Under the pieces are notes generated by a model that did not search any database, was not told the origin of the DNA, and worked only from the letters and a program-made list of their open reading frames with translations. DNA of 64,000 nucleotides from Sodalis endosymbiont of Henestaris halophilus (lineage in GTDB: Bacteria; Pseudomonadota; Gammaproteobacteria; Enterobacterales; Enterobacteriaceae): NCBI RefSeq assembly GCF_900161835.1, contig NZ_LT897836.1, forward strand, positions 1,178,001 through 1,242,000, read 5' to 3'. Numbering within the stretch: the first letter of the stretch is position 1; each line of letters begins with the position of its first letter. A program made the position numbers and the translations under genes. Positions 1-64,000 of the stretch are shown here, piece by piece.

Positions 1-761
1 CAGGAATCCCCTTGATAAAATCGGTATATTGGACACGCAACCACTAATGAATCATAGTATAGGTATTAAATTCTGTTATTTCGATCTTGGTGTAAATATT
101 CTCTTTTTGAATATTATGAGTTCACTAGATGATGATAATGTACTAAGAATATTCATAAATTTGCAATACAAAGCTTAGTTGAAATCAATTACCGCAAAAA
201 AAATGCTAGCATAAGGTGGGAAATTTCTTCTGTTAGCTAACAAACAGCAATCTGTCTTGTTGCCTTTAATAAAGGCAGTATAATGACGAGGTTTATATGG
301 CCGTTAGGATTATCAAATTGCTTTCCCACTCATTTAGTGCCCTGATAAATTAAAGATCTACTTTATACCCATTAAAGATGATAAAAAGTAGGTAATTTTG
401 CATTTTATTGTAACGAAAGCGAACCATTTATTGTCGTCATTAAGTCAGTACAGTATATATGTTAAATGAGCAGTAATTCCTTACTACTAAACTTTTTAAT
501 TATCTGTTAAGGAGCGAAAACTAGCTTACATGTCTTTGCTATCACTAGCATATAATAGAATAAGTTGAAATGTATTAACGAGTTACGATCAATTTGTGCC
601 AACGAGAAATGATAATAAACAACAATATTCATATTATATTATTTAATTATGATTTTAAATAGCTTGAATTTTTACTAAACGTTGCATGACTTGCAAATAA
701 TTGTGAACTAAAATGCCCGAATTAAGTTATTAATATAACTATATCGCGTATTATTAGATAG
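1..761. other. Gene-free AT-rich left edge
   Basis: No open frame here resembles a protein I recognise, and I see no RNA gene or strong hairpin. In E. coli the region beyond acpS and yfhL carries murR, murQ and neighbours; nothing of these can be read by eye. It is best described as eroded intergenic sequence. Confidence 0.6.
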
Positions 762-953
762 ATGCCGGTCTCTATAAAAGGATATCTGGTTATTATAGTC
801 GGTATGACTACTAATAGTCTTCCTCGCACCAGCAGATATACTTCATATAATGAAGCTATCATTACCGGTTTATATCGGATAAAATATTTATATGCTTGTA
901 ACAAAAGTTTGTTTGGTGACACCCAGACAGTGTGTGCTATCGGCTGGGTGTAG
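762..953 (+). pseudogene. yfhL: Fossil of yfhL-type [4Fe-4S] ferredoxin
   Basis: A 63-codon open frame convergent with acpS, where enterobacteria carry the small ferredoxin gene yfhL (about 86 aa). From about residue 34 the frame reads YNEAIITGLYRI, then ACNKSLFGDTQTVCAI, against the family's PNEAISMG...YEI, C-x2-C...TPTCQKVCPI. The first cysteine cluster (CxxCxxCxxxC) is gone: arginine, threonine, serine and tyrosine codons stand there, and the second cluster is shortened by a few codons. A ferredoxin without these ligands cannot hold its clusters, so I call it a pseudogene although the frame is still open. The family match is by eye; the position next to acpS supports it. Confidence 0.6.
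919..951. terminator. Stem-loop between acpS and the yfhL fossil
   Basis: Perfect 8-bp arms ACACCCAG (919-926) and CTGGGTGT (944-951) around a 17-nt loop, 19 nt past the acpS stop codon. There is no clear T-run after it on the minus strand, so its role as an acpS terminator is only suggested by position. The right arm overlaps the end of the yfhL fossil frame. Confidence 0.3.
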
Positions 954-970
954 AAGTACCTCGCTGGATA

Positions 971-1351
971 TTATCGTTCAAAAATTACTGTAGCGTAGGC
1001 GTAATGACGCTCATCGGCCAACGTGACGTGCATTCCGGTAACACCTAATAAGCTAGCCAAATCAGCAGCATGGGAAAATAACCGCAACAATGGCTTACCT
1101 AGCTCATCATTAAAAACTTCAAATTGTGCAAAAGCCAGTCCATTACGAATGCTAGTACCAAGTGCTTTAGATGCTGCCTCTTTGACAGCGAAACGTTTAG
1201 CTAAGAAACGTACTGGCTGATTGTGTAGCTTATAATGTAGCCATTCATGTGGACTAAGAATCCGGCGCGCAAGGCGGTTGCCGCTGCGGGAAAAAATAGA
1301 TTCAATACGTCTAATCTCGACGATATCGGTACCAATACCGATGATTCCCAT
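971..1351 (-). CDS. acpS: Holo-[acyl-carrier-protein] synthase
   Basis: AcpS moves the 4'-phosphopantetheine group from coenzyme A to a serine of apo-acyl-carrier protein, which makes ACP active for fatty acid synthesis in the cytosol. The 126-aa product equals the E. coli length. The N-terminal GIGTDIVEI motif contains the metal-binding Asp9, and the second signature [13 protein letters not shown] contains Glu58. The ATG overlaps the stop codon of pdxJ by one base (TGATG), the same translationally coupled arrangement as in E. coli. It is the last gene of the era-side cluster. The C-terminus is intact. I see no defect. Confidence 0.97.
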
Positions 1352-2082
1352 CAGCCGCGCGCTTCACGCATCAGGAGTTTCATGTTTCTTACTGCTTCTG
1401 ACAGGCCACTCATCACAGCGCGACTGATAATAGCGTGGCCGATATTCAGCTCCTGTATAAGTGTCAGCGATGCTACAGGTTTCACATTATGATAATCAAG
1501 ACCATGACCAGCATTAACCTTTAGGCCCAGTGTTCCGGCGTACTGTGCACCTTGGCTAATGCGAGCCAACTCCGCTGCTCGCAATCTATCGTCTGTGGCA
1601 GCAGCATAAGTTCCGGTATGAATTTCAATGTAGGCTGCACCCACGTCTGATGCAGCCTCTATTTGACGCTCATCGGCATCTATAAACAGAGATACCTGGA
1701 TCCCGGCATCGTTCAGACGAGTCACTGCCTGGCGCAGTGTATCTAATTGGCCAACCACATTTAGTCCACCTTCAGTAGTGACTTCTTGTCGATTTTCCGG
1801 CACAAGACAACAACAGTGTGGTAACAAGGCGCAAGCAATGCTTAACATCTCATCTGTCACCGCCATTTCTAGATTCATTTTGGTTTGAATTGTCTTGCGC
1901 AATAACTGGACATCACGATTAGTAATATGTCGGCAGTCTTCTCGTAGATGCACGGTAATAACGTCTGCACCGGCTTGTTCAGCAACAAAAGCAGCTTGAA
2001 CAGGATCTGGCCATGACGTCCCGCGCGTATTGCGTAATGTTGCAATATGATCGATATTTACTCCCAACAGCAATGAACACAT
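1351..2082 (-). CDS. pdxJ: Pyridoxine 5'-phosphate synthase
   Basis: PdxJ condenses 3-amino-2-oxopropyl phosphate with 1-deoxy-D-xylulose 5-phosphate to give pyridoxine 5'-phosphate, the last ring-forming step of de novo vitamin B6 synthesis. The 243-aa protein has the E. coli length and the family's TIM-barrel motifs: [14 protein letters not shown] near residue 8, ITVHLRED near 42, EVTTEGGL near 100, FIEIHTG-like IEIHTGTYA near 155, and [10 protein letters not shown] near 190. The start has a strong purine-rich ribosome site (GGAAGG). It is coupled to acpS by a one-base overlap. In E. coli recO lies just upstream; here only a recO fossil remains. Confidence 0.97.
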
Positions 2083-2129
2083 TACCTTCCCTTAACATAT
2101 TGTCTACAATATCTTACATTGTAAAACAA

Positions 2130-2420
2130 AACTGTTGCTTAAGCCAGTTTACTGTTCACTTTCTTTATCGTTTTGTCTTGGCGGATTTTCATCATCGGTG
2201 CCAGCCAGAATCCCTCCCTAGTTTTGGTTACTAGTTGGTAAAATCTTACGACGCTAGGATGCAACGCAAACTCACGTCAGCTGAAGCTATAAAGAACCAA
2301 TAGTGCACTAACACGCATGCCCCTCTCGGTAACTAAAGTTATGGAATGTCTATTTGCAAACCAATGTCATCTTCCAGACACGAAAGCAGATCGTTAACAT
2401 ATGTCTGTTCTATAGCTATA
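2130..2420 (-). pseudogene. recO: Fossil of recO (recombination mediator)
   Basis: The 534-bp gap between era and pdxJ is exactly where recO sits in E. coli (about 242 aa). On the minus strand near 2370-2409 one frame reads TYVNDLLSCLEDD, matching RecO LYVNELLSRVLEH. Nearer pdxJ, out-of-frame pieces correspond to the C-terminal REF...KRFTR...KPYLGGKPL stretch. Stops, frameshifts and an overall loss of roughly a third of the length make it non-functional. RecO loads RecA with RecR in the RecF pathway, so this repair route is broken here. The middle block is convincing; the outer edges are approximate. Confidence 0.7.
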
Positions 2421-2569
2421 AGCATTAGATTTGTGATAGTAGAGCTGTGAGGAACAGAATCTACGTTGATAAAGTCTTTTCCTACTACAAGCCATATTAT
2501 ACCTTTAAGCTAGAGGTCGCATTAAAACATATTTTTATTAATTTTAGGTGAAAAATCCAGAATCATGCA

Positions 2570-2592
2570 TACTATCTTGTAACAAGATAGTA
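2570..2592 (-). terminator. Hairpin downstream of era
   Basis: Perfect 11-nt arms TACTATCTTGT and ACAAGATAGTA around a single A, starting 24 nt after the era stop codon. On the minus strand it is followed within about 15 nt by a TTTTT run. It sits where the start of recO used to be, so it may be a newly used 3' end for the rnc-era transcript. Function is inferred from position and shape. Confidence 0.5.
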
Positions 2593-2616
2593 CGTTAATA
2601 AATCTTCAAATTCTTC

Positions 2617-3522
2617 CTATAAATCGTCGATATATCCTAAACTGCGCAGGGCATTTTCATCATCACCCCATCCAGCCTTTACTTTTACCCAAAGTTTTAG
2701 GCAGACCCGAGTTTTAAGCATTGTTTCGATATTCTGTCGAGATTTGATACTAATAGTCTTTATTTTACTACCCTTATTTCCGATAATCATTTTTTTCTGG
2801 CCGGCGCGCTCCACCAAAATTATACCTTGAATATCGTAAAACCCGCGATCATTCATGGCGAATCGTTCAATTTTAACCGTAACGGAATACGGAATTTCCT
2901 GACCAAGAAAACGCATAAGCTTTTCACGGATGATTTCCGATGCCATGAAACGTTGCGAGCGATTGGTAATATAATGTACAGGAAAATGATACTTAGCTTC
3001 CGGCAAGTTTTTCCTCACAATACTCGCCAAAGTATCCAGATTTATGCGTTTCTCGGCGCAAATAGGAATAATATGATGGAATTTCATTTGCTGGCTAAGA
3101 AACTGAATATGAGGCAATAGCTGTTCCTTTTCAGCGAGATTATCCACTTTATTGATTGCTAGCACTACCGGGCAGCTAACATGGCGCAATTTGTTTATAA
3201 TCATTTCATCGTTAGGAGTCCAGCGAGTACTTTCAACCACAAAAATTACTACTTCTATGTCACTAAGGCACTTTTTGGCGGTGCGATTCATAAAACGATT
3301 GATCGCCCGTTTCTCTTCAATATGCAACCCAGGCGTATCTACATAGATAACCTGGTAAGGTCCCTCGGTATGAATTCCTATAATGAGATGACGGGTAGTT
3401 TGCGGTTTGCATGAAGTAATAGAGATTTTTTGACCTAATAACTGATTTAGTAACGTAGATTTACCGACGTTTGGCTGGCCTACAAGAGCCACAAACCCAC
3501 AATAGGTTGTATGTTTGCTCAT
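2617..3522 (-). CDS. era: GTPase Era, 30S ribosomal subunit maturation
   Basis: Era is an essential Ras-like GTPase that binds 16S rRNA near its 3' end and helps mature the small ribosomal subunit. The 301-aa protein has the E. coli length. The G1 loop GQPNVGKS is at residues 15-22, the G3 motif DTPG near 64, and the G4 motif NKVD near 124. The C-terminal KH RNA-binding domain is present with the family's [11 protein letters not shown] segment. Its ATG overlaps the rnc stop by four bases (ATGA), so the two are translationally coupled as in E. coli. The following gene recO is decayed. Confidence 0.97.
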
Positions 3523-4199
3523 TCAAGTTCCAACAGTTTAAGTGCTTGTTCCGCTGCTGCCTGCTCAGCTTTACGCCGGCTTGAGCCACTACCGACTATT
3601 GAATGCATGAGTTTGCTGATCTGACAGTGTATTGTAAATGTCTGATTGTGAGCTTCTCCGCGCACTTGCACTACTAGATAGATTGGAAGAGGCAAATGGC
3701 GTTCTTGAAGATATTCCTGGAGCCGGGTTTTTGGATCCTTTTGCTTATCGCTGAGATTAATGTCATCTAAACGTATTCGGTACCAACTAAGGATCAGCTT
3801 TTCGACAGTATGAATATCGCTGTCTAAGAATACACCACCGATCAAAGCTTCTACTGTGTTAGCTAAAATGGATTCACGGCGGAAACCGCCGCTTTTCAGC
3901 TCCCCCGGACCAAGACGTAAACATTCACCTAGCTCAAATTCTTGCGCCATTTTTGCAAGCATATTGCCTCGCACCAGCTTAGCGCGCATACGGCTCATGT
4001 ATCCCTCATCTAGGTGAGAGAAACGCTGATAAAGCGCATTAGTGATAACATAGTTTAATATAGAATCACCTAGAAATTCTAGGCGCTCATTGTGTTTTTT
4101 GCTAGCGCTACGATGCGTTAACGCCTGTAACAAAAGATCGTGTTGCTGAAAAGTGTAGCCTAGTTTCTTTTGTATCTTATTTACTAATATGTAATTCAT
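3519..4199 (-). CDS. rnc: Ribonuclease III
   Basis: RNase III cuts double-stranded RNA, notably the 30S pre-rRNA precursor. The 226-aa length equals E. coli. The signature [12 protein letters not shown] gives the metal-binding and catalytic residues Glu38, Glu41 and Asp45 at the same numbering as E. coli; the second acidic cluster lies in [10 protein letters not shown] near residue 115. A double-stranded-RNA-binding domain occupies the last 70 residues ([11 protein letters not shown]... to [16 protein letters not shown]). It heads the coupled rnc-era pair and is separated from lepB by 185 bp. Confidence 0.97.
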
Positions 4200-4384
4200 G
4201 CGTTACCAATAACTAAATCTTGCGGAAATACCATAGCTGACAAAATGATTTTAGGTGAGGTAAGCTTGTTTAAAAACAACTATTCTGTTTTAAGTATCGC
4301 CCATATAAGGTCGCTAACCTTTACTAAACTCTGAGAAGTATTCTCAAGATTGGTAAGCAAAATAATCCCTCCCTAAACAAGGCA

Positions 4385-5383
4385 TTAATGAATGCCTCCG
4401 ATCCGACTGAAGCGTACGTTAGGAAACCACCGTTTTTCCTGCTTATCAACGCTCATCCAAATCGCCGTCGCTTTACCCACTAAATTTCTTTCTGAAACAA
4501 ATCCCCAATAACGACTATCAGCGCTGTTATCGCGGTTATCGCCCATCATGAAATACGCCTCCTGTGGCACCACCCACTCAGCTAATGAACTGCTTAACTG
4601 CTGATAATAAATACTGAATTGATCTTTTTGTCCAGGCAATGTCAGTACATGGTGCACTACTCCATCCAATGACTCCTTACGCTGCATCAAGCGAACGCCG
4701 TTATCTACATGCGTATTAGGTGGTAACTGTAGGAAAACGCTGCTAGCGTCGGCGGTGCTAGTTGAGTTAAAGATCTGAACAAAATCGCTCGGGCCAAAGT
4801 TACTATAAGTGATGGGTAACGCCATCGTGCAGTACTCCTGTCCTTTTGCGCAACTAGGCTGCACCATTACGCATTTGTTCACGAGATCGTAACTAACCCG
4901 GTCGCCGGGCAGCCCCACGACCCTTTTAATATAGTAAAGGCTAGGATCGAGGGGATATTTGAAAACAACTATGTCACCGCGTTTAGGATGACCGATTTCA
5001 ATTAATGTCGTCTGAGTAATAGGGTCTTTTATGCCATAAGAAAATTTCTTTACCAAAATAAAATCACCAACCAACAGTGTTGGGATCATTGATCCTGAAG
5101 GAATTTGAAAAGGTTCAAAAATAAATGAACGAACCACAAACACTAATAGTAGTATCGGAAAAAAAGACGCGATAGACTTTATAAAGGTCGGCATATGGCT
5201 GCTAACATCTATAGCGATATAATTTACCCTAGTCCGCACTGTAATGGCATCAGCGTGTTGTTGCTGGCAGCGCTTTTGCCTTAAACAATAACGCAATAGC
5301 ACCAGTTTAAAACATTCCACAAGCCAAAATATTCCGGTAATAAATGTTGCAATTGCCAAAATTAGAGTAAAAACATTAGCCAC
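4385..5383 (-). CDS. lepB: Signal peptidase I
   Basis: LepB removes signal peptides from exported proteins at the outer face of the inner membrane. The 332-aa protein is slightly longer than the E. coli enzyme (324). Two N-terminal membrane segments (about residues 3-30 and 65-84) flank a basic cytoplasmic loop. The catalytic dyad is Ser98 in PSGSM and Lys153 in YYIKRVVGLPGD; the box MGDNRDNSADSR is present near the C-terminus. The start is GTG, supported by AAGGAG five bases upstream and by alignment to the family N-terminus. It follows lepA by 15 bp, forming the usual lepA-lepB operon. Confidence 0.96.
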   Translation of the reverse strand: MANVFTLILAIATFITGIFWLVECFKLVLLRYCLRQKRCQQQHADAITVRTRVNYIAIDVSSHMPTFIKSIASFFPILLLVFVVRSFIFEPFQIPSGSMIPTLLVGDFILVKKFSYGIKDPITQTTLIEIGHPKRGDIVVFKYPLDPSLYYIKRVVGLPGDRVSYDLVNKCVMVQPSCAKGQEYCTMALPITYSNFGPSDFVQIFNSTSTADASSVFLQLPPNTHVDNGVRLMQRKESLDGVVHHVLTLPGQKDQFSIYYQQLSSSLAEWVVPQEAYFMMGDNRDNSADSRYWGFVSERNLVGKATAIWMSVDKQEKRWFPNVRFSRIGGIH

Positions 5384-5398
5384 GCAATCTCCTTAAAC

Positions 5399-7198
5399 TT
5401 ATTTACTATCTTTATCCACGTGTAGAATTGCCAAGAATGCTTCCTGTGAAAGCTCAACATTACCCACCTGCTTCAGGCGCTTTTTGCCTTTTTTTTGTTT
5501 TTGTAGCAGTTTTTTCTTACGGCTGACATCGCCGCCATAGCATTTCGCCAAAACGTTCTTTCGTAACTGCTTTACCGTGGAACGGGCAATAACATGGTTA
5601 TTGATTACGGCCTGAATGACGATATCAAACTGCTGGCGAGAAATAAGCTCCTGAAGCTTATTGACAAATTCGCGGCTGCGATATAGTGCGTTATCACGAT
5701 GAGTAATTAATGACAACACATCCACACGCGCCCCGTTAATTAACACATCAATTCGCACCATATCTGATTTTTGAAAGCGCTTAAAACTATAATTTAGTGA
5801 AGCATATCCGCGCGAGGTAGATTGCAGACGATCAAAGAAATCTAGTACTACTTCGGCCATGGGGATATCATAGGTCAGTGCGACTTGATTACCATGATAA
5901 ACCATATTGGTTTGCATACCACGCTTCTCGATACATAAGGTTATGACATTACCTAAATAAGCCAGTGGCAACATCATATGGCATTCGGAAACAGGTTCAC
6001 GTAGTTCAGCAATATTTTTTAGCGGTGGCAATTTTGGTGGGCTATCAACGTATACTGTTTTGTTATCAGTGGTCAATACCTCATAAATAACAGTTGGGGC
6101 AGTAGTGATAAGATCAAGATCATATTCACGTTCCAGTCGTTCTTGGATGATTTCCATATGCAGCAAGCCGAGAAAACCACACCGAAAACCCAAACCTAGC
6201 ACGGTGGAGCGTTCGGACTCATAAAACAGAGATGCATCGTTCAGGCTAAGCTTACCTAGGGCGTCGCGAAACATCTCATAGTCATTTGAGTTTACAGGAA
6301 ACAAACCAGCATATACTTGCGGCTTAACTGATTTAAATCCTGGTAGCACTTGATCGGCCGGCTGGCAAGCGAGCGTTAAGGTATCACCTACCGGTGCGCC
6401 GTTAATATTTTTAATTGTGCAGACTAACCAACCAACATCTCCACAGTTAAGCACCTCTCGGTCGACACGTTTCGGTGTTAAAATACCTAATCTGGCCACA
6501 TTATATAGTTGATTGGTACTCATAACCTTAATTTTATCACCTTTTTGCAGGGTGCCATTCTTGATGCGCACGAGTGATATCACACCAAGATAATTATCAA
6601 ACCAAGAGTCGATAATCAGCGCCTGCAACGGTGCAGCTGGATCGCCTTTTGGTGGCGAAATATTGTTTACTACTTTTTCAAGTACATCAAAGATGCCTAC
6701 GCCAGTTTTCGCCGAACAACGCACCATGTCGGCAGCTTTAATGCCCATTATATCTTCTATTTCCTGTGCGACACGATCTGGATCAGCATCAGGCAAGTCT
6801 ATTTTATTCAAAACTGGCACTACTTCCAAATTCATTTCGATAGCGGTATGATAATTAGCCAATGTTTGGGACTCAACCCCTTGTTTGGCATCTATAACTA
6901 ACAGAGCACCTTCGCACGCTGCTAGCGAACGGGAAACTTCATAAGAAAAGTCTACATGTCCCGGGGTATCGATAAAATTTAATTGATACATTTGACCGTC
7001 AGAAGCTTTATAATTTAGAGTGACGCTTTGAGCTTTAATAGTAATGCCACGTTCACGCTCCAGATCCATCGAATCTAGCACTTGAGAAGTCATTTCACGC
7101 TCGCTCATGTTACCGCAGGTCTGTATTAAACGATCAGATAGCGTCGATTTGCCGTGGTCTATGTGGGCAATAATAGAGAAGTTACGTATCTTATTCAT
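5399..7198 (-). CDS. lepA: Elongation factor 4 (LepA)
   Basis: LepA is a translational GTPase related to EF-G that acts on stalled or maturing ribosomes. The 599-aa length equals E. coli. The G1 motif AHIDHGKST occupies residues 11-19, followed by RGITIKAQ (switch I), DTPGHVDF (G3) and NKIDLPDAD (G4). EF-G-like domains III and V and the LepA-specific C-terminal domain with its lysine-rich tail ([18 protein letters not shown]) are complete. It is the promoter-proximal gene of lepA-lepB. In E. coli the rpoE-rseABC operon precedes it; here that operon has decayed. Confidence 0.97.
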
Positions 7199-8519
7199 TT
7201 TAATAAATTTCCTTAGTTATAGCTTTATATCGGCTCGATAATCACCCCTACTAGAAATTTTACCACGCTCTGGTCTACACATAAGAATGCTTTGAACTAT
7301 TCATTAATGCCAGCCAACGTGCGTTGAGAGGTTTTTATAACCTCTTTGCTATAGGGTAAAAGCGTTATAATGTTGCCAGACTAAGTCTGCAGTCGTTGAC
7401 GCAGGTACCCTAACTATCTGGTAGAGTAATATTTTTCAAATAAGCCATCTTTATTTAACCTAGCTATCGGCGGTTACAAGATATAACGAAGCACTGCTTA
7501 AGCACTTTGCTATTACGACCAGTAACGGTAATTTGTCATGGGATTAATCTAGACGATATAAAAGAATTAATGGACGAGAGCGGGGCAATACGCAAAAACC
7601 TCTCACACAGAAGAGGACAACTATATGGATACTAACTATTTGATGTAAATTTTTTAGAAGTTTAATACACGCTAACAATTTGCATATGCAAAAAAAATTA
7701 AGAAAAAATAAAAGAAATTAACTCTTATGAAGAGTAATAAACCATCAGACAGGGATTAAAATACTCTTTTTTTTACCAATAAACGCTAGTTCAATTATTG
7801 CTTATATATAATATCGAATGTAGGTAGCGTAGCCAGTTACCTACTCGTTTGCTGACTAACATACGTATATATTATTCACGGTTTATAATATATAGTTATC
7901 CTAACTCATTTACGAGAGCAATGACATAGATGTACTAGTTTATACATATAGTAAAGCAAACTGTCTATCAATAGAATACATTATATCAAATATAATGCAT
8001 TATTAAGCCTGAGTTTATAATGATTTACTACCCGCTGCCTACGCGGGAATCTGCTCCTTATCTTATTTGCTGATTCAATTGAAGAGTTGCAGCATGCACA
8101 GTCTCTAAGGTAGTTACTAATTTTGCTCTTGCAAAATTGTATTGATTAGCCTGCACTATTTCTGCACTTGTATCTTTTGGCTTCTATTATCCACTAAAGA
8201 CCGTTGTTGGCCGGATTCGTCAGACTAACTGACGAAGTCTGATTTATTATTTGCAGATGTTAAAACCAGTATTTCAGCATTAGATACGATTCCGTCACAG
8301 TCAGCAAAATAAATACGCATTGACTCTTTAACAATCGAGTCGATTACTTAGATGATAATCTCGAAATAGAAAAAGTGTAGTCTGCAGCTAATTGCATAAC
8401 GTCATGCCAGATCAATAGGTTAAACATTTGTTGTTAAACAATTACTTATTCATGAAAACTCATGCTCTGATAAATGAAGTCTACCTTTTCTGCCAACGTT
8501 GTTCACGTTAAATTAAGAG
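7199..8519. other. Eroded rse region upstream of lepA
   Basis: This is the position of rseA, rseB and rseC in E. coli. No intact frame is left. On the minus strand near 8440-8500 a broken string resembling RseA WQRYHLIR can be read, which is weak evidence. A small hairpin with arms AGAGGTT/AACCTCT lies at 7327-7345. On the minus strand 8058-8171 stays open for 37 codons with protein-like composition but no identity I can support. Confidence 0.5.
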
Positions 8520-8984
8520 TTAAATTTTATTTAAGCTTTTATTTCTGTGCGCCAAAAAAAATTGAGCCTACTGCTCCTCTTGGGTAATTAAGATAATATT
8601 GCATGACTTATGCATTTAGCTCTCACGCAAACGCAATCTCCATACTCATATTTTTAAGTAACGCGCTCATTAGCGCTTAACATAACCTATTTTAAACTTA
8701 TTGGGCAATATGAAATTTCATGTTTCAATATTTCTTTTAATGCATTGCCAGTTGTATTGATTTTAGTATAATTGTTGACAGATTGACATTAATATGAAGT
8801 AGGCAATTTGCAATATTATTGCGTGCTTTCTACACTCTATTCGACACCACTAATACTGTTGAGGCGTAATTCTCCATTTTACACTTATGCTTTTAATAAA
8901 GTGATGTTAAATAAATTGAGCAGTTTCTAGTAACCTTGCTGAACTCATTAAACTATCACCTGATTCGATCAATTGTTCACTCAT
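8520..8984 (-). pseudogene. rpoE: Fossil of rpoE (extracytoplasmic stress sigma factor)
   Basis: RpoE is divergent from nadB in E. coli, and the same position here holds its remains. The first codons at 8984 read MSEQLIE (family MSEQLTDQ). Further pieces align at the nucleotide level in order: an FIKAY-like stretch near 8890, an ALKEI piece near 8740 (family GALKEISNPENL), and near 8620-8643 a stretch corresponding to MAITLRELDGLS. Stops and frameshifts interrupt every block. Loss of sigma-E means the envelope stress response described in E. coli is absent, unless another copy exists elsewhere. The order and spacing of the blocks make this a confident call. Confidence 0.75.
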
Positions 8985-9300
8985 GCAAGACAATATTTCC
9001 TCAAATCTATTCAATGCGACAGAAAATTAGTATTGCCAACTTCTAAATTAATTTAGCAAACAAGCTTAAATTTTTTAGTTAATAAAATTGCAAATTTATC
9101 ACACCAAGTATTTTTAAGCACATGGCCAAACTGAACAATAGATCACCACATAAATACAAGTAAACGGCACCCAGTTTATCGCATGGTAAACTTCTCGCAA
9201 AAACAAAGTGAAAAGCGTAAGGTAATATTAATTTACCATTATGGCAATAAGACATGCGTAAAAATACAGCCGCATTAAAATGCAATCAGCAGTATTGTCA

Positions 9301-9319
9301 GGTAGCATTAAATGCTACC
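9301..9319 (+). promoter_or_regulatory. Hairpin in the nadB leader
   Basis: Perfect arms GGTAGCAT and ATGCTACC around TAA, 41 nt upstream of the chosen nadB start. The upstream in-frame ATG at 9312 lies inside this hairpin, an argument against its use as start. No T-run follows directly. It could be an attenuator-like leader element or a leftover terminator. Confidence 0.35.
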
Positions 9320-9359
9320 ATTATCACACATTTTTTATTGGGATAAACACAATCTGGCT

Positions 9360-10961
9360 ATGCCATTATCAACTGAATATATCATGGATGTCTTAGTTAT
9401 CGGCAGTGGTGCAGCTGGTTTATCACTAGCGCTTCGACTAGCTGAGCATTGCCGCGTCATGGTACTGAGTAAAGGTCCACTGTACGAGGGTTCCACGCTA
9501 TATGCTCAGGGCGGAATTGCAGCAGTGTTTGATGAAAATGACAGTATAGATTTCCATGTGGACGATACGCTGATAGCCGGTGCTGGATTATGCGATCGCA
9601 AAGCGGTGGAATTTATCACAAGCAACGCACGTCACTGCGTGCAGTGGCTGATTAATCAAGGCGTGCTGTTCGACATAGAAGCGGCGACGCCGTCCGGTCA
9701 TCGTTACCATCTAAACCGCGAAGGAGGACACAGCCGCCGCCGCATTTTGCATGCCGAAGATGCTACTGGCAGGGCAGTAGCAACAACTCTAGTGAGCAAA
9801 GTAGTATCGCACCAGGGAATTCAAATTTTGGAACACTGCAACGCCGTAGATCTGATTACATCCACCAGTCTCAGATTGTCGGGCGGCAGACGGGTGATAG
9901 GAGCCTACATCTGGAATTGCCTCACAGAGCAGGTAGAGATGTGCCGTGCGCGAGTGGTAGTGCTTGCCACAGGCGGCGCATCTAAAGTTTACCAATATAC
10001 CACCAACCCCGATATCGCTACCGGCGACGGTATAGCCATGGCTTGGCGTGCCGGTTGCCGTATCGCTAATTTGGAATTTAATCAGTTTCACCCTACTAGC
10101 CTGTTCCACCTCCAGGCACGCAACTTTCTGCTAACCGAAGCGTTACGTGGCGAAGGCGCCTATTTGCGCCGGTCAGACGGTAGCCGTTTCATGCCTGATT
10201 TCGATGCACGCGCGGAATTAGCACCCCGGGATATCATCGCTCGGGCAATTGACCATGAAATGAAACGGCTGGGCGCCGCTTGCATGTATCTAGATATAAG
10301 TCATCAGCCAAAGGCATTTATCCGTCAGCATTTTCCAAATATATATAACAAGCTGTTAACGATGAATATCGATTTAACTAATCAACCGATCCCTATTGTC
10401 CCGGCAGCTCATTATACTTGCGGTGGCGTAATGGTAGATCAACAAGGACTTACCGATCTGGAAAACCTATACGCTATAGGCGAAGTAAGTTATACCGGTA
10501 TGCACGGAGCTAACCGCCTGGCATCCAATTCGCTATTAGAGTGCTTAGTGTATAGCTGGTCTGCCGCGGAAGATATCCTGCGCCGCTTGCCAAACATCAA
10601 CCAAGCTCGTCAACTTCCACTTTGGAATGACAGACGATTTAGCAATTCCGATGAAGAGGTCGTACTCCAACATAACTGGCAAGAGCTACGACTTTTTATG
10701 TGGAACTACGTTGGCATCATACGAACTACAAAACGGCTAGAGCGGGCATTGCATCGTAGTGAATTGCTAATGAGTGAAATCAACGAATACTATTCTAACT
10801 TCCGCACTTCCAAGAAGTTACTAGAAATGCGCAATTTAGTGCAAGTTGCTTACCTGATCATCAAAAGCGCACAACAGCGCAAGGAAAGTCGTGGCCTTCA
10901 CTTTACGCTAGATTACCCTGATATGCTACCAAATCCACAACCAACTATACTGCAACCTTAA
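9360..10961 (+). CDS. nadB: L-aspartate oxidase
   Basis: NadB oxidises L-aspartate to iminoaspartate with FAD, the first step of de novo NAD synthesis. I chose the ATG at 9360 (533 aa) because it puts nine residues before [11 protein letters not shown], exactly as in the E. coli protein (540 aa). The ATG at 9312 would add 16 unmatched residues and lies in a hairpin. The FAD-binding GSGAAG is at residues 15-20; the family motifs [26 protein letters not shown] and [10 protein letters not shown] are intact, as is the C-terminal helical domain. The other NAD pathway gene in the window is nadK; nadA and nadC are not here. Confidence 0.95.
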
Positions 10962-12901
10962 TATACTTTCCCATCTATTAAAGAATTAAGTAATATTTAT
11001 ATTATTACAACACATGTTATTTAATACTTGAATATTACATGATTTTACTTATTGACTTATGCAAGAATTAATTCAACTAAATATTTAATACATATATTTT
11101 ACTAAATGTATGACCATAATGGCATATTATCTAGATTTTTTATAAATGGTTTTATTTATATTTTATTACATGATTGCTGATATATTTAACCAGATGTGCG
11201 GGATGAGTTTCTTACTTTGTTACTATCATTTAGTTGTCAACTTTATGCGGTATCTATTAAACTATATAGCATATTAATTAGCATAAATACTAAGACGTTT
11301 TGTTAGTAACACATTAACACTTATAACTTGATAAAGTTTTACTTTATGGCTGTTCTCCATAAAAATACTATGGCAGTTTATTGCTGTGACTTTTGTGCTG
11401 TGCAATAACTTTTTAAAAAATTTACTTATCTAAAGGTTTATGAAAAATTACCTCTTCAGTCAAAATTTTTGTACTAAAATGTGTTACAGCACAGTATTAG
11501 ATACTTATATAAAGTATCTTTTATTTCTCCTAACGGTTTTAATTTTATTTCATTTGATGAAGTTTAATTATTACCACGCTGGTAGTATTTTATTATTAAG
11601 TTAGTTACTAGTAAAGCACTCAACTTTAAGCAGGGATAGTAAGATTTACTATAAGCGGCAAAATTATGATTTAATCTCTTGAAAATATTAGGTAATATTT
11701 TGTAAGAAATAAGCCTTACAGCATTTCTGGCTGTATGTTACTTCACTACTTGTAGTTTACAAAATAACAAGTACGATGAATAATCATCTCATCATTTATT
11801 TATTATTATCTTAGTATTAGTTATGCATTAATGTTTTACTTAAAATAAATAAAATTATTTGTGCGTTAAATTATAATTACTTAACAAATATGTGAAATGT
11901 TATTTCATACTTATTATTTTATAACAATATTATAACAAATAATTTACTACTAAGAATTTTACTTTTAATAAGATTGTTGCTTGCTACTAAGCTGTATAAA
12001 GAAGTTACTGCAGAATTTCTATCATTTATTACAATTTAATTATTAATATTTACTATCTATATGCAAGTAATTAAAGATTTAATTTTTAAATGTGTTTACA
12101 AGACAAATAATCGCAGGAATTCTATTATTCTCAGGATTTTTATAAACAAATTTGGGTACGTGCAAATGCTATATATTGTGTGTTTTCATCGTTCATGAAT
12201 TAAATGTTAAATAAATTTTTAATCAAAACGATAAACAGTAAGACCTATAAAGGCAAACAGCGCGGGCGAAGCCATTGGTAATCATAATATCACATATTAA
12301 TTATTTGTCATATTTATAAGACATACATAGCATGTGCGTCTATTTAAAATTAAAGCTAACAAGCGTGTAAAAATAAATAAATATTGCTTAGGTTTGCCTA
12401 TAATTTGTGTCGAAACCAGAGGTAAGCAAATAATTACTATCAATTAATCCTCCACAAATTTGATCTGCACGCAGTCCTTGCCAAACTATTCAACAAGGAA
12501 GTTGCGATATGCAACGTCGTTATTATGTAATATAATCATATCAGTAGCTATGTATATAAGCGATTTGTTGAATTATAGAAATAACTAATTACCTACCATT
12601 TATCTCGCCATCAAATTGATAAAAAAGCAATAACATTATACATCCAGCGAACCAATTTTTGTCCTCGCTGTGAACTCACTAATATAGCAGTTCGAGGACC
12701 TAACTAAAGAGCTGTCTAACCAGCAAACACATTTCACCTAGATATCACCATAAGTAAGGATGGCACAATAAAACGCTATTATTTTGGTCATTCTAGAAGA
12801 AACAAGATAAAATCTTGCTTTTACTGCAAGTTACGGTAACGTTTAATTCATAAAAATAAACGTTAAGCTTAGTACATATTGTCACTCTCATGGAGTGTAT
12901 C
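10962..12901. other. Eroded gap between nadB and ung
   Basis: About 1.9 kb of very AT-rich sequence. E. coli has trmN, srmB and other genes in this interval. I can read no family motif in any frame. Stop codons are dense on both strands. I see no RNA gene. Confidence 0.6.
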
Positions 12902-13588
12902 ATGAAGCAAATGCTTACCTGGCGTGATACTCTTGCACAGGAAAAAACTTTACCTTACTTCCAGGAAATGTTGGCCTGTATCGCTAGGAAACGAGCTATG
13001 GGAATTACTATCTATCCATCAACTAACGATATATTCAATGCTTTTCGTTTCACGGAATTGCATGCGGTGAAAGTAGTAATCCTCGGTCAAGATCCATATC
13101 ATGGTCCCAATCAAGCCCATGGCCTTGCTTTTTCCGTGAAACCAGGCGTTACGCCCCCTCCTTCATTGGTTAATATCTATAAAGCACTAGCTAACGACAT
13201 TTCCGGATTTGTTATGCCTCAGCATGGATATTTAAAAAATTGGGCACAACAAGGCGTTCTTCTACTCAATACTGTGCTAACAGTAGAAGAAGGAAAAGCA
13301 CATTCTCACGCTAATCTTGGTTGGGAAAATTTTACAGATAAGGTTATGAAGGTACTTAACACTCAACGTGAAGGAATTGTGTTTTTATTGTGGGGATCCC
13401 ATGCTCAGAAAAAAGGTATGGTTATTAACCCTACACGGCACCATGTGCTGAAAACATCACACCCATCTCCCTTGTCCGCACATCGAGGTTTTCTCAGTTG
13501 CAACCATTTCTCTCAGACTAATGCCCTACTGACACAGCAAGGCGAAAAGCCTATCGACTGGATACCGCCGCGGTTGCCGGGGGTTTAA
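12902..13588 (+). CDS. ung: Uracil-DNA glycosylase
   Basis: Ung excises uracil from DNA, starting base-excision repair after cytosine deamination. The chosen ATG at 12902 has GGAG six bases upstream and gives 228 aa (E. coli 229). With this start the catalytic residues fall at the E. coli positions: Asp64 in GQDPYHG and His187 in [10 protein letters not shown], which confirms the choice over the ATG 12 bases upstream. The uracil-pocket segment GLAFSV and the LLLNTVLTV motif are intact. Keeping Ung is notable in a genome under strong AT pressure. Confidence 0.96.
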
Positions 13589-13901
13589 CGGCTAAGGCTA
13601 AATAATATCAAGTAAAGATAAATAGCTCAGAAAGGTAATTTTTACCCGATAAAAACTTCGCCAAGTAAAATTACCAAATTATGCACAACATAAAGAGAAC
13701 AAAAAAATGATGGAAATCTGTATAAAGTATTTAAGTTAACATAATCAAAACATCGCAAAAAGCTAATACACCCACACGCATCAGTTACTATCCTAAACAA
13801 GGATCTCGCAGTTATTTAGATGCAAAATTGCAGGCTTTAACGTATTTGAAGAACAACTTAACATTGCCTGTTGAGCAATAATGATGTATTGTATGTAGCA
13901 A
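13589..13901. other. Gap between ung and grpE
   Basis: Convergent spacer of about 310 bp with no readable relic. It contains only short AT-rich stretches before the hairpin that follows grpE. Confidence 0.6.
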
Positions 13902-13928
13902 TCTTCTGCCGCGTACAGCGGCGGAAGA
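13902..13928 (-). terminator. Hairpin after grpE
   Basis: Arms TCTTCTGCCGC and GCGGCGGAAGA around GTACA form an 11-bp GC-rich stem with one imperfect pair. It lies 7 nt beyond the grpE stop. The T-run on the minus side is weak (TTGCT). It is the most GC-rich hairpin of this area and sits where a convergent ung/grpE terminator would be expected. Confidence 0.5.
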
Positions 13929-13935
13929 GCAAACA

Positions 13936-14529
13936 TCAGCGCTTTGCTTGTGATACAGTCACCATCGCAGGACGGATAAGACGGCCATTAAGAGTGTAGC
14001 CTTTTTGCATGACCATAATTACTTGGTTGGGCTCATGTTCATCTGACTCCAGCATTGTCATTGCCTGATGTATTTCGGGATTAAATGGTACATGCGTATC
14101 ACCAATCACATTAAGACCGAATTTGTATACAGCATCTAGCAAAGATTTGAGCGTCAGCTCGATTCCTTTTATAGTAGTGGAGGCCAGTTCACTGTTAATT
14201 TTACCGGACATTTCCAATGCGCGCTCCAAGTTATCAATAACTGGCAATAGCTCAGCAAAAAAACGTTCTAGCGCAAATTTATGTGCCTTTTCGACATCCT
14301 GTTCGCTACGGCGACGCATATTTTCTATTTCTGCCTTAGCACGCAGCAAGTTATCGCGCTCGCGTTGTTGGGCTTGAGCAAGCAATGCCTCCAGCTCAAC
14401 AATATGCTGATGTCGTGGATCCACGACATCAGCAGACTCTAGCGTTGCTTCCGCCTGTTGCTTTTTCTCTATCTCACTCTCTTGTGAAACTTGTTCGTCA
14501 GCAGTGTCATGTTCTTTACTACTTATCAT
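13936..14529 (-). CDS. grpE: Nucleotide exchange factor GrpE
   Basis: GrpE is the nucleotide exchange factor that releases ADP from DnaK in the Hsp70 folding cycle. The 197-aa length equals E. coli. The N-terminal third is acidic and polar, followed by a long coiled coil (about residues 40-110) with the typical [12 protein letters not shown] segment. [12 protein letters not shown] marks the start of the DnaK-contacting part, and the C-terminal beta domain carries [19 protein letters not shown]. The start has GGAG seven bases upstream. It is divergent from nadK and has its own sigma-32-type promoter in the 71-bp gap. Confidence 0.96.
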
Positions 14530-14570
14530 GAGTTTTCTCCACAGTTCAGTATTATTCTCATTCTAACTAT

Positions 14571-14598
14571 TATTGGGGATGAATAGAGAGGATTCAAG
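14571..14598 (-). promoter_or_regulatory. Sigma-32 heat-shock promoter of grpE
   Basis: On the minus strand a CTTGAA box (14598-14593), a 14-nt spacer and CCCCAATA (14578-14571) match the RpoH consensus (CTTGAAA, 13-15 nt, CCCCATnT). The grpE start codon is about 40 nt downstream. The -35 box overlaps the region just before the nadK start. It implies that rpoH is still functional elsewhere in the genome. Confidence 0.75.
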
Positions 14599-14600
14599 GG

Positions 14601-15527
14601 ATGACGTATAATGAAACTTGCAAAAATAAGCTAGGGATCACCAATAAAATTGGTATCAATTTTCACACAATCGGAATTGTCGGTCATCCGCGTCACTCTA
14701 ATGCGTTAGCTACACATGAAATGTTATACCATTGGCTGAACAAGAAAGGATATAGCATTATGATTGAAAATCAGATTGCCAGAGATCTAGCGCTAGACCA
14801 AGCCATAACCGGTAGTGTAGCTGATATTGGCCAGAAAGCCGATCTAGCAATTGTGGTTGGTGGTGATGGCAGCATGTTAAGCGCGGCGCGCATTTTGGCA
14901 CGATACGATATCAAGGTAATTGGGATTAATCGCGGTAATCTTGGTTTTCTGACCGACCTTGATCCTGATTCGGTACTTGCACAGTTATCAGAAGTACTAG
15001 ATGGACAATATAGCAATGAAAAACGCTTTTTACTGGAAGCCAAAGTTTACCGTGACGATGTATGCAACCAAATGAGTAGCGCTATTAACGAAGTGGTTCT
15101 GCATCCTGGTAAAGTAGCATATATGATTGAGTTTGAAGTTTACATTGATAATGCCTTCGCTTTTTCCCAACGTTCTGATGGCCTTATCATCGCCACGCCG
15201 ACTGGATCTACTGCTTATGCCCTTTCCGCCGGCGGACCAATATTGACGCCTTTAGTGGACGCTATAGCGATAGTACCTATGTTTCCACATACTTTATCTT
15301 CACGTCCGTTGGTTATTAACGGAAATAGCACGATACGGTTGAAGTTTTACCAACTGACGCCAGATCTAAAAATTAGCTGCGATAGTCAGATAGCTTTGCC
15401 TATTCTGGAGGGAGAGGAAGTCTTTATCCGTCGTAGCAATTACTATCTTAATTTAATTCATCCAAATCATTATAAATATTTTAATACGTTAAGCACCAAA
15501 CTTGGTTGGTCAAAAAAATTATTTTGA
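14601..15527 (+). CDS. nadK: NAD kinase
   Basis: NadK phosphorylates NAD to NADP. The 308-aa product is 16 residues longer than E. coli (292) at the N-terminus; there is no internal ATG before the conserved IGIVGHPRH block, and the ATG at 14601 has AGGA nine bases upstream, so the extension looks genuine or translated from a non-AUG codon further in. The diacylglycerol-kinase-like motif GGDG is at residues 87-90, with [13 protein letters not shown] next; the [11 protein letters not shown] and [15 protein letters not shown] segments are intact. The gene is divergent from grpE; recN, which follows it in E. coli, is decayed. Confidence 0.95.
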
Positions 15528-15545
15528 TTTTTGGTCAGAACCTTT

Positions 15546-15564
15546 TACTGTATAAATTCAGCTA
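15546..15564 (+). promoter_or_regulatory. Decayed LexA-type operator of recN
   Basis: TACTGTATAAATTCAGCTA starts 19 bp after nadK, where recN has its SOS boxes in E. coli. It matches TACTGT-A/T-rich-CAG but the distance between CTG and CAG is 8 nt instead of 10, so LexA binding would be lost. Its position makes chance less likely, but a single degenerate site is weak evidence. Confidence 0.35.
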
Positions 15565-16672
15565 CACTTTAGTTAAATACATTATTATGTTTATATATAA
15601 AAAGGCGACTATGTAAGGTTAATTAACCAACTATTAATTGCGCTATATGTGAGCTAGTTTAATATTGATTTAAATTCGGGGATGATTATAACTACAGTTA
15701 AGATCAACGCAAGGGAATGCATTGCAATAAAATATAATCTAGTATAAGTCGTGACGGTTATTCTTAAGCTAGTCATAATGCAGTAGACGTCAAAAAAAGT
15801 GAACACCTGCGTACGTTTCTTTATTTAACGACACTCCGTTTGCCTCCTCCTTTACCTGCTAGCTAGCAGGTGATTCCCTTGCTAACAGAAATGAATGTTT
15901 GATGTATTATTTTGTGAGCTAGAATGACCGCTCGCGCGGTTTTATCAATTATAAGCAAGTTAATAAGCTTCGCGTTCTACTGCTGCCTACTCAGACAATC
16001 AAAGCAGAGCTGCCTAGAGACCTTGTGCCCCACTAACAGACTTCGAACTAAACTTTAGGAGATAACTGCTTTGCAGTATTTATATGCACGCACTATTAAG
16101 TGCTGATCAAGGATAAGATATAAGCAGATCAGTCAAACATATAAGCTACTAGCAAGCAGTAGCTCAGTTAATTACTGCCACCCAAACAAAAACTAGAGTT
16201 TTAAGCGAATTAAGAAAATGGTAATTTACTTAAAGCTAGCTGCACACTACGAGACATGTCATGAGCAAACTAGTCAATATTGAAACTGTCTTTTATAGTG
16301 CTATCGCGTTACGCAAGTACGCTAGTATTTATTAGCTACCTGTAGCAAGTAAGCGGCTCTGCCAGAACCGACTTCTTAAGAATGCTAACAAATTTAGTAG
16401 AGCATATTACTCACAACATGTGAGTAGGTTTTGCTACTACGCAGTTTTAGCCAAAACCATGAATATACACTTTTATCCTGACGAGCTTAACGACGCGCTA
16501 GCGGTAATAAATTACTACAGTTGATTTGCTAAAAATGCGCAGGGAAACACCTAACAGCTACAGTCAGCTAAAGAATATCACTTCTCTCATTATGATAAAA
16601 AAATAATCTTTCCTTTAGTTCTTAAAATTGTCAAGGCTTATTATAATATACTTCAAAATAAAGGTAAGTATT
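15565..16672 (+). pseudogene. recN: Fossil of recN (double-strand break repair)
   Basis: The 1.1-kb gap between nadK and bamE is the recN locus in E. coli (553 aa). One readable piece is at about 16452-16550: KTMNIHFYPDELNDALAVIN followed after a stop by KNAQGNT, resembling RecN [22 protein letters not shown] and TNPGQP. The C-terminal third with the SGGELSR and ATPase motifs is absent, because bamE begins about 120 bp later. An 18-bp palindrome (15854-15871) also lies here. The relic is short, so the call rests largely on position. Confidence 0.45.
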
Positions 16673-17029
16673 ATGAACTATCAGACTTTAACTACTGCTA
16701 TTGTTATTATGTTAATTCTTTTTACTACTGGCTGCTCTGTATTTGAGAGAGCGGTTTATCACCCTGATATTAATCAGGGCAATTATCTAACTCCTACTGA
16801 CGTCTCTAAAATTCACACTGGTATGACTAAACAGCAGGTAATCTACATACTTGGCACATCAATGGTGAAAGATCCGTTCGGCTCAAATACCTGGTATTAC
16901 ATTTTTCGCCGTAAACCAAGTCATGAATCCGTCACACAGCAAACACTGACTCTGACTTTTGATAATTGCGATACTTTAATCAATATACACAACAAGTCGA
17001 TACTTGAAAATACTCATGCCAGCAAATAA
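16673..17029 (+). CDS. bamE: Outer membrane assembly lipoprotein BamE
   Basis: BamE (SmpA) is a small lipoprotein of the BAM complex that inserts beta-barrel proteins in the outer membrane. The ATG at 16673 has AAGG eight bases upstream and gives 118 aa (E. coli 113); an earlier in-frame start would add residues not found in the family. A lipoprotein signal peptide ends at Cys21 (TTGC). The conserved [17 protein letters not shown] block, the GMTKQQV motif, [10 protein letters not shown] and TQQTLTLTF are present. A TATAAT box lies 26 nt upstream (16642-16647), with only a poor -35. Presence of a Lol lipoprotein-sorting system in the same window fits. Confidence 0.95.
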
Positions 17030-17149
17030 ATTTTAACCTTAGTTGACAAAATCTCGGAGAGGTCGGGGCGCAGTTGGCTACGCGCAGGAAAATAGCGATA
17101 GATAAGTTATTTTGCATGCAATTCACGCGCTAACGTTACTTCTACTGAG

Positions 17150-17388
17150 CGAAAACTTGAGCGTCGGCCAGATAATACTGGCTCCTATGATTATCGTCAC
17201 AGAGTATTAACTCATAGTGAACACTAACTAATAATAAATATGTAGATTTTGTTAACGTCAAGATCGATGTTATGATTCGGTACTAACAGACCAAAGGCGC
17301 GTATTGTCTACTGCAGATTACCCCTCCTTTTTTAGCGCTAGTTACTAGCAACATTAAGGAACTAACAGAAAGTAAACTACCTTAACTA
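17150..17388 (-). pseudogene. rnfH: Fossil of rnfH
   Basis: In E. coli rnfH follows ratA on the same strand with overlapping ends. In the equivalent place on this minus strand, pieces occur in the right order: IVKVVYFL near 17370 (family VEVVYAL), NIDLDVNKIYI at about 17271-17239 (family DIDLEKNKVGIYS), and LADAQVFAQ near 17175 (family LIADPKELRRQ). Spacing between the first two pieces matches the roughly 95-aa ubiquitin-like protein. Stops interrupt each part. Confident as a relic because of ordered matches and synteny. Confidence 0.6.
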
Positions 17389-17392
17389 TATG

Positions 17393-17826
17393 TTAGGTAT
17401 TGTAAACCTCTTTGACACGGCTAGTGAAAGCCATGACTATGCTATTCATCATTTCTTTGAAACATCTCCAAAAGCCAGTTCGATAAATTGATTTTTAAAT
17501 GCAAAATCGAGATGAAAATCGACTTTACTTACCTCATTGCTAAGTGGAATAAAAAACCAATTGGCGGCAAAGTAGCTGAAAGGACCTTCAACCAAGCAAA
17601 TTACAATGCTTTTGTTTATAGTAAACATATTGTGAGTAGTAAATGATTTACTAATGCCAGCTTTAGATACATTTATTTCAGTGATCAACGCACTACCATT
17701 CTGCTTAAGCACTCGGATAGCGTTACATCCAGGAAGAAATTCCGGATAAGCGCTGATATTATTGACTAAAGTAAACATTTTCTCTGTGCTATAAGGCACC
17801 AGCGCGGAACGAATAATATGAAGCAT
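17393..17826 (-). pseudogene. ratA: ratA with a one-base frameshift near the 3' end
   Basis: RatA (YfjG/PasT) is a START-domain protein related to Coq10, in E. coli linked to ribosome association and respiration. The ATG at 17826 gives a match from residue 1 (SALVPYS, YPEFLPGC, VSKAGISKSFTT, VDFHLDF, IELAFGDV). After GDV the frame runs into TGA at 17449. Restoring one base near 17460-17462 continues as FKEMMNSIVMAFTSRVKEVY and ends at TAA 17393, matching the E. coli C-terminus and restoring about 145 aa. Thus one nucleotide has been lost in the codons for Val-Phe. The truncated 125-aa product lacks the C-terminal helix that closes the lipid cavity in this fold. It could be a fresh pseudogene, a tolerated truncation, or a sequence error. 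Confidence 0.85.
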
Positions 17827-17975
17827 CACCTTTCCTAATTTACCTACTTATTATAACATGAATATTTTCCAATCAGACAAAAAGACCGTTACGTTCGTAT
17901 GTCATGTTTATGATCAAAAGTTTATCCAAAAAACGAAACTTTTTTTAGGGACTATATTGCCTAATACTATTCACT

Positions 17976-18458
17976 ATGACAAATAAAAAAGCATACAAAG
18001 TCAACTCAACTACCATTGCGCAAAACAAACGCGTCCGACACGAGTATTTGATTGAACAAGAGTTTGAGGCAGGACTTTCGCTGCAAGGATGGGAAGTAAA
18101 ATCGCTACGTGCAGGCAGGGTAAACATAAACGAAAGCTATGTGTTACTTAGGGATGGAGAAGCTTATCTTTTCGGCGCTAGATTTCCACCACTACCGGTG
18201 GTGTCTTCCCATGTGGTCTGTGACCCCATAAGAACCCGTAAGTTACTATTAACGAAACGTGAACTCTATTTGTTATTAGAATATATGAACCGTAAAAACT
18301 ACACAGTTGTAGCGCTGTCGCTATATTGGAAAAACGCGTGGGTAAAAGTAAAAATCGGCAGCGCCAAGGGTAAAAAAGAACATCATAAACGTACAAGTAT
18401 TAAGGAACGTGAATGGCAGCGTGATAAGGAGCGTATTATGAAGCACGCCAGACGATAA
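17976..18458 (+). CDS. smpB: tmRNA-binding protein SmpB
   Basis: SmpB binds tmRNA and brings it to stalled ribosomes for trans-translation. The 160-aa length equals E. coli. The OB-fold core carries the family motifs [30 protein letters not shown], and TRKLLL; the [10 protein letters not shown] and KGKKEHHKR segments and the basic tail ending in MKHARR are intact, which act in the decoding centre in known homologues. There is no clear Shine-Dalgarno sequence before the ATG. The tmRNA gene follows 39 bp downstream, the standard pairing. Confidence 0.97.
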
Positions 18459-18460
18459 CA

Positions 18461-18489
18461 TTGTTGAAACTTTGTAAATATGCTATGAT
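18461..18489 (+). promoter_or_regulatory. Promoter of ssrA
   Basis: An extended -10 (TGC followed by TATGAT at 18484-18489) with TTGTTG at 18461-18466 and a 17-bp spacer. The mature tmRNA 5' end is 8 nt after the -10. It starts just after the smpB stop, so ssrA can be transcribed independently. Confidence 0.6.
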
Positions 18490-18497
18490 GAAATTCT

Positions 18498-18878
18498 GGG
18501 GCTGATTCTGGATTAGACGGGACTTACAAAACTTAAGGTGCATGCCGAGGTGAGGTTGGCCTCGTAAAAAGCCTAAAAAAAATAATTGCAAACGACTCGC
18601 AATACGAATCTGCTGCATTAGCAGCCTAATCAGCTTAATAAACTGAAGATTCTCTCTCTCCCTAGCCTCCGCTCTTAGGACGGGGATCAAGAGAGATTAA
18701 ACACAGAAGAGATCGCGTATATGTCCTGCCTGGGGATAAAACGTTAAATCACATCAGGCTAGTCTATTAGTCGCGTGTCTATCCGCAGCTGACAGATAAA
18801 TGTAAAGATCAGACTAAGCATGTAGTACCAAAAGCGTAGAAATTCCGGACGCGGGTTCAAATCCCGCCAGCTCCACTA
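18498..18878 (+). ncRNA. ssrA: Transfer-messenger RNA
   Basis: The tmRNA rescues stalled ribosomes and tags the unfinished peptide for degradation. The sequence follows E. coli ssrA from GGGGCTGATTCTGGATT to the T-loop GGGTTCAAATCCC and acceptor CAGCTCC (18868-18874), discriminator A (18875). The resume codon GCA is at 18588 and the tag frame runs to TAA at 18629, giving ANDSQYESAALAA, 13 residues, longer than the E. coli ANDENYALAA but ending in the protease-recognised ALAA. The pseudoknot region with CTCTCTCCCTAGCCTCCGC is well kept. The final three bases are CTA (18876-18878), not CCA, so the CCA end must be added or repaired by tRNA nucleotidyltransferase. Confidence 0.97.
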
Positions 18879-19120
18879 GCTTTAGATAAAAAGAAACGAA
18901 AAGTACACAAAAGTGCCATTAGTTTTCATTACTGATTCATGACCAAAAATCCACTTATCTTGGTAAACGTCACATATTGATCAAGTGTTAAATGAACTAT
19001 AAATAACCTCACGATTATATATCGTAGAATAATTATCTTGTGTACATGTGAAGAAAACCAACTGCACTCAGAAAGTTATGCAATTTTGATGTCTATCAAG
19101 CGGCATAATAACATCTGAAG

Positions 19121-19222
19121 GCCGGGCGGAGAGATGTAATAAAATACCCACAAAGGGGAATATGTCCGGAGTTACTTTGCAGACTCAGTTGACGCCCGGC
19201 AGCCAGCATCTTATTAGATGCT
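19121..19222. other. Compact structured locus of unknown nature
   Basis: GCCGGGCG (19121-19128) pairs perfectly with CGCCCGGC (19193-19200), closing an 80-nt unit. Inside are possible short stems (ACCC/GGGG near 19146-19158, GAGT/ACTC near 19170-19187). A second perfect hairpin, AGCATCT-TATT-AGATGCT, follows at 19205-19222. The unit is about half G+C in a strongly AT-rich desert. It lacks a tRNA T-loop and does not resemble any riboswitch or small RNA I can recall. It may be a small RNA or the remains of a structured element. Confidence 0.35.
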
Positions 19223-22200
19223 ACTATAACTCACAAATTCCTTTGATATGCTAATTATATTCAAAACAGCTAAATATTACAGCCAAACGTTCATCATATC
19301 TGATAAAAACTATTACCAGCCTGCGCTGGTGTAATCAAAAACTTCAATATAACTTGCCTTCAGATAAAGATTAAAACGATAAAAGCGAGCTCAATTTAGA
19401 GTAACATCTTAGTAATCTACTACACGCCTAGATCGCTCGCACAAGTTCGCACTAAGCTAGCTTGTGCAAAGATGCTATCAACTGCCTTTAACGCTGCAAG
19501 AGTAAAATTTTAGTTACAAAGACACAATCTTTCACATGAAATATAGTTAACAAAATTATCAGAAATGTAGTGGCAAGCTGAAGTTGGCCAACTAAGTTGG
19601 GGGTATGATATTTCGCTTAAATTATTTATAATTATCCTGAATAAAAATAATTGCTTTTGCTATTTAAGATAGCATTCTTAACTCGGTTCTTAATCAACAT
19701 TACGCGCATAAAATGCAGTTTAAATTATTAATAACAGAGCAACTGTGCACAGCGCGGTATTAACTATTAAATAAATTAAATTGATAACGATGTAGAAAGA
19801 GATAGTATATTTAAACTAAAGAATTATATTCTAAAAATATGATGCTCTTGTTGTTGAATTCACTCAACGTTTATTAGCAATCGATATATGCAGAATGCAA
19901 TAATCAATCGCATTTTGTTAGGTCTTTAGTATATATCGAAATATATATCTTCACTGATACTTTTCGAACTAATGAATTTAATCCATAGCATGTTATGCTA
20001 CTGAATAAATGTGATTTAAAATTGGCACGAAAGCAATGATAGAAACATCACTTTTGTTTTAACCTATATTCCCTGAGATCAATATGATCAGTTAGATAAT
20101 TAGTTATTTGATGAAATATCTGGCAATATACAGATATTGATTCATAAATACAAGCGCGTAAACAATAAGAATATTAAATACCTCCGCTTCTTAATAACTG
20201 ATTTGTATTGTTTTAGTGCACTAAGATTTGAAACGACAGCGATATTATTGACATCTAGATATGAAACAATCGCATTACTTGTCAGTAACGCGGAGTTTAT
20301 TTATCAATCAATAGTCTGGGTAATGTTGCCCTTTCAGGGCGAATGCTCACTGTTAAAGCACACATAAAACCAAAGAACCGAGTTATTATCCTCCTGCTGT
20401 AAGTTACACAGCAAAAGAATAAACTACTACATTAATCATAAATATTAAAAGGCGTTGTAGTAACAACATGAAATAATACAAACCACATGAGCTGGCAAGG
20501 TAATTGCTTAAATAAGGAGATAAATAAATAAATTTTTTTAAACTTATAAAAACAGAAGGTTAACTAGTTAAGGCAACAAAAGCCTTTGTCGAAACAAAAT
20601 TGCTATATCATAAAATATTACAGTATCATTGTGTTACACGAATATAATAGAGCTTTTAAGGCTAAACGCGTCAAAAAATTGTTATACATTTATCTAATAA
20701 TTTATATTCATATGGTATAATTATATACCTTAATGTTAAGGTAGTATCCTAGCTTTTATGTAAGTCACGAATTGTAACATAATAATTGTAGGTATTTAAT
20801 CTTACAACAAAACAATACTATTAATATAATTATAGACATAATAATTAATATGAATGCTATGCTTATTTCTTCTACATATTTAGTTGATTTCCCTTTTAAT
20901 ACAAAATAATTCTTTATGTTATCCTAATAATTAAATATTTCTGGTCTTATATTTTACTTACGTCTATAAGTAATTATTTACTCTATAAAGTAGCGATACT
21001 TAACTACCTTCTTTTCAAAACAACGCGATCTACACTATGTTTGCGACTTAACATTAAAGCAGCAAATTACCGGTGGTTTTCTCTGTGCTCATCACAAGAG
21101 AAACTAGTCGCTAAATATTTCTCAAAGATTATTCATAGTGTAGTATCGATGATATTTTGCGCACAGCACTCCTTTATCAGCTAGATAGCCGTAAAAATAA
21201 AGAACGTGATCTGGGGCAATCGTTAAGCCAAACAGTTGGTACGGCCTCGGGGTTTTGAGAAATAGCCATGAGTTAACTCATATAAAATTTTAATAAAAAC
21301 TATAATCAACATTATTACCAGTGATATGCAGCATCAACCAATATTACAATTTCTAACTAAATCAAACATAGAGAATTTCTTGCCACAATTTATATAGTAG
21401 AAAAATATCTCACTGACCCGTTACTTAGAATTTACGGTTTATTTACTAAATCAGTGCTGAAAATTCATAAAGCACATGACTAAATACAAGCTTTATCAAT
21501 AAGCTTAGCGAACTTAAAGAAATAAATGTTGCAGTTTATGCCTTACATCGGTTTCATGTACAAAACCTCGAACGAGAAAATTTACCTTACCTAATAAAAA
21601 ACTCTTAACATCATTCATTAGTCAAAAACGGTACGAGAGTACCGCAACTCTAGCGTGAAAATCATTAATTTACCTATCATAAGGGCAAATTCTGAAATAC
21701 AAACGTAAGTGATTCCTAAGAGAAATAAGTTACTATGCGCTTTCGAACATAGATTGTCTATGTCAATCGAATGACCAGCGCTTCGAAGGTTAAGTAGCGA
21801 TGCATACATTAACTTGATCGAAGATTTTCATGGTATAGGAATAATAGATTTAGGTTGCAAACCTCATTATAACCATCCAACGCCGCAGTATTTATAAAAC
21901 ACTAAGAATACCAGGTTGTATATCAGCTAATGTTTGATGTTTGGATCTTCATAACAAAAATATTATTAACCAAAACTACACTAATATTCGTCAGTTAACA
22001 CGTCTGCTAATATTATAGGTCGACTAATTTGACCCGTAAGAGTGCATGCTACGTTACGCAACCCAACGGCTTGGTAACTAATCTCAATAATAAAAACATT
22101 GACGCTACAATTAAGCCGCAGAGCGATTACTATTCTGCATACTGTTTTTATAAGTTATATAACTTAGCAAAGCTTCTTTTATACAAAGAAAAATAGGAGT

Positions 22201-24360
22201 AGACTTTTGCTAAACTTGAACGAAGTCAGTTAAGCGTTTATTCCTCGTTTATGTTTTCCTCTAAAGGAAAGACGGTTTTAACGTTAAACATAGCTTTCGT
22301 CATAGTCCATTCTTAGTTACGACTAGATGCATGACATTTTGGAAAAATATGTAGCTAACAAGTCAAAATTCGGTGGTGTCAGATAATTGCCTCTTAACAG
22401 TCAGAACGAAATTAGCTACAACGATATAATACTGTATTCGGAGTGCTGCAGTAGTTTTTTATAAAAAGCTCAGTAAGTCCTGCTACTGTATGAACACGTC
22501 GGGCATGCGATACTACTTTTAATAAAAAATTTATGGAGAAATAAGAGATATATTATATATATCAATATATTTTGAATACTTTCAGGGAATCAAAGACCCG
22601 TATAGACTAAAATAACTAATGAATTTAAGTACAATATCTTTCTTCAGTACATCAGCATGTTACAGACTTCAAACGTTAATGATACATGTTATGATTCGCT
22701 GTTGTGCATTCTCTTATTTTTGTCTGCATCTACTATCTCCACCTCAAACCTAGCTATTAAGCTATGCGGTTATTTAAAATATTTTACAACACAAGACAAG
22801 ATTATCTAGCTGTCGGTTTCCAGTTAATAAGTCATTAATGACAGAACAGCGCACGACATCAAATCATATATGGGTTAACATTAGATGCCAGTCAATAAAT
22901 TATCTGCTCTGAAGTTGTTGAGCAACAGGGTATATTCTCTGCTCCACTCCTGTAGCCATACCAGTTAACCCTTTGATTCATTGGCAGCATAAGAGTTGCG
23001 ATTAGCTCGCATCCGCTCTACTTAATGTATTTTGTGCTTCATTTCATATTTTTCCAGATTAGGCCAGATAGGTATCTAGGCACTCCATAGCTTATGCTAA
23101 AATTAATAAAACAGATGCAGGGGCATTTTCGAAAAAAAACAGCACTAATAAAGTATTAATCAAATCATTTATTGTCTCTAATTCAATTTTCCGCACCAAC
23201 ATCGTGATCAGCACTTGCTCTCTACATGTTTGCCTTGTCAGCAATTACCTTATACTGCATGCAACTGACATGGCAAAAATCAACATCAGTAATAACTGAT
23301 GGCGGCTAGTAAGCGCACTTATATCATAAAGTTCATAACTAGTAAGTTACTTTAGCGCAGCCAAAGCTATCAGGCAGGTTGTAGTCAATAGCATTCTTTC
23401 TACTTTTCTAGCGCCTTAATCGAATTACATGCAAGATATTATAAAAGGCTAATCGGGTAAAGCTTTCATACATATGTGACGGGGCGGCATAACGGATATT
23501 TAATCGGTAAAGCGACACACGCAGCAATATCAGAGCTTGCTTTTTGATCTAGGAAAGTGCACTCGAACACGAGTTTTATCACCTAGAATAGCGATTCTAC
23601 CTTATGTTTATTAGTATCAGAGAAAATATTACGTAAGCACATGATAGCGGGGCAAAGAAGGTATCATACGAAGTTCCTACTGAGTTGAGTGGCTTTATAT
23701 AGTTGCTATTTATACCTCCAATTGAGGATAAGTTAGTATAAAAACGCCGTAGATAACGAGGGTTTCCTGGCCATGTGACGGATGGTGTGTGATATGAGCT
23801 TCCGGTGTCTTTAATATGTCACAAACTATACTCTTAGTTATTTTGCGTACATGTATATCCTACGTGGGGGGGGATACAGAGTATAAGTATGGGATTATAA
23901 TAAATCCATTGCTGGTATTTGTTAACATAACTACACTGCATTAGCAACTATAGATCACATTAATCCTTACCGCATGCACACTAAAATGCAATAAGGCGTA
24001 AGTTCCAATGCTAGCGATTTGATTATGTCCTTTCCCAGGGTTATTGGAGGCAAATAATATATTCTCCCTACGGGGTAAGGTTGAGGTTATCTTTATGCAT
24101 CTGGTTAGATTGATCAGATTTTGCTCGCGCTCTATGTTTTCATTAATTAAGTTACGCGCGAGACATAAAAATATTCTTGGTATAACACTATTAAACAAAT
24201 CTATTCTCTACTTTATAATTGATGTTCATAAACAAACTATGATGATTTACAACGGTATGATTAATCAGCGCATCTGAACGATCAAAGAGATTCGCGTATT
24301 TATCAATTACATAATCATCACCTTGTCCAGGTTGATAAAAAATGCTAAAATTACTCTTTG

Positions 24361-24600
24361 TCATTTACATAATAATGCGTTACTTAAAATAAATCAGTCA
24401 ATTTGGCACAAACGTCAGCGCCATATATTTTTTATCAACACCTTCACATGCATATCACCTACTTCTATAGGACGATCGACGCGTCGCTGTTCACCACCCC
24501 AGCGCAAAATGGTATTAGCATTTTTACTCCCTTTAAGAATTTCCCCTTATAAGATAACACGTATGACAAGTCACGCTTCTCATAAAGGCTTTGTTCATTT
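24361..24600 (-). pseudogene. Probable fossil of an OmpR-family response regulator
   Basis: On the minus strand the string TKPL is followed by a frameshifted stretch reading like REL-VIRV-LIRG (the receiver end and linker of TorR/ArcA/OmpR-like proteins), then without a stop LKGSKNANTILRWGG and EQRRVDRPIEVGDMHVKVL, ending in a broken LCQID-FIL like the LTPxEFxLL of the winged-helix domain. Several stops are present. The pattern of linker, IxVGDMxV strand and EF-LL helix fits the family, but the exact member cannot be named. The rest of the receiver domain is not recognisable. Confidence 0.45.
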
Positions 24601-24705
24601 TAGCCCCTTAGTAATTTACATAGTACTGTTAATTTATTTTATAATTTTTAATGATGGTGATCGCAGAATAATTTTACCTGCAGAGATAAAAACGCAATAA
24701 CAGGT

Positions 24706-24732
24706 CTTATACACAATTAGTTTGTGTATAAG
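24706..24732. repeat. Perfect 11-bp inverted repeat
   Basis: CTTATACACAA and TTGTGTATAAG around TTAGT. On the plus strand a TTTTT stretch follows about 10 nt later, so it could be a terminator. Each arm also contains TTATACACA, which matches the relaxed DnaA box TTATNCACA, in opposite orientations; there is no cluster of further boxes around. Confidence 0.5.
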
Positions 24733-25367
24733 CCATTAACTTCTTTTTCAGCGTGAAGTTCTATATTATTTTCTGATTTCAGTGATCATCTTAAATGTAT
24801 GACGTCTATGATTTAGGTACTAATACTAATGATTATCACAACCGAGTTGATTTAAGCTGACGATAATCTATAACAAAATCTAACATTACCACCTCATGCT
24901 ATTGACGCTATTTACACATATCAGGGATTCTTTTGATCGGTAGCGTAGTGCCTATCGCTGGAGACTGTGATTAAAATAAGACGCTTTGATACACAATATA
25001 ACTTATGTGTTTAGTTTTCCTGTGAAAAAGATTGATTAATGAAATTATCGCTATCGGTAGCGATATCTGCTGACTCATAACATTGTCTGCAGCGCAGTAT
25101 ACCTTTGAGTGATCATATTGACTAACTTGCAAACATCGTTATGTTGTATTTACCTTCAAACTACAATAATGATTGTAATCGTTTTAACCGATTGTTTCCT
25201 TGATCATCATTCCTAACAATATGATAAACAGGCAGCAATCAGATAAGTTGGTCGCAGTTGTCAACTGATTGCATTCGTGTTGCTTCTTGCTGTAATAAAA
25301 TGACGAGCGATGCTTAAGTCAGGCATACGGCTTAGACTACATCCTTGTGAATGTTAGGCAAAATGAT

Positions 25368-25401
25368 GGCCAAACGTTTTCTCACTAGAAAACGTTTGGC
25401 C
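25368..25401. terminator. Perfect 15-bp hairpin in the desert
   Basis: GGCCAAACGTTTTCT and AGAAAACGTTTGGCC around CACT. It is GC-capped with an A/T run, terminator-like on both strands, though the following T-runs are short. No intact gene lies within several kilobases. It may be the terminator of a gene that has since been lost. Confidence 0.5.
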
Positions 25402-27644
25402 TAACTTTGGGTTAAAATACTGTCTGCTCAAATACGATATTTTAATCGATAAGAGGCTTATGATTGCTTATTGATTGTATAGACTAGCAATCTTAATCTC
25501 CGGTTTGAGATATGTTACCACCATCATCATTAGCCTATTAGTACTAATGATGCTCAACAAAGACGATATTTGCGCAAGTTGCGAGCGAAAACGTACGGTT
25601 GATTAACCTTCTGATAACGTAATTTTTGATGAATTAAAGAGTGTAAACCATGTAGATTGCTGACGCTCGTCCTGCTCTGCAAATACACATAGCTGAAAAT
25701 TCTCATTAGGTTAATAAAAGTCATTATTATTTCCAACTTAAGTAAACGCCATGCTTACATGCAACTTAATAGATGCACCATCTAGAGTTGTTGGCTAAAT
25801 AAAATCATTGACATTTAGAGTGATAATCATTCTTAACGAAGATTAAGGGAAAATTTCTGTTGCCTGCCAAGCAACATGGTTAATCAGTAAAGATGAGTAT
25901 CCCTATAAACCATCAGAATAATTTTAGCTAGTTGTTCTTTGCGCTTTTATATAAATATGATATTTTATCGTTATCATCTTAAAATATTAGCTTTCAGCCA
26001 AGTCTAGCAATGTCAATATATCAACTTTTTCTGTACTGCCTCAATGCAGTACAATTTAGTTGACATGAATATATGGACATGCATATTATTCATTAAATTA
26101 AGTTTTAATCAGTACTCATCTTTATAATAACCATCAATAGCAGTAAGAAATATAACTATAAATGTCAAGAGTTGCGATTTTGATCTAGTTAAAATCGGCG
26201 GCTATTTTAAATGTTATTGGCTAGTGAATCAGCGCCAAAAAAGATTACTTGCGGCGAAAGCCTATCTACAAGATTATACTTAGTTTCTTACTAAAATATA
26301 CCTTGCCGTAATAGCGTTAATCATAACCATTTATGATATTTACCAGATATGTTATTTACTATAAGTATTTATAATTAAATAGGTAAATGAATATGATTAT
26401 CTTCTTAAATTATAAGATTATCGTATACTTAAAGTTTGTTCGTAAGGAGAATATAAATATTATTTTAATAAAACTAATGATGTATTATTTAGGTACTTTA
26501 AGGTAAAGATAATTATGCTTGTGTATTTCATTGCAATATATTGCACGACCATAGCCAGAATAAATAAAACTTTATTTTTGCAATGAGAAAATAGATTGTA
26601 ATGAATGTAATTATGTTACAATTCAAATTAATAAATACAAGTTTACGAGTTATTTCACTTATTTATACTAATTTAGTTAAAATAATGCATATCCTTTACT
26701 AATTCATACACATATGCTTATATGTACCATACAATTTATAAGGCTTTAATGCGATAAATGATACAGAGAGCTTTTATATTTAATAAAATCGTTAATAATC
26801 TCATTAAGATAAAAGTAGTTATGTTTTCAATATTTTATCGTAAAAGCAACAATATACAAAACCACTTAAGGACCGAATTTTGGTATAGAATACATGTTTG
26901 CACTTAAAGTGCAATTATATCTATTTCACGATTTATAAGTGTTTATTTACTAACATCTCAATCGTAACGTTAAAAGTGCATATGAATTTCCTGAATTGCA
27001 GGTTGGCTTATTAAGCCATAAAATTAATATTATTAAATGTCAATCAATCATATAGCAATAAAATATAAACATGATATTCCATGATTCTCAGAGAGATTTA
27101 TATAATATGAACGTATTTTGTTTTTCTATCAATTTATGAGAAATGCATTGCCATAAGCTATAGTAATCAATTTCACAAAAACTTAGTTGTGCTGTGACTT
27201 TATACAATGTTTATTGTTAAATATTGTATGTTTATGAGAAAATAATTTTGTATCAAGTATTTATCTCTAGGTGTAAATTGCATTTATTATTTAATATTAT
27301 GTGTATTGTTGCACCTTATTAAAGCATTAGGTTTTTATAGTAACTCCTAGCAAAGAAAGATATATAGTTTAGTTCAAATGCATTATTTCATGCACATTTC
27401 ATAATATTCTTCTACATAGGATATACAGTTTAAAATTAACTAAGGTTCATGAAACCATTTACTATTTAATAACAATCTTACTATCATTAATAGTAATTAC
27501 TTAAGTATAATAAATTTAGTTAAATAGTAGTATTATCTAGTGTACCTCCTTATCATTACAACAGTTAAGTAACATACTATAATTAGAAAATATATTAACT
27601 AGATTTTAATTTTAGCTTCTACTGCATTAGTAATATAAAATACC

Positions 27645-27672
27645 ATAGCGATATTATAAATAATATCGCTAT
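27645..27672. repeat. 28-nt near-perfect palindrome
   Basis: Arms ATAGCGATATTAT and ATAATATCGCTAT separated by AA. There is no T-run beside it. The surrounding sequence is extremely AT-rich and without genes. It does not match the E. coli dif site or another site I know. Confidence 0.5.
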
Positions 27673-30387
27673 AGGTCATCAACTCTAAAACTTGTTCATA
27701 AATTTTACTTTTATCTTATTTATCTGATTATAACATATAGATGGTTAGCTGACATTGTAAAAATCCTAACTCATATGTAATATATTGTTTATTTTGATAT
27801 CTTTATTGATCAATTAATAATTACTTTAATTGTACTTTATGATGATTAAAATAAACAAAAATAAATTAACTGCTAAAAGCATAAAACAATACGAATAAAA
27901 TTTACGGGATACAAGTCCAATGTATTTATTAAATAAATCATGTTAATGCTATAAGTATAGTTTTAAGTTAATTAAAGATGATTTAACTTAAAGTAATATA
28001 CACTAAAATTTTTATTTATAAATACTAGTAATTTACTAAAATCCTTAGCTATATAATTAATATATTAAGTTTATAATTATTGTCATTATAATAAATATAG
28101 AAATTTGTGGCACGCATTATTGCGTACCTGCTGCTTATAGAAATAACTTATAATTATATTATTAGTTTCTTTTTTTGTTGTAACAAAGTGCATAGTTACG
28201 AGGTGGTAGTAAAATAACCGTAATAAATTAGCTAAATCAATAACTCAATAAATCATAATTAACTGCTAACCATCGCTATATTTATTAGAATATATTTATC
28301 ATACCAAAATATTTATTTTCTGTTATTGTTGACTTATTATACCACATCACAAAATTAACTTGTCAACAGCATCGTTACTTTTTATACATGAACAGGCTAT
28401 AAATCTGATAAATCAACGCTGATTAATATTTTGCAAAATATAGCTAATGAACGTATGTGGCTTTTAACCACCATAAAAGTGCTCAAAATATCAAAGGCAC
28501 TCGTGCGTATAGCAAAATATATCTTTAAGAAAGATATTTTAGTTATCTGTATTAATTTTACTTTTACATGAATAACCTTATAAATATGTTAAAAACCTTA
28601 TGGTTGCTCTTAGTTAATTACAAGTTATATTTTAATGTACTATCACTATGACCATGATTATCTTTAGTTACTTATTGGTTATCAATGAATTAATTTTATC
28701 GTTTCTAGATATAAATAAATCAAATAAACATGGATTTAGGTAAAAATAGCATTCCACCTTTAATTACGTTGTTGTTTAATATTTATTAAATATAACTGCT
28801 TTAACAGTTGGGAAAACTATATATGTCACAATTTATTACATGGTCTTAGCGATACAAGCTTTCATGCAACTAACAAGTGTTACGTCCACGTTGGGTTAAA
28901 CTACTTGACTTACTAGTCAAGTGCTACAGCGCAACTCGGCTGTTATGGAATTATAAACTATATGATACAGGTGCTGATTTGGAAGAATAACTATTATTGC
29001 CCATTCCAGGCAATATTAATTTAAGCATCATTATCTTGATAACTAATTTTAGATTAAATCTAGACTAGCCAGGCGCTAGCGATACAAAGTGATGTTTCTC
29101 TTGTTACCCATCGTTTTCGAGATATACCTCGTGATTAGTTATTTTATGGTGTGCGATAATATCACGGGATCATAACAATTTTGATTGTACTTATTTTATC
29201 ATTCTATTATTTCCTTTTAACTTTTCAATTATACATATTTTCACTAGAAAATTCAGCATGTAGATATTTAAAATATATCAACATGAACTGTATGCCTAAT
29301 GCAAGAACTAGAAAGTCTCAATAACCAGTTTTTGCTACCCTACCATGCTTACAAATATGCTGCTCAATGAAAGTGAGCAATAGTCATTAAAAGTAATAGA
29401 TAAGTAAATAAGTAGGTTTCAATAATGCATAACAACATAACTAATAAGAGCCACATACCAGATAACCTGTGTTGTCTGACCCCCCTGGATTGTTCTACGA
29501 GCTAATACTTACCTTCTTAGTCACAATATTTTCAGTGCATTCATTTTTACTGTAAAACAATGTCTTGACTTGTTTGATTAATTTGCTAGTGAGCATACTG
29601 CCCGTTTTGTTTTGATAATCTACTCGAGCGTAATAATTAAAAATCTCATAAAGCACTTACAGACTTATTCAAATACGGCAGCTCTACTCCCGTTGCATGC
29701 CGGGGAAAATCAAACATACCTCTGATACTTACGAATTAAAGACAGAGTAGCATGATTTTGTTAATTTTTTATCGTGCAAAAATAAGCTCCTTAAATAGGA
29801 TTGACGTTCCACATGCAACTTACAACTTTATACCTCTATCATTGTAGATGTAATAGTTATCTCTTGGTTTATTACTGTAACGTAATCATCTAATATACTT
29901 TTCTTATCTAGCTTTCGACAAAGATAATTGCATTCTCAAATAAACTTAGCCACACAAACAAATTAAATTAAAAATCGGACGTGTTATATTATTCACTCAA
30001 CAAGCATTCCAATATACTTACTTAATTGAGTAAATGAGCAAATTCTTCCATGGAAGAATAATATTCTTTTAATGCTGTGAAAACATAAATAAACTAGAAT
30101 AGTTATATTAACATACTTGATCTTACACTTTATTTGCAAATGAAGCTGAACAAAGAGAAAACCGTCAAGTGTATATAACATGATAGCCCATAATTCGCTA
30201 TCTTAAACGCGGTTTATTTGTTGTCCAATCACGGGTTGGTGCTTAAGGTTTGTATAACAACTCTGACGAACTGCATTTGCTCCGGGGAGCAAAATGAAAG
30301 GTGCGGTGTAGAGAGTTGCTATAAAATCGCGTTGTTTAATTAATTACGTCGCGCAATGTATGCGCAGTCATTTTTTTGAGAAAAATC

Positions 30388-31500
30388 ATGTCAGATAAAA
30401 ATAAAAAAAAAGTAATCGTCGGCATGTCCGGCGGTGTTGACTCTTCCGTTTCCGCCTGGTTACTACAACAGCAAGGATATCGAGTGGAGGGATTATTCAT
30501 GAAAAACTGGGAAGAAGACGACAACGAAGAATATTGCAATGCAGCAAGCGATCTAGCTGATGCACAGGCGGTGTGTGATACCTTGGGTATCACCCTACAT
30601 ACAGTTAATTTTGCCGCTGAATATTGGAATAATGTTTTTGTGCACTTTCTTGCTGAATATAAGGCTGGCCGCACGAATAATCCAGATATTTTGTGCAATA
30701 AAGAAATTAAATTCAAAGCTTTCTTGGAGTTTGCATCAGAGAATATGGGTGCCCACTTTATTTCCACTGGTCACCATGTACGCCGTATCGACTTAGGCGG
30801 TAAAAGTAAGTTGCTGCGTGGTCTAGATTATGATAAAGATCAGAGCTATTTTCTCTATACGTTGAGCTATGGGCAACTTGCGCGCTGCCTGTTTCCAATA
30901 GGGGAACTAACTAAACCAAAAGTACGGCAAATTGCCGCCGAGCTTGGTTTGATTACCTCCACCAAAAAAGATTCCACAGGCATCTGTTTTATTGGCAAAC
31001 GAAAATTCCGCAATTTCCTCGGCCAATACCTACCGGTACATCCTGGTGTCATTATGTCAGTTGATGGCCTCGAGGTAGGCTACCATCAGGGCTTGATGTA
31101 CTATACATTAGGTCAGCGTAAAGGACTTGGCATTGGCGGTACCCGAGACGGCAGTAAAGACCCCTGGTATGTGGTGGAAAAGGATATTGAAAATAATCGA
31201 CTGATTGTTGCTCAGGGTCACAAGCATCCGCGACTGATGTCTACCGGTTTTATTGCCGACCAGCTGCACTGGGTCGTTCGGGAACCGTTAACAAATAATC
31301 TGCGCTGTACGGTGAAAACTCGTTACCGTCAGCCGGATATTAATTGTATAGTCACGCCACAAGAGAACGGAAAACGCTTGCAGGTTACCTTCGATCAGCC
31401 ACTAGCTGCTGTGACGCCAGGCCAATCAGCAGTATTTTATGTCGCGGAATGTTGCTTAGGCGGCGGGATTATTGAAACACGACAACCGTTGCCTGATTAA
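30388..31500 (+). CDS. mnmA: tRNA-specific 2-thiouridylase MnmA
   Basis: MnmA puts sulphur on uridine 34 of tRNA-Lys, tRNA-Glu and tRNA-Gln, taking it from the IscS/Tus relay. I chose ATG 30388 (370 aa; E. coli 368) over an in-frame TTG 12 bases upstream because the family starts with MS. The PP-loop SGGVDSS is at residues 14-20. The catalytic cysteines are Cys103 ([10 protein letters not shown]) and Cys200 (TGICFIG), one position from E. coli. The GHHVRR tRNA-contact segment and the C-terminal beta barrel ending in CLGGGIIE are complete. In E. coli hflD and purB follow; here hflD is a fossil. Confidence 0.96.
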
Positions 31501-33760
<2,260 letters not shown>

Positions 33761-33939
33761 AATAAGGATAGGGATCTTGTGTCCTACATAATTTTATGTT
33801 TATCCATGAGGAGTTTAGCTCTTCTTTGGAAGAATAATATTGTCTGAATAAGACATTATTTTCTAGATGGAAAGATACTAGTTTGACAAAACGGAGTGCG
33901 CCACAAAATCTGCTAAAATTATTTTATTCAGGAGCTGCG

Positions 33940-34524
33940 ATGTCCATTACAGTAATAAAAGATAATTATTTTATTAATCAATATGTAACAATGCAGATGC
34001 GTGAAACATAGCATAAATGTGGATACCGCTGGACGCTAAAGCATATATTACTATTACTTTCTAAATTAACATCAACTATATATCACAATTATCGATCTAG
34101 GCTTGCTAGATAAGGACGGTCTTAATATGATTCACTGCTTGCGTCGAAATTAGGTAATCTACCTTATTTGTACTCACTAGTAATGGATGACGGAAATAAA
34201 GTTAAAAGTCTATAAGTAGACGCCAATGGCTATTCATCACTAAACTATTTCATTTGGAAGAAATTATGGCACGCGTACAGGCGTTGATGCGCCGTAACAT
34301 CGATCTCGTATCGCGGATCATCAAACTGCCAACTATTCTTATTAGTCTTTCGCGCAGTGAACTCACGATTAACAAAATTAATATCAATGCTCGGCCGCGT
34401 TTGAGTTTAATACTATTAAAGTCGTCAACAAGGATTCGCTCATGTTGTATCTTTATCCTAACGCTGAATTACAACGCGATAGTTACACTATCTAAATTGG
34501 TCATGGGTCGTCTGAAAATATAGA
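33940..34524 (+). pseudogene. phoP: Fossil of phoP (magnesium-response regulator)
   Basis: Starting at ATG 33940 with AGGAG upstream, the frame reads MSITVIKDN (family MRVLVVEDN). Further in come IIDLGLLDKDGLNMI (34088 region; family AIVDLGLPDEDGLSLI), then MEEIMARVQALMRRN (34254 region; family IEEVMARMQALMRRN), LSRSELTIN, VNKDSLMLYLYPNAEL in another frame, and VMGRLKI before a stop near 34524. In-frame stops and frameshifts break it, and the last 20 or so residues of the winged helix are missing. The match covers nearly the whole 223-aa protein, so the identity is secure. PhoP is dead here. Confidence 0.9.
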
Positions 34525-34595
34525 CTAATTGCTCTGGGATGAAGTAACAACCAAAGTTAACGTAAGGGATATCGTTTTGATTTTAATTAGGCTCT

Positions 34596-36000
34596 ATGTC
34601 TCTATTTCAAATTAATCCCATGCACATCAGGCTTTTTATTGACTGTGCAACCGGTATAGTTCTAACGCTCTATTTGTACTACGTAGCCACTACTGCACCT
34701 GATCGCTCACTTGTAAGTTTGACCTATAAAAACTTAATCAAGCAGGTGCTTTTAAATCTATGGCATTTCAAATACCCATGCAACCCGGCACTATAGAAGG
34801 CACAGAGTAAGCTAATCTCAGCACAATTTCTCCCGATGACCGAAGTTATTTTAATACACCTTTCATCGCATATGAGGCACGCGTTGCGGCAACAGCCGCA
34901 ACGCGTTATTCATACATAGCGTTATTCTAGAACAACATTAACCCGTTAGTTCGCTATAGGCGCTGGATTATCTTGTGTATGCCTTTAGTTAGAAGCACTT
35001 ATTAAATTAACTATACAATATTTTATCATTAGGCTTTTTTATCACAGTATGCAAAGCTAACTTATGCCCCTTCCACGACAATTATAATAATTATTCAACA
35101 GAATCAAAAATTACAGACTATGTTAGGAAAATTTGGGCTCTATCGATGTCACCATGAAAAACTTGATAACCGGCTCAAAGCTGAAATTCATTAGCTTTTA
35201 CATAGCTCGCATTATATTATGTGAGTAATTTTATATATTGATGCATATTGTAATATGCTATTCTTGAGAGAGGGTTCATAACAGCCTGGATACAAACTAT
35301 TTTCAAAATCTCGTCGCTAATGATCATTAGCTTCTTACTCACTGCAAACTACAAATAATCGAAAGTTATTACAATAAATGTATTTTTTCTTGTCTATGAT
35401 AGCTTTCATAGCCAGCAAACGCCTGCGCGCTTTTAGTAACGGGCATTATCTTGATAATAATCTAAAGGTGTTGATAATAAAGTTGTTACCAGAGAGATGA
35501 CGCCCCATTGGCAGTATTCGATTGTACATTATTGTAGGCAATTTTCACCGTTACTTAGCCAGAGTTAAACTTTTTTTATGCAAAATTGCATCCCAAGTAC
35601 ACTACTTTCATTCAGGTATAGACACCATGTGAGTACCGTATTGCACGATATAAAAATCGTCTTTTGCTAACTTCCTTGCCCCGCTAATCGCGTGATCTAT
35701 TTATTACCATAGTGATACGTTGAGAAGCTTTGTTTTAAGTGTTGTATGTATAAAAAGCAAAATATATAGCTTAGCCACACTGATCGATGATGATGTTGAT
35801 AAACGCGTGGTTTACTTACAATACACAACTGCTGGCAAGATCATAATATTTTCCTACAATAAGTTCTACACACCTGACTCAATTTTAGATTTAATTCTAT
35901 ATTACAGGCGACGAAACAAAATACATTGTACAAAAGACAGAAAACTAAGTAGGTGTTTCTAAAAGCAACACTTCACATCCAAAAGAATCGGCGAACTATG
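34596..36000 (+). pseudogene. phoQ: Fossil of phoQ (sensor kinase)
   Basis: Directly after the phoP fossil. The start region reads PMHIRLFIDCATGIVLTLYL (family FSLRARFLLATAGVVLVLSL). Near 35407-35436 the H-box survives as HSQQTPAR (family HSLKTPLAVL), at almost the expected distance from the start. Near 35780 LIDDD corresponds to the ATP-binding VDDDGPG segment, again at the expected distance. Everything between is broken by stops. The end is estimated. Confidence 0.7.
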
Positions 36001-36649
36001 GAATGATAACTTTGTCTATATCAAAGGATATTTTGCTAAATAAATTTTATGAGTACGCTATGCTTTCAGGAAACACTAGCATCAACAATTACAACGGACA
36101 CTCTTAATGATGACGCTATGATAAAGTCTCAAAATATATCTAATATGTCTGCAAGCCACCTCAGTAACTAACAGAGTATGCATAATAAATAATGCTACCT
36201 TAATTATCAGATCGTTCATAAAATTATCGATATTCTGATTTACCAGCAAAAATATCGCTCAACATCCACTCTAGTTTAAACAGCGCTAAATAGACGAGAA
36301 TTCCGATTATCTTTATAATTATATTACACATTGTAACAACTACTACCAATAATCGTTGTAAAACAATTACAATGACGTAAAATTGTGGAAAAATCCGCAT
36401 GAACAGCGATATTCTTTACTCGGTTAGTATGTCATAGTTTAAGCTCAGTTAGGAATGTACAAATGCTCGACTTTGTGCAACCATCCCACCAGTGAACATA
36501 AAAAATTTTTATCTTAAGCAACGCTATCAAAGCTCCAGTAAAAATACGGGATAGAAAGTGCGGTGTTTATACCTTAATCTTTTACGTTTACTAGAACAGA
36601 CAGATGAGCCGACTATAAATGCGCTGGCACACTTGTTCCTTATGCGGCC
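36001..36649. other. Gap between phoQ fossil and lolE
   Basis: No readable relic. In E. coli this interval carries potABCD, pepT, cobB, nagK and others, so a large deletion has joined phoQ to lolE. Confidence 0.5.
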
Positions 36650-37891
36650 TCATTGACTGTTTAATACCCTGGCTGGATCGATGTGACTAGCGCGCCACGC
36701 CGGATATCCGCTCGCCAGTAAACTGAGCAACAACACCGTTACCAGCACGCTGCTAATATCTACCAATGATAGCTCAATCGGTAGGAAATCGATAAAGTAG
36801 ATATCCTTGGACATCAGCCGATAACCCAACCATGTTTCCATCTTCTTCACCAGCGTAGTAAGGTTTAGTGCCATTAATACACCAACTATCGCACCGATCA
36901 CGCTGCCAATCAAACCAGCTAATAACCCGTAGAAAATAAAAATAACACGGATTAGCCCGTTTTTAGCTCCCATAGTACGTAAAATTCCTATAGCGGCGCT
37001 TTTAGCCTTAACTGCCATCAACAGCGTGGAGACGATATTAAAACAGGCGACACCGATCACCAACAACATCGCTAGATAAATAATGGTGCGTATCATTTGA
37101 ATATCTCGATACATATAGCCGTAACTATCTATCCAGCTTCGAATTTTTACATGGATATTAGTAAATTTTTCCGTATTGAGCACCAGTTTATGAGCCTTGA
37201 AAACGTCGCTGACCTTAATGGCTAGACCACTTACGTCTCCCTTCCGCTGCAAATAGATCTGAGCATCCGCCAGCGGCATCATTGCAAAACTGTGATCCAG
37301 TTGACTGTTCAAAGTCAAAATACCACTGATCTGCAAACGAATACGTTTGGGTTGTGACAGTTTTATCTTCCAATCTTTGTTGGGAATTATCACCGTCAAC
37401 CAATCGCCAAACGTGGCATGCAGCGTATCGGCAACGCCCTTACCGACGATAATTTGCTGTTTACCAGCTTGAAACTGCGACCACGCGTCACCTTGTACAT
37501 AGCTTGGCAGCGCACTCAATCGCATTTCCAGCATTGGGTCGACGCCTTTTACATGAACTGCCTTAACTTTGTCAGCGCGCTCTATGAGGCCAGTAAATTT
37601 CAGATAGGGAGCTACCGCTAGAATACCCGGACCCTGTTCAATGCTTTTCAACATGGTAGGCCAGTCGGTAAATGGCTGATGCACCGACTCGATTTCTATA
37701 TGCGGTACTACCGCTAAGATACGGTGTTTTACTTCACGCTCGAAACCATTCATAGCGCTCAAGCCGATAATTAGCACCGCTACCCCTAGCGATATTCCGA
37801 TGATCGAGATGATTGACATTAAAGATATTATACTACCTTGACGACCCCGGCTAAAACGAATTGCGATTTGTAACGACAGAGGAATTTTCAT
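36650..37891 (-). CDS. lolE: Lipoprotein-releasing system permease LolE
   Basis: LolE forms, with LolC and two LolD, the inner-membrane ABC transporter that releases outer-membrane lipoproteins to LolA. The 413-aa protein (E. coli 414) has one membrane segment near residues 22-48, a large periplasmic domain, and three membrane segments from about 270 on ([20 protein letters not shown], and two near the C-terminus), the MacB/LolE arrangement. The SAMNGFE motif after the first segment is typical. Its ATG overlaps the lolD stop by four bases. It is the last gene of lolC-lolD-lolE. Confidence 0.96.
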
Positions 37892-38577
37892 TCTACGGCT
37901 TCCCGTAACTCGCCATCGCTCATTTTTAACTGCCGTGGCATCCGCTTTGCCAATTTAAGATCATGGGTAACTATTACAAAAGCGGTACCCTGGTTTATAT
38001 TTAGTTTACATAATAGTTTAAAAATATTGTCGGCATTTTGCTGATCTAAATTACCAGTGGGCTCATCAGCCAAAACTAGCTGAGGGTGATTTACTAACGC
38101 ACGGGCGATAGCCACCCGTTGGCGTTCGCCACCTGATAATTCCGCCGGGCGTTGGTAGCCGCATTTCTCAATCCCTACTGCTTCCATCATTTTCCACGCC
38201 GTTTCTTGCGCCTGTCTTGGGCGAGCTCCGCCAATCAAAAGAGGCATCGCCACATTTTCTAACGCAGTAAAATCTAACAACAAATGATGGAATTGATAAA
38301 TAAAACCTAGACAGTGGTTTCGTAACTGAGCACGCGCAGCGGAAGAAAGTTTATTCAGCGATTGGCCTTTAAATATCACCTCGCCACTGGTCGGTTTATC
38401 TAGTCCGCCTAACAAGTGTAATAGCGTGCTTTTGCCGGAACCAGAATTTCCAAGAATCGCCATCATTTCACCACGCTGCAACGTGAAACTAACGTTACAT
38501 AATATATTAGTGTAAATAGTACCTTCCTTGTAACATTTGCTGAGTTGGGAGCATTTTAATAAAGGATTATCATTCAT
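37888..38577 (-). CDS. lolD: Lipoprotein-releasing system ATPase LolD
   Basis: LolD is the ATP-hydrolysing subunit of LolCDE. The ATG at 38577 (229 aa; E. coli 233) overlaps lolC by eight bases, as in E. coli, and aligns with the family start; longer in-frame starts would add unmatched residues. The Walker A GNSGSGKS is at residues 43-50, the signature [14 protein letters not shown] near 145, Walker [10 protein letters not shown] next, and the H-loop VTHD near 200. One oddity is Leu where E. coli has Pro before [15 protein letters not shown]. Coupled to both neighbours. Confidence 0.96.
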
Positions 38578-39775
38578 ATCGTAAAACCTCAGCAGGCTTA
38601 ACAGCGGCGGCAAGATAGGAAGGATAAATAGTGGATAACAATGCTATGTTAATTGCCAAGAGAGCTATAAACGTTACTTGTAACGGTTCGATAACCACTG
38701 GTATGACGGCTCCGTCAAGCAACACTCCTAGAGCCGGCATAAGACTATTTAGTTGAATCGCTAATAAAATTCCGAGGCTGGTTCCGAGCAAAGTACCAGT
38801 AATGCCAGCAATAGCCCCTTGAGAAACAAACACCAACATGACCTGCCGGCCAGTCAGTCCCTGAGTTTGCAAAATTGCTACTTCGGCTTGTTTTTCCATT
38901 ACTAGCAATCCGAGTGAAGTAAGAATATTAAATGCTGCCACCACGACAATTAGGCTTAATAGCAAGCCCATCATGTTTTTTTCCATACGCACAGCCTGGA
39001 ATAATTCTCCCTTGCGTTCGCGCCAATCGTGCCACACTAGACTATCCGGCAAAATCTGAGCACTGAAGTTAGCTACTGCTAGAGGTTGCTGGAACCACAA
39101 TCGCCAACCGGTAACATATCCAGCGGGATAGCGCATTAGACGCGAAGCATCCTGCTGGTTAACCAACAATTGGTAACCATCGACTTCGCTGTTGGCGGCG
39201 AAGGTACCGGCCAGGGTAAACAATCGCTGGCTAGAAATACGGCCTATCGGTGTCAATTGACTAGCTCCGGGCACTATTAGCCGCAATGCATCGCCGTGCT
39301 TTACGCCCAGAGCGTCGGCTAGTTTATCACCCAAGATTACCCGGTATTGGCCGGCCACCAGGTCATCTTTTCTGGCATCCAGAAAATAACGTGATAGAGG
39401 TTCATGATAGCTGCAAGGTGTGATACCGAGCATCACACCAACCGCTACACTGCGAGCGCTTTGCAGCACGACATCGCTAGTAGTTAGCGGCGCAACGTAC
39501 GTTACGCCCTCAAGCACTTTTAGCAATGAGGATGGGATGCGTTCAGGATCAAGCCGCCCCTCAAAGGTGGTCAACAGCGCTTGTGGCATGAACCTGAGGA
39601 TATTGCTCTCAAGTTCACGCTCGAAGCCATTCATAACTGATAATATTACCAGTATTGCCATCACGCCAAGAGTGATGGCAATACTTGATAACCAAGAAAT
39701 AAAGCATCTGAAGCAGTCTGATGCCCGCCCACGCATATAGCGCAGGCCAATATATAATACAACAGAATGATACAT
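38570..39775 (-). CDS. lolC: Lipoprotein-releasing system permease LolC
   Basis: LolC is the LolE paralogue in the same transporter and binds LolA in E. coli. The 401-aa product has the family length, with the first membrane segment near residues 30-50, [12 protein letters not shown] next, a periplasmic domain, and three C-terminal membrane segments starting at about 270. The [17 protein letters not shown] coupling region and the final PAEVLRYE are present. It is the first gene of the operon, divergent from mfd with a 208-bp gap that should hold both promoters; I see no clear boxes by eye. Confidence 0.96.
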
Positions 39776-39983
39776 TAATTTTCGTCTGGATGTGATTGCG
39801 AAAGCAAAATAATAAAGAATAGTAAAGAGTCGTGTGGCATAATTAAACTATTAAGCGCTTAAACAACCCACTTTGATTCATGAAAAGCGCATATTTTATG
39901 CCATAGTCTTAAACGCCGTAGCATTTTACAGCAAAGCCATGTTACAGCGGACTGTTATGTGAGAAAGAGATTTATTATCAGCT

Positions 39984-42900
39984 ATGTTAAAATGCAATCC
40001 TTATACTTTACCAACCCAATACGGACAAAAACTTATCTTGGGGCAACTTATCGAAGAAGCCAACGCCGTGGAATGTGCCACCATAGTTAACAGACATTTA
40101 GGACCAGTATTATTAATAACTAAGGATATGCAAAGCGCTTTACGGCTACATAACGAGATCAAGAAGTTCACCGATCACCCTGTACTCATTTTGCCTGATT
40201 GGGGTATCTTCCCGTATGACATATTTTCGCCTGATCAAAAAAATATTTCCGATAGGATTGCAACCTTATACCAGCTGCCCACATTAACACGTGGGATCAT
40301 CATACTGTCAGTGAATACGCTGATGCAACGGGTCTGCCCACATGCTTTTTTGCACCGCCATACGCTTTTTATTACCAAAGGTCAATACTTGCCGCGGGAA
40401 AAAGTACGTGCCCAATTGGAACAGATTGGTTACCGTCGAGTCGATCAGGTGACAGAGCACGGGGATTTTGCCATTTATGGAGCTCTGTTAGATATTTATC
40501 TCATGGATGGGTCGGGGACTTATCGCATCGATTTTTCAGGTGATTATATCAATAGCTTGTATATTTTCGATATAGACACTCAGCGCAACTCGCAGGAAAT
40601 TACTTCTATCAATATGATGCCGGCACATGAATTTCCTACTGATAAAGCCGGGATAAATCTTTTCTGCAAACGTTGGAGAGAACAGTTTGATGTATGCGAC
40701 GATACCGAGCATATTTACCAACAAGTAATTAAAGGTATTCTACCAGCAGGTATCGAATACTGGCAACCTCTATTTTTCAGCAAGCCGTTGGTGACAATAT
40801 TTAGCTATCTGCCAATAAAAACGCTGGTGGTTAACACGGGCGAGCTCAAGTACAGCGCCGACCGTTTGTGGCATAATGCTTCTAAGCGCTTTTATAATGG
40901 ACAAATGGATCCTATGCGCCGCCCGCTATTACCGCCAGAAAAACTATGGCTCAGAGTTGAGGATCTATTCGCCAAACTCAAACGCTGGCCATGGGTGCAA
41001 CTTAGTAAACAAAAACTGCCGGAAAAAGCTGGCCAGTACAACATGGATTATCGTCCTTTGCCTGATTTAGCAGCAAAGGCGCAGCACAATAAGTTTATAA
41101 GTAAGTTGCGCCAATTTTGCGAAACTTTTGACGGCTCCGTGATTTTTTCAGTGGAAAGCGAATATTATCGAAAAACCTTAAGCCAACTTCTGACTCAAGT
41201 AAATATTCTACCAAAACTGATTAGACGGCTGGATGATGCAGATAAAAAAGGTGTTTATCTCATCATCGATACTATCGAACACGGTTTTATCGATGCAACG
41301 CGCGCACGGGCGCTAATTTGTGAAAACGATCTGCTAGGAAAACGAGCTAGTTGGCGGCAACAAGATAGTCGCATAACAATTAACGCCGATACCATAATTA
41401 ATACATTAGAAGAACTACATGAAGGACAGCCGATCATACACCTAGAACACGGAGTCGGTCGCTACGCCGGAACGACAATGTTAGAAGCGGGGGGCATCAA
41501 GGCCGAGTATTTAATTCTCAACTATGCCAACAACGATAAGCTATACGTGCCTGTTTCCTCATTGCATCTTATCCGACGACATTTTAGCAGCACTAATGAA
41601 AATGTGCAATTGCACAAACTAGGTGGGGACGCTTGGGCACGGGCGCGGCAAAAAGCAGTTGAGCGGGTGCGAGATGTGGCGGCGGAGATTTTAGATATTT
41701 ATGCTCATAGAGCTGCCAAAAACGGCTTTTCCTTTAGATATAACCGGGAAAATTATCAATTATTCTGCAAAGACTTCCCGTTTGAACTTACCACAGACCA
41801 GACTAAAGCAATAAACGCAGTACTAAGTGACATGTGTCAACCATTGTCTATGGACCGTCTGGTCTGTGGCGATGTAGGCTTTGGCAAAACCGAAGTCGCG
41901 ATGCGCGCTGCTTTCATAGCGATTGAAAATCGTAAACAAGTAGCTGTGCTAGTGCCAACCACCCTTTTAGTACAGCAACACTTTGATAATTTTCGAAAAA
42001 GATTTAATAAATGGCCGGTACGTATCGAGATGATTTCACGTGCTTGCGGTGTTCTGGATCAAAACAAAATTCTCAAACATACCGCAGAAGGCAAGGTGGA
42101 TATTTTGATTGGTACCCATAAACTGCTAAAAAGTGATATCAAATGGCATGATTTAGGGCTACTCGTAATTGACGAGGAGTACCGTTTTGGGGTGCACCAC
42201 AAGGAACGCATTAAAGCAATGCGTGAAAATATAGATATTCTTACCCTAACCGCCACACCCATCCCACGCACGTTGAATATGGCGATGAATGGTATGAGAG
42301 ATTTATCTATTATAGCCACGCCACCATCACGACGAATGTCGGTGAAAACGTTTGTACACGAATACGATGAGTTGATAGTTCGTGAGGCTATCATGCGAGA
42401 AGTGTTGCGCGGCGGCCAGGTATATTACCTATACAATGAAGTGCAGCATATTGAAAAAACAGCAGAACGCCTCAAAAAGTTGGTGCCAGAAGCGAGCATT
42501 GTAATCGGACATGGCCAACTACGTAAGCGAGATTTAGAACGAGTAATGAACGATTTTCGCCAGCAACGATTCAATGTACTAGTATGTACTACCATAATTG
42601 AAACAGGCATAGACATCGCTAATGCCAACACCATCATCATTGAGCGGGCGGACCATTTTGGATTGGCGCAACTGCATCAACTACGCGGCCGTGTCGGCCG
42701 TTCACACCACTTGGCTTACGCCTATCTACTAACTTCGAAAACACAAGCGTTAAGCAAAGACGCTTATAAGCGATTAGAAGCCATCACTTCGCTCGAGAAT
42801 CTGGGATCCGGTTTTGCTTTAGCGACGCAAGATCTGGAAATCCGTGGCGCTGGAGAACTACTAGGAGAAGAACAAAGTGGTCAAACAGAAAACATCGGTT

Positions 42901-43427
42901 TTTCTCTGTATATGGAGCTCCTGGAAAGCGCGGTAAATGCACTTAAGGAAGGTTATGAACCATCTTTAGAACATCTTACTAATAAAGTAACAGAAGTGGA
43001 TCTGCGTATACCAGCCCTACTACCGGAAGAGTATATTCCCAATGTCAACATGCGCCTATCACTATATAAACGTATTTTTAGTGCCGTTACTGATCGTGAA
43101 GTCGAAGACCTGAAGGTAGAACTCATTGAGCGCTTCGGTTTGCTGCCCGCATCGGCGAGATATTTACTGACGATAGCTCACCTCAGACAGCGAGCGCAAC
43201 GTTTAGGCATCCGGCGCATCGAAGGCAGTGATAAAGGGGGATTTATCGAATTCAGTGCAACGAACCAAGTTGATCCCGCTTATCTTATCAATCTTATCAC
43301 ACACGAGGCTGACACTTATAGATTCGATGGCCCGACCCGCTTAAAATTTGGCTGCGCCCCAGCGGATTACACGGCTAGGCTAAATTATATTGACATGCTA
43401 CTAAGCAAATTACAGAGACATACGTGA
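39984..43427 (+). CDS. mfd: Transcription-repair coupling factor Mfd
   Basis: Mfd pushes stalled RNA polymerase off DNA lesions and recruits UvrA. The 1147-aa length (E. coli 1148) and the start aligned at YTLP show a complete gene. It has the UvrB-homology region at the N-terminus, the RNA-polymerase-interacting domain near 480-550, then the RecG-like motor: GDVGFGKTEVAMRAA near 630, TATPIPRTLNMAM, TTIIETGID, and QLRGRVGRSHH. Motif II reads DEEY (Tyr733) instead of DEEH, and the segment after MISR is ACG instead of E. coli FRS. The C-terminal domain is present. Whether uvrABC are kept elsewhere cannot be seen. Confidence 0.96.
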   Translation: MLKCNPYTLPTQYGQKLILGQLIEEANAVECATIVNRHLGPVLLITKDMQSALRLHNEIKKFTDHPVLILPDWGIFPYDIFSPDQKNISDRIATLYQLPTLTRGIIILSVNTLMQRVCPHAFLHRHTLFITKGQYLPREKVRAQLEQIGYRRVDQVTEHGDFAIYGALLDIYLMDGSGTYRIDFSGDYINSLYIFDIDTQRNSQEITSINMMPAHEFPTDKAGINLFCKRWREQFDVCDDTEHIYQQVIKGILPAGIEYWQPLFFSKPLVTIFSYLPIKTLVVNTGELKYSADRLWHNASKRFYNGQMDPMRRPLLPPEKLWLRVEDLFAKLKRWPWVQLSKQKLPEKAGQYNMDYRPLPDLAAKAQHNKFISKLRQFCETFDGSVIFSVESEYYRKTLSQLLTQVNILPKLIRRLDDADKKGVYLIIDTIEHGFIDATRARALICENDLLGKRASWRQQDSRITINADTIINTLEELHEGQPIIHLEHGVGRYAGTTMLEAGGIKAEYLILNYANNDKLYVPVSSLHLIRRHFSSTNENVQLHKLGGDAWARARQKAVERVRDVAAEILDIYAHRAAKNGFSFRYNRENYQLFCKDFPFELTTDQTKAINAVLSDMCQPLSMDRLVCGDVGFGKTEVAMRAAFIAIENRKQVAVLVPTTLLVQQHFDNFRKRFNKWPVRIEMISRACGVLDQNKILKHTAEGKVDILIGTHKLLKSDIKWHDLGLLVIDEEYRFGVHHKERIKAMRENIDILTLTATPIPRTLNMAMNGMRDLSIIATPPSRRMSVKTFVHEYDELIVREAIMREVLRGGQVYYLYNEVQHIEKTAERLKKLVPEASIVIGHGQLRKRDLERVMNDFRQQRFNVLVCTTIIETGIDIANANTIIIERADHFGLAQLHQLRGRVGRSHHLAYAYLLTSKTQALSKDAYKRLEAITSLENLGSGFALATQDLEIRGAGELLGEEQSGQTENIGFSLYMELLESAVNALKEGYEPSLEHLTNKVTEVDLRIPALLPEEYIPNVNMRLSLYKRIFSAVTDREVEDLKVELIERFGLLPASARYLLTIAHLRQRAQRLGIRRIEGSDKGGFIEFSATNQVDPAYLINLITHEADTYRFDGPTRLKFGCAPADYTARLNYIDMLLSKLQRHT

Positions 43428-44218
43428 GCGCCTAACCCTTAAGGTAAAGGGGTAAAAATTAACCTAATACATTTTGCTGAATTGATTGTTAAGTAACACT
43501 CATAAGATACTGCTCGTAATATTAACACGATGATTTTGTTTCGTCTTGCATCGGTAAGATAATATAGTGTAGGTTTTACAGTACTGCGCTTACTGACACG
43601 GTGTAGTAAACATCGTTTTGTGGATGGGAGTCCTATAAATGACTTTAGTTAGTATATTTAAATATAAAAGTAGAACGCAGTTAAAGCTGAGCGTCCGAGC
43701 CGCGATACCAACATCTTGTTAATAATGATTAATGCACAGAAAAACGTCCTAAGAAACATTCACTATTCACTTATAGTCAACAACTGCATAATGCTAAATT
43801 AATTTTGACTACAAACATAACTATAGCTTTAGAAAATTTTCCAAAAACGATAAGCATGCCCTATAATAAATCTCAAGGTTTTTTACAGTAAATTTCTCAT
43901 AGGTAATTAAGATTATAAGAGAAAAATCTACTCAACTAGCACTTTAAACACTTTGAGTTGTTACCGGATCCTTAAATACGCAAAAAGCAGAGAACGCGCC
44001 AAAAACCCGGGAATAAAAAGCGACATATTGCCAAGATGTTTTGAACGTGGAAGATAGTAAAAAGTAGCATATTTCCGAAGTAAATGGCAAAGATTCGCTG
44101 GTGGCTATCTGGATTTAACGGTACCACAAGCTTAATCTTGATTGCAAAAAGAAGTTAAAATACGTCCGAAATAAGGCGGATTGCATAGCCAACCGCAAAG
44201 GTATTTCACCTATTTAGG
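43428..44218. other. Gap between mfd and ndh
   Basis: E. coli has ldtC, bhsA, comR and ycfJ here. No frame gives a relic I can name; a protein-like string occurs on the plus strand near 44080-44125 but is not assignable. The two flanking genes converge. Confidence 0.5.
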
Positions 44219-45523
44219 TTAGTACAGTTTGAGATGCGGACGGATCACACGGTTGATAATGCCAACAAGTATAATTAAACCGGTTTTGATATATCCATGT
44301 AGCTCTATTTGGTGCATGCGGTATAGCGCAATGTAAACTGCGCGGGCAATGCATCCTTCTATCATCATCGAGCCACGCATCAAGTTTCCCATCAAGCTGC
44401 CAATGGTGTTAAAACGCGATAATGACACCAAAGTACCATGATCTTTATAAGTATAAGACTTTAGCATATTCCCACGCAGTAACGCTAAAATGTTATCGTG
44501 AGCATGAGCGGCCATTTGATGCGCTGCCTGCGCGCTTGGAGGTACTAAATCCCCATCCGGCATCACGCACGAAGCACAGTCACCAATAGCAAAAATATTC
44601 GGATCACGCGTAGTTTGCAGTGTGGACTTAACAACCAATTGATTGATAAGATTAGTCTCTAAACCGGCCAAATCCTTCATGAAGTCTGGCGCTTTAATGC
44701 CAGCTGCCCAGACCATGAGTTCAGCTTGAATATACTCGCCATCTTTGGTATGCAAACCGCCATCATCCGCACTGGTGACTATGGTCTTAGTTAAGACCCT
44801 GACTCCAAGCTTCGTTAATTCTTGATGCGCAACGGCAGAGATCCGCTGTGATAGCGCCGGCAGAATACGTTCTCCTGCCTCCACCAAAGTGATATTCAAA
44901 GCCTGGCTGTTTAATACTTTAAGACCATAGCTATTCAATTTATGAACCGCATTATGAAGCTCAGCCGATAATTCCACACCGGTTGCACCGCCGCCGACGA
45001 TAACTATATTGACTTTTTCTTCTGAATCACCCTTCGCGGAAAACTTAAGAAACAGATTAAGCATTTTATTATGGAAACGCCGCGCTTGACGCGGATTATC
45101 GAGAAGTATGCAGTGTTCCTTTATTCCCGGGGTGCCAAAGTCGTTCGCAGTACTACCGATCGCTATCACTAAAATATCATAGTCTAGCTGGCGGGTTGTA
45201 ACAAGCAGTTCCCCCTGCTCATCCCGAATTTCGTCGAGTAAGACTTGTTGCTGCTTGCGATCGATGTTAATCATATTTCCTAATTGAAAGTGGAAATCAT
45301 GCAGATGGGCATGACCCATGTAACTAATTGCATCCAAGCCTTCATCAAGCAAACCTGTGGCTACTTCATGCAACCGTGGTTTCCATAAATGGCTATGGTC
45401 GCGGTCTACTAATGTGACATCAGCGCGCTGATGTCGTCCTAATTTATGTCCCAGGTTAGTCGCAAGCTCCAGGCCGCCAGCCCCCCCCCCTACAATGACA
45501 ATTTTTTTTAATGCCATGGTCAT
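44219..45523 (-). CDS. ndh: Type II NADH:quinone oxidoreductase
   Basis: Ndh passes electrons from NADH to quinone at the inner membrane without pumping protons. ATG 45523 is preceded by AAGGAGG at an ideal distance and gives 434 aa, equal to E. coli. The FAD-binding GGGAGG is at residues 12-17, and the NADH-binding GGGATG at 177-182. AIGDCAS near 310 and the C-terminal amphipathic membrane-anchoring part ([13 protein letters not shown] to RPHLKLY) are present. The codons for VGGGA contain ten consecutive G, and an A8 run precedes it, both within the first 50 bases: a slippage-prone start. Confidence 0.96.
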
Positions 45524-45783
45524 AACAACCTCCTTAATGTAGCGCATCTTTAACTAACTGCAACAAAACGTCGCTTTATTATATATACCTGAGTTTTTAG
45601 GTTAAAATAAAACCTTTTCATTTACATGAAATTTTAATCTATTATGATGATTAGTCTCGTTATCCGATACTGGTATTATACTTGAGTGCTTTAAAAACTG
45701 CCTGACTATCAATATATAGAAATATTTTAAATGTATGGCCTGTTTACTGATGCAGTATCGTTTTATATAACGAAGAAAATAAC

Positions 45784-45818
45784 AGGATTATGTATTTAGT
45801 ATCTAAATACATAATCCT
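45784..45818 (-). terminator. Perfect 16-bp hairpin upstream of ndh
   Basis: AGGATTATGTATTTAG and CTAAATACATAATCCT around TAT. On the minus strand it is followed by GTTATTTTCTTC, a moderate T-rich tail. It lies between the ycfP fossil and ndh and could have ended the ycfP transcript, or act in the ndh leader. Confidence 0.5.
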
Positions 45819-45870
45819 GAAGCGATAATAGAGATAATAGCGATCGCGTATTTTCCGCAAAATTATCTAC

Positions 45871-45895
45871 AGATGTTGCATGTAATGCAACATCT
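45871..45895 (-). repeat. Perfect 11-bp hairpin upstream of ndh
   Basis: AGATGTTGCAT and ATGCAACATCT around GTA, 52 nt from the 16-bp hairpin. Two perfect stems so close in eroded sequence suggest selection or recent origin. Confidence 0.5.
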
Positions 45896-45943
45896 ACATA
45901 TTTTCCTCTTAAGATCAATTAATTTTACCTGATTTTTCTTTTT

Positions 45944-46226
45944 TTAGTAAAAGATTCTGGTTAAAAGATATTTTATTAGTCGTCTATAACATACAAAGTC
46001 GGTCAGTTCAGATACTGAATAAAGCAAAAGCAGCAAGATAACATACTGATCTTCCTGGGTTAATTGCTGTAATTTCCTTCTTTTCTTTATAAGGTGATGT
46101 ATATCACCACAAATATAGTTAATGCTATAACTAATAAGCCGAAACTCGTAATACATGAACTACAAGATAGGACCTTTGAGTGATTATTAGAATCATTCGC
46201 ATTACAACTGTGCAATAAACACTCAT
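45944..46226 (-). pseudogene. ycfP: Fossil of ycfP (alpha/beta hydrolase-like protein)
   Basis: E. coli has ycfP directly upstream of ndh on the same strand; the same is seen here. From 46156 the frame reads FRLISYS, then GDIHHLIKKRRKLQQL and YVILLLLLYS..ELTDFVC, matching YcfP VRLISYS, HDMQHLLKEVDKMLQL and [20 protein letters not shown]. Upstream to ATG 46226 the bases align with the LHGFDSNSPGNHEKVLQL segment through frameshifts; downstream an IFNPNLFPY-like piece is frameshifted. The second half of the gene is missing. Secure as a relic. Confidence 0.8.
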
Positions 46227-46419
46227 CTTTTTTTGTTAAGTTAAGCGGTACGGGGCTATGTTCGCATTTTTAAAATTATAACAATAATTACCTAGCAACA
46301 GATGCTAGATAAAAGATTTTTTGATCTATAAGGCTTGTCGACAAAGGCAAATGTTTTTTGAATTTTAATCAAGCAATAATTTGCTATAGTTTTTATTAAG
46401 ATAAGCACCTAAGATGTTA

Positions 46420-46720
46420 AACTGATACCGCTGTCTTTGCGGAACAATGGCTTGGTGTCCCCATAATACTATCCCCTCTTCAGTGACAACATCAATCTGT
46501 CCACTGCTTAACATAACGTGTCAATAGCAATCAATTGCTCTACTTAATGATAAACGTTATTTGCCATCTGAGTATCACGCAGAAAAAATTCCGCTTATCG
46601 TCAGCGGAGGTAACCTTACCCCCAAAATATCCCTGACCCCTAATAAATACCGTAGCGCTTTCTATACGTCCCACTTACCGGGAAAACCGAAGACTAAATA
46701 CCCATCACTTTTAACCTCAT
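46420..46720 (-). pseudogene. lpoB: Possible fossil of lpoB
   Basis: On the minus strand a frame ends with DVVTEEGIVLWGHQAIVPQRQ, like the LpoB end LMLVQTGEIIWSGKGAVSQQ, and further upstream DGYLVFGF...KALRYLLGVRDILGVR resembles NGKFTLVS...AKQQLGLSPQDSLGTR. lpoB lies two genes upstream of ycfP in E. coli (after nagZ and thiK), which would then be deleted. The match is moderate. Confidence 0.4.
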
Positions 46721-49700
46721 ACCCTATCTAGTTGATATAATTATGCATTGACACTATAGCAATTCTAACTAATGACAAATTTATAGCCGCTATGCGGTAA
46801 TAGCTCTTATAATAGATTTTAGTTTACCACAGTCGTCCAGGTCAACACCTAGAACCTTTTAATATTGCTAGGAATGTCATCTCGCAGTTAGTACCCCTTT
46901 CAAACTTAAAGACATGTAATATTATTGCGGTAAAATTAAAAGTAAAAAGACGTCTTCGATCATGTTAGATAAAAAGACGCGGGCAGTTTGTATATTTGAT
47001 TCATATCTAATGTGAAACATTTTTATGAATAGCCTTAAACAATTAAATATCAACTACGTTGATATACTAGGTAGTATGATATTTAATACAACTCGTAAAT
47101 ACAACAATAATGTATTTGCTGCATTAATATAGGGCAAAATTTTTTTACCTTATTTAAGGTACGATAAAATCGGCAGAAACCTATATTAAGTATTATGTTA
47201 TTTATTTATCCTAATGTATCAACAGTAAACTAGCTATACAAGACAGCTTAATTGCATAATGCGATGTATTTTATATTTTATATAAAAATATCTTATTTAT
47301 GTATGCTAGCAACATACAGACGACGACTTATGTCGTACTTAATATAATTATATCAAGCAAGTGTTATTTTATTATCTCGTTTGAATTCATAAGGTTAATA
47401 ACAGTTTTCCTTTTTAAAATGCGTGATAAAATACTCTGTAAATTACTTACAACTTAAATCATGAAATTACCAAAGAAGACTTAATTTCTATATTGTATCA
47501 TCATGTTTTCTTTTTTAGTATTAATGATAACCTTATGTATAATTAATTCGAAAGAAGTATTCTACTAATACTTTATTCGGTAAGATTACTGACGATATAA
47601 CAAATGATATAATAAATAGTGTTGTATGTTTTAATGGTTATTATAGGATGTGGCAACCACGGGAAGCAACTCTAGGGCGGTAGAAGGGGCTTCTCTTTCT
47701 GATATGCAGATTTCTTTACTACATGTGTTTTTCCCATTTGCCATCTGTTAACATTTTTATCAACCCCTCATCATATGCAAATAAAAGTTAAGCCCTAAAC
47801 AAAGGGCATTAATTTTTTATAGCGCCGGAGCTTAACTGCCTAAACTCTAGTTACTTATTGACGTTAGCTCAATTACCGTACGGTAAAATATAGCCATATT
47901 TTTATTTATTATCCTACGTCATCACTGACATGCTCACCGTTATAATAATCCGGCAATTATTGATCATTAGCTACAAAAACCTCAGTGAGAACATGATTAA
48001 AATAATAATTAGCCAAAAGATTTTATATTTAGGACGAATGCTGTACGGATTTGTGACGAGGTTGACTCCCCAAAAGACTTTTGTTAAAATTAACATAGTG
48101 ATAATGAAATTATCAGGTTGTGAATGCAGCTACAAACCTTGTGTTTATGGAGACAATGACAGCAATATTATCTTATCTGACGTTATAATATTAAGAGCGA
48201 TAATCAGTAAAGTTTGGTTAGTATAATCCTATTAAATATTATCGTTTAATAAAGTCAAATTTATCTTTACTTTTAAATACAGATTTAATTTTCTATAAAC
48301 AACAGATGCTAAAGGTAATTAATTTCGGCATGGCATCAACAAAATGTTATTGCTAACTCCCTAGTATTGAAGAGGATTTGACGCCATGTAGCCGAGTCAA
48401 ATGTTATCACACATGAAGCAAAAGTGATTTTATGATACCAACAAATAGCACTATGTAATAAAACAGATAGCTAACTGATTCAAAGAAAATTTGAATCAAG
48501 GATCTAAAGTGCATAATTTGTTATTGCACACAGGGCAATAAGCAGTATTGTCTCTTCCCAATATTTACCTCATTTATTTTACGCTGGAATCTCTACCCCT
48601 ACCTTACATAGGAAAGATAATATTCCTAGCTTAAATTCATATGCAATCTTGACTACTTCGCCGTCTAATATATAAAAATGTGCAAGTGATAACCTATCTA
48701 AGCGATCTTAACCTAACTTACTTATTTTAACCTCGCACTTATCACTTTATACGCGGCTTTATCATTTACTTATCAGTTACGTGCACGGCCTAATTAGCCG
48801 GAATTGGTTTTCACAAATAATTATTTTGTCATTTGCCACTAAAATCATTAGTTTTTTGACCTACAAGCGATTTCAGGATGAAAATAAAAAATTATTTAAA
48901 TAGTTGCAAAAAATGTAATGATTGATGTTACGCTGAGATTAAACTTAACATGGTAGCCGCGGAACCACTTCAGTAAACATCATTCCCTTATTAGTAGAAA
49001 AAATTTCATTTAAATCGAAATAGTTTAAAACTAGTAATGTAATTGACATTAGCGATACTATCATCATGACTACTAATGAGATGGCAAAACATCCATTAAT
49101 ATACGATATTTTCGCCCTTATACTACTCACACTATCGGTGGAATAAAATTCACTAACACTTCCACGGCCTACTATTATTGCAATAATGTATAACTCAATA
49201 TTTACTGCTCAGTATGAGGAGAAAATAGTTTTATATTACTTAATAGGTCTTGCGCGGTGTGATCGAATGTCGTTATGGCAATGACAATGAAGGTGGTATA
49301 AAGGTAACCCTTATTACCAAACTTAAGGCTTACCAATAGAAATACTCACGAAATGAGTATTACAACGTGTCGCAATATTAAAATTGATGGCTCAATGTAT
49401 CGTACCTATTTTAGTCTTGACAGCAAGCTGAGTAAATATAGTTCAACCTACGTTTGTTCGGCTGGCAAAGCAAAAGTCACGCAGCTTCAAAAACTATTAA
49501 CAACGATCATTAGTCCCAATGCACCATAATACTTATACCTAGACTTTGTCCGCCTAACGCAAAAGAATAATTAAAAACATTTACAATTTGTTACTGCTAA
49601 ACTGAAAATTTTAGCCGATGTAATAACTAAATTTTAAAGTAGCTAACGGGTAGGCAAAACAACTTTTATGCCTGCAATACAAAAAATACTAACACAAGAG

Positions 49701-51307
49701 TTTTGATGTAATCTAGTACAAAAAACTCAAGGCATCTATTAAGGATACTTGTTTTATAACTTAGCATGGAACATGCAATAAAAACATCAGCTTCATTGAC
49801 TAGATATAAAAACATTATAAGAAGAAAACCTCATAACTAACGAATTCATGAAAGACTGAAAGGTAGTGCTGAAGGAACTTTATTCTATGTTGGATTCAAC
49901 ACTATCAAGTTGTGATGATTATAGTTCTACAATGAAATTAGTATTTCAGCATGAGGTTTAGCAGATTGTGACACCAGGTGATACATTGAATTATTAGACA
50001 ATATAAAATATCTCTACGTTACTATTCAGGAGATCTACGGCGATATCATTAAAATTATAGATACTATCGAATACAGTTTTGCTTCTTCAGCGTAAAATTT
50101 GATTATTTGCCAAGGATAATAATCAGTTGACTAACTGTACAATATTATTAGATGCAGCCTGCATTTCAACTATTACTTGTTATCTTCAAAATTATGGTAG
50201 TTTACTTTCCAAGTATCTCAAACCTTAAGTTACGATTTAAAACTGAAAATGATCATTGCAAGCGCTTTAAAAAAATTTTTTTCTATAAACCAACTTCTTA
50301 ATTATGTGTTTACAACAAGGTCGGAGTTGTTGCCGAAATAGCGCTACTGGCTACTAACTTCACGATAATTGAGATATAGATACCTAAACCAGCATCACAT
50401 AAATACATGAGTCTTTCATTAAACATGAAGTTTTAAAGCAGAATTAACCAAATGCCGCGATTGTTACCGCAATAAAATAACAGGTAGACATTTTTATTTA
50501 TGAGTATGTCTATTAACGACATACCATGGAGATGTTTTGCGCTAAAATATATTAATAGCAATAACACAAGAGCTTAAAAATAAGTTGAATGTTTTAATCA
50601 GCAAAACACTGGTTAAACTAACACGATGTATACTAAATTATCAAAACAAAAAATCATCGATAACTATTTGTTTATTAATTATTTAAAATTTATTTTTAAT
50701 TTTACGATGAGATGACCAACTATTACCAATTTGCTTATGCAAAGCAACTCTAAACTGTATATCTATAAAAACTAAAGAAACACAATTACAACATAAGCTG
50801 GGAACCGCCAGATAGTTGCGCAAAATATCCTTCTACGCTTATAATCAGAGCATAGGATGGGTGATGAAGAGGTGAATAAGCTTATCAAAAGCTTGGTTAA
50901 GCGATGTATTGCTAGAATTTATCGTCAAGTAGTCACTAATCTAATTAACCACAAACCACTTATTTACATGTGGTTAAGCAGCAGTGGTTTCCACCTCGGA
51001 TACAAGATATGCTCGACGTTGAAGCATCATGGCAATATGATATGGTTTCTCCGGCATATAAGTTAAATCATGCCGCACAAACTACCCTCTCGGTATGATC
51101 ATTAAACCTATTAGGGAGCTTTGGCGCCAAAAAAATAAAAACGCCGTACCAAATTATCACAATAGATCTTAATTTTAAGATATGTGTAACCAAAATGACA
51201 ATTAAAGAATCTGATTAATTATTTCGATTTTTTCTATCCTGCCCCATATCCTAAGAGTAATATAATGATTGCTTAAACTAAGCAGATATCTTCTTAGAGA
51301 TTAAAAA
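46721..51307. other. Desert between lpoB fossil and the purine permease
   Basis: About 4.6 kb with only short AT-rich frames. The synteny block that includes ndh ends here and that of sbcB begins, so a rearrangement joint lies within. No RNA gene or strong hairpin was noticed. Confidence 0.55.
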
Positions 51308-52603
51308 ATGTTAGAAAAACTATTTAAATTGACAGAGCACCGTACAACGGTACGTACTGAGATAGTCGCGGGTTTAACTACTTTTTTGGCAATGGCATAT
51401 ATCTTGTTTGTCAACCCAAATATTTTGGGATACACCGGTATGGATAAAGGATCGGTGTTTGTCGCAACTTGTCTCGCGGCGGCGATAGGTTCAATATTGA
51501 TGGGAGTGATAGCTAATTATCCGATCGCTCTAGCTCCCGGTATGGGGCTGAATACCTTTTTCACCTATACCGTGGTTTTGCATATGGGGTACACTTGGCA
51601 GATAGCATTAGGATCAGTGTTTCTATCAGCTATGATTTTATTTACGCTATCGATTTTAAAAATTCGCGAATGGATGATCACCAGCATCCCTTTGCCGCTA
51701 CGTTCAGGTATTTCCGCTGGTATAGGGTTGTTTCTGGCTATTACTGCATTGCAGAATGCCGGCATAGTAGTCGATAATTCGGCGACGCTGATCGGCCTTG
51801 GTGATCTCACCCGGCCGAACTCGCTTTTTGCCATACTGTGCTTCATTGTCATCGTGGTGTTAGAAGCACGCCGCGTACCGGGTGCGGTATTAATTAGTAT
51901 TTTAGCGATTACTTTTTTGTCTATTACAGTCGGCATTAGCTCGTTTAGCGGTTTTATCTCCATGCCGCCGTCTATTGTTCCTACTTTTCTGCAGCTAGAT
52001 ATCTGCAGTGCTTTAGATATATCTTTGGTAAGCGTCATTGTTGCTTTTTTGTTTGTGGACGTGTTTGATAATTCCGGTACACTTATAGGTGTGCTCACAC
52101 GAGCAGGACTTGTGGATGAACAAGGGAAAATTCCTAAAATGGGAAAAGCGCTATTAGCCGATAGTACTGCCGCTTTGTTTGGTTCATTGTTAGGTACGTC
52201 AACTACCACCAGCTATATCGAATCCGTAGCAGGCGTTAGCGCGGGCGGACGCACAGGTTTAACAGCAATTATTGTCGGAATACTGTTCTTGTTAAGCCTT
52301 TTTTTTGCGCCCTTAGCATCAAGCGTACCAGCGTTTGCTACAGCACCGGCAATGTTGTTTGTAGCGGTATTAATGATCTCTGAACTAGCAGAAATTGACT
52401 GGAAAGATATCACCGTATCAGCTCCAGTCACCATCACAGCTCTGGCCATGCCATTAACTTATTCGATTGTGAACGGAATAGCATTTGGTATAATTACCTG
52501 GACGTTGGTAAAATTGTTGACTGGCCTCTATCGTGATCTTAACGCGACACTAATGATACTATCAATGTTGTTTATAATCAAGCTAGGTTGGCTGCACACC
52601 TGA
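51308..52603 (+). CDS. NCS2-family purine permease (adenine type)
   Basis: A 431-aa inner-membrane protein of the AzgA-like branch of NCS2 transporters, close to E. coli AdeP/AdeQ: proton-driven uptake of adenine or another purine base. It has the family start LFKLTEHRTTVRTEIVAGLTT, the APGMGLN motif near residue 78 and the FDNSGTL signature near 253, with VGGRTG-like SAGGRTGLTA near 311. Twelve or more hydrophobic segments cover the length. The exact substrate cannot be settled by eye, so no symbol is given. It may supply purines alongside PurB. Nothing looks truncated. Confidence 0.88.
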   Translation: MLEKLFKLTEHRTTVRTEIVAGLTTFLAMAYILFVNPNILGYTGMDKGSVFVATCLAAAIGSILMGVIANYPIALAPGMGLNTFFTYTVVLHMGYTWQIALGSVFLSAMILFTLSILKIREWMITSIPLPLRSGISAGIGLFLAITALQNAGIVVDNSATLIGLGDLTRPNSLFAILCFIVIVVLEARRVPGAVLISILAITFLSITVGISSFSGFISMPPSIVPTFLQLDICSALDISLVSVIVAFLFVDVFDNSGTLIGVLTRAGLVDEQGKIPKMGKALLADSTAALFGSLLGTSTTTSYIESVAGVSAGGRTGLTAIIVGILFLLSLFFAPLASSVPAFATAPAMLFVAVLMISELAEIDWKDITVSAPVTITALAMPLTYSIVNGIAFGIITWTLVKLLTGLYRDLNATLMILSMLFIIKLGWLHT

Positions 52604-54202
52604 AACGCTGTCGTGGGTGGGCTGTCTCAAAAGCCATTATCAATTAACTGCGGTTATGACATTACTCTCTATCTTTTACAGGTGACTTAATAAATTCAGT
52701 AGAACGTATTTTTGCTTAGGGATAAGATAAGCCCTACAAAGCTTGTAACGACTGATCACTTGATAAGCGAGGTTCCTGTATGACTACATAAGGCTTACGA
52801 TTGCCGTGGCCGGATTAGAAAACCTGATCATAGTAAAAATTATGTGCCGGCATGACAATTTGGCACCGATACATCTGACGACGAAAGTTAAATCTCTATA
52901 AATTGCAACTTTAAAGTCTTAATGCATAATCCGACATATACATCGCTTAAAAATAGAATGTAGTTGTACGCACATAATAGCAGAGATATCACAAGAATCG
53001 CTCACACGGTAACATGTAAAGCTGCATAATACTACAGCGTATGAGCAAACATCTCCAATTTAACAATACATGGGCGGCCTGCCCAGAAAATAATCATTCA
53101 TCTATGCTGTACAAGATATGTACGTATGGTACATGGAATTAATGTCCAATTACTTAATTTATGTTTTGCCTGAAACATAAATACTTAAATTTAGTTTGAC
53201 CTTCATTGCGCCACTAACTAATTTATTTAATATCCAAAATGCTTTTCATCTACAATCGTGCAGTCTAGACTAAACCGACCATATGTCTCCAACTCTTGTA
53301 AAGCATCGAATCGACAAACGTGCTAAAAGATGGGATGTTAACCCGCGCGCAGAGCCTGTCTTTAGCAGAAATAAATGTAGTAGTAGCTTAGCTATTGCCT
53401 ATATTTTTACCATATGACGTTTTATGAAATAACGAAGGGTAATTTATTAGCGCGTTAACCACCACATGCTTTATTATAAACAAGCAAATCAACAAAGACT
53501 TGACTGGATAGATATTTAAAAGCATAGGAGGAATAGTCAACGGCGAGCTCTGGTCTCCGTACTAGCTCATATCTCTCAAGCTAATGGGGTGGGGGTCATC
53601 AATTACAGTACAAATATACGCGCTGTAGTTGATGTCCCTATGATCTCTATTCTACCGACAGTGCCTGAACTCAAACTAGAATCGTCTAAATAAGGAGCTA
53701 GACATAATCGTCAATATCTTTGGGAAGATTGTGCCGGAAATAATTATGGACTATTTTAACAGTATTATACTTAGTTATTAACAATGGCCACTATCTACGA
53801 CTGTAAAGTTAACCAAAACCATAAAGCAAAACGAGAAGATACTGCAGCTATTGTTATTGGTCTGGCGTGATACTTGAATTGCCCATCGTGCCGATCGGTA
53901 TGGCATCTATGCCGTAAGGCATAAAAACAATACAACGAAATTATTTCTGCGACGTGGAAATGCTTATAAATATTTCAGTAATTACAAATTATAAGTTATC
54001 TTAGTGGAAGATCAGGTGATAAACACTTTTGTCTCCTCGTAAAAGGATACAAATCATATATACTTGAACTTGGCGCACATAAACAATGTTTGTTGTTTGA
54101 TCATTAAGATCAGCATATAGCTATAAGTGATTTTTTATCATAAAACAATTAGTTATAAATGATTTATGTAGCAAATTACTACCATAAGGAGTTAATCTAG
54201 TC
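52604..54202. other. Gap between permease and sbcB
   Basis: About 1.6 kb without a gene. dacD and plaP are near sbcB in E. coli, but I could not read their remains. Base composition near 53,500-53,700 is less AT-rich than elsewhere, hinting at a younger relic. Confidence 0.45.
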
Positions 54203-55624
54203 ATGAATGACCCGCTTGCGCAACCCACATTTCTAATTCACGATTATGAAACATTTGGTAAACATCCAGCACTTGATCGTCCGGCACAGTTTGCAGGTAT
54301 TCGCGTTAACAGCCAGTTCGAAATACTAAGCAAACCAGAAGTTTTTTTTTGTCGCCCGGCAGACGATTATTTACCAGATCCGGAGGCGGTGCTTATTACC
54401 GGCATTACACCACAACAGGCGTTACGTAACGGCGTTATTGAAGCTGAATTCGCCCGCCGCATTCACCAATTATTCACTGTGCCAGATACATGTATAATAG
54501 GATATAATAATGTGAGATTCGATGATGAAGTTAGTCGAAACTTATTTTATCGTAACTTTTACGATCCTTATAGTTGGAGCTGGCAGCTAGGTAATTCCCG
54601 GTGGGACCTGCTAGATGTTTTGCGAGCCTGCTATGCTCTACGACCTGATGGAATTACATGGCCATTAAATGATAAGGGGTTACCAAGTTTTCGGTTAAAA
54701 CATTTGACTAATGCGAACAGGATTGAACATGATCACTCTCATGACGCCCTAGCCGATGTATACGCGACTTTAGCAATGGCCAAATTGATGCGACTGGCAC
54801 AACCGATGCTGTTTGATTATCTCTACCGACACCGCGGTAAGCATCAATTAAAAACACTAATTAACATTGAGACCATGAAACCGCTAGTCTATGTTTCATG
54901 TATGTTCGATGCCGATCGAGGATATACCGCCTGGATTGCACCATTAGCCTGGCATCCCAACAATAAAAATGCACTAATCGCCTGCGATCTGAGTGGCGAT
55001 ATGAAGGTCCTTGAAAATTTGGATAGCGACGAGCTGCGAACCAGGCTATATACACAGCACAGCAAACTTGGCGATGATGCTGCGGTACCGCTGAAATTAA
55101 TACATCTGAATAAATGCCCGATACTAGCACCCGCAAACACCCTGAGACCGACAGATGCGGAACGACTTGGCATCTACCGGCAGCGCTGTCTAGATAACCT
55201 TAATTGGCTGCGGAACCGACCGAAAGTCAGGGAAAAATGTGTGGTATTGTTTGCTGAAAACGCACCTTTTAAGCCGTCGAATGACGTAGATGCGCAGTTG
55301 TATAGCGGGTTTTTTAGCAAAGAAGATCGCGCCGCAATGAATATTATTCATGCTACTCTTCCAGAAAATCTGCCGGCTTTAAATATCAGCTTTTTTGATC
55401 CCCGCCTGAAGCCACTACTATTCCGCTACCGTGCACGTAATTTTCCTTACACGTTAGATCCAGATGAGCAGTTACGTTGGTTAAAACACCGTAAAACCAA
55501 CTTTACCCATATACGGATAGAAGCTTATGTACATCAATTAGAGGCACTGTATAAAATATATAAAGTGGATGAACAAAAAAAACTGCTGCTCCGCGCACTA
55601 TTTGAGTATTTACAAATATTTTAA
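54203..55624 (+). CDS. sbcB: Exodeoxyribonuclease I
   Basis: SbcB digests single-stranded DNA from the 3' end and works in mismatch repair and recombination. The 473-aa product is near the E. coli length (475). The DEDDh active site is present: Asp14 and Glu16 in HDYETFG, the NNVRFDDEV segment with its Asp near 107, and the HSHDALADVYAT motif near 180 with the catalytic His and Asp. The SH3-like and helical C-terminal parts are complete. AAGGAG lies 11 bases before the ATG. Its retention contrasts with the loss of recO and recN in this window. Confidence 0.96.
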   Translation: MNDPLAQPTFLIHDYETFGKHPALDRPAQFAGIRVNSQFEILSKPEVFFCRPADDYLPDPEAVLITGITPQQALRNGVIEAEFARRIHQLFTVPDTCIIGYNNVRFDDEVSRNLFYRNFYDPYSWSWQLGNSRWDLLDVLRACYALRPDGITWPLNDKGLPSFRLKHLTNANRIEHDHSHDALADVYATLAMAKLMRLAQPMLFDYLYRHRGKHQLKTLINIETMKPLVYVSCMFDADRGYTAWIAPLAWHPNNKNALIACDLSGDMKVLENLDSDELRTRLYTQHSKLGDDAAVPLKLIHLNKCPILAPANTLRPTDAERLGIYRQRCLDNLNWLRNRPKVREKCVVLFAENAPFKPSNDVDAQLYSGFFSKEDRAAMNIIHATLPENLPALNISFFDPRLKPLLFRYRARNFPYTLDPDEQLRWLKHRKTNFTHIRIEAYVHQLEALYKIYKVDEQKKLLLRALFEYLQIF

Positions 55625-57589
55625 CATCAAAGTAGCGATGAAAACACTAATTTACTAGCATATAGTTAAACGAAACTAAGTGTTGTACGCCTAATAGAGT
55701 TCGTAAACGCAATTGCGGTAAACACATAAAATAGATATACATTCTCAACACATACCTATCAGGCAAGATAGAATATCGTTAATAAAGCAAAATCACTATA
55801 TGGTAAGCTTTACTTATTGAAAATTAAAATTGTACAAAATACTTCCGATAAGAGCCATAATAATACTGCAAAAGTGCTATAGTACATAGATACTATATGC
55901 CAACACCAGATGCCAGGTGCATCACGTGATGCAAAAAAAACAAAAACCACCTGTCTAAAAAGCTTTCCCGCGCTACATAACCACAGTTTCTAAAAGTTAT
56001 GCGTATAAATATTGAAAGCGGCACTATTACCAGATATAAAAAGTACCCGCAATAAAATTATTAGTGAAATTATCACCGCATCTAGTATGCTGCGTTTATT
56101 TAAGCAATGAACTTATACAGTGAAATCATAAGAACGCGAACACATACTCTTTGCATTTGTAAATATGAAAATTACATGGCATTTTTAGACAAAACAACGG
56201 CATGTTTAATAAAAATTAATGCTTTTTACTTTCATTATCTTGCTAATCGCAAGCAGGATGCTATTCATTAGCATGAGAAGAAATGTAATATCACAATAGT
56301 TGTTTTATTAAGATATTTAACAAAAAATACTAACAGATAAGTTACTGCAACGATAATTAATATCATTATTTATCACAATAGAAAGATATGCAATAGCATG
56401 CATTTTGCTTCTAAGAAAAATAATTTGTTATTAAATGCTTTAACGCTAACTTACAACTAACATGGTTAGGTTTATCTACAAACGCTATAACTTATTAGTA
56501 GTAAAATTAAAATTAACTTATTATTTTAATTTATTAGTGATAAAGTTTTTAATTGAGATGAAAACATTCATACAGATAAAATCTATAAAATTATTAACTT
56601 ATCGTGATGATCAAAATAAAGTGCTAATCATTTTACTTAGATATTAATAAGGTAAAATCCTTTACTAAATAAATGCTAATTAGCGTATCGATAATTAGCA
56701 AGCGATGTTTTAGCGAGACTTTACCTACAACTAATTGAATAATTTATACATTATTACAATTTTGCTTTGAACATCAGACAGCTGATTTGTAGGTTATTAA
56801 AATACACATTTAATATATATTGATTAGATATACAAATAACTGCATATTTTATTGTCTCTATCAGACTTAACTTAATAAAAAATAGATAAAATCTATTAAT
56901 TACGTTATGCGATTATAGTATGAAATTTTCTAAAAACTAAAAGTGGTATCACAAGATCATCTGTATTGATCTTAATCAACTTAGCCATAAAGCATCTTAA
57001 GTAGAAAGTCTTACATTGACAAGTAAGATAAGTTACATATAACTCCTTGATTTACCTCTCTAAAATATTTAGAGTTATGGTTTAGCCATATTATCTGCAT
57101 AAAGTAATAATGCATCATTATTAATGATTTTATCAGATATTAATAAATAAATTATTTAATAAAATATCAAATAAGGTAATATTTAAAATCGTTATGTAAC
57201 ATTATGACATTACTGCCTAATTTAGCAGTAATCATAATGATAAACTAAGTTGATAAAAGAATTTTTCTTGGGGTTTTATAAAAATTAAAAGTTTTAATTA
57301 ATTATTTAGAATTTAATGATGTAAAACTTTATTTTAAATTAATTTAACATGTTGCTTTATCACATAATTTGTCTTTGTTTAATATCTTTTAAGTTAAATT
57401 AACTATATATACATGGATGCTTACTTTAAACATCACGATTTCATATTAATTGATTAGCTTTCATTTACATGAGTTATAGATAGGGAACAAAACGGCTGAT
57501 GTAATTTGTAATTACTCCGCTAAATAAACCCCTAAACTGAATTTATCCGTTACATTACTTACTATGTCTACAAGTAGCTATTGTAAATT
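55625..57589. other. Gap between sbcB and gnd
   Basis: About 2 kb, very AT-rich. In E. coli the his operon and surface-polysaccharide genes lie between. No relic was readable. Confidence 0.55.
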
Positions 57590-58996
57590 TTACGCTGTCC
57601 ATTCCGTGTGAAAGACACCTTCCTTATCGATACGCTTATAGGTATGAGCGCCAAAATAATCACGCTGAGCTTGAATCAAGTTAGCTGGCAAAACGGCAGA
57701 ACGATAACTATCATAATAAGCGACAGCAGCAGAGAATGTCGGCGTCGGGATGCCATGCTGAACCGCATATGCCACCACATAGCGCAACGCTTGCTGATAG
57801 TTATCAGTAATTTTTTTAAAATACGGTGATAACAAAAGGTTAGCGATAGTTGGTTCCTGGACATAAGCATCGGCAATTTTTTGCAAAAATTGCGCCCGAA
57901 TAATGCAGCCAGCTCGGAAGATTTTTGCGATTTCGCCGTAATTTAAATCCCAATGATTTTCACTTGAAGCTGCTTTTAATTGAGAAAATCCCTGAGCATA
58001 AGAAACTATTTTGCCTAAATAAAGTGCTTGGCGGACTTTTTCAATAAAGTTATCTTTATCACCGCTGAACTCTTCAGTTTGTGGTCCAGTCAGCACTTTT
58101 GATGCCTGTACACGATGCTGTTTTAAAGATGAAAGGTAACGAGCAAACACTGATTCGGTAATAAGACTTAGCGGCTCTCCCAAATCCAGCGAGCTCTGAC
58201 TGGTCCATTTACCAGTTCCTTTATTAGTCGCCTCATCGAGAATTACATCTACAAGAAACTGACCATGCTCATCCTTTTTTACAAAAATATTTTTTGTGAT
58301 GTCAATTAAGTAGCTGTTTAGCTCGCCTTCATTCCATTTTTTGAAAATGCTGGCCAACTCTTCATTGCTTAAATATAGCACATTTTTTAGTAGCGCATAA
58401 GCTTCGGCAATTAACTGCATGTCACCGTACTCGATGCCATTATGCACCATTTTAATATAATGACCGGCGCCATCAGGACCAATATAAGTCACACAAGCTT
58501 CACCGTCGGCGCGTGCAGCTATTTTTTTTAGGATTGGGGCTACAAGTTCATAGGCGTGTTTCTGTCCGCCGGGCATAATAGACGGACCCTTCAGCGCACC
58601 CTCTTCACCGCCAGAGAAGCCTGCACCGATAAAATTAAAACCATCTTTTGATAGCTCGCGGTTGCGGCGGATGGTATCCTTATAAAAGGTATTGCCACCG
58701 TCTATGATAATATCGCCCTTTTCCAAAAAGGGCTTTAGCAATTTAATGGTTTTATCGGTCCCTTCACCAGCCTTAACCATCAAAAGAATAAACCGCGGTT
58801 TTTTAAGCGAATGAACGAAACCTTCCATGCTATAGTAGGGAATCAGCTTTTTCATCGGATTTTTAGAGATTACTTCATCTGTTCTCTGACGAGACCGGTT
58901 AAAAATAGATACACTGTAACCGCGACTTTCAATGTTTAGCGCTAGGTTTCGACCCATTACTGCCATTCCGATGACGCCTATCTCTTGTTTAAACAT
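57590..58996 (-). CDS. gnd: 6-phosphogluconate dehydrogenase
   Basis: Gnd oxidatively decarboxylates 6-phosphogluconate to ribulose 5-phosphate with NADP, giving NADPH and pentose. The 468-aa length equals E. coli. The NADP-binding [10 protein letters not shown] is at residues 10-19, IIDGGNT near 97, and catalytic Lys182 and Glu189 in [17 protein letters not shown]. The C-terminus ends with the conserved [10 protein letters not shown]-like [19 protein letters not shown] lies seven bases before the ATG. NadK in this window provides the NADP it uses. Confidence 0.97.
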
Positions 58997-61900
58997 TAAG
59001 CAACTCCAAAGAATGAACTCATGTCGCCATCAGTCGGCAACAGATGTAGTATGTGTTACATGTTAACCCAAGCAGATATCCTGCGGGTAATCTAGTTACA
59101 ATAGTAACGACAAGCCTATATAGTAGGCCGTCAACTTGAGATAAATACCAGCATAATTATGACCTATCCATGTTGACGTTAATAATGCTTTTTAACGTTC
59201 GCGCACCTGTTTGTTATAGCGCCATATTTTAATTATAAAAAAACAAAATTAACGCATCACATCGATTAAATGTGATGCTAATTTATACCATCACTACCTA
59301 AAAAGGTTTACCGATGGATACTTATTTATAATAGGTGTATGTGAAACACCGATTGCACAACTAATAAGTAGTTTGATGTGCATTACTCTCCTAAAGGATA
59401 TAAACTGACTAATTTTTCAGGCCGCCAATTTGAAAACTGTAAATACTATGCTTTTTAAGTGCGCACTAGTAGCTTATAGCTTCGTAGAAGCTATAACGTA
59501 CTTAGTTGAATACTATTACACAACTGAATAATAATCTACTAAAATTGTACCATAAAACTAGAAATAGTTAACTTATAAAGTTTCAAGCTTTATACTACAT
59601 TTATATTCAACCTTGAAATAAGGTACAATTGTATTATACGCATAATGCCACTAAGAAAATTTTTGCATGCACAGATTGGGTATTCATAATATAGGGTTTC
59701 ACACTCAAACAACCGCATAATCATTTTATTCCGCAGATCATGGGAGGTATTTAACACCTCACCATTTGTTACCTATGATTATAATACGTAATCGAACACA
59801 CCAAAGTCACTAACTAAAATACCGGTCAGATATATAACTCACGCAATATAAAGAAAATATGAATTAGCCAGCAGCATTAAAAATCAGTAAGTAATATCAC
59901 GCAACATAAATAAGATAGTTAACTCTGATTGTACAACGATCTGATAAAAGCGCTATGCAACACCGGTACATATTTGTTGCATAACCCCATGATTACCATA
60001 AATTAGATTTTATCTAGGATCACACCTAATGATCCATAACGTTATAATCGGCAGCACCACTGCATCTCCTAGAAACAAAATACAAAGACGCACTGCAATT
60101 AAAGAGAAACATCAACTTTTTTGACCATAGCATTAAAATATCTCGTCATTTTTCGAAAAGTCTTACGCAGTAATAAACCACTGCTGCCGCATGCTTAACA
60201 GCATGACTTTACGTAAGTACCAGAACAATTCCATTAAATAATAGCTAAATAAGTAAAGATAAAATAATCATAAAATATCGAGATATTGCCGAATTACTAC
60301 CAACAAGTAAATAGTAATTTAAACTTTTAATAAAATAGTTACAATAACAATGAGTGTCGAAGCTTATTATATCTATTAATTACCGTAATGAAAGGCCTCC
60401 TACGACTTCTTTAGCCATATTTTCTTGCCCATTTTAGTTCCTGGGGCTTAACCTACTTAATAATATGAATCTAGTATTTTGTTATCCTACACACCACAAT
60501 GTACGTTTACACCCCAACTGACAGCTGCCTCCACCGCTTTTAGGCAGCTTGAATCTGACTTCACATACGACCTCTCCCGGAGTGACACTCTATGGAGTCA
60601 CCATGCATTGCGCACAAAACGAAGAATTGTTTTATTAATACGCGATCGGCTTTCGCCTTTACCACGATTTATCATCTTCAAACTACTGCAGATGTTACCA
60701 CATTTTAGTTTCGGCATATACAACCTCTCCTTAATTGCGTTTTAATTAACGTTGCTTGTAAGAAAAACATGCTATGCAGCATTTGCTTTGGGGTAAATAC
60801 TGCTTAAGATTTTTTAGCATCAACAGCGCTATAGCTTATGCTAGCACCTCATTTTATCAGTAATTTACGATTAAAATATCAAATTCATTTTTTATTTATT
60901 AACGATTACTTTGTTTTTTCAATGCAATATGATATATTTAGTCATTGTCATAATTTATAAACAAAACACTTGCTATCACATATTAACTGAAATTAACATG
61001 ATTAATTACAAATACATATAAATTAATAAACATTTGAACAATCGCAAGTCATTGCTAAATAATAAAATATTTGTTTTATGTAACTTATAGTTAAAATCTA
61101 TTACGCACGGCGGCATAATTAAGGCGCAACCACTAATTAAGACCTTAAAATCAATTTATTTAAGTTATAGCCTTAAATTTGTTTGCTATAAACACAAAAT
61201 TATAATACGATACCTATAATTTGTTTGTATTTTACAGCTATTTATTACAACAATAGTAAGTATAAAATGAAAATTATCACTAAGTCAATTGCGCGCTAGC
61301 TTTTATCGCATACAATAAATAAACATAAGCCTTTTGGTAATAACTTTACCGCGTGTAGATAATTTATGCTTTCAGAGAAAGTCCTTACGGGCAATACTAT
61401 TACAATTATTGCCAACATCTACTATATTTTATTATTAACAATAGTTAATAAATTAAAGATGAATAACAAATTGCTTTATTACTAATAACTTATGTATAAG
61501 TAACATCTAAATATTTTAGATTAAAGTAATTCAAACGTTAGTTAATACAGTATGCTTTCGTGTCAATAGCATATTACTTAACATTCTTATGAATTCTTGA
61601 ATTAACCTGCCTACTTTTAATTAATCATATTTATAATTCTAAGTAAATTATATCAATATCAATTTTGTTTTATAAAACACAAAATTTTACTTATACTAAT
61701 TGAAATGTTTTTTCAAACTGATTACATATCATATTAATATCAATTATTTTATATTTTGTGCGGTTATATTTGACAGCAATAATTTTATTATTAATACACT
61801 AATTAAATTTATTTACATTTTAACTACAATGATAAGGTTTAATTTTGCTTTCAATTTTAAGTTAATATCAGCAAAGCTGGGTTTAAAGCTTGCTTATAGC

Positions 61901-64000
61901 TAATTAATTTATATCATAGTAATTTATTACTAATAAATTATTTAATTATCACCGTCTTTTGTAGACGGTGGTGAATTTTTCTATAGCTGATGCATATCAC
62001 AAAGCAGGTTATGGTACTAATACTTGAAATGATATAAACGATACGTAACGCCTTAATATTCATAATTGCCTTGACTTGCTGATGCAAGTCAACATCAAAA
62101 CACGTATTTAAACTTTATTCAAATATTATTTAAAGCATTGTGCTGCTCGTCATTTTAACCTCCGCAAAGCGGACAGATTCTCGTTCTTGCTTTTATAATA
62201 TATATTATAAATATATATCTTCTTCATTTATATTACTGCTATTAACAAATATAGTTACTAACTTAATAATACATACGAACAATGATAATTAACTTAATAT
62301 AATCTTATAAACTACAACACTAACAAAAGTTAGCATTTCATTTATTATATTAAATATTTCCTATAGTCTTTTAATAGGTTATCTTGCTTATCTTTATTAC
62401 CCACTCAAGATTTTCTTTCATAGAAATTCTGAATATGGGGAAAACTATTCCTTACGCTGATCTTTCTTACGAAAATAACCGTGGTCAATCGTGAACTTTA
62501 TACCGATAGATATCCACTAATCTATCAAAGTAAGATTATTAAGATTATTTTACCCTATTGAACTTAGCTATGAATATTAATTCATAATTTAAATCTTTGC
62601 AATACGTTATCTTTTATCTGCTTAAAAGCAACCGTTAAGTAACATAGTGCTTTCTTTTTGACTTTTTAAATTATTGAATCGCATTACTGTTACCAATGTT
62701 TTGAAGACTTACTTTCCCTGGTTTCACATTTTTAGTTTTTGTACTTTTATTAATTTTATGCTCAAAGCACTGACGCAAGAATCGATCTACATCGAACTAA
62801 TAATAAAACTATCTCAAACACAATAAACTCGCAATGGCATGAAGGTAAGATTAAGAATCTTAATTAACTACGTAATACCTTTCTACATCGATAATATTTT
62901 GATTTGTAAATTCACATTAAATGAGCGCTCCAAAATTTGGAGTACCATCACCAGGTGCTTAAGTAACTCAGAATTACCAGTTAAACGGTCAAGCCGTAGT
63001 CTATTATGATCTAAAGAGCTATTAGCTATTTCTTCGGATACTGCATTACAATTAATGCGCGTTAACTCTATTTAAATTAACTACTAAATATTCAGCTCTC
63101 TCATTTAGCGTTGTCTAACATTATAATAACTGATTTTATTAATAGCTGGTAAAATATATAGTCATAAAATTACGTATCTCAATTATCCTTGACGCAGGTA
63201 ATTGATTAGTCAAAGCTTGAGATCAAGCAACCTTTTGCTGCATCGAGATAATAAGGGCTAAAAAATTGCGAACACATATAAAATAGAGGTTATTTCCTGT
63301 TGTCATCCATTATACCAGACAAATTTAAACTATTCATCACAAAGATTGCAGGCAAAAGTGTTTATGATTAGATATTCACGGTAATTGTTCGTCTGTACAT
63401 TGCAACCGGTAATTGCCATGACATTATAAATTAGGCTCTGGGCAAAACTTAAGATAAGTTGGTTGCTAAATTATTAGGGTTAGGGGCAGCACGTTATCTA
63501 TTAAAGAGCTATTAACTATAATTAGGTTGTTCTGTAGTAACTGCGCTTTGACTCTGAGCTTGCGCGTGATTGCTGGCAACACGCTACTAACGCCCTCTAA
63601 GGTATACGGATTTATTATCCTAACTACTGGAATCTAATTAATACACCGGTTCGTTGCTTAACAGAGAGCTGATTTTGTCCACTCAAAGTACTGTCATTAA
63701 AGCTCAAATATAATTCACTAAGCGTCAAGCTTTGATTGATAAAAGAATAATTAACTTAAAACAATATCTACGTCAATGCGTTATTCCAGCAAGCCATAGA
63801 TACGCTGTCAATAGCTACATTACGCATATTAACTATGATTTCACGCAGGTATTGAATTAAATCTAGTCTACTATTGAGTCCGATAGACATATCTTGTTAC
63901 TCAAGCCTGAGATGCTCGGCACATTGTATACATTCTTTTATACTGAATCCTGTTTTATTTGTAGTGTACATTACATAAATTAAGTCACTTATTGACATGA
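58997..64000. other. Gene-free right end
   Basis: About 5 kb without an intact gene. A hairpin at 61950-61970 stands out. From about 63,400 to the edge the sequence is less AT-rich and has protein-like strings on the plus strand (for example KRQALIDKRIINLKQYLRQ near 63,730-63,780), suggesting a younger pseudogene crossing the window edge; I cannot name it. Confidence 0.5.
61950..61980 (+). terminator. Terminator-like hairpin
   Basis: CACCGTCT and AGACGGTG around TTTGT, followed by GTGAATTTTT. Shape fits a rho-independent terminator on the plus strand. The only open frame before it (61700-61903) is low-complexity and not convincing, so this probably marks a lost gene. Confidence 0.5.

What the first reader, a model, noticed from the sequence alone, without database searches (positions are those of the whole stretch)
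17393..17826. ratA broken by a single-base loss near its end
The frame is intact and well conserved for 122 codons, then one missing base in the Val-Phe codons (17460-17462) leads to TGA. The shifted frame downstream still encodes the conserved C-terminus (MAFTSRVKEVY). This looks like a very recent inactivation, or a product rescued by slippage, or a sequence error.
Basis: partly seen in the sequence, partly recalled or inferred. Interest (0 to 1): 0.6.

Follow-up and report, generated by a model that had tools for sequence, protein, structure and literature searches.

The report
Freshly broken ratA in shrinking symbiont
A small respiration-helper gene (ratA) in a shrinking, probably insect-associated bacterial genome has lost one base near its end and is most likely a very young dead gene, an ordinary event in such genomes, although a sequencing slip cannot be excluded without the reads.

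Summary
On the minus strand, ratA is open from ATG 17826 for 125 codons to TGA 17451-17449. The conserved C-terminus continues in the -1 frame to TAA 17395-17393. Homologues are common: matches in 46 of 60 relatives and 290 of 392 family genomes, own genome counted in both. All 29 relatives whose gene I read run through to the C-terminus. Both halves still show purifying selection, so the lesion is recent, or it is an assembly error. Its exact place is open within about 12 bases. The surroundings are decaying: 22 conserved ORFs sum to 24,795 of 64,000 bases, and remnants of recN-like and ratB-like genes flank ratA. No other RatA-family copy was found, yet the five ubiquinone-synthesis proteins I looked for are intact. 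RNA-polymerase slippage is unlikely (no long homopolymer). A -1 ribosomal slip at A_AAG (17458-17455) is possible but would be weak. Verdict: a very young pseudogene, ordinary; interest low.

The parts
17449..17826 (-). Open 5' part of ratA: ATG 17826, 125 codons, TGA 17451-17449
   Evidence: NCBIfam NF007999 RatA E 7.8e-46 (155.9 bits, cut-off 258); Pfam PF03364 E 3.3e-23
17459..17470 (-). Stretch in which the window has one base fewer than its relatives (exact place unresolved)
   Evidence: gap placement against 36 relatives; the nearest six favour or tie the 17470-17466 end, the sum over 36 favours 17462/17461
17393..17458 (-). Conserved C-terminal tail of ratA in the -1 frame, 21 codons plus TAA 17395-17393
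17455..17458 (-). A_AAG tetramer in the upstream frame; a -1 slip here would enter the tail frame (speculative)
   Evidence: sequence; chance of at least one in the 16-codon overlap 6.4%; GGAG 8 nt before its second base
17449..17452 (-). AUGA: stop of the upstream frame overlaps an ATG of the tail frame (possible reinitiation, speculative)
   Evidence: ATG 17452 is in the tail frame
17416..17435 (-). 7-bp hairpin, 19 nt downstream of A_AAG
   Evidence: -9.8 kcal/mol and z -3.97 when cut out alone (chosen after seeing it); z -1.41 in its 55-nt context
17236..17328 (-). Decayed remnant of the next gene of the operon (ratB-like)
   Evidence: blastn 68.7% E 0.022 (17328-17248), tblastx 55.6% E 6.9e-4 (17316-17236) to the region after ratA in G004; name recalled from gene order, not searched
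15544..16276 (.). Decayed remnants of what G004 has between nadK and bamE (recN by recalled E. coli gene order, not searched)
   Evidence: three blastn pieces 67-70%, E 5.7e-11 to 1.3e-6
17976..18458 (+). Intact divergent neighbour smpB
   Evidence: NF003843 E 3.4e-59, above cut-off
18498..18878 (+). tmRNA (ssrA) beside smpB
   Evidence: RF00023 229.2 bits
16655..17029 (+). Intact neighbour bamE
   Evidence: NF008585 E 1.5e-54, above cut-off

Best explanation
This is a very young pseudogene of ratA. RatA is the single-domain START-fold protein that recent work describes as a bacterial Coq10-like ubiquinone chaperone. A one-base loss near codons 120-123 ends the protein after 125 residues. That removes the second half of its long C-terminal helical segment, so the product is probably unstable or inactive. 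The gene lies in a strongly reduced genome whose relatives are Sodalis-like (inferred). The operon partner and a nearby gene decayed earlier; ratA is simply the latest to go. Shown: the frame break, uninterrupted relatives, purifying selection up to recently, decayed neighbours, no other family copy found. Inferred: loss of function, cause by drift, recency in time.
For: Frame break and conserved tail. 45 of the other 59 relatives have an uninterrupted match with an open frame of 146-204 codons; 290 of 392 family genomes have a match, own included; in the 29 of those 45 whose loci were returned the gene runs to the C-terminus (29 of 29). pN/pS of the first 120 codons against nine relatives is 0.176-0.268, and from the counts the 21-codon tail gives about 0.20-0.35 against 0.19-0.27 upstream; both are far below 1, so neutral decay has been short. 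Some loosening is visible: ratA has the highest dN/dS of 21 genes compared with G004 (0.163; the others 0.033-0.132). Neighbours: recN-like and ratB-like remnants. Conserved ORFs sum to 24,795 of 64,000 bases. Many small family genomes lack a match: the 20 no-match genomes listed are 0.2-1.1 Mb (82 more not listed). An intact homologue from a viral contigs locus models with helices 113-128 and 130-142 (mean pLDDT 85.3); the 125-aa product's last helix is 113-119 (mean pLDDT 73.7).
Against: No decay beyond the single lesion is visible, so an assembly or read error gives the same picture. The ubiquinone proteins I looked for are intact (UbiA, UbiG, three Ubi hydroxylases; the rest of the pathway was not searched), so the chaperone may still have a substrate and loss is not explained by loss of its pathway. 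Several reduced genomes keep ratA (for example 0.8 Mb and 1.4 Mb genomes at 80-81% identity). The dS values are near saturation and the tail has 21 codons, so dating is rough. The pLDDT comparison is partly a comparison of different sequences, with six rows.
Confidence: 0.77

Rival explanations
1. Sequence or assembly error: the gene is intact in the organism and one base was missed in the assembly.
For: A clean single-base difference with conservation on both sides; no reads or second strain available; the only genome held for its genus.
Against: The site is not a long homopolymer (longest run nearby is T4). Of 24 relative-gene rows in the surveyed parts, only one other is split between frames, and that one is an old remnant, so there is no sign of widespread indel error. 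ratA has the highest dN/dS of 21 genes.
Confidence: 0.13
2. Leaky rescue by -1 ribosomal frameshifting at A_AAG 17458-17455: a small fraction of ribosomes slips to AAA and continues in the tail frame, giving a 144-aa protein with up to three changed residues at 121-123.
For: A_AAG heads the efficiency order of bacterial tetramers (PMC4066793, abstract and passages); a GGAG lies 8 nt before its second base, within the 6-17 nt that paper scanned as stimulatory; only 2 of 34 A_AAG sites in 22 conserved genes of the window have such a sequence. Leaky expression of the homologous pasT sufficed for complementation in E. coli (PMC11988751, Results).
Against: Tetramers without the pseudoknot gave on average 0.147% against 0.112% without motif in E. 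coli. The hairpin is 19 nt away, whereas 5-9 nt is typical and 12-15 nt a minority (PMC5009743 passages). The motif was picked after the fact; A_AAG alone has a 6.4% chance. In 29 of 29 relatives read the gene is in one frame, so the frameshift is not conserved.
Confidence: 0.05
3. Both halves are made: the AUGA overlap at 17452-17449 lets ribosomes reinitiate and make a 19-residue C-terminal helix that completes the 125-residue part in trans.
For: ATG 17452 is in the tail frame and overlaps the stop; start-stop overlaps are a common coupling device (general knowledge).
Against: The ATG is an ordinary Met codon also present in the nearest relatives, so the overlap is a by-product; a 19-residue helix would have to be stable and bind in trans, for which there is no evidence.
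Confidence: 0.02
4. Transcriptional slippage restores the frame, as reported for poly-A tracts in Blochmannia and Buchnera.
For: The mechanism is known in insect symbionts (PMC3017870 passages), and RNA-level correction in C tracts is reported in Sodalis glossinidius (PMC7067036 passages).
Against: Those tracts are long (9 or more A counted in Blochmannia genes, C8-C9 in Sodalis); here the longest run in or touching the overlap is A5 at its edge and T4 inside.
Confidence: 0.01
5. The 125-residue product is itself functional.
For: In the model the START-like beta sheet and the first part of the last helix remain.
Against: The tail is present in 29 of 29 relatives read and forms the end of the helical segment of an intact homologue.
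Confidence: 0.02

Closest known systems
RatA / PasT of Escherichia coli (NCBIfam NF007999, Pfam PF03364; Coq10-like START protein)
   Same: Same family over residues 1-124; divergent from smpB and followed by a ratB-like remnant and bamE; the start appears to correspond to the short (Met14) form that PMC11988751 reports as the one made in E. coli (inferred from length, not aligned to K-12 here).
   Different: The conserved last 19-21 residues lie in another frame; below the NCBIfam cut-off (155.9 against 258 bits); partner gene decayed.
Young pseudogenes of Sodalis-type and other insect symbionts
   Same: Single small indel, conserved remains, sparse decaying genome. The table in PMC11879575 gives 1,108 and 1,771 pseudogenes for two Sodalis genomes (passages).
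   Different: Nothing of kind; only the gene differs.
Frameshifted symbiont genes possibly corrected by slippage (Blochmannia vafer, PMC3017870, passages)
   Same: Otherwise intact gene with one frameshift in a reduced genome.
   Different: No long homopolymer at the lesion.

Membership tests
RatA/PasT (Coq10-like START protein) | Sequence family match over the length | tested here: inconclusive
   NF007999 E 7.8e-46 over residues 1-124 but 155.9 bits against a cut-off of 258; PF03364 82.8 bits, above 23.4
RatA/PasT (Coq10-like START protein) | START-like fold of an intact member | tested here: met
   Model of an intact homologue (not of the window) matches START/cyclase structures; CC1736 1t17 E 1.0e-10, TM 0.74; the window part matches 1t17 by sequence, E 1.4e-11
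RatA/PasT (Coq10-like START protein) | Complete C-terminal helix in the same frame | tested here: not met
   TGA at 17451-17449; tail in -1 frame
RatA/PasT (Coq10-like START protein) | Gene order smpB / ratA / ratB / bamE | tested here: met
   smpB, ratA, remnant, bamE in the order of G004; the ratB name is recalled, and ratB itself is a remnant
Type II toxin-antitoxin pair | Intact antitoxin partner | tested here: not met
   Only a decayed remnant at 17236-17328; PMC11988751 (abstract, introduction, part of the results, discussion) argues RatA toxicity is an annotation artefact
Programmed -1 frameshifting gene | Slippery motif in the frame overlap | tested here: met
   A_AAG 17458-17455; 6.4% by chance
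Programmed -1 frameshifting gene | Downstream stimulator at normal spacing | tested here: not met
   Hairpin 19 nt away
Programmed -1 frameshifting gene | Frameshift conserved among relatives | tested here: not met
   29 of 29 relatives read are in one frame
Transcriptional-slippage rescued gene | Long homopolymer at the lesion | tested here: not met
   Longest run touching the overlap is 5
Transcriptional-slippage rescued gene | Mixed mRNA pool | not testable with these tools
   No RNA reads held

The most novel reading that the evidence does not exclude
The lesion is a chance-made compensatory recoding site: ratA keeps working at trace level because ribosomes slip at A_AAG (helped by the GGAG 8 nt upstream) or reinitiate at the overlapping AUGA, so a gene scored as dead still supplies a ubiquinone chaperone in a genome that keeps ubiquinone-synthesis genes.
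Probability: 0.05. Interest if true: 0.5.

Novelty: new member of a known kind. Interest (0 to 1): 0.13.

Why it matters
Taken as a pseudogene it is one more snapshot of stepwise gene loss: in one stretch, a decayed recN-like gene, a decayed ratB-like gene, and ratA caught at its first visible mutation while ubiquinone-synthesis genes are still intact. It suggests that the Coq10-like helper can be lost, or tolerated at trace level, before the pathway it serves. It does not change any general view.

Tried and rejected
Close relatives by peptide scan of genome contigs: 32 pattern matches, none confirmed. A 20-base exact scan around the lesion gave three records of unrelated organisms, taken as chance. 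Viral contigs gave 47 loci at 66-70% identity, six of which were translated and five used for the fold alignments. A downstream RNA structure looked unusual in a 77-nt fold (z -3.24, 3 of 200 shuffles as good), and its first hairpin cut out alone has z -3.97; but in the 55-nt context from the tetramer onwards z is -1.41 and the spacing is wrong. Promoter and terminator scans gave counts near the shuffled means (6 against 4.1 and 2 against 0.9). A second copy in the genome was sought and not found: one PF03364 match only. The idea that RatA was dispensable because ubiquinone synthesis is gone got no support. The toxin reading was set aside after PMC11988751 (abstract, introduction, first part of the results, discussion read). 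A paper search for at least 4 of the terms ratA, pseudogene, endosymbiont, Sodalis, ribosome association toxin returned 0 papers.

Rows dropped: one search read minus-strand loci on the wrong strand and was redone. The scripts failed to locate ratA in L100 (G172), so dN/dS used 9 of 10 loci. In one search the loci L003 and L004 were left out as duplicates of G026 and G004. The overlap filter removed the relative's own ratA frame, so ratA rests. Of the 24 rows one is an antisense frame and one a paralogue; rows under 70 bits were not printed. Window 58400-64000 was not used to place syntenic regions (searches cover 18400-58399).

Full report
What is there. On the minus strand ratA starts at ATG 17826 and stays open for 125 codons to TGA 17451-17449. 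NCBIfam names it RatA (NF007999, E 7.8e-46, residues 1-124, 155.9 bits against a cut-off of 258) and Pfam PF03364 (E 3.3e-23). Read in the -1 frame, the next bases encode KEMMNSIVMAFTSRVKEVYNT and then TAA 17395-17393. Searching the own genome with the G004 protein gives two matches in two frames, residues 1-126 and 104-143. tblastn gives the same picture with G004 (1-125 and 118-144); with G026 only the first piece was reported.

Relatives. 46 of 60 relatives, the own genome included, have a match; all 46 matches are free of stops, and the 45 others have open frames of 146-204 codons. In the family 290 of 392 genomes, own included, have one. The window's genome is the only one held for its genus, so no sister strain could be compared. 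Loci were returned for 29 of the 45; in 29 of 29 the frame runs through to the C-terminus, 140-147 residues from the match start. The nearest relatives have 144 aa, so the expected length is 144, not 145.

Where the base is missing. A gap-placement count against 36 relatives gives the lowest mismatch sum at 17462/17461 (806), then 17468/17467 (828). The six nearest relatives have a place at 17470-17466 (Gly120-Arg121) as best or tied in 6 of 6; it beats 17461/17460 in 4 of 6 and ties in 2. I leave the place open within 17459-17470.

Age of the lesion. Against nine relatives, pN/pS of the first 120 codons is 0.176-0.268. Pairs without the window are mostly lower: 0.015-0.155 for G004 against the eight others, 0.132-0.228 for G062. 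The tail in its own frame is similarly constrained: dN 0.158 and dS 1.57 against G004, with 0.149 and 0.92 upstream; over the nine relatives pN/pS computed from that table is about 0.20-0.35 for the tail and 0.19-0.27 upstream (21 codons and near-saturated dS, so rough). If the gene had drifted neutrally for long these would approach one. Of 21 genes compared with G004, ratA has the highest dN/dS (0.163; the others 0.033-0.132). That may be loosening before or after the lesion, or simply a faster gene.

Surroundings. smpB, bamE and nadK are intact beside it, as is a gene at 13936-14529 that I take for grpE by recalled gene order. A tmRNA gene lies at 18498-18878. Between nadK and bamE only fragments remain of what G004 has there (15544-16276, 67-70%, best E 5.7e-11), and after ratA only a fragment of the next gene (17236-17328, tblastx E 6.9e-4). 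I call them recN and ratB from recalled E. coli gene order. In the surveyed parts one more gene is split and eroded (33989-34517). The 22 conserved ORFs sum to 24,795 of 64,000 bases, and G+C is 0.366; short genes and genes without a counterpart in the G004 stretches fetched are not counted. The genome is 1,622,395 bases in one contig. The best relatives have 4,513,140 bases in one contig (G026) and about 5.2 Mb in two (G004); these sizes agree with the Sodalis pierantonii and S. praecaptivus columns of a table in PMC11879575 (passages). 'Candidatus Sodalis baculum' is a recalled candidate and was not tested.

What the gene does. PMC11988751 (abstract, introduction, first part of the results, discussion) reports that E. 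coli RatA toxicity comes from a wrong start codon, that the short form is the one made, and that deletion gives small colonies, in line with a Coq10-like ubiquinone chaperone. The window's start appears to correspond to that short form (alignment to 144-aa homologues; inferred). The genome keeps UbiA (TIGR01474, 354.4 bits, above cut-off), UbiG and three Ubi hydroxylases; the rest of the pathway was not searched. There is no other PF03364 match in the genome. An intact homologue models with helices 113-128 and 130-142 (mean pLDDT 85.3) and matches START-type structures such as 1t17. The 125-residue product models less well (73.7) and its last helix stops at 119. Loss of function is inferred, not shown.

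Rescue. Transcriptional slippage needs a long run; the longest touching the frame overlap is A5 at its edge, against 9 or more in the Blochmannia counts (PMC3017870 passages) and C8-C9 in Sodalis glossinidius (PMC7067036 passages). For ribosomal -1 slippage, the overlap of 16 codons holds an A_AAG (17458-17455), which has a 6.4% chance. A GGAG lies 8 nt before its second base, a feature of only 2 of 34 A_AAG sites in 22 conserved genes of the window. In E. coli the responsive tetramers ranged from 0.26% to 5.6% with A_AAG first (with the IS3 pseudoknot, as I read the passage), but averaged 0.147% without it, against 0.112% without motif (PMC4066793 abstract and passages). The nearest stable hairpin is 19 nt away. 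A slip would change up to three residues at 121-123. The stop also overlaps an ATG of the tail frame (AUGA), so reinitiation is conceivable. Both are chance by-products in my view, but they are testable.

Verdict. A very young pseudogene in a decaying genome, with sequence error as the main rival. Ordinary.

Noticed in passing
window 15544-16276: Eroded remnants of what G004 carries between nadK and bamE (recN by recalled gene order), 67-70% in pieces.
   Followed up: partly
window 17236-17328: Short eroded remnant of the gene that follows ratA in G004 (ratB-like by recalled gene order).
   Followed up: partly
window 33989-34517: A 223-aa ORF of G004 matches at about 42% or more in two frames, apparently an older pseudogene.
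   Followed up: no
window 18879-30335: More than 11 kb after the tmRNA with a single ORF of 110 aa or more (24323-24700), no DNA match to G004, and no Rfam family or tRNA found.
   Followed up: partly
L109 (own genome 384585-385079): A second UbiA-family stretch, below the cut-off, with one TGA and one TAG inside, apparently a further pseudogene.
   Followed up: no
G410 (family search): A 4.6-Mb relative has ratA in two matches with best E only 1.2e-20, perhaps another broken copy; not read.
   Followed up: no
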